From a virus: a DNA stretch of 23,042 nucleotides. The notes beneath the pieces were generated by a model. It did not search any database. It saw only the letters and a program-made list of their open reading frames with translations, and was not told where the DNA came from. The translations under genes were made by a program, and so were the position numbers. Where the stretch lies: positions 1 to 23,042 of the IMG/VR virus record IMGVR_UViG_3300032050_000852. One strand, written 5' to 3'. This document shows, piece after piece, positions 1-23,042 of this stretch. Numbering within the stretch: the stretch's first letter is position 1; each line of letters opens with the position of its first letter.

Positions 1-1255
1 TGCCAGCTCCACTAACTAATTCAATTGTTACTGCGCCTGTGCCAGTTGTAACCACAACGTTTGAAGCATCAAAATATGTTATGTTATTAACTAATCTCAA
101 ATAACTTTGAGCTTCAACGTAATCACCAGCGGATAAAAATATCTCACCAGTTGCAACTTGATTAGTCCAAAAGTAATTAGTCGATATATTAATATAGACA
201 GATGGGGGATAGTTGACAAAATTTTCAGCGGATATATTAAACCAACCTACTCCGCCATCGCCTGATTTTCTTATGCGTTTACCGCTTTGGTAATATAAAT
301 TAGCTTTAGTTACACTTGGGTCTGTATGTGTAAAACTAATTTTGTAGTAATCAGCCGCCGCTAAATTATAATAGCCACTATCATTAATTATAGCGTGACC
401 CACTGCTACTTGAGAACCAGCATCAAAGAATCCGTCGCCGCTAGTTTCATTAGGATAATTAACAGGTACCCATGCACTAGTAGCACTTCTAACACTATTA
501 GCATTTAAACCACAATAAAACTGTCTATTGTCTAATTGCGTTTGATCTAAAGCTATATTAATTAAGTTAGGATAAATGATATACTTCTTAAATTCGGCGC
601 TGTCTAAAAAAGAGCTAGTGAATGTGTAACCAGCCTTTGTTATAATCTTTTCGATATACTCTCTTAAATGCAAACACGGCAAAAAGTCAGACGTTCGCCA
701 CGACACGTCCGAGCCTCCATTGCTTCCTTTGTCAATGAATGGGTATAAAACTCCTTCGCCTGTGCCATAATTAGAACGTGTCGATATTTGATTAGCTCTA
801 GTGTAATCATGATCATAATCACTAAAATCTAAATCATCGTTGCTGTCAGGATTCCCAGTTATTAGTTTTTCGCCAATTGATAAAAAAACATTTCCAGTTT
901 CTCCAATTATAGAACATTCGTAACTTACACGCCCACTTGGATTGACTAATATTTTCATTAGTTGTAAGCTACCTTCAAAATTTAGAATTTCATTTACGAA
1001 GTATTTACAAGGCGTTTTTAAATTCTTATTAAAATACTGTGTCGAAATGTTTACCTCAAAAATATTTTCAAAGCATTTATTAATTTCGTTTGTAGCATCA
1101 ATTGAAATGGTTAAACTCCTAGATGCTTTACGAGCACTAGGGTCACGAACGTCCGCTATATTAAAATTAATTGATACTGGTATATTATCATTAAAGGGTT
1201 GAGTTTGTAAGCCTGTCCCATCTGCGTTGTATATTTCTAACCTAGTTGATACCAT
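1..1255 (-). CDS. Phage tail/baseplate-type structural protein, C-terminus off window
   Basis: An open frame starts with ATG at 1255 and continues without a stop to the left edge (about 418 codons visible). The start overlaps the stop of the preceding gene as TAATG, which fixes the start and implies translational coupling. The N-terminus reads MVSTRLEIYNADGTGLQTQP, and the visible part is rich in beta-prone, Asn/Ser/Thr-containing segments as in tail or baseplate proteins. I recognise no catalytic motif. Assignment as structural rests on position after terminase and tail-type genes and on general composition. It could equally be a receptor-binding or virion-decoration protein. Confidence 0.6.
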   Translation of the reverse strand, partial: MVSTRLEIYNADGTGLQTQPFNDNIPVSINFNIADVRDPSARKASRSLTISIDATNEINKCFENIFEVNISTQYFNKNLKTPCKYFVNEILNFEGSLQLMKILVNPSGRVSYECSIIGETGNVFLSIGEKLITGNPDSNDDLDFSDYDHDYTRANQISTRSNYGTGEGVLYPFIDKGSNGGSDVSWRTSDFLPCLHLREYIEKIITKAGYTFTSSFLDSAEFKKYIIYPNLINIALDQTQLDNRQFYCGLNANSVRSATSAWVPVNYPNETSGDGFFDAGSQVAVGHAIINDSGYYNLAAADYYKISFTHTDPSVTKANLYYQSGKRIRKSGDGGVGWFNISAENFVNYPPSVYINISTNYFWTNQVATGEIFLSAGDYVEAQSYLRLVNNITYFDASNVVVTTGTGAVTIELVSGAG

Positions 1256-2418
1256 TATAAACCTCTTTGTCTAGTTTCTTGAACATCATATTCACAAGTA
1301 ATTTTCATACTAATTAAAGGGTCTGTAAAGCCTTTATTCATCGACATACTTGAGTCGGTTAATGTAAATGATTTATAAACGTTATTACTGTCAATAATCC
1401 ATTTAACAGGGCTATCCCAAAGCTCTTCTAAAGCATCTAATTGTTCAGGCGTAATCCAATTAGTATTTAAAACAATTTGTTTTGTTGATTTTGTGCTAAC
1501 TGTTTTTACCTCTGCATCCCAAGTATTACTACTGTATGTGCCACTATTCAATCTATTAGGATTAAGTCTTACAGTATTATCTTTTTTGTTCAAAGTAATA
1601 GAACTTATCATTTCAAAATTAAACCTTTGAATGTTTCCATTTCGTTTCAAGTATTGCACCGTGTACTTATCGTACTTTGTATGCAAATCAGTAAATGTAT
1701 AAGTGCTTGAGTAGTATACTGTAGTTGAGTTTAAAATAGCTACCTCAACATACCACCCATCTAAAGGAGTGTAACCATTAGATACTAATGTCTTATATCC
1801 AATATTAGCATAGTAAATAAAATTATTAGTAGTTGGAATAGATAGTGTAATTGTACCTTGCAATACTGCTAATTGGTTATAAACCCTTAGTCTTATTGAC
1901 GTACAATTGTTTCTGAAAAAATGAATCCAAATATCATTCTTAACGTCTGCTAATATTTCAGGATCGTTGTATTCTAAATTAACCGAGCTTAGTAGCTTAA
2001 CATTCGTAGATGCTGAAACGTAGTTAAGATAATTATAAGTTCTAAAATCATCATCATTCAAACAAGCGTCAAACGCTATGTAACTAACATTACTGGTTGT
2101 TTGAACTGCCCCGCTGTAATACTCTTTAACAGTTACCACAACACTACAACTCTTTCCATTTGCATATAAACAAGTAACGCTTGTCGGGTTAAAGTAATCT
2201 CTAGTTATATAATTTTGTACAATTTCACGAGGGTCGTAAACTAAGTATCCGTCAGGGCGTGGCAATATATCATTTGAAAAAATAGTACCACCGTTTACTT
2301 GAACCTCAACAATATACTTGAAATCAGTAACAGCAACTTGATTAGAGCTATAAACTATTGTTTGGTCGTTATATGCAGGTGTATATGCTTGAGGTGATGA
2401 ATAATAAGTTAATGCCAT
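1255..2418 (-). CDS. Putative phage tail/structural protein, 387 aa
   Basis: A 387-residue acidic, Tyr/Asn/Thr-rich protein with alternating hydrophobic and polar residues, suggesting mostly beta structure. There is no signal peptide, membrane segment or obvious enzymatic motif. It ends in a TAATG overlap with the next structural gene and begins one base after the end of the tail-completion-type gene, so it belongs to the same late transcript. Position and composition suggest a distal-tail, baseplate or tail-surface component. The exact role is not recognisable from sequence alone. Confidence 0.6.
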   Translation of the reverse strand: MALTYYSSPQAYTPAYNDQTIVYSSNQVAVTDFKYIVEVQVNGGTIFSNDILPRPDGYLVYDPREIVQNYITRDYFNPTSVTCLYANGKSCSVVVTVKEYYSGAVQTTSNVSYIAFDACLNDDDFRTYNYLNYVSASTNVKLLSSVNLEYNDPEILADVKNDIWIHFFRNNCTSIRLRVYNQLAVLQGTITLSIPTTNNFIYYANIGYKTLVSNGYTPLDGWYVEVAILNSTTVYYSSTYTFTDLHTKYDKYTVQYLKRNGNIQRFNFEMISSITLNKKDNTVRLNPNRLNSGTYSSNTWDAEVKTVSTKSTKQIVLNTNWITPEQLDALEELWDSPVKWIIDSNNVYKSFTLTDSSMSMNKGFTDPLISMKITCEYDVQETRQRGL

Positions 2419-2419
2419 T

Positions 2420-2992
2420 CTATTTACTAATATTAATTATTAATTCTGATTTTAAAATTTCAGATAATTTTTCTTCTAATTCCTTTAACCTACCGTCGTT
2501 AATTACTTCATCAAAAAAATGAGTAGGCTCTAAACTCTTTTTCTTTAAAGACCTAGCAACTAAATAACCTGCTGCTTTCTTTGCCCTATCAAACGGCATC
2601 TTCTTTAAAGTTTTTAAGTTTTTACGCTCTGATAGTTTTTGTTTTTGTTTTCTTTTTTCTAAATCACTAATTCTTATTTTTTCAGCTAGTCCCCTTGTTG
2701 CACTCCATTCAGCTATCTTAGCTTGACCTTCCTCACTTACATTACTAGCCTTTCTGCCATCATTAACAACTGCCCAATAGTCATTCATTGTTAATTTTGA
2801 CTTAATCATTCCTTTGTCAAAAATAGCTGGAGGGGCTTTTACACTAGCTTCTAATCTACTTTCTTTGCCTTTAAACTTACTTCCAGATGGGGCACGTTCA
2901 TCTAATTTTAATCTAATATTTGCCCTAGTGTCAACTAGCAATTTAGTATTAAATTCATTTAAAAGCTCTTTTATTTTTTCATTTAGACCCAT
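2420..2992 (-). CDS. Basic helical protein, possible HK97-gp10-like tail completion protein
   Basis: A 190-residue Lys/Glu-rich protein. The N-terminal half contains a segment around ANIRLKLDERAPSG and a later YWAVVNDGRKAS stretch. This arrangement, an N-terminal helix, a short beta region, a 'Y-x-x-x-VNxGR' motif and a basic linker, is reminiscent of head-tail joining proteins of the HK97 gp10 type. The central KRKQKQKLSERKNLKTLKK segment is very basic and probably helical. It overlaps the preceding small frame by 14 nt. The family call is tentative and based on pattern and position; the protein being a real late gene is well supported by spacing. Confidence 0.55.
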   Translation of the reverse strand: MGLNEKIKELLNEFNTKLLVDTRANIRLKLDERAPSGSKFKGKESRLEASVKAPPAIFDKGMIKSKLTMNDYWAVVNDGRKASNVSEEGQAKIAEWSATRGLAEKIRISDLEKRKQKQKLSERKNLKTLKKMPFDRAKKAAGYLVARSLKKKSLEPTHFFDEVINDGRLKELEEKLSEILKSELIINISK

Positions 2993-3215
2993 TTAATGCT
3001 ATTTCAAATTTTCCTTTATCCTTTAAGAAAGCTAACTTATTATAAAATCTAATTATACTCCAATTGTATATTTCATCTTCGGTTATTCCGCTATCTGCAA
3101 CGCAAAGGCTTACAGAATATTCCCACCCCCAGTTTTCAAGAAAGTCTGAAACTCTTTGTCTTCCGTCATAGTCTTCATGTGCGCTTGTATTAGTTCGTTT
3201 TGTTTCTGTAAACAA
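2979..3215 (-). CDS. Small frame overlapping the chaperone gene in -1 frame, likely frameshift extension
   Basis: This frame shares 106 nt with the 3' end of the upstream 210-aa gene in the -1 frame and continues for about 43 codons past that gene's stop (positions 3109 to 2979). The unique part, ending KDKGKFEIALNGSK, has no internal Met, GTG or TTG start near its beginning, so it needs either the ATG at 3215 or a -1 ribosomal frameshift from the upstream gene. The second option matches the tail-assembly chaperone arrangement known from lambda gpG/gpGT. I saw no textbook slippery heptamer; runs in the overlap are GAAAAC and TGGGGGTGGG. The coordinates give the open frame, not a proven start. 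Confidence 0.45.
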   Translation of the reverse strand: MFTETKRTNTSAHEDYDGRQRVSDFLENWGWEYSVSLCVADSGITEDEIYNWSIIRFYNKLAFLKDKGKFEIALNGSK

Positions 3216-3742
3216 TCCGCTATAATTTTTGCGTAACGTTTGAATGATTTTGAATAAAAAAAAACAGCCCCAAACGAATCTTTTAATTTACTTTTCTTGA
3301 ACAACTCAACATTCTTTTGATGATTTTCCTGCTTGTACTTCCAACCAAATAGGGTTAATTCTTTGTGAGATAACGCCATTAATTCAGGCAGACATTTAAT
3401 GTAATCTCCTTTGTTAGCTTTGAGAATGTTACTAACATCTATTTGCTGAGCCGTTGTGTAGTCACTAATCTCTTTAATGTATTTGAATTTCTTAAATCCA
3501 ATCCAAAAAGAATCACGGCATTGAATTTCTTTTAAAGGCTCTATTAAAAAAATTGAGTCCAATAATATTTCGTATTTTTCTTTAGAGCTTAAAGATTGAA
3601 TCACGCCTAATTTTTCGCCCGATAAAATAGAAAGTCTTTTATCGCTTTTATTTTCTTTTGATAATGCCGAATTAGTTTTCAATGCCTCAAGTTCTTGAAA
3701 TTGAGACACGGTTAAATCTTCGTAACGCTTAGGTACTTTCAT
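3110..3742 (-). CDS. Putative tail assembly chaperone (gpG-like), 210 aa
   Basis: A 210-residue, mostly alpha-helical soluble protein starting MKVPKRYEDLTVSQFQELEA. This opening (a short 'P-x-x-Y-x-x-LTV-x-Q' start followed by helices) resembles tail-chaperone-like proteins of Bacteroidetes phages. It lies 33 nt downstream of the large terminase gene. Its 3' end overlaps a second frame in -1 register, which is the hallmark of tail chaperone pairs that make a long form by frameshifting. I see no enzymatic motif. The chaperone call is inference from architecture; a portal or head gene would be the usual neighbour of terminase, so the order is unusual. Confidence 0.5.
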   Translation of the reverse strand: MKVPKRYEDLTVSQFQELEALKTNSALSKENKSDKRLSILSGEKLGVIQSLSSKEKYEILLDSIFLIEPLKEIQCRDSFWIGFKKFKYIKEISDYTTAQQIDVSNILKANKGDYIKCLPELMALSHKELTLFGWKYKQENHQKNVELFKKSKLKDSFGAVFFYSKSFKRYAKIIADCLQKQNELIQAHMKTMTEDKEFQTFLKTGGGNIL

Positions 3743-3775
3743 ACCTATATATACAATTAAATTTAATTTTTACAA

Positions 3776-4954
3776 CTAATGTACAATGAATGTTGATTTT
3801 TTAAGGCGGTTTAAAGCTACGTAACGAACACCATCAATAGCGTGGTCGTTTCCTGCTTCGGGAACATTTGTTTGTTTACCGTCTTTATCAGTAGCCCATC
3901 GATAAGTCCTTAACTCGGTTTTAAGATTAGTAGAACGTTTAGTTACATTGATAGGATGCCTTAGTAAAGTGTCTAATCCATTCTTAATACTATCGCTACC
4001 TTTTTTAGCCCCCTCAATTCGATAGCCAGCCCTTCTAATGTCTTCAATACTTTTAGGCTCTGCACTATCCGCTACTATCATTTGATGTTTTTGTATGCCT
4101 AACTTTTCAAACTCTAGGATTATATCGCTATTGGTTAGCTTAGTCTTATAAAGTAATTCGTCTAAATACAACTCACTATTATATCTGTAAACGGCTGTTA
4201 ATGTGGTTGGGTCATTCGTAAAGCCAAAGTCCATACCATAGGCTATAAACTCAGCTTCTTTTGGTATCTCATCAACTTCATTCCAATTTTCAAATATAAC
4301 ACCGATTAAATTACCTATGTTTCCTAAACCGTAAACCTGCCATAAGTTAGCCCAATACTTATTTTTAACTGTACCGTCTAAATTATACCCTTGATTGTAA
4401 TAGTTTAAAATCTCATCTCTTTCCCCCTCTTTTAGTTGTTCATTGTCTTTAAATGTCAATTGTACAAAGTCGCAGTCGGGGCGTGGTAGTATATCGGTAT
4501 CGACATAAAATTCAGCATCGGGGTTGTAATCTAAATAAATCTTATCAGACCTCGAAGCCATTTGCCTAAACGTTTCCTGATTAACTTTGTTAACCTCATT
4601 GAAGTAAACAACATGAGAGCGTAAACCTTTACCAACATCTTCTTTATCTAATCCTAAAAACTTTATCGTTGAGCCGTTTGGATATTTGTATAAAGTTCCT
4701 GCTAGAAAATTATCCTGATTAAATATACCAGCTTCACTCATAATGGTTACAAAATCCTTTATAACGGTTTCGCGCATCTTTGTGAGCTCGGCACTTACTA
4801 CATAGATATTCCTATTAGCCTTACTACTAGCATGGTTAATAAGAATAGTTAATATACTGAATGTTTTAGACGACCCCTGTCCACCCCTAACTGCAATATA
4901 CTTTTTTGTTAGGGCGCAAATTTTACGAAGGGCGGTTGTTTGTTTTAGTGGCAT
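3776..4954 (-). CDS. terL: Phage terminase large subunit (packaging ATPase/nuclease)
   Basis: The 392-residue protein is the DNA-packaging motor. The N-terminal ATPase domain shows a Walker A motif GGQGSSKT at residues 24-31 and a probable Walker B/coupling region near VVYFNEVNK. The C-terminal RNase H-like nuclease domain shows MDFGFTNDPTT, VADSAEPKS and GNDHAIDGVRY, which supply the acidic metal-binding residues. Length fits the shorter PBSX/terminase-3 type. The start codon overlaps the stop of terS as TAATG. It would bind the procapsid portal and cut concatemeric DNA. All core motifs appear intact. Confidence 0.95.
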   Translation of the reverse strand: MPLKQTTALRKICALTKKYIAVRGGQGSSKTFSILTILINHASSKANRNIYVVSAELTKMRETVIKDFVTIMSEAGIFNQDNFLAGTLYKYPNGSTIKFLGLDKEDVGKGLRSHVVYFNEVNKVNQETFRQMASRSDKIYLDYNPDAEFYVDTDILPRPDCDFVQLTFKDNEQLKEGERDEILNYYNQGYNLDGTVKNKYWANLWQVYGLGNIGNLIGVIFENWNEVDEIPKEAEFIAYGMDFGFTNDPTTLTAVYRYNSELYLDELLYKTKLTNSDIILEFEKLGIQKHQMIVADSAEPKSIEDIRRAGYRIEGAKKGSDSIKNGLDTLLRHPINVTKRSTNLKTELRTYRWATDKDGKQTNVPEAGNDHAIDGVRYVALNRLKKSTFIVH

Positions 4955-5370
4955 TAATCCATTGGTTTATCTATCGGGTCAATATTTAGGATAGATATGT
5001 TAGTTTGTTCGGTTTGCAGTCTATCAGTCCACCCTAATTTATTCTTAGCGTAAAATATTCCTTTACCTTCATTTGCAACAATATCAGCCGCCAAAGATTG
5101 GAAAAGTTCGTCAATCTTTTTTATAGTGTCCCGTTTAAGCTCACATTCGCCTTTACGCCACTCGTAATAAGTATTCCTACCTATTGTATCCAATTTCAAC
5201 AAAGGAAGCCATATATTAAGAAAATAGGCTATTGTAGGTATATGCCTATCTTCAATCTTAACTATCTTACCCGAGCCTGTAGCTACTTCTTTAGTGTGCG
5301 ATAAACATTCTTTAATGTACGCATCCGCATACTCAGGCAATGCTTTTATAAATTCTATTGACTTAGCCAT
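4954..5370 (-). CDS. terS: Phage terminase small subunit (DNA recognition)
   Basis: A 138-residue protein just upstream of terL. I place the start at the ATG at 5370 (MAKSIEFIKALPEY), which overlaps the lipoprotein stop as TAATG; an in-frame ATG at 5388 is possible but would overlap more. The middle reads TIGRNTYYEWRKGECELKRD, a helix-turn-helix-like stretch, and the C-terminus reads GIFYAKNKLGWTDRLQ, typical of small terminases with an HTH followed by helical oligomerisation and a terL-binding tail. It likely recognises the packaging site and recruits TerL. Confidence 0.75.
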   Translation of the reverse strand: MAKSIEFIKALPEYADAYIKECLSHTKEVATGSGKIVKIEDRHIPTIAYFLNIWLPLLKLDTIGRNTYYEWRKGECELKRDTIKKIDELFQSLAADIVANEGKGIFYAKNKLGWTDRLQTEQTNISILNIDPIDKPMD

Positions 5371-5609
5371 TATTGACATTCGCTGCAATTGTTTTTAATT
5401 TCAACACTTAAATTTAAGCCATTAGCTATACCTTGATCATAAGTTTCTTGATATTCCTTTTCAGTTTTGCAACATTTAAAAAATGCTTTCCCATAATTCA
5501 TTTGATAAAAACACCAAACTTTTGTTTGAGTTGTTACTGTACTGCTTGGAGCTGTTGGTTTCTTTTTGCAGCTTAATAAGACAAGGCTAATTAATATTAG
5601 TTTTTTCAT
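5370..5609 (-). CDS. Small predicted lipoprotein encoded in the late operon
   Basis: The 79-residue product begins MKKLILISLVLLSCKKK. This is a short basic N-region, a hydrophobic core and a lipobox LLSC with the lipidated Cys at residue 14, so it should be a membrane-anchored lipoprotein. The mature part carries five further cysteines, at FYQ..., KCC and SECQ, suggesting disulfides in the periplasm. It sits between small cysteine proteins and terS, joined on both sides by TAATG overlaps. Phage lipoproteins of this size are often superinfection-exclusion factors, but the sequence shows only the export signal. A lysis-related role is also possible. Confidence 0.7.
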   Translation of the reverse strand: MKKLILISLVLLSCKKKPTAPSSTVTTQTKVWCFYQMNYGKAFFKCCKTEKEYQETYDQGIANGLNLSVEIKNNCSECQ

Positions 5610-5752
5610 TACTTTAAATCTTTAGATTTTAATAATTCCTTACAGTTAGGACATTTAATATTTTGTTTGTCAATTTTTGAAACTTCAATACTTTGTGTAT
5701 CTTCAAATTGAACTAATTTTTCGCACGTAATATGCTTTAATAAAATCTTCAT
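5609..5752 (-). CDS. 47-aa protein with CxxC zinc-ribbon-like motif
   Basis: A 47-codon frame begins with ATG at 5752 and ends with TAA at 5609, joined to both neighbours by TAATG overlaps, so it is very probably translated. The protein, starting MKILLKHITCEK, has a His-x-x-Cys at residues 7-10 and KCPNC at residues 34-38, which could make a single small zinc-binding knuckle. Function is unknown. It may belong to the group of Com-like or zinc-ribbon proteins often found next to phage packaging genes, but I cannot confirm that. Confidence 0.6.
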   Translation of the reverse strand: MKILLKHITCEKLVQFEDTQSIEVSKIDKQNIKCPNCKELLKSKDLK

Positions 5753-5991
5753 TACTTTTTCTTTTTGATTGGTTCTACAACTTCATTTGAGTTAATATAA
5801 GCTAAGATAATTTTGAAAGTATCTTTAAACTTATTCTCGCAAGTTGAGCAACCTACTAATATTTCAGCTGTACTGTCTATTTTAGAATATGCTTCAAGTA
5901 CATCTTTAACTACTTGTTGGCTTTCGTCGGGGCGGATAACATCCCTTGCAACCAATTCAATAAATCCTTTGTGTTTTAATAGTGTTTCCAT
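5752..5991 (-). CDS. Small conserved-looking phage protein with CSTC motif, unknown function
   Basis: The 79-residue protein has an N-terminal acidic helical part (ARDVIRPDESQQVVKDVLEA), then GCSTCENKFKDTFKIILAYI and a basic KKKK tail. The CxxC followed by an amphipathic helix may bind a metal or be structural. It is linked by a TAATG overlap to the next gene and lies one base after the sigma/HTH-like gene's end. I do not recognise the family. Its place between a regulator and the terminase genes suggests an accessory packaging or late-regulation role, which is inference only. Confidence 0.6.
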   Translation of the reverse strand: METLLKHKGFIELVARDVIRPDESQQVVKDVLEAYSKIDSTAEILVGCSTCENKFKDTFKIILAYINSNEVVEPIKKKK

Positions 5992-5992
5992 A

Positions 5993-6499
5993 TTACTTTA
6001 ATTTTTCTCTTAATTCTTTTTTAAATTTTACGTTTTCGTATATTAACTTTCTTTCATTAACACCTAGCTCACTAGCTATTTGCCTTGTGCTAGTAACAAC
6101 TGACTTAAAAAGAACCTCAGCTTTAAACTTATCGACTTTTGCAAACTTAACAGCCTTTTTAAACTTTATATCTATGTCGTGGTTATAACCTTCGCAATCA
6201 ATAGGCATATCTTTTAAATCTACAAAATTATTTTTTTCAGCTAATACATTCTTAGTATTAATTAGTGTGTTAGCTTTAAGTCTATGCGAGTTAATGGTTT
6301 TAATCGTTAACACACAGTAGCCGATAAACATTGCATCTTCGTACTTTTTCAACAAAAAATCTTCATCCTTTTCACACAAATAAAGCATAAACTCTTGAAA
6401 CATATCATGCTGAATTTCTCTATAATTGCACAATTTAGCCGTCAAATTTCTAAGCATCTTAGAATTACTGGCTAATATAAGCAACCTTTCTTTATTCAT
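5993..6499 (-). CDS. Putative late-gene regulator with sigma-like and HTH regions
   Basis: This 168-residue protein is the first gene of the leftward late operon. Residues about 29-75 (EIQHDMFQEFMLYLCEKDED, then a FIGYCVLTIKTIN stretch) resemble sigma-70 region 2, which has a D-x-x-QE-x-x-L helix. The C-terminus has TSTRQIASELGVNERKL, a good helix-turn-helix of the region 4 type. Such short sigma-like proteins often switch on packaging and structural genes. A promoter TATATTTG on the minus strand at 6508-6515 lies only about 9 nt before the ATG. The alternative is an ArpU/RinA-like activator. I am confident about the HTH, less about true sigma activity. Confidence 0.55.
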   Translation of the reverse strand: MNKERLLILASNSKMLRNLTAKLCNYREIQHDMFQEFMLYLCEKDEDFLLKKYEDAMFIGYCVLTIKTINSHRLKANTLINTKNVLAEKNNFVDLKDMPIDCEGYNHDIDIKFKKAVKFAKVDKFKAEVLFKSVVTSTRQIASELGVNERKLIYENVKFKKELREKLK

Positions 6500-6507
6500 T
6501 TATTTTA

Positions 6508-6515
6508 CAAATATA
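6508..6515 (-). promoter_or_regulatory. Leftward promoter -7 element TATATTTG for the late operon
   Basis: On the minus strand the sequence TATATTTG matches the Bacteroidetes TAnnTTTG consensus. It ends 9 nt before the ATG at 6499, so the transcript would have almost no leader. I found no clear -33 TTTG at ideal spacing. Confidence 0.5.
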
Positions 6516-6597
6516 AACAAATAATCTATTAACTCTAAAATAATTCATTTGATAATCAACACTTTACATATTTATTACATAATTATTACACTTTTTT

Positions 6598-6628
6598 TAC
6601 ATTTGCATTGAAATTATACTTACATTTG
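6598..6628 (+). promoter_or_regulatory. Tandem TACATTTG promoter elements for the rightward early operon
   Basis: TACATTTG occurs at 6598-6605 and again at 6621-6628, both matching TAnnTTTG. The second is about 40 nt before the first rightward gene. The two copies may be tandem promoters, or the upstream copy may supply a TTTG that acts as a -33 element with short (15 nt) spacing. The flanking 6500-6597 region is very AT-rich and would also hold operator sites, none of which I can define. Confidence 0.5.
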
Positions 6629-6669
6629 TATCAGATAATTAATTAATAACAATTTAAAACCTCTGACAA

Positions 6670-6897
6670 ATGAAAAATTTATTACAAATCGCAAACGAAA
6701 AAAAATCAAAATTACAATCTTTAAATTCAGTAAAATTAACAGCTTGTCAAAATGATGGCGTAACTGTTTTATCTGAGGTAGGTGTGATAGTTCCAGTAAA
6801 TGAAATGCAAAAATTTGAAAACGGATATGCTTACGTTAGTGGTTCATTCGCTGCTCAAGTTTCTTTGCGTGAGGCTTTCCGTTTAAATAAAATATAA
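6670..6897 (+). CDS. First early gene, 75-aa protein of unknown function
   Basis: A 75-residue protein starting MKNLLQIANEKKSKLQSLNS. The N-terminus is a basic amphipathic helix; the remainder alternates short beta-like segments. There is no recognisable motif. It is the only gene between the promoter at 6621 and the terminator at 6931-6964, so it would be made from a short transcript even when downstream genes are shut off. That position suits an immediate-early regulator or antiterminator, but that is inference from location only. Confidence 0.6.
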   Translation: MKNLLQIANEKKSKLQSLNSVKLTACQNDGVTVLSEVGVIVPVNEMQKFENGYAYVSGSFAAQVSLREAFRLNKI

Positions 6898-6912
6898 AAC
6901 CTTGCTCGGCCA

Positions 6913-6964
6913 GAGGTGTAAGCCTCGACAAAGCCCTCACCCGATATACGGCGGTGGGGGTTTT
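6913..6964 (+). terminator. GC-rich hairpin terminator after the first early gene
   Basis: A small hairpin GAGG/CCTC (6913-6926) is followed by a strong stem CCCTCACC (6934-6941) with GGTGGGGG (6953-6960), then TTTT. The stem has one G-T wobble. It lies between the first early gene and the Cro-like gene, so it should limit expression of the rest of the operon. Its GC content stands out against the AT-rich surroundings. Confidence 0.7.
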
Positions 6965-6982
6965 GAGGTAAAAACTATTAAC

Positions 6983-7159
6983 ATGAAAATACCACAAAAA
7001 ATAATGAAAAAAAAAGAGAGGGGCGATATTATGGCTATTGTTAAATTTAGCAAACTATCACGCCCAACGGTTACTAAGGCTATGAATTCGGGTACTGGCA
7101 GTCGAAAAACAGTAACGGCTATATTAGCTTATTATGAATCTTTAAAACTAGCGAAGTAA
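6983..7159 (+). CDS. Small Cro/XRE-like DNA-binding protein, 58 aa
   Basis: I start it at ATG 6983 (MKIPQKIMKKKERGD) rather than at an in-frame ATG at 6902, because the upstream part would be encoded by the terminator hairpin. The segment IVKFSKLSRPTVTKAMNSG reads as a helix-turn-helix of the kind that binds operators. The protein is clearly related to the 67-aa protein at 19616 inside the cassette array: both begin MK(I/L)P, then have I-x-x-KKE-x-GD-x-x-AI and end near TV-x-AI-x-x-(Y/F)Y. It overlaps the next gene as TAATG. Probable role is early transcription control. Confidence 0.65.
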   Translation: MKIPQKIMKKKERGDIMAIVKFSKLSRPTVTKAMNSGTGSRKTVTAILAYYESLKLAK

Positions 7160-7329
7160 TGGCAAAATTAAAGCAAAATAAATTAAATGATATTAGTATA
7201 GATATTATTACAACTCAATCAACAAAAGTTCCAGAAACGTATATCACTATCCATCAAGACGGTAAAACGATATTCTTAGAACATAGCAAAATAGTAGATT
7301 TTTTAAAAACAGTTAATAATTTTAGGTAA
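7159..7329 (+). CDS. 56-aa protein of unknown function
   Basis: A frame from ATG 7159 to TAA 7329 encodes 56 residues beginning MAKLKQNKLNDISIDIITTQ. It overlaps both neighbours as TAATG, which strongly supports translation. The predicted fold is a mix of beta strands (the YITIHQDGKTIFLE region) with a C-terminal helix. No motif is recognised. Confidence 0.6.
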   Translation: MAKLKQNKLNDISIDIITTQSTKVPETYITIHQDGKTIFLEHSKIVDFLKTVNNFR

Positions 7330-7538
7330 TGAAAAACGGAAACCAATCAATCAATCCTATTAATACAAATACGCTTATTAGTCAGATGGGATTAACAAAA
7401 AGAGAATATTTTGCGGCTATGGCTATGCAAGGATTATTATCTAATACCGATGTGGACACTAGAAAAACAGACGGATTAACAAGATCTTGCGTAATATTAG
7501 CGGATGCATTACTAAGTCAATTAGAAAGTCTTAAATAA
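7329..7538 (+). CDS. 69-aa phage accessory protein, unknown function
   Basis: The protein contains GLTKREYFAAMAMQGLLSN followed later by ADALLSQLESL. This 'REYFAAxAMQGLL ... ADALL' pattern is familiar from small helical proteins found in many phage early regions, whose function is not established. The start overlaps the previous stop as TAATG. There are no cysteines or membrane segments. Confidence 0.65.
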   Translation: MKNGNQSINPINTNTLISQMGLTKREYFAAMAMQGLLSNTDVDTRKTDGLTRSCVILADALLSQLESLK

Positions 7539-7539
7539 C

Positions 7540-7791
7540 ATGGAACACGAGCTACAATATAACACCCCCATCTTCAAAGATGAACTAACAGAAACGCCTC
7601 ACTTTAGATGTGGCTGGTGTGGTGAAGATACAACGGATGAGTCTACCATTCACTTCGACCATACAATAAATGGTAATGTTTGTTTAGGTTGCTTAGAAAA
7701 TGAAGATCATCAAAGTATGTTAGGTATGGACGTTCACCAATTTAGAAACTATAAAACAAGAGTATTAAAATCAAATCCAATAGAATTATGA
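7540..7791 (+). CDS. Small zinc-ribbon protein, 83 aa
   Basis: Two CxxC pairs, CGWCGED and CLGCLEN, are separated by about 24 residues, with several histidines between (IHFDHTIN). This is a typical four-cysteine zinc ribbon. The rest is acidic and helical. No enzymatic domain is visible, so a small nucleic-acid or protein-binding role is likely. It is one base after the previous gene, and its last codons overlap the next ATG as ATGA. Confidence 0.6.
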   Translation: MEHELQYNTPIFKDELTETPHFRCGWCGEDTTDESTIHFDHTINGNVCLGCLENEDHQSMLGMDVHQFRNYKTRVLKSNPIEL

Positions 7792-7862
7792 ACCTAATAA
7801 TCGCATCAATAATGCTAATATCAATAGTTTGGATTAGCTATAAAACATTTAAAAATAAATAA
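7788..7862 (+). CDS. 24-aa single-pass membrane peptide
   Basis: A short frame overlaps the upstream stop as ATGA and encodes MNLIIASIMLISIVWISYKT plus FKNK. Residues 2-17 form one hydrophobic segment followed by a basic tail, so it would insert with N-out/C-in topology. The coupling to its neighbour supports translation; size and lack of conservation data keep confidence modest. Confidence 0.45.
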   Translation: MNLIIASIMLISIVWISYKTFKNK

Positions 7863-7863
7863 A

Positions 7864-8076
7864 ATGGAAAACAACGAAACTCAAAAACTAATGGAGGAGT
7901 ATGCGAACAAAAGAACGGCAACAATAGGATATTTTGTACTTTCAATTGCGGTTATAATGATTCTAGGAATAGCCTTATGTGTATCTAAAGCGGAAAACAA
8001 TCTATTGAAAGGAAAAGCACACAACGACAGCTTAGCTGTTCAATCTTTAAAAAATAATCTTTTAGAAGCGAAATAA
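7864..8076 (+). CDS. 70-aa membrane protein with cytosolic/periplasmic helix
   Basis: The protein has an acidic N-terminus, one strong membrane segment at about residues 22-41 (IGYFVLSIAVIMILGIALCV) and then a helical charged tail. It lies one base after the preceding membrane peptide and overlaps the next gene as TAATG. Possible roles include modification of the host envelope or anchoring of replication proteins. Nothing diagnostic is present. Confidence 0.6.
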   Translation: MENNETQKLMEEYANKRTATIGYFVLSIAVIMILGIALCVSKAENNLLKGKAHNDSLAVQSLKNNLLEAK

Positions 8077-8270
8077 TGAAATACTCGGAAGCAGTTAAAG
8101 AACAAAGCCAATTACTTATAAATAAAATAGGCAATTTGGAATATAGAATGATGTCAGGCGACAAGTCAGTAACAATGTTTGATTTAATGTCAGAAACCCA
8201 TAAACTGTTAAACATTACTAAACCAGTATTGAAAACACCTCAAACTAATACCCACCAAAACTTATACTAA
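8076..8270 (+). CDS. 64-aa helical protein of unknown function
   Basis: A small, mostly helical protein starting MKYSEAVKEQSQLLINKIGN, with a polar C-terminus (TPQTNTHQNLY). It is coupled to both neighbours by TAATG overlaps. No domain is recognised. Length and composition resemble small early phage proteins that bind host factors, but that is a general expectation. Confidence 0.6.
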   Translation: MKYSEAVKEQSQLLINKIGNLEYRMMSGDKSVTMFDLMSETHKLLNITKPVLKTPQTNTHQNLY

Positions 8271-8548
8271 TGGACGCTAAAAAATTACAAATCGAATCAT
8301 TAATTTTAGTAGCTTTAGCTAAGCATTTTAATGAACAAGGCACTTACTTAATAGGTGAGTTGAAAGCTCAAACTAAGTTTAATTTTAATGTAGCTATGAA
8401 CGCCACTAATAACTTCGTAAAAGGAATAGAGAAAGGGCTTTTGCCAGATGAAGCTAAGTTTTTAGAAGATTTAGTTTCCGTTATGAATGACGCTTTATAT
8501 CAAATGAGATTAGATTTAGAAAAACAATCAGAAAATATAAACCAATAA
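8270..8548 (+). CDS. 92-aa helical protein of unknown function
   Basis: Residues through most of the length form amphipathic helices (LILVALAKHFNEQGTYLIGE, later VSVMNDALYQMRLDLEKQ). There are no cysteines, membrane segments or motifs. It starts in a TAATG overlap with the previous gene and ends 13 nt before the next. It belongs to the same block that stops at the promoter/terminator unit near 8.8 kb. Confidence 0.6.
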   Translation: MDAKKLQIESLILVALAKHFNEQGTYLIGELKAQTKFNFNVAMNATNNFVKGIEKGLLPDEAKFLEDLVSVMNDALYQMRLDLEKQSENINQ

Positions 8549-8561
8549 AAAACAAATAAAC

Positions 8562-8789
8562 ATGGAAAATCAAACAGAAAATTACGTAGGAACTGGATGG
8601 GAAAATCAATACGGGATTAACGTATCAATCAATCTAGAAAAGATTAAAGCATTAACACCTGATGCTTATGGTAATGTAAAGGTTTATGTAGGTAAACGTA
8701 AATCAGTAGATGAAAAGAGCAAAGCTACTCATTGGGTAAAAGAAAGTAAACCATTTGTTAAAAGTGAAAATAATTCTGCACAGTTCTAA
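8562..8789 (+). CDS. 75-aa basic protein of unknown function
   Basis: The product opens with MENQTENYVGTGWENQYGIN and continues with beta-like segments (VSINLEKIKAL, VKVYVGKRKS) and a basic C-terminal half. The alternating strand pattern may form a small barrel or OB-like fold as in single-strand-binding accessory proteins, but no signature residues support that. It is the last gene before the leader-RNA unit at 8800. Confidence 0.55.
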   Translation: MENQTENYVGTGWENQYGINVSINLEKIKALTPDAYGNVKVYVGKRKSVDEKSKATHWVKESKPFVKSENNSAQF

Positions 8790-8799
8790 TATTAATTAG

Positions 8800-8807
8800 T
8801 ATATTTG
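8800..8807 (+). promoter_or_regulatory. Promoter -7 element TATATTTG upstream of leader RNA A
   Basis: TATATTTG matches TAnnTTTG. The upstream region has only a weak -33 candidate (TCTG at 8775-8778). Transcription starting about 6 nt downstream would put the RNA 5' end at the first hairpin described in the next entry. Confidence 0.55.
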
Positions 8808-8810
8808 TCA

Positions 8811-8900
8811 TAGTTAAGTCGGTGGAGCGACATAAAAATTAACTAACTTATTAACCCTATTGCCCGATGAACTCCACTTCTGACGGCATAGGGTTTTTTT
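8811..8900 (+). ncRNA. Leader RNA A: 5' hairpin, terminator, and loop-loop pairing
   Basis: The segment folds as an outer helix TAGTTAA (8811-8817) with TTAACTA (8839-8845) around an inner hairpin GTCG/CGAC (8818-8831) whose loop is GTGGAG (8822-8827). Downstream is a terminator: AACCCTAT-T-GCC (8853-8864) pairs with GGCATAGGGTT (8885-8895), followed by seven T's. The terminator loop holds CTCCAC (8872-8877), the exact complement of the first loop. The ERF gene starts 10 nt after the T run. It may be an attenuator or a free small RNA of about 87 nt. The pairings are seen in the sequence; the function is inference. Confidence 0.65.
8853..8900 (+). terminator. Intrinsic terminator of leader RNA A, upstream of erf
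   Basis: An 11-bp stem with a single bulged T encloses a 20-nt loop and is followed by TTTTTTT. It lies directly before the ERF gene, so read-through would be required for expression from upstream promoters. Confidence 0.75.
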
Positions 8901-8910
8901 ATTAAACAAT

Positions 8911-9534
8911 ATGGAAACAAAAGCAAATTTAGCAAAGGCTATTATAGCTGTTATGCAAGAAGTAAAAGGAATTGAAAAGTCTATGACTATTGGAACTGGT
9001 AGCAATGCCTACAAAGGTGTTCCTGATCAAGAAGTAAAAAAGATTATAGGCGAAGCAATGGCTAAGAATGGTTTATGTATTTTACCAATTTCTGTTAAAC
9101 CTAATGTGAGAATTGATAGATGGGATGCTTTAGATTATAACGGTAAACCCACTCAAAAACAGTCAGTATTTACAGATGTTACAACCGAATACTTACTATT
9201 GCATACAAGCGGAGAAAGTCAAGTGTTAAGTGGTTACGGTCATGGAATTGATAGCCAAGACAAGGGAGCTGGCAAAGCAACTACATACTCTTTAAAATAC
9301 GTTTTACTTTATACTTTCTTAGTTCCTACTGGCAAAATTGATGACGCTGATAATACTCATTCTGATAGCATTGAAACGCCTGTTAAGAAACAACCCACAG
9401 TAGACGAGGTAAACGCTAAGATAATTAACGCTAAAACATTAGCAGAGTTAAAAACAATGTTTGAAGCATTACCACCGAATGAACAAAAGATAGCCGTTCC
9501 AATGAAAGAAAAACTAAAAGCAACTTTGAAATGA
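8911..9534 (+). CDS. erf: ERF-family single-strand annealing recombinase
   Basis: This 207-residue protein matches the ERF superfamily. The signature core lies at residues 108-137 (GYGHGIDSQDKGAGKATTYS, then LKYVLLYTF), preceded by a helical N-terminus with AIIAVMQEVKGIEKS and the DxTTEY strand region. ERF proteins form rings that anneal complementary single strands during phage recombination and genome circularisation. The C-terminal quarter (TVDEVNAKIINAKTLAELKT) is a separate helical tail. It is first in a block with three small genes and a RusA-like resolvase, a coherent recombination module. The gene follows leader RNA A. Confidence 0.88.
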   Translation: METKANLAKAIIAVMQEVKGIEKSMTIGTGSNAYKGVPDQEVKKIIGEAMAKNGLCILPISVKPNVRIDRWDALDYNGKPTQKQSVFTDVTTEYLLLHTSGESQVLSGYGHGIDSQDKGAGKATTYSLKYVLLYTFLVPTGKIDDADNTHSDSIETPVKKQPTVDEVNAKIINAKTLAELKTMFEALPPNEQKIAVPMKEKLKATLK

Positions 9535-9743
9535 ATTTAGCAAATATAACATTAAGTGAAAGAGACTACCAATCTCTTTTACTTAACGGTGCTTTTGACG
9601 GCATTAAATTAATTTCTGTTAAAATACTGCCAGACGACACCGAAATCAAAGAGGAACAAATGTATAAGGATTTACAAAAAAAGTATGTAAAGGCTCGTAA
9701 TGAGTTTGAAGATTATAAATTTAAAATGACTACTAATAAATAA
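9531..9743 (+). CDS. 70-aa protein with C-terminal coiled coil, unknown function
   Basis: The N-terminal half (LANITLSERDYQSLLLNGAF) looks globular and the C-terminal half (EEQMYKDLQKKYVKARNEFE) is a charged coiled coil. It overlaps the end of erf by 4 nt (ATGA), so it is likely co-translated with the recombinase and may be a partner. No known domain is recognised. Confidence 0.6.
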   Translation: MNLANITLSERDYQSLLLNGAFDGIKLISVKILPDDTEIKEEQMYKDLQKKYVKARNEFEDYKFKMTTNK

Positions 9744-9747
9744 TATA

Positions 9748-10104
9748 ATGGGGATAATAATAAACGGTATAATAGAAAATGTTAGCACTCGCAAAGATAG
9801 AAGCCTAAAATTAACAATAGGCACTCAAGAACTAGGAAGTAAATCTACTTCCGAACTCTTTGAGCTATCAAATAACATAGCTAATATTTATATTTCAGCT
9901 AATCAAATTAGCAATGATATTAAAACAGAAATTGATAAACATAGTAAAGACGAAATTGATAAAATTAAAAGTCCTAGTCAAAGATTAAGAGCTGTTTTGT
10001 TTTTAAATTACAAAGAAAATAACTCGGGATTTAATACCTTTGATAATTACTATGCTAGTAAAATGGAGCAAATTATTGAACATTATAAAAGTAAATTGGA
10101 ATGA
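9748..10104 (+). CDS. 118-aa protein following erf, conserved-looking, unknown function
   Basis: The N-terminus (MGIIINGIIENVSTRKDRSL, then KLTIGTQELGS) suggests a beta-rich domain, and the C-terminus (SPSQRLRAVLF ... YYASKMEQIIEHYKSKLE) is helical. I recall this general layout ('IIExVxTxKDxSxKLTIGTQEL ... SQRLR ... EQIIEHYKSKL') from genes beside phage annealing proteins in Bacteroidetes, but its function is not established to my knowledge. It may bind DNA or the recombinase. Its stop overlaps the next gene's start. Confidence 0.65.
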   Translation: MGIIINGIIENVSTRKDRSLKLTIGTQELGSKSTSELFELSNNIANIYISANQISNDIKTEIDKHSKDEIDKIKSPSQRLRAVLFLNYKENNSGFNTFDNYYASKMEQIIEHYKSKLE

Positions 10105-10313
10105 TAACAGATAATCAAATAAAAGAAATTTTATCACAAAGAGAACCCGATGCGCATGATATGATAAAAGTTATAATAAGATATATTTTTGATTTAAAAA
10201 AAGAAGAAATAGATTTTAATATGGTTAATATACCTAACGATTTTTTTCAAATTAAAATTTGCTATCACATGTTTAATTTTGCTAAAAACTATTATGGTAA
10301 AATTATTAATTAA
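10101..10313 (+). CDS. 70-aa protein of unknown function
   Basis: A small protein starting MITDNQIKEILSQREPDAHD, mostly helical with an aromatic C-terminus (CYHMFNFAKNYYGKIIN). It overlaps the previous gene by 4 nt and the RusA-like gene by 20 nt, so it is part of the recombination block. No motif is recognised. Confidence 0.55.
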   Translation: MITDNQIKEILSQREPDAHDMIKVIIRYIFDLKKEEIDFNMVNIPNDFFQIKICYHMFNFAKNYYGKIIN

Positions 10314-10626
10314 GCCGTTAAGTGTCAATAGTGCATATAAAGGCAGACGCTTTGTTACAGATGCTCATAGGTGGTTTAAAATGAATATGCGACAATTACT
10401 ACCTGATAACTATAAACTACCAGCACCGCCTTATGTTATTCATTTTGAGTTTGGTTTAAGTAGTGGTAATAGTGATGGAGATAATTGTGTTAAATTAGCT
10501 CAGGATTCAATAGCTGACAAATATGGTTTTAATGATAGGTATATTAAAAGATGGATTATTGACGTTGAACAAGTTAAAAAAGGTCATGAATATATTTCTT
10601 TTAAAATAGAAACTTTATTAAAATAA
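10294..10626 (+). CDS. rusA: RusA-like Holliday junction resolvase
   Basis: Starting at ATG 10294 gives 110 residues, close to the RusA family's usual length; an in-frame ATG at 10279 would add five residues. The N-terminus has the SVNSAYKGRRF strand motif. The core shows NSDGDNCVKLAQDSI (residues 59-73) with catalytic-type Asp61, Asp63 and Asp71 and Lys67, then GFNDRYIKRW, all typical of RusA. It would cleave four-way junctions created by ERF-mediated recombination and replication. It closes the recombination block immediately before the second leader-RNA unit. Confidence 0.85.
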   Translation: MVKLLIKPLSVNSAYKGRRFVTDAHRWFKMNMRQLLPDNYKLPAPPYVIHFEFGLSSGNSDGDNCVKLAQDSIADKYGFNDRYIKRWIIDVEQVKKGHEYISFKIETLLK

Positions 10627-10627
10627 A

Positions 10628-10658
10628 TTTGGTAGTTTAAATATAATAACTACTTTTG
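10628..10658 (+). promoter_or_regulatory. Full Bacteroidetes-type promoter upstream of leader RNA B
   Basis: TTTG at 10628-10631 and TACTTTTG at 10651-10658 are separated by 19 nt, the canonical -33/-7 arrangement. A start about 6 nt after the final G falls exactly on the first hairpin of leader RNA B. Confidence 0.75.
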
Positions 10659-10663
10659 TGAAA

Positions 10664-10756
10664 GTTACGGTCTCAATTATACGGTAACAAACGAACTTAA
10701 ACAGCTCGGATAATGAAGCAAACGTGAGACCTTTGTGGATTTATTCGGGCTTTTTT
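10664..10756 (+). ncRNA. Leader RNA B: 5' hairpin, terminator, and loop-loop pairing
   Basis: The 5' hairpin GTTAC (10664-10668) with GTAAC (10684-10688) exposes a loop containing GGTCTCA (10669-10675). The terminator stem (10703-10713 with 10741-10751, 11 bp with two G-T wobbles) is followed by six T's. Its loop holds TGAGACC (10725-10731), a perfect 7-nt complement of the first loop. The layout matches leader RNA A although the sequences differ, so the pairing is likely real. The downstream gene starts at 10761. An attenuation switch controlling the IbrA/IbrB block or a stable small RNA are the two main readings. Confidence 0.7.
10703..10756 (+). terminator. Intrinsic terminator of leader RNA B
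   Basis: AGCTCGGATAA pairs with TTATTCGGGCT (two wobbles) and is followed by TTTTTT. It lies 5 nt before the ATG at 10761. Confidence 0.75.
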
Positions 10757-10760
10757 AATT

Positions 10761-11204
10761 ATGTCTATTAAAAGAATTTACCACCACTACAAAAAATGGG
10801 AAGATCATAAAGCTGGATTTTACGATAATATTACTGGAAATAATAAAGAAGAACTTATTTTAAAAGTAATAGAATTATTTAATAATCCATCATTAACAGA
10901 AAATTATATGCGTAAAGTTATTAATGAGTGGACTTTTTCGTGTGAACATAATTTAAGTAATATTAGTTTAAATAGAATTGCATATATAGGACAAGCAGCT
11001 TGTTGTTTATACGCTTCCGTTCCTTGTACTATTACTATGAATGCTTGGAATAAAATAGATATTTCTTATAGAAATGTGGCTGATAGTATAGCAATTAAAA
11101 TTATAAAAGAATGGGAACAAAATCAAAAATTAAAAAATACATTAACCAATGGGAACAAAAAGGATATCCAAATGGAATACCAGACGAAGTGCCTATTCAA
11201 TTAG
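10761..11204 (+). CDS. 147-aa protein associated with the IbrA/IbrB pair, unknown function
   Basis: The protein begins MSIKRIYHHYKKWEDHKAGF and contains MRKVINEWTFSCEHNLSN, then AYIGQAACCLYASVPCT. This 'YHHYxKWED ... VINEW ... IGQAAC' pattern is one I associate with small phage genes beside DUF3440/IbrA proteins; function is unknown. The last 31 codons overlap the next gene in another frame (11111-11204). Either the tail is a real extension or the true end was moved by a frame change; the N-terminal 115 residues are the convincing part. Confidence 0.6.
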   Translation: MSIKRIYHHYKKWEDHKAGFYDNITGNNKEELILKVIELFNNPSLTENYMRKVINEWTFSCEHNLSNISLNRIAYIGQAACCLYASVPCTITMNAWNKIDISYRNVADSIAIKIIKEWEQNQKLKNTLTNGNKKDIQMEYQTKCLFN

Positions 11205-11380
11205 AAAAATTAGATTCCGTTCCTTCATATAGAAAAATATGTATAGCATTAATGAAAAACGAAAATAATTTAGAAATATTAGGATATTCAAGAAAAAAAA
11301 CTTTAGTGTATAGTGAATTAAAACGAATAGAAATAGAACAAAGATTTACAAAAAATAAACAATTAAAATTAAATTTATGA
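11111..11380 (+). CDS. 89-aa protein related to the C-terminal part of the IbrA-like protein
   Basis: The protein contains KKYINQWEQKGYPNGIPDEV and a following SVPSYRKICIALMKNENNLE. The second stretch resembles the C-terminus of the adjacent 442-aa protein (FRHCPNWKAVCITIMKNDF), sharing the W/Y-K-x-(I/V)CI-x-(I/L)MKN core. It therefore looks like a stand-alone copy of the DUF3440-associated C-terminal domain. It overlaps the upstream gene by 94 nt and the downstream gene by 4 nt. It may be a partner subunit that contacts the IbrA-like enzyme. Confidence 0.65.
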   Translation: MGTKSKIKKYINQWEQKGYPNGIPDEVPIQLEKLDSVPSYRKICIALMKNENNLEILGYSRKKTLVYSELKRIEIEQRFTKNKQLKLNL

Positions 11381-12705
11381 ATGTATTAGAAGCAACAAAT
11401 AAAAGATTAGAAATAATTTTTAGAGATTTTGAAAATGTATTAGTAGCGTTTTCTTGTGGTAAAGATAGTGGTGTAATGCTATCACTTACTTATAAATATG
11501 CTAAAGAAAATAATCTATTACATAAACTTTCATTTTACTATGAAGATTATGAAGCTGGATATAGACATACAGACGAATATGCTGATAGAATTTTTTCTGA
11601 ATTAAATGATGTAAAGGCTAGGTATTGGTTATGTTTACCAATTTCGGCTGCTTGTTCTGTATCAATGTATGAGCCTAGATGGATTCCGTGGGATAAAGAT
11701 AAAAAAGATATTTGGGTTAGAGATATGCCAAAATACGATTATGTAATAAATGAAGATAATTGTCCTTATGAATTTACTAAAGGCACTAAGGGATTTGATG
11801 CACGTATTCAATTTAGTACATGGTATGGAGATACGTTTGGTAAAACAGCTGTATTGATTGGCATTAGAGCAGAAGAAAGTTTAACACGTAGAGGTATATT
11901 TACTTCTCAACATAGAAAGTATATGCACAAAGGATTAAACTATTCTAAGATAGTAGATAAAAATACTATAAACTTTTATCCTATTTATGACTGGCAAACA
12001 GAAGATATTTGGATATGCAACAATAAGTTTGAATTTGATTATAATAAGATTTATGATTTATATTATCAAGCTGGTTTAACTATTGACCAAATGAGGGTTG
12101 CTAGTCCGTTCCATTTATCGGGACAAGAAAACTTAAAACTATATAAAGTTATTGATCCTAATAACTGGGGGAAAATGGTAGGTAGAGTTAATGGATGTAA
12201 TTTTGGTGGTATTTACGGTGGAACTTCTGCAATGGGATGGAAAAAAATAAGTAAACCTAATCACTTTACATGGAAACAATATGCTGAATTTTTACTAGAT
12301 ACTTTACCAGAAGAAACAAAAAAAAAATTTAATTATCATTTAAAAAGATTTACAGACGTTTGGAAAAATAAAGGATATGGTAGAAATCCAAGAGTAATAA
12401 AACAGATTGAAGATGCTGGTATTGAAATAGAAAGGACTGGAAATATAAGTAAACTTTGTAAGAAAAAAGATATTTATGAGATAATAAAAATAAAAGGTGA
12501 ATGGGTTGATGAAATAAATATAGAAAATTCTACTCCATTTAGACATTGCCCAAACTGGAAAGCTGTTTGTATTACAATAATGAAAAATGATTTTGGATTA
12601 ACATATATGAGTTGCGGCAGAACTCAGGATAAAAATATATTAAAACAAAAAAGCATGAATAAATTTAAAAAATTACAAGATTTAAAAAAAATAACTAAAA
12701 AATAA
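11377..12705 (+). CDS. ibrA: IbrA-like PAPS-reductase-family protein (DUF3440)
   Basis: This 442-residue protein belongs to the phosphoadenosine-phosphosulfate reductase / ATP-pyrophosphatase fold. Residues 24-35 (AFSCGKDSGVML) hold the PP-loop SxGKDS that binds ATP or PAPS. Further family features are GIRAEESLTRRG (about 168-179) and PIYDWQTEDIW (about 203-213). The C-terminal third is the DUF3440-type extension. IbrA and IbrB occur together in prophage-like loci; biochemical function is unsettled. The fold is shared with DndC, which activates sulfur for DNA phosphorothioation, so a nucleic-acid modification or anti-defence role is possible but unproven. No key residue of the PP-loop is missing. 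Confidence 0.85.
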   Translation: MNVLEATNKRLEIIFRDFENVLVAFSCGKDSGVMLSLTYKYAKENNLLHKLSFYYEDYEAGYRHTDEYADRIFSELNDVKARYWLCLPISAACSVSMYEPRWIPWDKDKKDIWVRDMPKYDYVINEDNCPYEFTKGTKGFDARIQFSTWYGDTFGKTAVLIGIRAEESLTRRGIFTSQHRKYMHKGLNYSKIVDKNTINFYPIYDWQTEDIWICNNKFEFDYNKIYDLYYQAGLTIDQMRVASPFHLSGQENLKLYKVIDPNNWGKMVGRVNGCNFGGIYGGTSAMGWKKISKPNHFTWKQYAEFLLDTLPEETKKKFNYHLKRFTDVWKNKGYGRNPRVIKQIEDAGIEIERTGNISKLCKKKDIYEIIKIKGEWVDEINIENSTPFRHCPNWKAVCITIMKNDFGLTYMSCGRTQDKNILKQKSMNKFKKLQDLKKITKK

Positions 12706-12710
12706 ATAAT

Positions 12711-13247
12711 ATGGAAACAACAACAACACAATTTAAAAGTCCAGTTTACAATGTACTAAGAGTACACATGGATAAAATTAGAGCTAATGCCTATAATCCA
12801 AACGCAGTAGCTCCACCAGAAATGAAATTACTTGAAATGTCTATTTGGGAAGATGGTTATACTATGCCAGTAGTAGCTTATTATATTCCAGAAGATGATA
12901 TTTATGAGATTGTCGATGGTTACCATAGATATACAACATTAAAGACAAGTAAAAGAATATTTGAAAGGGAGCAAGGTTATTTACCATTAGTAGTTATTGA
13001 AAAGGATTTAAGTAATCGTATGGCTTCTACTATTCGACATAATAGAGCAAGGGGGTCGCATTCAATAGATTTAATGAGTCATATAGTAGCTGAATTAGTT
13101 GATAGTGGAATGTCAGATGGATGGATTTTAAGACATATAGGTATGGATAAAGATGAGTTGTTAAGACTTAAACAAGTAACTGGATTAGCTGCTTTATTTA
13201 AAGACCATGAATTTTCTAAAGCCTGGGAGGATAAGGGCAATGATTAA
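12711..13247 (+). CDS. ibrB: IbrB-like ParB/sulfiredoxin-fold protein
   Basis: The 178-residue protein has a ParB/Srx-type core: DKIRANAYNPN, an acidic strand YEIVDGYHRY (residues 65-74) and the basic motif IRHNRARGSH (108-117). These are the phosphate and nucleotide-binding motifs of the ParB N-terminal superfamily, which can act as CTPase or nuclease. A short helical C-terminal part (WILRHIGMDKDELLRLKQVT) looks like an HTH. It follows the IbrA-like gene by 5 nt, the standard pairing. Its end overlaps the nuclease gene by 8 nt. Probable joint action with IbrA is inferred from this neighbourhood. Confidence 0.85.
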   Translation: METTTTQFKSPVYNVLRVHMDKIRANAYNPNAVAPPEMKLLEMSIWEDGYTMPVVAYYIPEDDIYEIVDGYHRYTTLKTSKRIFEREQGYLPLVVIEKDLSNRMASTIRHNRARGSHSIDLMSHIVAELVDSGMSDGWILRHIGMDKDELLRLKQVTGLAALFKDHEFSKAWEDKGND

Positions 13248-13848
13248 TTTACCTACTAAAGATAAATTTGGGAATAATTATTTAAGTTATTCCCAAATTA
13301 ATTGCTTTCTAAAAAGTAGAAAAGAATACTATAAAACGTATATTTTAAACGAACCATTTTATCAAAACAAATATTTAAAGTTTGGTAAAAAAGTTGGTGC
13401 AGCTTTAGAAAAAAATGATTATTCTTTATTTACTAATCAAGAATCAGAAGTGTTAAAAAAATGTACTAGATTAGATATTTTTGAAAGAAAAACTATTTTA
13501 AAATTTGATGATTTTTATATGATTGGTTTTATAGATACTTGTGATAATAATTTAGAAACAATAATAGATTATAAAACTGGTGGATTTGCTAAGGAATTTA
13601 ATTACACTAAAGAAGATTATACTCAGTTATGTTACTATGCTTTGTCTATTTTACAAGAAACTGGTAAAGCTCCAAAAAATGCTTTTGTAGAATTTATAAG
13701 ACGGGATAATTATACTATGAAAGTATGTGATGAATCACCTATTACAATAGATATTGATATTTCAGAAGATAGATTAAATAAAGTATTTAACGATACGATT
13801 ATTATAGCTAAAGATATTAGTGATTTTTATAAAGAAACATTAAAATAA
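13240..13848 (+). CDS. PD-(D/E)XK nuclease, RecB/Cas4-like
   Basis: I choose ATG 13240, giving 202 residues and an 8-nt overlap with the IbrB-like gene. An N-terminal YLSYSQINCFLKSRKEYY resembles the opening helix of RecB-family nucleases. The catalytic core is GFIDT (Asp99 near residues 96-100) and TIIDYKTGG (residues 107-115, Asp110-Tyr-Lys112), the D...D-x-K arrangement of PD-(D/E)XK enzymes. DYTQLCYYAL supplies the usual downstream Q-x-x-x-Y motif. It would process DNA ends for recombination or replication. No iron-sulfur cysteine cluster is obvious. Confidence 0.8.
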   Translation: MINLPTKDKFGNNYLSYSQINCFLKSRKEYYKTYILNEPFYQNKYLKFGKKVGAALEKNDYSLFTNQESEVLKKCTRLDIFERKTILKFDDFYMIGFIDTCDNNLETIIDYKTGGFAKEFNYTKEDYTQLCYYALSILQETGKAPKNAFVEFIRRDNYTMKVCDESPITIDIDISEDRLNKVFNDTIIIAKDISDFYKETLK

Positions 13849-13849
13849 A

Positions 13850-13881
13850 TTTGTTTTTTACGTTCTTTATTATTATATTTG
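13850..13881 (+). promoter_or_regulatory. Promoter upstream of leader RNA C
   Basis: TTTG at 13850-13853 and TATATTTG at 13874-13881 are 20 nt apart, close to the canonical arrangement. The predicted RNA start falls at the first hairpin of the next element. Confidence 0.7.
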
Positions 13882-13884
13882 CGT

Positions 13885-14012
13885 ATCTGAACTCGGCACT
13901 CAGATTTAAAACATATCTTAACATTTAAAACATTAGAGCCTTTATAGGTGTGTTGCTAGAGTTAAGACTAGCTAGGTTGCCAAACCAAACACATCTGTAA
14001 AGGTTTTTTTTT
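13885..14012 (+). ncRNA. Leader RNA C: 5' hairpin and long terminator
   Basis: The 5' hairpin ATCTGA (13885-13890) with TCAGAT (13900-13905) leaves a 9-nt loop. Downstream, 13937-13952 pairs with 13990-14005 and leads into a run of T's. The large terminator loop contains an inner hairpin GCTAG/CTAGC (13955-13972). The layout equals leader RNAs A and B, but loop complementarity is weaker (AACTC near the 5' loop with GAGTT at 13959-13963). It lies directly before the 14021 gene and the replication block. Confidence 0.5.
13937..14012 (+). terminator. Intrinsic terminator of leader RNA C
   Basis: GCCTTTATAGGTGTG pairs with CACATCTGTAAAGGT, including several G-T wobbles, and is followed by a run of T's. 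It ends 8 nt before ATG 14021. Confidence 0.7.
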
Positions 14013-14020
14013 CAAAAAAA

Positions 14021-14224
14021 ATGGCAGTTAAATTAATTTTTACGGATGATCGTACAGAAAACAAATCACTATCTCATTTAGAAATATTTGCTAATAATTA
14101 TGATATGTTAACTATTATAATGGAGGAATCAGATAATGATTATTCTTATAATTGCATAGAATTAACAAAAGAAAGTGCTTTATATTTAATTAAACATATT
14201 CAAAATCAATTAGATTTAATATAA
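14021..14224 (+). CDS. 67-aa acidic protein of unknown function
   Basis: A small acidic protein starting MAVKLIFTDDRTENKSLSHL and ending KESALYLIKHIQNQLDLI. The C-terminus looks helical. Its stop overlaps the start of the replication-initiator gene, so it is translated in the replication block. It lies immediately after leader RNA C. No domain is recognised. Confidence 0.6.
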   Translation: MAVKLIFTDDRTENKSLSHLEIFANNYDMLTIIMEESDNDYSYNCIELTKESALYLIKHIQNQLDLI

Positions 14225-14886
14225 TGGCAGAATTTAACAGTTACGAATTAAGCCGTAATTGGTTTGATTGGTGTTTTGAGAATCCAGATAAAATAAATTC
14301 TAATCATACGGCTTTATACTTTTTTATTATAGAGCATTGCAACCGTTTAGGATGGAAGGAAAAATTTGGACTACCTACAACTATGAGTATGGATGCTTTA
14401 GGTATTAAAAATTATAGGACCTACTCAAAAGCATTTGATGATTTAGTAGAATGGGGATTTATAAAATTGATTGAAAAATCTAAAAATCAATGGAGTGCTA
14501 CTGTAATTGCTCTAGTAAAAAATACCAAAGCAAATACTAAAGCACTATCTAAAGCAACGCTAAAGCACAGTCAAAAGCAAAGCGAAAGCATTGCTAGTAT
14601 AGATAAACCTATTAACCTATTAACCAATAAACCTAATAACACTATTCCTGAGTTTACAGAATTTTTAAATTACGCTTTAGAAAAAAAACCAAAGGTTAGC
14701 CAAATTGATTTAAAGTTAAAGTATGATAGTTGGATAGCTAATAATTGGAAAAATGGCAATGATAAGAAAATTACTAATTGGAAAACAGCTTTATTAAATA
14801 CTTTGCCTTATATCAAAGATGGGTTAAATTCTACAATATCTATTCAGGACCGTGAAGAGTTTATGAGAAACGCTGGTAAAATGTAA
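14224..14886 (+). CDS. Phage replication initiator with winged-helix N-terminus
   Basis: A 220-residue protein. The N-terminal 80 residues (YELSRNWFDWCFENPDKINS, then SMDALGIKNYRTYSKAFDDL) read as a winged helix seen in phage replisome organisers and DnaD-like proteins. The middle is a low-complexity Lys/Thr/Ser linker (about residues 96-140), and the C-terminal part (YDSWIANNWKNG ... NWKTALLNTLPY) resembles the DnaD/DnaB-type helicase-loading tail. It lies 3 nt before the primase-helicase gene, a usual initiator-helicase pairing. It likely binds the phage origin, possibly within its own coding region; I could not locate iterons. Confidence 0.7.
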   Translation: MAEFNSYELSRNWFDWCFENPDKINSNHTALYFFIIEHCNRLGWKEKFGLPTTMSMDALGIKNYRTYSKAFDDLVEWGFIKLIEKSKNQWSATVIALVKNTKANTKALSKATLKHSQKQSESIASIDKPINLLTNKPNNTIPEFTEFLNYALEKKPKVSQIDLKLKYDSWIANNWKNGNDKKITNWKTALLNTLPYIKDGLNSTISIQDREEFMRNAGKM

Positions 14887-14889
14887 ATT

Positions 14890-16659
14890 ATGCAAAGCTA
14901 TTCGTATTACGGTATAGACATACCACAAAATAAAACTACTGGACAGGTCCAAACTATTTGCCCTAAATGTTCTCACACACGCAAAAAGAAAACAGATAAG
15001 TGTTTGGGTGTTAATTTAGATAAACACGTTTGGCATTGCATCCATTGTAATTGGAAAGGCAGATTAAAAGAAGATAAACCTATGGACCAAAAAATATACA
15101 CTAAACCGGTATGGAAAAATAAAACAGACCTATCAGATAAAACTATTAAGTATTTTGAGAGCCGGAAGATTAAACAAGAAACATTAATACGTTTTAAGAT
15201 TACAGAATCAGTAGAATTTTTTACCAACTTTGGAGATGTAAACTGTATTAATTTTAACTATTTTGATGCTAATAATGAGTTAATTAATATCAAATATAGA
15301 GGTCCACAAAAGAGTTTTAAACTACATAAGGACGCTAAACTAATTATGTATAACCTTAATAATGTGGACTTTACACAAAGGATTTACATAGTTGAAGGTG
15401 AGCCGGATTGTTTAACTATGGATCAATGCGGATTTAAAAACGTTTTATCAGTTCCTAATGGTGCTAGTACCGGTGCAAATAACTTATCTTACTTTGATGA
15501 TATTATTGATTTATTAGATAATTGTCCGGAAGTCTATTTATGTTTAGATAATGATAATGCTGGTAGGAATTTAAGAAATCAGTTAGCAGACCGGATAGGT
15601 AAAGAAAACTGTAAAATAGTAGAATTTAAAGATTGTAAAGATGTTAATGACTGCCTAAATAAATACGATTTACAAGCTGTTATTGATAGTGTAACAGATG
15701 CTAAAGATTTTCCTTTAGAGGGTGTTTTTACAATATCGGACCTATCAGATGATATTAACGACCTTTACGAAAATGGATTAGATAAAGGGGTTAATTGTCA
15801 AATAGATGGATTTAACCTAAATATTGTTAAAGGCTATTTATCTATTATAACCGGCATCCCTTCGCATGGTAAATCAGAATGGTTAGATAATATGTGCGTT
15901 CACCTTAGAAGGCATCATAACTGGAATGGTGCTTTTTACAGTCCTGAAAATAGACCTAGTCAATTACATTTTAGTAAAATGGCACGTAAAATAGTTGGTA
16001 AATCTTGGGATGGTCCTAACCGTATGAGCCATTACGATTTAGATAATGTTAAAAAATACCTAAATAACAAGTTCTTTTTTATCAAGCCGGAAAATGATTT
16101 TACCTTAGATAGTATTTTAAACCATTGCAAACAGTTAAAAAAGCGTAAAGGATTAGATTTTTTTGTTATTGATGCTTGGAATAAATTAGAGCATAAAGGG
16201 GATGGCTCCACAAATGATATAGGTAAATCTTTAGATAAGATAGTTGCATTTTGTGAGATAAATAACGTTCATTGTTTTTTAGTTGCACATCCTACAAAGA
16301 TGAAAAAATCAGATGGTAAAGTATTTGACGTTCCAACTCTTTACGATATTAATGGGTCCTCAAACTTCTATAATAAAGCAGATAATGGTATTTGTGTTTA
16401 TAGAGATAAAGAAATAGGGGTTGCTTATGTTTATATTCAAAAGGTTAAATTTAGCCATTGGGGCGAAGAAGGTATGAGTTCTTATTCTTACGAAATGAAT
16501 AGTACTAGATATTACAAAGGTACACCGGATTATAGTAATTGGATAAATGATGCACCTAAACAAGAAAGTGTTTTTGAACAACCCAAACCACTAGAAAATA
16601 ATACTAGCTTTTTAAATGAAGCCCCTATAATAATTAATGATGAATTTGAGCCTTTCTAA
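14890..16659 (+). CDS. Bifunctional primase-helicase, T7 gp4-like
   Basis: The 589-residue protein has a complete primase-helicase layout. The N-terminal zinc ribbon uses Cys24, Cys27, Cys50 and Cys53 (CPKC ... CIHC). The TOPRIM domain shows YIVEGEPDCL with Glu169 and LCLDNDNAG at about 217-225. The RecA-like DnaB helicase domain has Walker A GIPSHGKS (322-329) and Walker B FFVIDAWN (424-431). It would unwind the fork and lay down primers for host or phage polymerase. The C-terminal approx. 40 residues are Pro/Asn/Glu-rich and probably bind partner proteins. No DNA polymerase gene is seen in the window. Confidence 0.93.
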   Translation: MQSYSYYGIDIPQNKTTGQVQTICPKCSHTRKKKTDKCLGVNLDKHVWHCIHCNWKGRLKEDKPMDQKIYTKPVWKNKTDLSDKTIKYFESRKIKQETLIRFKITESVEFFTNFGDVNCINFNYFDANNELINIKYRGPQKSFKLHKDAKLIMYNLNNVDFTQRIYIVEGEPDCLTMDQCGFKNVLSVPNGASTGANNLSYFDDIIDLLDNCPEVYLCLDNDNAGRNLRNQLADRIGKENCKIVEFKDCKDVNDCLNKYDLQAVIDSVTDAKDFPLEGVFTISDLSDDINDLYENGLDKGVNCQIDGFNLNIVKGYLSIITGIPSHGKSEWLDNMCVHLRRHHNWNGAFYSPENRPSQLHFSKMARKIVGKSWDGPNRMSHYDLDNVKKYLNNKFFFIKPENDFTLDSILNHCKQLKKRKGLDFFVIDAWNKLEHKGDGSTNDIGKSLDKIVAFCEINNVHCFLVAHPTKMKKSDGKVFDVPTLYDINGSSNFYNKADNGICVYRDKEIGVAYVYIQKVKFSHWGEEGMSSYSYEMNSTRYYKGTPDYSNWINDAPKQESVFEQPKPLENNTSFLNEAPIIINDEFEPF

Positions 16660-16708
16660 AATTAATCTAATTGATTTACAGCACTTTACAAAAATAATGT
16701 AAATAATA

Positions 16709-16740
16709 TTTGTGTACATTAAATACATTGTGTACATTTG
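16709..16740 (+). promoter_or_regulatory. Promoter and TGTACA repeats before the RHH-like gene
   Basis: TTTG at 16709-16712 and TACATTTG at 16733-16740 are 20 nt apart. The direct repeat TGTGTACATT occurs at 16711-16720 and 16730-16739, each containing the palindrome TGTACA, with centres 19 bp apart and overlapping both promoter elements. ATG 16746 is only 5 nt after the -7 element, so the mRNA would be leaderless or nearly so. The repeats are good operator candidates for autoregulation. Confidence 0.6.
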
Positions 16741-16745
16741 TCAGC

Positions 16746-17087
16746 ATGAAAAGAAGTAAACGAATAGAATTAACAGAAAACACAATTAAAGTTTTAGCAA
16801 AAAGAGCTATCGACAACGGCACAGTTTTTAAAATTTACGTGGAAAATATTTTGGAAAATTTAGCAGGTGCATATCCGTTTAGTGAAATAGAAAATTATAT
16901 AATAGGTAAGTATTCCATTTCAGATACTTTTACTTTTACAATATATTCAGACAAAGCTCCGTCAATTAGTGATAAGATACAGATAGCAAATAAGATCTAC
17001 GAAGTAAATTCAGTTGTTGACGATACAGATGATGAAGAATATGAGAAAGGTTTATCTTATTCTAAAGTGTGTCTTTCTTTATACTAA
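16746..17087 (+). CDS. Ribbon-helix-helix-like regulator, 113 aa
   Basis: I choose ATG 16746 because the in-frame ATG at 16710 lies upstream of the promoter's -7 element. The N-terminus MKRSKRIELTENTIKVLAKR followed by AIDNGTVFKIYVENILENLA fits a ribbon-helix-helix fold: a basic strand, a helix, a turn and a second helix. The C-terminal half is acidic (VVDDTDDEEYEKG) and may mediate dimerisation or protein contacts. The two TGTACA repeats over its own promoter suggest it represses itself. It is the last recognisable regulator before the cassette array. Confidence 0.65.
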   Translation: MKRSKRIELTENTIKVLAKRAIDNGTVFKIYVENILENLAGAYPFSEIENYIIGKYSISDTFTFTIYSDKAPSISDKIQIANKIYEVNSVVDDTDDEEYEKGLSYSKVCLSLY

Positions 17088-17104
17088 ATTAAAATTTAAA
17101 AATA

Positions 17105-17296
17105 ATGACAGAAGATTTTATAAAAGCATTTGAACAGCTTAGTAAGTTGCCGATACAAAGAAATTCATCAACTATTGACTTTGAATCAGAGTATATGAAA
17201 TCTAAAGAAAGAATATTTAAAGAATATGAAAGAGTTAAATATTTAGAAATGTGGAAAAAAGTTAAGCGTGAATTTACTTTTGTAAATAAAATTTAG
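17105..17296 (+). CDS. 63-aa basic helical protein, unknown function
   Basis: A mostly helical, charged protein starting MTEDFIKAFEQLSKLPIQRN. It is 17 nt downstream of the RHH-like gene and is the last gene before the array. No domain is recognised. The 333 bases after it (17297-17629) contain no convincing gene; they hold the array boundary, the structured element at 17432-17540 and the first attC-like site. Confidence 0.55.
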   Translation: MTEDFIKAFEQLSKLPIQRNSSTIDFESEYMKSKERIFKEYERVKYLEMWKKVKREFTFVNKI

Positions 17297-17431
17297 CAAA
17301 TATAATGTGGGGAAAAACAGAAGAATCTTTCCATTATTACTAAAGCAATTTGAGTTCCGATTGAAGTAAATAAATTAGTAACAAACAAATTAGATTATCA
17401 AATTATGAGAAATATTAACGAGAAAGTAGAT

Positions 17432-17540
17432 GTTATAAGTCTGGTGGTGGCATAGGTGAATTTGGTTGAAAGCAGAAATGCTGGATTTACTTCTGACACC
17501 GAAGAAGTTGAATTGCTTCGAGCCACCACTTACTTATAAC
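17432..17540 (+). ncRNA. Gene-less cassette holding a structured, cloverleaf-like element
   Basis: The segment is bounded by GTTATAAGT (17432-17440) and its complement ACTTATAAC (17532-17540). Inside, GTGGTGGC (17444-17451) pairs with GCCACCAC (17522-17529). Further stems are GGTG/CACC (17455-17458 with 17497-17500), CAGAA/TTCTG (17473-17495) and CGAAG/CTTCG (17500-17520). Together they make a branched fold. No open frame of useful length lies within. It is not a standard tRNA because no T-arm with TTCRANY fits. The cargo of this first cassette is therefore probably an RNA. Confidence 0.5.
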
Positions 17541-17598
17541 ATTTTGCGGCTAAACGCTGCGTAGCGTAACAAAGTTGCGATTTAGGTGCTGTTATAAG
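17532..17598 (+). repeat. attC-like site 1
   Basis: Outer boxes ACTTATAAC and GTTATAAG. Inner arms GCGGCTAAA and TTTAGGTGC with an unpaired G-G position, plus a short CGC/GCG apex stem. The spacing from GTGC to GTTA is a single T, as at other sites of the array. Confidence 0.7.
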
Positions 17599-17629
17599 TA
17601 GTTGCGGATTATTAAAACAAAAATATAAA

Positions 17630-17938
17630 ATGGAAAGAAGAATAAAATCGGAATGGTTTAGATTGGATAGACCGATTGGAGAACCTTATGAAAAATGGTA
17701 TAACGAGGCTTACGACATTGAAAGAGTAGTAACATCAGATGGAACAACGATTTGGTTTGGATGCTCAACAAATTGGAAAAAAGAAAAGGATGGCGAGTGG
17801 ACAAAACTCACTACCAATGAAGATGCTAAACCATTGGATAAGTATTTACCTGAAATAGTTTATGGTGAGGATAGGAATATATTTGTAAAATGTGACATTC
17901 CTATTTACGAGAAACTCTATTTGGAACTCGGAACGTAG
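17630..17938 (+). CDS. Cassette 2 protein, 102 aa, unknown function
   Basis: The cassette runs from GTTATAAGTAGTTGC (17591-17605) to its near-complement GCAATTACTTATAAC (17938-17952). The protein starts MERRIKSEWFRLDRPIGEPY and is rich in Trp, Tyr and charged residues (EKWYNEAYDIE, TTIWFGCSTNWKKE), suggesting a small beta-rich globular protein. I recognise no domain, signal peptide or membrane segment. The start is 33 nt inside the cassette, and the stop lies just at the R'' arm of the next site, a usual tight fit for cassette genes. Confidence 0.65.
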   Translation: MERRIKSEWFRLDRPIGEPYEKWYNEAYDIERVVTSDGTTIWFGCSTNWKKEKDGEWTKLTTNEDAKPLDKYLPEIVYGEDRNIFVKCDIPIYEKLYLELGT

Positions 17939-17945
17939 CAATTAC

Positions 17946-18079
17946 TTATAACGGTTGAGTATAAGAGAAGTAAACGTGAACCAAGAAGCCTATAGAAGTT
18001 GAGCCATTAATCAACCATGTGGAGGTGTAAAAAACCACAGAAAAAACACCACGTTTATTTCTTTTATACTTTGTTATAA
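17946..18079 (+). repeat. attC-like site 2, long (134 bp)
   Basis: TTATAAC (17946) and GTTATAA (18073) bound a 21-bp stem (17958-17978 with 18050-18070), with only two G-T wobbles. The large apex contains GTTGA/TCAAC and a GTGG/CCAC hairpin. Its arms differ from the GCAGCT/AGGTGC class, so it represents a second site type. Confidence 0.7.
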
Positions 18080-18192
18080 AATCGTTTTAATGTTTTATAA
18101 CGTTTTGCAGCTTTAAGAAGTGGCTGCCTAAAAATTACTTCATTTGTAAAACAAAGGCTATTAGCAGCCATTTATTAAAGGTGCTGTTAGTG
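18073..18192 (+). repeat. Empty cassette 3 with attC-like site 3
   Basis: GTTATAAAA (18073-18081) and TTTTATAAC (18093-18101) are only 11 nt apart, so this cassette has no gene. Site 3 follows: 18107-18127 pairs with 18164-18184 through GCAGCTTTAA/TTAAAGGTGC and TGGCTGC/GCAGCCA. It ends at GTTAGTGG (18186-18193), where cassette 4 begins. The 276-base stretch 17939-18214 thus contains two sites and no gene. Confidence 0.65.
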
Positions 18193-18214
18193 GTCTGTTA
18201 AAACTAAAATTAGC

Positions 18215-18538
18215 GTGGGATTATTAGACAAAAAATTTAAAGTACGAGTAAGCCATTTTGCTGAATGTAAATATACGGTTGATTATGCTTATTACAGATT
18301 TATACCTGTGTGGCATTCGTTATGTTTTTGGTTTGAGCAAGGGCATCCAGGAGGAACAGAATGTTGGAGTACTGATATGTGGGATGTTAAAACGGCTGAA
18401 CGAATTGCAAGTGAAATAAAAACAATAAATGATGTTAGAGAATATTACAAGCCACTTGAAGAGAAAGAAGCAAAATGGGAACAAATCGAAAAAGAATATT
18501 GGCAAAATAACGCTCCTTATGTGCATAAGGAATTTTAG
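18215..18538 (+). CDS. Cassette 4 protein, 107 aa, unknown function
   Basis: The cassette lies between GTTAGTGG (18186) and its exact complement CCACTAAC (18550-18557). The gene starts with GTG at 18215, about 29 nt inside. The protein is aromatic-rich (YAYYRFIPVWHSLCFWFEQG, then HPGGTECWSTDMWD), followed by a charged helix ending in VHKEF. No signal peptide or membrane segment fits well despite the aromatics. I do not recognise the family. Being alone in an excisable unit suggests a self-contained function. Confidence 0.6.
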   Translation: MGLLDKKFKVRVSHFAECKYTVDYAYYRFIPVWHSLCFWFEQGHPGGTECWSTDMWDVKTAERIASEIKTINDVREYYKPLEEKEAKWEQIEKEYWQNNAPYVHKEF

Positions 18539-18549
18539 TTTTAATTGCC

Positions 18550-18604
18550 ACTAACGTTTTGCGGCTAATAAATCGGTTTGCTGTTTATTAGGTGCGTTTA
18601 TAGG
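18550..18604 (+). repeat. attC-like site 4
   Basis: Arms GCGGCTAATAAA (18563-18574) and TTTATTAGGTGC (18586-18597). The right end reads GTTTATAG rather than GTTATAAG and lacks the usual single T spacer, so this junction has diverged. Confidence 0.65.
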
Positions 18605-18656
18605 TAGGTTGTAACGAATGTTTAATTAATACAAAATATAAAAAATAACAATAGAT

Positions 18657-18812
18657 ATGGAAAACGAAGACTTGAATAAAAAAATAAAATCTGAAATTGA
18701 ATCACAAATTAGAATAGCTAGGGATGTTAAATTGAGTGATTATAATTTAGCGACAATGATATTTGTTGCGCTTGAAATGAAAGGATTTTTAACCGAAAAA
18801 CTAAAACAATGA
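18657..18812 (+). CDS. Cassette 5 first protein, 51 aa
   Basis: ATG 18657 opens a 51-codon frame, MENEDLNKKIKSEIESQIRI and then ARDVKLSDYNLATMIFVALE. It overlaps the next gene by 4 nt as ATGA, so the two form a coupled pair. The protein is helical and charged with a hydrophobic C-terminal half. Two small coupled genes in one cassette is the layout of toxin-antitoxin modules, but neither product matches a family I know. Confidence 0.55.
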   Translation: MENEDLNKKIKSEIESQIRIARDVKLSDYNLATMIFVALEMKGFLTEKLKQ

Positions 18813-19039
18813 GCCAACTTAATTTAGATTTTAACGAAAAACTAAAACAAGACGAAAGTAAAATAGACGTTAATCAATTATTTAAAGATTATGCTAACGC
18901 CTTAAGTAAATTACCAAAATCGTATTATTTACCAAAAAACGGATATACGGTTATACCTAGTGAGGTGAGCAAGTTACTACAGAATATAAATAACAATGAA
19001 CCAATGTGCTGTTATAAGCTGACGGTTACGAATGGATAA
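18809..19039 (+). CDS. Cassette 5 second protein, 76 aa, C-terminus encoded by a site remnant
   Basis: This frame starts in the ATGA overlap and encodes MSQLNLDFNEKLKQDESKID and on. The last codons, giving CCYKLTVTNG, are read from a truncated attC-like site and run 29 nt into the next cassette, past GTTATAAGC at 19011. The true original stop was probably lost together with the missing part of the site. The N-terminal acidic region and central SKLPKSYYLPKNGYTVIP stretch look like a small globular protein. Function is unknown. Confidence 0.5.
   Translation: MSQLNLDFNEKLKQDESKIDVNQLFKDYANALSKLPKSYYLPKNGYTVIPSEVSKLLQNINNNEPMCCYKLTVTNG
18988..19019 (+). repeat. attC-like site 5, truncated remnant
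   Basis: Only AAATAAC (18988-18994) and TGTGCTGTTATAAGC (to 19019) remain; the paired arms are missing. The right half still matches the other sites, so it may be read as a junction that can no longer fold. Confidence 0.5.
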
Positions 19040-19064
19040 TTAATACACAATATAAAAAAACACT

Positions 19065-19172
19065 ATGAAAAAATACACATACAGAGATTTAAAGATTGCG
19101 TTTTTGCTAGGCTCAATATCAACAACATTATTAAACTTATTAATAATAGAATTTTTTTTTTTAAATAAATAA
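19065..19172 (+). CDS. Cassette 6 first protein, 35-aa membrane peptide
   Basis: ATG 19065 opens 35 codons starting MKKYTYRDLKIAFLLGSIST. Residues about 11-33 form one hydrophobic segment ending in FFFLNK. A single-pass membrane peptide with a basic N-terminus is predicted. It ends one base before the 98-aa gene, suggesting a two-gene cassette. A run of T's at 19152-19162 inside the coding end could also be slippage-prone. Confidence 0.45.
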   Translation: MKKYTYRDLKIAFLLGSISTTLLNLLIIEFFFLNK

Positions 19173-19173
19173 A

Positions 19174-19470
19174 ATGGATAATAGAACTATAAAAATAAAA
19201 GAATTAATAAAAGGACAGGTTGATATGGTAACATTTGGGCTTGTAGAACTTGAATTATTAAATTTTGAAAAAGAAATTGAAAAACTTAAAATACAAATAA
19301 GTGGAAAAACATTCTTTGATAAAGAAGAAGTTTTAATACTTCAAATTAAGGATTTAGAATTGCATAATAATGATTTAAGAAATGATTATATCGTAGCAAT
19401 TAAAATGCTTAGAACAAAATTTACAGATGATGAGATTAGTGAATTTTACAACAAACCCGTTACAAAGTAG
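19174..19470 (+). CDS. Cassette 6 second protein, 98-aa coiled coil
   Basis: The protein is almost entirely helical: VELELLNFEKEIEKLKIQIS, then EVLILQIKDLELHNNDLRND, which reads as a coiled coil with Leu/Ile in heptad positions. It ends FYNKPVTK just before the R'' arm at 19480. It could dimerise with itself or pair with the membrane peptide upstream. No known family is recognised. Confidence 0.6.
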   Translation: MDNRTIKIKELIKGQVDMVTFGLVELELLNFEKEIEKLKIQISGKTFFDKEEVLILQIKDLELHNNDLRNDYIVAIKMLRTKFTDDEISEFYNKPVTK

Positions 19471-19479
19471 CTACCGTTT

Positions 19480-19538
19480 GCTTATAACGGATTGCAGCTA
19501 ATAAATCGGCTTGCTGTTTATTAGGTGCTGTTATAAGC
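19480..19538 (+). repeat. attC-like site 6
   Basis: GCTTATAAC (19480-19488), arms GCAGCTAATAAA (19494-19505) and TTTATTAGGTGC (19517-19528), and GTTATAAGC (19530-19538). This is the most regular site. The 29 bases at 19525-19553 are identical to 19006-19034. Confidence 0.75.
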
Positions 19539-19615
19539 TGACGGTTACGAATGTTACTATGAAAAATTAATTTAAAAAAATAACGATATTAAAATAGAAA
19601 AAATAAAACAAAACA

Positions 19616-19819
19616 ATGAAACTACCGAGACACATATACGAGAAAAAAGAACACGGAGACGGTATAGCTATATCAAGAATGTACGGAGTGCCTAAATCAT
19701 CTGTTAGCGATGTTTTTCAGGTTGGAGAGGGAAAAACAAATACAGTAAGAGCTATCATTGATTTTTACAACGTGAAATATGGTAGACCTGAAATATATAA
19801 TTTAAAAAAACTTATATAA
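19616..19819 (+). CDS. Cassette 7 Cro-like DNA-binding protein, 67 aa
   Basis: The protein starts MKLPRHIYEKKEHGDGIAIS and contains MYGVPKSSVSDVFQVGEG, a helix-turn-helix. It resembles the phage's own 58-aa protein at 6983: both have MK(I/L)P, KKE-x-GD, AI, a Val in the recognition-helix region, G-x-G and TV-x-AI. The cassette copy has a longer C-terminus (KYGRPEIYNLKKLI). A cassette gene homologous to a resident phage regulator suggests regulator exchange or competition for operators. The gene starts about 85 nt inside the cassette. Confidence 0.65.
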   Translation: MKLPRHIYEKKEHGDGIAISRMYGVPKSSVSDVFQVGEGKTNTVRAIIDFYNVKYGRPEIYNLKKLI

Positions 19820-19849
19820 TCAAAAATATAAATAACGCCACCACCTTTT

Positions 19850-19986
19850 GCTTATAACGTTAAAACGCTTGGCGAAGAAGCGGACTTGAAAGCACAGACT
19901 TTCAGTTTATCACAAAAGCCAATAGGAAGCACGAATATTCAATTTATCACTAAACCCGCTTTTTTGCCAAACGTGTGTTATGTGCC
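19850..19986 (+). repeat. attC-like site 7, long (about 137 bp)
   Basis: GCTTATAAC (19850) and GTTATGTGCC (19977-19986) bound arms ACGCTTGGCGAAGAAGCGG (19865-19883) and CCGCTTTTTTGCCAAACGT (19956-19974), pairing with two G-T wobbles and one C-A mismatch. It belongs to neither the GCAGCT class nor the site 2 class. I have a general memory of similar repeats in Bacteroidetes genomes but cannot verify it here. Confidence 0.7.
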
Positions 19987-20035
19987 GTTTTTTTTAGAGT
20001 AGAATTTTAATTTAACAATATAAACAAATAACAAA

Positions 20036-20494
20036 ATGGGAATAGATACCAAAGCAATCCTTAGAAAAGGAACAACGATTGAACAAATCGAAAAAGCAAT
20101 TTCTGACAAATATACAGAAGTTGAAGTTAGAGCAACAATGCCTGATTTTATGTATGTAACATTCAAAGATGCTGCTGACCAAAGACAACTTGCAGTTTCA
20201 TTTACAAACTCTTGTGAACGAGATGATAATATTTCGGGTGTTTGGACATCTCTTGGCAAATGGGGTAATTCAGTTGAAATAGCAAGATACCTATGTGAAA
20301 CATTTGGTGGGTATCTTGACGAAAATGATTGTGATGATGAAGGTTATTATCCAATAAATTTTCACCTTTATTCACAAGGAAACGAATTTACTAAACTTGA
20401 TGAATTTCGTCATAAGGTCATAAAAGAAGTTGGATATGACAAGCTAAAATCAGTTATGAAATTGCTTGATGAATATTCGGAGGTAGTGTCTTAA
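20036..20494 (+). CDS. Cassette 8 protein, 152 aa, unknown function
   Basis: The cassette is bounded by GTTATGTGCC (19977) and its complement GGCACATAAC (20498-20507). The protein begins MGIDTKAILRKGTTIEQIEK and alternates strands and helices (VTFKDAADQRQLAVSF, SVEIARYLCETFGGYL, later VIKEVGYDKLKSVMKLLDEY). It is an acidic cytosolic protein with no signal peptide. The overall shape resembles small immunity-like or DUF proteins, but I recognise no family. It is the largest hypothetical cargo gene in the array. Confidence 0.7.
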   Translation: MGIDTKAILRKGTTIEQIEKAISDKYTEVEVRATMPDFMYVTFKDAADQRQLAVSFTNSCERDDNISGVWTSLGKWGNSVEIARYLCETFGGYLDENDCDDEGYYPINFHLYSQGNEFTKLDEFRHKVIKEVGYDKLKSVMKLLDEYSEVVS

Positions 20495-20497
20495 AAT

Positions 20498-20569
20498 GGC
20501 ACATAACGGTTTGCAGCTAACCGATAGTTTTTGCTTTTCGCAAAAATTTTGGTTAGGTGCTGTTATATT
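20498..20569 (+). repeat. attC-like site 8
   Basis: Arms GCAGCTAACC (20513-20522) and GGTTAGGTGC (20551-20560), apex stem TTTTTGC/GCAAAAA (20528-20546), then T and GTTATATT (20562-20569). It carries the same unpaired G-G position as sites 1, 3, 4 and 6. Confidence 0.75.
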
Positions 20570-20624
20570 TAGTTGCCTAGAATAGCAATGCGTAGTGTAA
20601 AACATAAATTTTAAAATAAAACAA

Positions 20625-20801
20625 ATGGAAAACTTATCAGAAACTATAAAAATAAAATTCTTTTGTAATGCTGGACATACGGAAGAAGAAGTTACAATTG
20701 AAATTTATAAATATCATAAACAAACCGAAGAACAACAGATTGAAGCGGCATTTCATAAATGGTTAGATAATAATGAAGATTGTGGTTGGGAAAAAATTTA
20801 A
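20625..20801 (+). CDS. Cassette 9 first protein, 58 aa, unknown function
   Basis: ATG 20625 opens a 58-codon frame, MENLSETIKIKFFCNAGHTE and then EEVTIEIYKYHKQTEEQQIE, ending DCGWEKI. It is acidic, with a beta-like N-terminal half and a helical C-terminal half. It lies 8 nt before the methyltransferase start and shares its cassette, so the two are probably co-transcribed. It could be a specificity or control partner, but nothing in the sequence proves that. Confidence 0.55.
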   Translation: MENLSETIKIKFFCNAGHTEEEVTIEIYKYHKQTEEQQIEAAFHKWLDNNEDCGWEKI

Positions 20802-20809
20802 TAATTAAT

Positions 20810-21286
20810 ATGAAAAAAATACACATAAACAATGATGATAATTACGCAACACCGCCCGAATTTTACGAGCAGTTGAATAAGCGTTTTAACTTTGATTTTG
20901 ACCCATGCCCGTACAATGAAAATGAGATCCTAAATGATGGGTTAAAAATTGAGTGGGGAAAATCAAATTTTGTAAATCCGCCTTATAGCCAAAAACTAAA
21001 AGAGGAATTTATAAAGAAAGGAGTTGAGGAAATGAAGAAAGGTAAAGTTTCCGTTTTTTTAATCCCAGTATCAACATCTACAAAACTATTTCACGAATGG
21101 ATTAAACCATTTGCAGCCGAAATAGAATTTGTAAAAGGTAGGATCAAATTTGGTAAACTAGATGAAGACGGAAACTTTTATTTACCATTAAATACAAATG
21201 GTAAAACTCAAAGTGGAACAAAAGACAGTATGATCGTAATTTTTAAACCTAGTGAGTTACCCACAGGTGCGGTTGGAGGCAATTGA
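20810..21286 (+). CDS. dam: Phage-type DNA N6-adenine methyltransferase (Dam family)
   Basis: I start at ATG 20810 because the upstream in-frame ATG at 20780 lies inside the 58-aa gene. The 158-residue protein begins with NYATPPEFYEQL, the usual opening of phage Dam-like enzymes. It has DFDPCPYNE (about residues 29-37), an AdoMet-binding strand, and the catalytic NPPYS (56-60). Length fits the short phage Dam group, which lacks an obvious target-recognition domain. It would methylate adenine in phage DNA, often to resist host restriction. It is the last cargo gene of the array; its stop lies next to GGCAATTGAATATAAC, the complement of its cassette's start. Confidence 0.85.
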   Translation: MKKIHINNDDNYATPPEFYEQLNKRFNFDFDPCPYNENEILNDGLKIEWGKSNFVNPPYSQKLKEEFIKKGVEEMKKGKVSVFLIPVSTSTKLFHEWIKPFAAEIEFVKGRIKFGKLDEDGNFYLPLNTNGKTQSGTKDSMIVIFKPSELPTGAVGGN

Positions 21287-21315
21287 ATATAACTACCTGC
21301 TAAACGCAAATACTG
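21278..21315 (+). repeat. attC-like site 9, truncated array end
   Basis: GGCAATTGAATATAAC (21278-21293) pairs with GTTATATTTAGTTGCC at the start of the same cassette (20562-20577) with two mismatches or wobbles. It is followed by CTGCTAAACGC, resembling an L'' arm, but no matching right half exists. The array therefore ends in half a site. Confidence 0.6.
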
Positions 21316-21360
21316 AAAATCAATAACTTACCAATAAAAATGTAACAAAACTTTCACATT

Positions 21361-21597
21361 ATGAACGAATCAGTTAATTTAAGTAACTTAACCGTTATTT
21401 ACAATTCAATAGTTAAACAACTTGTTGAAAATCGAAATCAAAGTAAATGCACTCAGGATACCGTTGCTAATTGGCTTAATGTATCTCGAAAAAAGCTAAT
21501 AGAATTTGAAAATTTAAAAAGATTAGACATTGAATTATTGTGCAAATATTCCGATATTTACGGAATTGATTTAAACTTAAAATTTACAATCACATGA
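21361..21597 (+). CDS. XRE-like helix-turn-helix protein, 78 aa
   Basis: The protein contains QSKCTQDTVANWLNVSRKKL, a helix-turn-helix in which 'TQDTVANWLNVS' matches the XRE pattern, then IEFENLKRLDIELLCKYSDI. It is likely a small operator-binding protein or a toxin-antitoxin-type antitoxin. It starts right after the array's truncated end and overlaps the following membrane-protein gene by 4 nt. I see no TAnnTTTG element directly before it. Confidence 0.65.
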   Translation: MNESVNLSNLTVIYNSIVKQLVENRNQSKCTQDTVANWLNVSRKKLIEFENLKRLDIELLCKYSDIYGIDLNLKFTIT

Positions 21598-22112
21598 AAA
21601 AAATAATACCTTATATTATAATAGCCATTTTAATAGGCGTATTAATATCTTTCGTAAAATGCGACAAAGAGCCGAAAACAAGCGATGAAACTATATTAAT
21701 TAGTCAAATCACGAATAAAGTTGAAAACGGATTAACTGTTATTAGCAGAAAAGATGCCATAATTGATAGTTTAAAACACTTGAAACCTAAATACATTAAA
21801 GGGCGTGATCGCGTACGAGATAGTTTGATTTATATTTCTGATTCTATTTGTGTTAATAATCTTTTAGCATTAAACAAAGAATGTTTAAAAGTTGATAGCA
21901 CTAATAACGCCATTATAACAGAGCAAGAAAATCAAAAGATGCATTATAGCGAAGTAGTTGGATTGATGCAAGAGCGTAACTTATTGCAAGAAAAAAGGCA
22001 CGTTAAAGATAGCGTTACAATTAATAAATTAAATAAGAAATTAAAACGAACTCGTAAACTTGCAGCCGTTGGAATTGGTGCTGCTTTTATTGGAGGGTTA
22101 ATAATTAGATAG
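21594..22112 (+). CDS. Membrane-anchored coiled-coil protein, possible spanin or lysis accessory
   Basis: The 172-residue protein has an N-terminal membrane segment at about residues 4-21 (IIPYIIIAILIGVLISFV), a long charged helical middle (LVQERNLLQEKR-like heptads after residue 115) and a C-terminal hydrophobic segment (AAVGIGAAFIGGLII). An N-terminal anchor plus coiled coil is the layout of inner-membrane spanins, but the second membrane segment is unusual for those. It is the last rightward gene before the bidirectional terminator, opposite the lysis genes. Lysis or envelope function is inferred from context. Confidence 0.5.
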   Translation: MKKIIPYIIIAILIGVLISFVKCDKEPKTSDETILISQITNKVENGLTVISRKDAIIDSLKHLKPKYIKGRDRVRDSLIYISDSICVNNLLALNKECLKVDSTNNAIITEQENQKMHYSEVVGLMQERNLLQEKRHVKDSVTINKLNKKLKRTRKLAAVGIGAAFIGGLIIR

Positions 22113-22230
22113 ATATGTAAACGTGACTATTTCGGAACACTCTTAGCGTGTGGAATAGGGAATGATTAATAAATTAAGCTATGTTATGTATTTATTAATG
22201 TGATTGAAAATTTCACAACGTATTACAACA

Positions 22231-22265
22231 AAAAAAGCCATCTAAATAATAGGTGGCTTTTTTTA
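22231..22265. terminator. Bidirectional terminator between convergent operons
   Basis: GCCATCTA (22237-22244) pairs with TAGGTGGC (22250-22257), flanked by A's on the left and T's on the right, so it can stop transcription from both sides. It lies between rightward 21594-22112 and leftward 22304-22492. The rest of 22113-22303 holds one further hairpin (22127-22158) and no gene. Confidence 0.85.
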
Positions 22266-22303
22266 TTGAAACTAATACATAGTGTGCAAAGTGCCTAGTA
22301 TTA

Positions 22304-22492
22304 CTATTGTTCTTTAGTTGCATCACTTAAAAAGTTAATAGCTTCATTTGAAATTGCTCCTACCATTAACGTAATAATTAAAAGTGTTTTATTGTCGTTT
22401 ACAAAAGCCATTGCTACCATTGAAGCGGTTAATCCTTTTACTGCCATTGCTAATTTAATAGCTTTTTTTGTGTTTGGTTTAAAATATCCCAT
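22304..22492 (-). CDS. Small holin-like membrane protein, 62 aa
   Basis: The protein has two hydrophobic stretches, about residues 12-31 (AIKLAMAVKGLTASMVAMAF) and 36-48 (LLIITLMVGAIS), separated by VNDNK. A short basic N-terminus and an acidic C-terminus flank them. Two membrane segments in 62 residues is the class II holin layout. Its start overlaps the stop of the endolysin gene as TAATG, so lysis genes are coupled. A holin would open the inner membrane for the peptidase. The assignment rests on size, topology and neighbour. Confidence 0.65.
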   Translation of the reverse strand: MGYFKPNTKKAIKLAMAVKGLTASMVAMAFVNDNKTLLIITLMVGAISNEAINFLSDATKEQ

Positions 22493-22890
22493 TATTTTTT
22501 AATTAAGTTTTTCCAATTTTTTAACTCAAAATGAGGCGCATCTTTAAAAGAAATCCAGTCACCTCCCCAACTAACTAGTGTACTTTCGTACTTTATTAAG
22601 TCAGCAAATGATTTAAAAAGTTTTGGACTCCAATCCATTTTTTTATCACTACCAATAAAGCCAATATCAAAAGCAAAACTTGGATTGTAATTGTGTGGGC
22701 TTTGACCAGCCTTTGCATTAGTAACCTTTGGGCGTTTTGCAAATAATTCGTTTTGTTCTTCATTGCTTCTATATGTGCAAGTTATAAACGGTTGTGATGC
22801 GTTTGGGTATAATGTCTTATATTTATCCGCCGCTTTTTCATAAGCGTAAACTAATTCAATGTGTAAATCTTTTTTGTCTCGTGATGCCAT
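22492..22890 (-). CDS. M15-family peptidase endolysin
   Basis: The 132-residue protein matches the D-Ala-D-Ala carboxypeptidase/L-Ala-D-Glu peptidase (M15/VanY) fold. The zinc motif is SPHNYNPSFAFD (residues 64-75), giving His66 and Asp75, and the third ligand is His120 in DAPHFEL. TYRSNEEQNELF matches the conserved 'YRS-x-x-x-Q-x-x-LF' helix. His-to-Asp spacing is two residues longer than the common SxHxxGxAxD. There is no signal peptide, so it should depend on the holin. It would cut peptidoglycan peptide stems during lysis. Confidence 0.85.
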   Translation of the reverse strand: MASRDKKDLHIELVYAYEKAADKYKTLYPNASQPFITCTYRSNEEQNELFAKRPKVTNAKAGQSPHNYNPSFAFDIGFIGSDKKMDWSPKLFKSFADLIKYESTLVSWGGDWISFKDAPHFELKNWKNLIKK

Positions 22891-22900
22891 AATTTTTTAA

Positions 22901-23042
22901 TTAATCAAATACGTGTGTTTCTAATCTAGTTACTCTTTTTTCTGTTTCTTCGTGTTTAGTAGCAACCTCCCTAACTGCCACCTTAATATCTGTTAAATCA
23001 TTTGACATTTTAATAAGTGAGTTAACTGCTAATATTCCTATA
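22901..23042 (-). CDS. Coiled-coil protein, C-terminal fragment, XhlA-like candidate
   Basis: A minus-strand frame enters from the right edge and ends with TAA at 22901-22903. The visible 46 residues (IGILAVNSLIKMSNDLTDIK, then VAVREVATKHEETEKRVTRL, ending ETHVFD) start in a hydrophobic segment and continue as a coiled coil. This resembles small lysis-cassette proteins with one membrane helix and one coiled coil. Its N-terminus lies outside the window. It ends 11 bases before the endolysin gene and would be in the same operon. Confidence 0.5.
   Translation of the reverse strand, partial: IGILAVNSLIKMSNDLTDIKVAVREVATKHEETEKRVTRLETHVFD

What the first reader, a model, noticed from the sequence alone, without database searches (positions are those of the whole stretch)
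8811..10756. Two leader RNAs whose 5' hairpin loop pairs with their terminator loop
Seen in sequence: leader A has loop GTGGAG and terminator loop CTCCAC; leader B has loop GGTCTCA and terminator loop TGAGACC. Both have a TAnnTTTG promoter ending 3-6 nt before the first helix, a short linker, a terminator with a 20-27 nt loop, a T run, and an ATG 5-11 nt later. Different sequences with preserved complementarity argue for a real tertiary contact. Inference: a new class of phage attenuator or stable small RNA in which loop-loop pairing controls termination and thus expression of the recombination and IbrA/IbrB blocks.
Basis: partly seen in the sequence, partly recalled or inferred. Interest (0 to 1): 0.8.

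Follow-up and report, generated by a model that had tools for sequence, protein, structure and literature searches.

The report
Phage leader RNAs with kissing terminators
Several phage genes, mostly for copying or repairing DNA, are preceded by a short RNA whose first hairpin loop base-pairs with the loop of the stop signal just before the gene; the contact is kept in many relatives although the paired letters change, so it is real, and it looks like a previously undescribed type of gene switch.

Summary
Leaders A (8800-8900) and B (10651-10756) each run promoter, 5' hairpin, linker, intrinsic terminator, start codon, with complementary loops. The window holds a third such leader (C, 13874-14012), whose contact is weaker. 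Loop-blind searches of viral contigs found relatives of A: 21 of 21 elements, located by hairpin stems alone, keep 6/6 Watson-Crick pairing over six loop sequences; L220, found later, has a seventh, also 6/6. The same architecture recurs, sequence-unrelated, behind sigma70-type promoters. In the largest such family, P-II, 41 of 41 distinct elements keep 7/7 pairing over ten loop sequences; covariation is 0.377 against 0.126 in shuffles. GU outnumbers AC in stems 67 to 6, so the folding is in RNA. No Rfam match was found. Best reading: a promoter-proximal attenuator in which an intramolecular kissing complex completes the terminator; downstream genes are mainly replication and recombination genes. 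The structure is shown by covariation; its effect on termination, and whatever releases it, are inferred. All relatives are uncultured contigs; no transcript data exist here.

The parts
8800..8807 (+). Leader A promoter -7 box TATATTTG (Bacteroidetes type)
   Evidence: 14 of 14 distinct promoter-blind pattern hits carry TAnnTTTG
8812..8844 (+). Leader A 5' hairpin H1: outer stem AGTTAA/TTAACT, inner stem GTCG/CGAC, loop GTGGAG at 8822-8827
   Evidence: RNAfold; covariation of inner stem and loop
8855..8900 (+). Leader A intrinsic terminator: arms 8855-8864 / 8885-8893, bulged U, inner hairpin with kissing loop CTCCAC 8872-8877, T7 8894-8900
   Evidence: kissing loop pairs with 8822-8827
8911..9534 (+). 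ERF-type single-strand annealing protein, first gene behind leader A
   Evidence: PF04404 and phrog_155
10651..10658 (+). Leader B promoter -7 box TACTTTTG, with TTTG 19 nt upstream
10664..10688 (+). Leader B 5' hairpin H1: GTTAC/GTAAC, kissing segment GGTCTCA 10669-10675
   Evidence: relatives L043 and L067 before homologues of the same gene carry different complementary loops
10703..10756 (+). Leader B intrinsic terminator: arms 10703-10713 / 10741-10751, inner hairpin with TGAGACC 10725-10731, T run 10751-10756
10761..11204 (+). 147-aa protein with WED motif, first gene behind leader B; no Pfam, PHROGs or NCBIfam match
11377..12705 (+). IbrA-like PAPS-reductase/DUF3440 protein of the block behind leader B
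   Evidence: PF11922, PF01507, phrog_2302
12711..13247 (+). IbrB/ParB-like protein of the block behind leader B
   Evidence: phrog_2159
13874..13881 (+). Leader C promoter -7 box TATATTTG
13885..13905 (+). Leader C 5' hairpin H1 ATCTGA/TCAGAT; candidate kissing segment AACTC 13890-13894
   Evidence: RNAfold; contact only 4-5 bp and not supported by relatives
13937..14012 (+). Leader C strong terminator: arms 13937-13954 / 13987-14003, inner hairpin 13955-13972 with GAGTT 13959-13963, T9 14004-14012, ATG 14021
   Evidence: RNAfold z -5.2

Best explanation
Each leader is a compact promoter-attenuator cassette of about 110 bp placed directly before the first gene of a phage DNA-metabolism operon. 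Transcription starts at, or a few nucleotides before, a 5' hairpin (H1). About 50 nt later the RNA makes an intrinsic terminator whose top is a small hairpin. Its 6-7 nt loop pairs fully with the H1 loop, so the two hairpins kiss and both ends of the RNA are capped. Shown by sequence and covariation: the promoter, both hairpins, the loop-loop helix, the T run, the start codon close behind, and that pairing matters at RNA level while loop identity largely does not. Inferred: by the time the terminator's 3' arm leaves RNA polymerase the apical loop is already out and can be caught by H1; the contact thus pre-organises a terminator that would otherwise close a large loop, and most transcripts end as a ~90-nt capped RNA. 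The operon is expressed by leakage, or when a phage or host factor prevents H1 or the kiss from forming. The release signal is unknown. The same arrangement in sequence-unrelated families suggests that phages of different hosts reached it independently, or that it is very old.
For: Loop-blind covariation in the A family: 21 of 21 elements 6/6; 15 distinct cores, kissing helix 90 of 90 cells paired, 5 of 6 pairs changed on both sides, structure covariation 0.819 against 0.212 shuffled and at most 0.176 when slid. A new member found by a promoter-blind and loop-blind pattern has a new code, 6/6. P-II: 41 of 41 distinct elements 7/7; 36 aligned, kissing helix 252 of 252 cells paired, 4 of 7 pairs changed on both sides. 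Two further P-II members found by covariance model, L281 and L087, read by eye as 7/7. RNA level: 67 GU against 6 AC in 1080 stem cells. Cis position: T-run end to ATG 17 nt or less in 30 of 36 rows, 9-14 nt in 33 of 36 P-II. Promoter abuts H1. Downstream proteins: ERF, ParB-like, helicase/methylase, BT4734-like primase, HNH, replication initiators. Of 22 relatives of one replication gene examined out of 41 loci, the 10 with a leader have it between promoter and ATG; the other 12 are preceded by coding sequence.
Against: No transcript ends, termination efficiency or read-through were measured. The terminator stems look strong enough to work without the kiss, so its effect could be small, or it could serve RNA stability. 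No antiterminator or ligand was identified. Only 6 of 25 homologues of the gene behind leader B carry such a leader, so the element is dispensable. Leader C has only a 4-5 bp contact.
Confidence: 0.6

Rival explanations
1. The terminated ~90-nt RNA is itself the product: a stable small RNA or decoy, made rigid by the kiss and capped by hairpins at both ends, acting in trans.
For: Both ends lie in hairpins and the promoter starts at H1; the kiss would protect the RNA.
Against: Elements sit almost always a few nt before a start codon on the same strand (30 of 36 rows within 17 nt; 33 of 36 P-II at 9-14 nt), which a free-standing RNA gene would not need. Both loops are occupied in cis, and unpaired parts differ between families.
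Confidence: 0.15
2. A loading platform for processive antitermination, like HK022 put or lambda Q: the folded RNA captures RNA polymerase or a phage protein that then reads through this and later terminators.
For: Position at the 5' end of phage operons; invariant linker GGCTGACC and parts of H1 in P-II (the linker was part of the search pattern) and conserved TTAACTA in the A family could bind a factor.
Against: The kissing loop lies inside the terminator itself; no antiterminator gene was recognised among the window proteins scanned; families share no sequence.
Confidence: 0.15
3. Specificity code: loops diversify so that leaders of one phage, or of competing phages, do not cross-pair in trans, as in plasmid incompatibility or P1/P7 c4 heteroimmunity.
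For: No two leaders of one record share a code (0 of 13 pairs; L281 adds another pair with different codes). L114 and L130 have the same gene at 94% nt identity but 3 of 6 loop letters changed with matching changes in the partner.
Against: Between-record sharing is only 7.6%, so 0 of 13 has P = 0.36. The inner stem of H1 varies as much as the loops, so neutral compensatory drift is enough.
Confidence: 0.08
4. DNA-level inverted repeats, such as operators or recombination sites, with no RNA function.
For: Complementary segments are inverted repeats in DNA.
Against: GU 67 against AC 6 in stems; the paired loop letters are among the variable ones while pairing is kept; fixed order promoter, H1, terminator, ATG.
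Confidence: 0.02

Closest known systems
pT181-type plasmid attenuators (repC leader; passages of PMC4878617 read)
   Same: Promoter-proximal leader with an intrinsic terminator and loop-loop kissing.
   Different: There the kiss is with a separate antisense RNA and an antiterminator pairing is the alternative fold. Here both loops are in one RNA and no conserved antisense promoter was found (7 of 21 with a TAnnTTTG box on the other strand, background 0.37 boxes per 290 nt).
Phage c4 antisense RNA of P1/P7 and the P4 CI RNA (c4: passage of PMC12197685; P4 CI recalled)
   Same: Phage RNA with complementary sequences likely in loops; operon or immunity control.
   Different: c4 acts as an antisense RNA on the ant message. 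No Rfam match to RF01695 in the leaders scanned.
HK022 put and lambda Q/N antitermination sites (recalled, no call)
   Same: Structured RNA or site at the start of phage operons that governs terminator read-through.
   Different: put has no built-in terminator and, as far as recalled, no kiss with one.
Riboswitches with kissing loops such as purine and guanidine-II (recalled)
   Same: Leader RNA, loop-loop contact, terminator.
   Different: No conserved ligand-pocket core was recognised; the kissing loop sits on the terminator itself.
Candidate phage RNAs of comparative genomics, e.g. STAXI and wcaG (passages of PMC2864571)
   Same: Structured RNAs in phages or near DNA-processing genes.
   Different: STAXI is a pseudoknot repeated in tandem; none is described in those passages as a terminator kissing a 5' hairpin.

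Membership tests
Transcription attenuator leader (general kind) | Own promoter, structured leader, intrinsic terminator (G+C stem and T run) before the first codon | tested here: met
Transcription attenuator leader (general kind) | Termination is conditional and changes expression of the downstream gene | not testable with these tools
   no RNA data; inference only
pT181/antisense attenuator | Antisense RNA transcribed from the opposite strand of the leader | tested here: not met
   No conserved antisense promoter: 7 of 21 elements with TAnnTTTG on the other strand, 0 of 21 with a -33 element; tested for the A family only
C4 antisense RNA (RF01695) | Match to the family covariance model | tested here: not met
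   No match in the window at E<=1, in 10 loci at gathering score, in 10 loci at E<=0.5
Any of 4227 Rfam 15 families | Score above the family threshold | tested here: not met
   covariance models carry no pseudoknots, so a remote family could be missed
HK022 put / lambda Q antitermination | RNA or site makes polymerase resistant to distant terminators | not testable with these tools
   needs transcription assays
Leader A family (subfamily 1, defined here) | Match to model R1 | tested here: met
   window 8808-8898, 74.5 bits, E 3.8e-14; 21 matches at E<=0.01 in 19 sources. The window was not in the model's seed
Leader A family (subfamily 1, defined here) | 6-nt loops fully complementary, located without using the loops | tested here: met
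   21 of 21
Leader B with L043 and L067 | Homologous gene downstream, same hairpin plan, different complementary loops | tested here: met
   three cases only

The most novel reading that the evidence does not exclude
A categorically new, cross-phylum class of phage gene switch: intrinsic terminators completed by an intramolecular kissing complex with the transcript's own 5' hairpin, evolved at least three times (Bacteroidetes type; P-II; P-I with a second, linker-to-hairpin contact) and placed before the replication and recombination operons, so that expression is set by whether one kiss forms during a short co-transcriptional time.
Probability: 0.45. Interest if true: 0.88.

Novelty: new variant of a known kind. 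Interest (0 to 1): 0.75.

Why it matters
Textbook attenuators switch between alternative helices or await a separate RNA, a ribosome or a ligand. Here a tertiary contact inside the terminator itself is what selection keeps, in phages with unrelated leader sequences and promoter types. If it sets termination, it gives a simple, portable on/off element for the timing of phage replication genes, a natural set of loop pairs for synthetic attenuators, and a clean system for testing how co-transcriptional tertiary folding affects intrinsic termination. It also suggests that covariance-model searches without pseudoknots can overlook such families.

Tried and rejected
Promoter-free scan for kissing terminators: not discriminating alone, so only elements with promoter, terminator and start codon were used further. 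Conserved loop sequence as a protein or ligand site: disfavoured, most loop positions vary (one of six and three of seven kissing pairs do not vary). Loop code as an orthogonality device: not supported statistically. Antisense control: no conserved antisense promoter. DNA operator or cruciform: disfavoured by the GU excess. Isolated phages: blastn with leader A found nothing credible; P-II and P-I leaders matched only metagenome-assembled records MW202710 and MW202462/MW202544; P-II gave no match among plasmids. Eight replication-gene regions of phage records were fetched; only MW202710 has a gap before the gene with a leader; in the other seven the preceding annotated gene adjoins or overlaps. 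Literature: searches showed no description of such an element in their listings; papers read only as passages: PMC2864571, PMC4878617, PMC12197685.

Rows dropped: chance pattern matches without a terminator (17 rows; L280 and L317), two stretches at contig ends (L270, L303), L001 and L152 as duplicate or non-element in scans. In one search, 22 of 41 loci were examined (start of the gene present with upstream sequence). In that call the script's best pick for L235 was wrong and the contact was read by eye. L008 was missed by the scanner (T run of four) and read by eye. The element list used for one search was curated by hand from earlier calls. The 28-mers are the 15 distinct ones of the 21 elements.
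Full report
What was checked. The window is a 23,042-base virus record. RNAfold, which cannot see the kiss, already folds both into a 5' hairpin and a terminator, with an inner hairpin around the second loop. Two points go beyond the report. First, the terminator loop is organised: in A the two kissing loops are 6 nt each and pair completely; in B seven letters of each loop pair. Second, there is a third leader C before ORF 14021, with a very strong terminator (z -5.2) but only a 4-5 bp contact, which relatives neither support nor contradict.

Is it more than chance? A scanner for the full anatomy, run on 943 distinct windows behind TAnnTTTG boxes in 104 viral loci and the window, gave 14 elements at score 28 or more; 30 rounds of dinucleotide shuffling gave a mean of 0.07 and never more than 1. 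The hits had quite different loop pairs. The same scan without the promoter was not discriminating, so I did not rely on it.

Covariation in the family of leader A. A pattern that uses only the promoter and outer H1 stem, not the loops, was scanned through viral contigs: 41 stretches. Sorting by presence of a terminator left 21 distinct elements from all loci then held; the 17 rows without one look like chance matches. A covariance model, R1, built from seven sequences that do not include the window, finds 21 matches at E<=0.01 in 19 sources, the window's at E 3.8e-14. When both loops are located by their stems alone, with loop length fixed at six, 21 of 21 elements have 6/6 Watson-Crick complementarity, with six different codes: GTGGAG, TGTGCG, TGTGGG, TGCGGG, TTCGGG, TGGTGG. 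On the 15 distinct cores the kissing helix is paired in 90 of 90 cells with changes on both sides at 5 of 6 pairs; the structure's covariation score is 0.819 against 0.212 in shuffles and at most 0.176 in slid versions. A further scan, blind to promoter and loops, returned 20 loci, 19 of them known; the new one, L220, has a seventh code, GTAGAG/CTCTAC, again 6/6, and all 14 distinct hits have a TAnnTTTG box. This was a forward test and it passed.

Leader B. Its closest relatives stand before homologues of the same WED-motif gene: L043 (GGTTCGAC/GTCGAACC) and L067 (CATCCTAC/GTAGGATG) share the plan but not the loops. In L008, L032 and L037 the homologous gene has other kissing leaders. Of 25 homologue rows printed, 6 carry a leader; L038 and L047 have, by eye, a promoter box about 20-30 nt before the ATG and no leader there. 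The cassette is therefore an optional insert between promoter and gene.

The same architecture elsewhere. Loci with sigma70-like promoters gave three strong look-alikes, L080, L084 and L103. Starting from the replication gene behind the one in L103, I found 41 viral loci encoding relatives and examined 22: 10 have a kissing leader, the other 12 have coding sequence directly upstream. They form two families. P-II has a long H1 with a 7-nt loop and a 7-nt apical terminator loop. A loop-blind pattern from its H1 3' arm and linker returned 64 stretches. Of 43 distinct cores (including some loci held before), two are chance matches without a T run; the remaining 41 of 41 have 7/7 complementarity, with ten codes. 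In these calls the loop length was fixed at seven after seeing the first cases. On 36 aligned elements the kissing helix is paired in 252 of 252 cells, 4 of 7 pairs vary on both sides, and the whole-structure covariation is 0.377 against 0.126. A model from them, R2, adds two members, L281 (a second element in that record, with a different code) and L087, both 7/7 by eye. P-I has a 6-nt H1 loop (TTGGTC or TTGGCG by eye) pairing with a strand between two small hairpins at the top of the terminator, and a second contact between the linker and the loop of the first small hairpin: own pairs 5-7 bp in 8 of 8, mismatched pairs 3.9 on average, permutation P = 5e-5. P-I and P-II share no recognisable sequence with the window's leaders: R2 gave no match at E<=0.05 in the window or in the seven Bacteroidetes-type loci included. 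I therefore claim the same architecture, not common descent.

RNA, not DNA. In P-II stems GU pairs number 67 and AC 6 of 1080 cells, as expected if this strand is folded as RNA. In the kissing helix GU is 0 of 252, so the contact is strict.

Position. In 36 rows of the promoter scan the T run ends 17 nt or less before an ATG in 30 (one or two of these rows, such as L073, are probably chance). In P-II the distance is 9-14 nt in 33 of 36, and a -10 hexamer with at most one mismatch to TATAAT occurs in 33 of 36; its end lies about 7-9 nt before H1 in 35. So the RNA starts near H1 and the start codon follows the terminator directly. Downstream genes, where named, are DNA-metabolism genes: ERF, IbrA/IbrB-like, helicase-methylase, BT4734-like primase, DUF6291, HNH, ParB-like, replication initiators; several have no named family.

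How it works. Shown: promoter, two hairpins, loop-loop helix, terminator, adjacent start codon. Inferred: in A 16 nt separate the second loop from the T run, so with about 14 nt of RNA inside polymerase (recalled figure) it emerges as the U tract is approached; H1 can catch it at the moment of the termination decision. The kissing duplexes are -6 to -11 kcal/mol as simple duplexes. I think the contact strengthens or speeds terminator closure (confidence 0.6). I cannot exclude that it mainly stabilises the terminated RNA, or that it is a platform for an antiterminator.

Loop diversity. Leaders of one record never share a code (0 of 13 pairs), but sharing between records is only 7.6%, so this is not evidence (P = 0.36). 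In L114 and L130 the same gene is 94% identical, fourfold sites differ at 9 of 56, and the loops differ at 3 of 6 with matching changes. But the H1 inner stem varies as much as the loops in P-II. Neutral compensatory change under a purely structural constraint is enough.

Known or new. No Rfam family matches and eight literature searches listed nothing of the kind; non-open papers and preprints were not searchable. By kind it is a leader attenuator; by architecture I know of no described equal. All relatives are uncultured or metagenome-assembled records, so hosts are unknown and no expression data exist.

Noticed in passing
window 17525-20580: Repeated imperfect palindromes (TTATAACG...TTGCAGCTAA...TTAGGTGCTGTTATAA, several copies) separate small orphan ORFs; this resembles integron attC sites and a gene-cassette array inside a phage genome (resemblance recalled; repeats; NCBIfam finds no family for the five ORFs of this stretch tested).
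   Followed up: partly
window 11111-11380 and 11377-12705: A short ORF that matches the C-terminal end of DUF3440 lies immediately before the full IbrA-like gene, suggesting a duplicated or split tail domain.
   Followed up: no
L205, L221, L222, L235, L236, L245, L320, L326: P-I leaders have a second covarying contact (linker with the loop of hairpin a) and usually a GNRA-type second hairpin by eye.
   Followed up: partly
L326 4-222 (MW202462.1): The record with a P-I leader carries a gene annotated as transcription elongation factor spT4 nearby, a possible lead for a regulator.
   Followed up: no
L326 817-1059: The annotated hypothetical CDS UOF77143.1 lies on the opposite strand over the P-I leader and is probably a spurious gene.
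   Followed up: no
L080 about 7306-7435: A kissing leader GTCGCAA/TTGCGAC behind a sigma70-like promoter is not followed closely by a clear gene.
   Followed up: no

What the first reader, a model, noticed from the sequence alone, without database searches (positions are those of the whole stretch)
17432..21315. Integron-like cassette array inside a Bacteroidetes phage genome
The sequence shows about nine consecutive units, all oriented the same way, each holding zero to two small genes and ending in an imperfect hairpin flanked by ATAAC and GTTA boxes. Established knowledge: integron attC sites have paired outer boxes with a GTT core, inner arms with unpaired positions, and tolerate very different loop lengths; arrays without integrase are called CALINs. 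The right arms here (TTAGGTGC-T-GTTAT) resemble Vibrio-type attC ends. Inference: this phage carries a mobile cassette array, which would let it pick up and shed accessory genes using a recombinase supplied from elsewhere. The core often departs from strict GTTRRRY, so it may be a divergent recombination system.
Basis: partly seen in the sequence, partly recalled or inferred. Interest (0 to 1): 0.9.

Follow-up and report, generated by a model that had tools for sequence, protein, structure and literature searches.

The report
Phage integron-type gene cassette array
This phage carries a row of small swappable gene cassettes, and related phages carry such rows beside their own recombinase and entry site, so they appear to have a phage version of the bacterial integron that trades genes, notably DNA methyltransferases.

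Summary
The array is real: seven complete attC-like hairpins plus partial sites. In eight segments the two ends complement each other, not the neighbour (only 2 of 40,320 permutations do as well). Among 307 such sites, 28 pairs show natural swaps, all breaking within about 5 nt of TAA|C LEFT of the hairpin; four break on the right. Relatives show single-cassette presence/absence and complete reordering. The window has no recombinase. In other phages the arrays lie directly upstream of a ~280-aa tyrosine recombinase (129 sites upstream on its strand, 5 elsewhere), joined at a conserved attI-like site, TAA|CTAYTATATGTA. The recombinase is nearest IntI4 and XerA but lacks the IntI insert and misses the IntI cut-off. 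Cassette genes point toward it. At least one such record is clearly a tailed phage. Sixteen of 70 sampled cargo proteins are DNA methyltransferases. Phage CALINs are already published (Qi 2023); a phage lineage with its own recombinase, attI and inverted cassettes was not found in the papers searched. Nothing was tested experimentally.

The parts
17432..17539 (+). Left-most gene segment of the array without a hairpin of its own (begins GTTATAAG, ends CTTATAA|C); no ORF; tRNA-like look but no ARAGORN or Rfam match
   Evidence: identical in L005/L006
17540..17951 (+). Unit 1: hairpin 17540-17591 plus ORF of 102 aa (17630-17938)
   Evidence: unit shared with L005/L006 at 99%
17952..18100 (+). Unit 2: long hairpin 17952-18073, no ORF; L005/L006 have a different unit here
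   Evidence: (z -4.0)
18101..18554 (+). Unit 3: hairpin 18101-18186 plus ORF of 107 aa (18215-18538)
   Evidence: (z -3.8); R1 38.7 bits although not used to build R1
18555..19487 (+). Unit 4: hairpin 18555-18596, ORFs of 51, 76 and 98 aa; contains a decayed half site (right half only) at about 19000-19017, so probably two fused units
19488..19857 (+). Unit 5: hairpin 19488-19530 plus ORF of 67 aa (19616-19819)
   Evidence: (z -6.5)
19858..20506 (+). Unit 6: long hairpin 19858-19977 plus ORF of 152 aa (20036-20494)
20507..21292 (+). Unit 7: hairpin 20507-20562, ORF of 58 aa and a Dam-family DNA N6-adenine methyltransferase (ORF 20780-21286)
   Evidence: z -5.4; PF05869, 2.2e-20; the hairpin is 100% identical over 60-67 bp to L119 and L134
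21289..21310 (+). Right boundary: left box ATATAAC plus a short half-arm; not recognisable as attI
   Evidence: rank 25 of 294 TAAC positions

Best explanation
The array is an integron-type cassette array of phages of Bacteroidota. Each mobile unit is an attC-like hairpin followed by one or two small genes. The + strand of the hairpin folds, and a phage-encoded XerA/IntI-like tyrosine recombinase exchanges strands at TAA|C (G|TTA on the complement), so that units circularise and are inserted beside the recombinase at an attI-like site (TAA|CTAYTATATGTA) about 60-130 nt before its start. All cassette genes point toward the recombinase. Shown by sequence comparison: site structure, breakpoints at one position, whole-cassette gain/loss and reordering, linkage to the recombinase and to attI. 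Inferred: that this recombinase performs the reaction, the single-stranded mechanism, co-transcription, the phylum of the hosts, and that the window's array was built by such a recombinase in trans or in a part of the genome missing from the contig.
For: Own-end complementarity in the window and over 169 units (mean 6.04; shuffled 1.18, maximum 1.49; across the hairpin 1.32). 28 swap pairs all breaking within about 5 nt of TAA|C. One 805-bp unit present in L208 and absent in L210; four units at 98.8-100% identity reordered between L211 and L213 whose recombinase regions are 98.8% identical; L119/L134. Sites upstream of the recombinase on its strand 129, elsewhere 5; R1 64 of 66 upstream on the same strand, none in 631 kb of control loci. 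Entirely different cassettes end exactly at TAA|C before a conserved block in close relatives; attI-like motif in 63 of 77 loci. Nearest structures are IntI4 and XerA. 160 of 169 units have the longest ORF pointing toward the recombinase. + strand folds better in all seven window sites.
Against: No biochemical test. The window itself has neither recombinase nor recognisable attI. Most array-bearing records (39 of 48) show no such recombinase, though many are fragments. 17 of 68 recombinase loci with enough upstream DNA show no site at the threshold used. Four pairs break on the right of the hairpin. Some loci are near-duplicates, so pairs are not all independent. The attI pattern was loosened for part of the loci.
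Confidence: 0.82

Rival explanations
1. The hairpins are fixed intergenic elements, such as transcription terminators, and have nothing to do with recombination.
For: A terminator-like match overlaps one hairpin (20507-20523), and attC sites in general may act as weak terminators.
Against: Only three terminator-like sites in the region against 1.6 expected; own-end complementarity; whole units move, appear and are reordered.
Confidence: 0.02
2. Ordinary cassettes of a bacterial IntI integron that phages picked up; the host's IntI moves them, and the phage tyrosine recombinase nearby is only a lysogeny integrase.
For: Phage attC sites can be recombined by bacterial IntI1, including one from Polaribacter phage P12002L (PMC9892861), in which R1 finds a weak site. 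PHROGs calls the recombinase an integrase.
Against: The array sits on one side and one strand of the recombinase in dozens of loci, and the cassette boundary in close relatives is exactly at the conserved block before that gene. None of 48 array-bearing viral records and none of five MAGs has an IntI over the cut-off. R1 hits at 1e-5 in only 5 of 396 Bacteroidota genomes.
Confidence: 0.1
3. Homologous recombination between similar hairpins shuffles the units without a site-specific enzyme.
For: Hairpins share motifs such as TAACGTTTTGCAGCTAA; the window phage has an Erf-like annealing protein.
Against: Breakpoints would scatter through the hairpin and lie on both sides; all 28 fall at the left box, also where the two hairpins differ just beyond it. 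It does not explain own-end complementarity or the recombinase linkage.
Confidence: 0.05

Closest known systems
Bacterial integrons (IntI + attI + attC cassettes)
   Same: Folded attC-like hairpins with box-spacer-arm design, crossover at G|TTA, own-end complementarity of units, attI-like site next to the 5' end of a tyrosine recombinase gene, array growing from that site, reshuffled cassettes
   Different: Recombinase lacks the IntI insert; attC lies 5' of the gene and genes point toward the recombinase; core is GTTA followed by varied bases rather than GTTRRRY; in phages
CALINs in phages (Qi et al. 2023, PMC9892861)
   Same: attC clusters without integrase in phage genomes, Bacteroidota phage P12002L included; DNA methyltransferase cargo
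   Different: There no cognate phage recombinase or attI was described for virulent-phage CALINs; here the same site type is tied to both in related viral records
Treponema-type integrons (PMC3607928)
   Same: Integrase and cassette genes transcribed in one direction
   Different: In Treponema the integrase is transcribed toward attI and the array follows it; here the array precedes the recombinase, whose 5' end faces attI
XerA / XerC / XerD recombinases
   Same: Best NCBIfam profile is NF040815 (198-206 bits for the two clade members scanned, cut-off 220); similar length
   Different: Sits in phage genomes beside cassette arrays and a conserved attI-like site; dif sites were not examined

Membership tests
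Integron (functional platform, in the related phage records) | Tyrosine recombinase gene next to an attI site at which cassettes are inserted | tested here: met
   By comparison only: different cassettes end exactly at TAA|C before the conserved block upstream of the recombinase; insertion itself not assayed
Integron (functional platform, in the related phage records) | Tandem cassettes with attC that are gained, lost and reordered | tested here: met
   L208/L210, L211/L213, L119/L134; breakpoints
Integron (the window itself) | Recombinase and attI present | tested here: not met
   No recombinase by tblastn, no attI by ranking; the contig may be incomplete
IntI (integron integrase family) | Score over the curated TIGR02249 cut-off of 265 bits | tested here: not met
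   155-165 bits in the two clade members scanned; 0 of 48 viral records over the cut-off
IntI (integron integrase family) | IntI-specific insert in the C-terminal domain | tested here: not met
   IntI4 residues 181-240 and profile positions about 181-237 unmatched; the model has about 20 residues between the flanking helices. That this stretch holds the insert is from general knowledge
attC site | Imperfect inverted repeat R''-L''-loop-L'-R' with covarying arms and a bulge or mismatch | tested here: met
   92.3% paired cells, covariation 0.246 against 0.098 in shuffles
attC site | R' core GTTRRRY | tested here: not met
   GTTA is nearly constant, the following bases vary (TAA, GCA, GGT, CC...), many not RRY
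attC site | Match to published attC models (IntegronFinder, HattCI) | not testable with these tools
   The models are not held; Rfam had no match
attC site | Located 3' of the cassette gene in canonical cassette polarity | tested here: not met
   Unit is hairpin plus following gene; 160 of 169 units have the longest ORF in that direction
CALIN | At least two attC sites without a nearby integron integrase | tested here: met
   Seven hairpins, no recombinase in the window

The most novel reading that the evidence does not exclude
A phage-specific lineage of integrons, with its own XerA-like recombinase lacking the IntI domain, its own attI, and cassettes whose genes run toward the recombinase, lets phages of Bacteroidota exchange DNA-modification and other accessory genes as ready-made cassettes.
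Probability: 0.7. Interest if true: 0.92.

Novelty: new variant of a known kind. Interest (0 to 1): 0.86.

Why it matters
Integrons are known as bacterial gene-capture platforms, and phages have been seen as occasional carriers of pieces of them. Here the same logic appears as a standing phage system with its own recombinase and entry site and cargo rich in DNA methyltransferases. It gives a concrete route by which phages could reassort accessory, possibly counter-defence, genes quickly, and searches that require IntI would not report it as a complete integron. Its main steps can be tested directly.

Tried and rejected
tRNA and Rfam searches for the first segment gave nothing significant. Five MAGs with pattern hits were searched for IntI and gave only tyrosine recombinases below the cut-off. 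An attI remnant at the window's right end was tested and not found. Control families failed to give enough loci: integrases of cultured Cellulophaga and Polaribacter phages gave two IMG/VR loci each, bacterial homologues four; the contrast of upstream with downstream and the primase-related loci served as controls instead. Ties to bacterial chromosomes: only scattered related hairpins near bacterial homologues (7 of 12 recombinase-centred stretches, none in six control stretches), mostly in another arrangement; not pursued. Searches failed on arguments or a script error and were redone or replaced; one search was a report that did not fit the form. Literature searches for phage integrons of this kind found only Qi 2023; no preprints are held.
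Full report
What is in the window. The window is a 23,042-base IMG/VR virus record with terminase, primase-helicase, Erf-like annealing protein and endolysin. After the primase region lie seven complete hairpins in one orientation with small ORFs between them, plus partial sites at 17432, 19011 and 21289. A structure-only scanner finds five of them where shuffles give none. Folding is better on the + strand in all seven, z -2.0 to -6.5.

The test that identified them as cassettes. In a circular cassette the two boxes that flank the hairpin come from the two ends of one unit; in the linear array they come from neighbours. In the window the start of each gene segment is complementary to its own end well beyond the box and not to the segment across the hairpin: own sum 68 over eight, neighbours 26 over seven, and only 2 of 40,320 permutations reach 68, the true order and a swap of two identical starts. 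Over 169 units from all loci the mean is 6.04 against 1.18 in shuffles (maximum 1.49) and 1.32 across the hairpin.

Relatives. A pattern of the site gave 74 stretches in viral contigs and 6 in 257 billion bases of bacterial and archaeal genomes; one of the latter is a 36.7-kb contig with the same 77-base site at both ends, as a circular element would give. The two collections differ in size and sampling, so this is not a measured enrichment. An alignment of 25 sites has 92% paired cells and a covariation score of 0.246 against 0.098 in shuffles. The covariance model R1 was built from it. Four window sites are in the model, so their scores are by construction; the site at 18096 was not used and scores 38.7 bits.

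Polarity. Among 307 distinct sites, pairs that share one flanking gene and not the other were compared. Ten pairs share the left gene and not the hairpin; eighteen share the hairpin and the right gene and not the left gene. In all 28 the change falls within about 5 nt of TAA|C at the left box. Breaks on the right of the hairpin: four of one kind and none of the other. Some loci overlap or are near-duplicates (L085 with L165, L163 with L168), so the pairs are not all independent. The window takes part: L005 and L006 share unit 1 and then change at TAACGGTT. The unit is therefore hairpin plus following gene; in terms of canonical attC the crossover G|TTA is on the - strand.

Mobility. L208 holds one 805-bp unit that L210 lacks, with 100% identity over 127 bp on the left and 94% over 2.3 kb on the right. 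L211 and L213 share the recombinase region at 98.8% and four units at 98.8-100%, in the order A B C D in one and C D B A in the other. L119 and L134 share a phage backbone at about 90-91% and one unit at 100% between different neighbours.

The recombinase. None of 48 array-bearing viral records has an IntI over the curated cut-off, but nine have a related tyrosine recombinase, in most of them just downstream of the sites. Six of these proteins were aligned and used to fetch 80 loci. The scanner finds 129 sites upstream on the recombinase strand, 2 upstream on the other strand (one palindromic site in two near-duplicate loci) and 3 downstream, in 327 and 424 kb. R1 gives 66 matches, 64 of them upstream on the same strand, and none in 631 kb of primase-related loci. 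Of 68 loci with at least 800 nt upstream, 51 have a site. The block before the gene begins at TAA|CTAYTATATGTA, and in close relatives entirely different cassettes end exactly there. An attI-like motif is found within 260 nt in 63 of 77 loci, with a pattern that was loosened where the strict form failed. In 396 Bacteroidota genomes the strict motif occurs three times.

What kind of recombinase. NF040815 (XerA type) is the best profile, below its cut-off; TIGR02249 gives 155-165 bits of 265 in the two clade members scanned. IntI4 aligns in two pieces with residues 181-240 unmatched. The predicted model (mean pLDDT 86) has IntI4 2A3V and XerA 5HXY as best matches, with TM-scores of only about 0.5 and large rmsd, probably because the domains are placed differently. 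A tree puts 61 of 64 phage rows on one side and the 30 top bacterial homologues on the other; the root is a midpoint, so this is a split and not a proven clade. It works like an integron integrase but fails the two IntI features tested. Among 50,697 annotated phage records the best match has 32% identity.

Are they phages? Record G453, which carries recombinase, attI-like site and array, encodes portal, terminase, major head and virion proteins. G449 has phage helicases and a reverse transcriptase. One TerL family was found in 19 of 48 array records and 9 of 50 recombinase records; for the others the viral assignment is that of IMG/VR. That the hosts are Bacteroidota is inferred from the relatives (Flavobacterium and Polaribacter phages) and from the MAGs.

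Cargo. Of 70 cassette proteins, chosen by length and mutual dissimilarity, 16 are DNA methyltransferases by Pfam counts (13 N6_N4_Mtase, 2 MT-A70, 1 Dam), three are PAPS-reductase-like and one is a TET-associated glycosyltransferase. Window unit 7 carries a Dam-family enzyme. That these serve against restriction is an inference; Qi et al. suggested the same for phage CALINs.

Relation to the literature. Qi et al. (PMC9892861) reported 17 phage CALINs, among them Polaribacter phage P12002L, and recombination of phage attC by IntI1. Integrase and cassette genes in one direction are known in Treponema, but there the array follows the integrase (PMC3607928). IntegronFinder 2 reports very few complete integrons in Bacteroidetes (PMC9024848). 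The papers searched describe no phage integron of the present kind; the library holds no preprints and lacks most subscription papers.

What is not shown. No enzyme was tested. The window has neither a recombinase nor a recognisable attI, so for the window itself the finding is a CALIN of this type; its link to the recombinase rests on the shared site type and swap rule.

Noticed in passing
window 17432-17539: Left-most segment looks tRNA-like (paired GGTGGTGG / CCACCAC ends) but ARAGORN and Rfam find nothing; it has no hairpin of its own.
   Followed up: partly
L206 7216: A second attI-like leader scores nearly as high as the one before the recombinase at 564, with an attC site at 5133 upstream of it.
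   Followed up: no
L320, L321, L322, L325, L326, L327, L328 (Bacteroidota genomes): Scattered attC-like hairpins of related design near bacterial homologues of the recombinase, mostly downstream on the opposite strand; none in six control stretches.
   Followed up: partly
L341 6667-7617 (record G449): A reverse transcriptase family protein (phrog_1423, 7.6e-113) in a phage record that also carries the recombinase and array.
   Followed up: no
window 11377-12705: A phosphoadenosine-phosphosulfate-reductase-like gene (phrog_2302) next to a ParB-like gene; the same reductase family appears among cassette cargo.
   Followed up: no
L008 414-845: A phage with about 81% identity in the primase region carries sites of the same type at another genome position, upstream of the primase.
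   Followed up: partly
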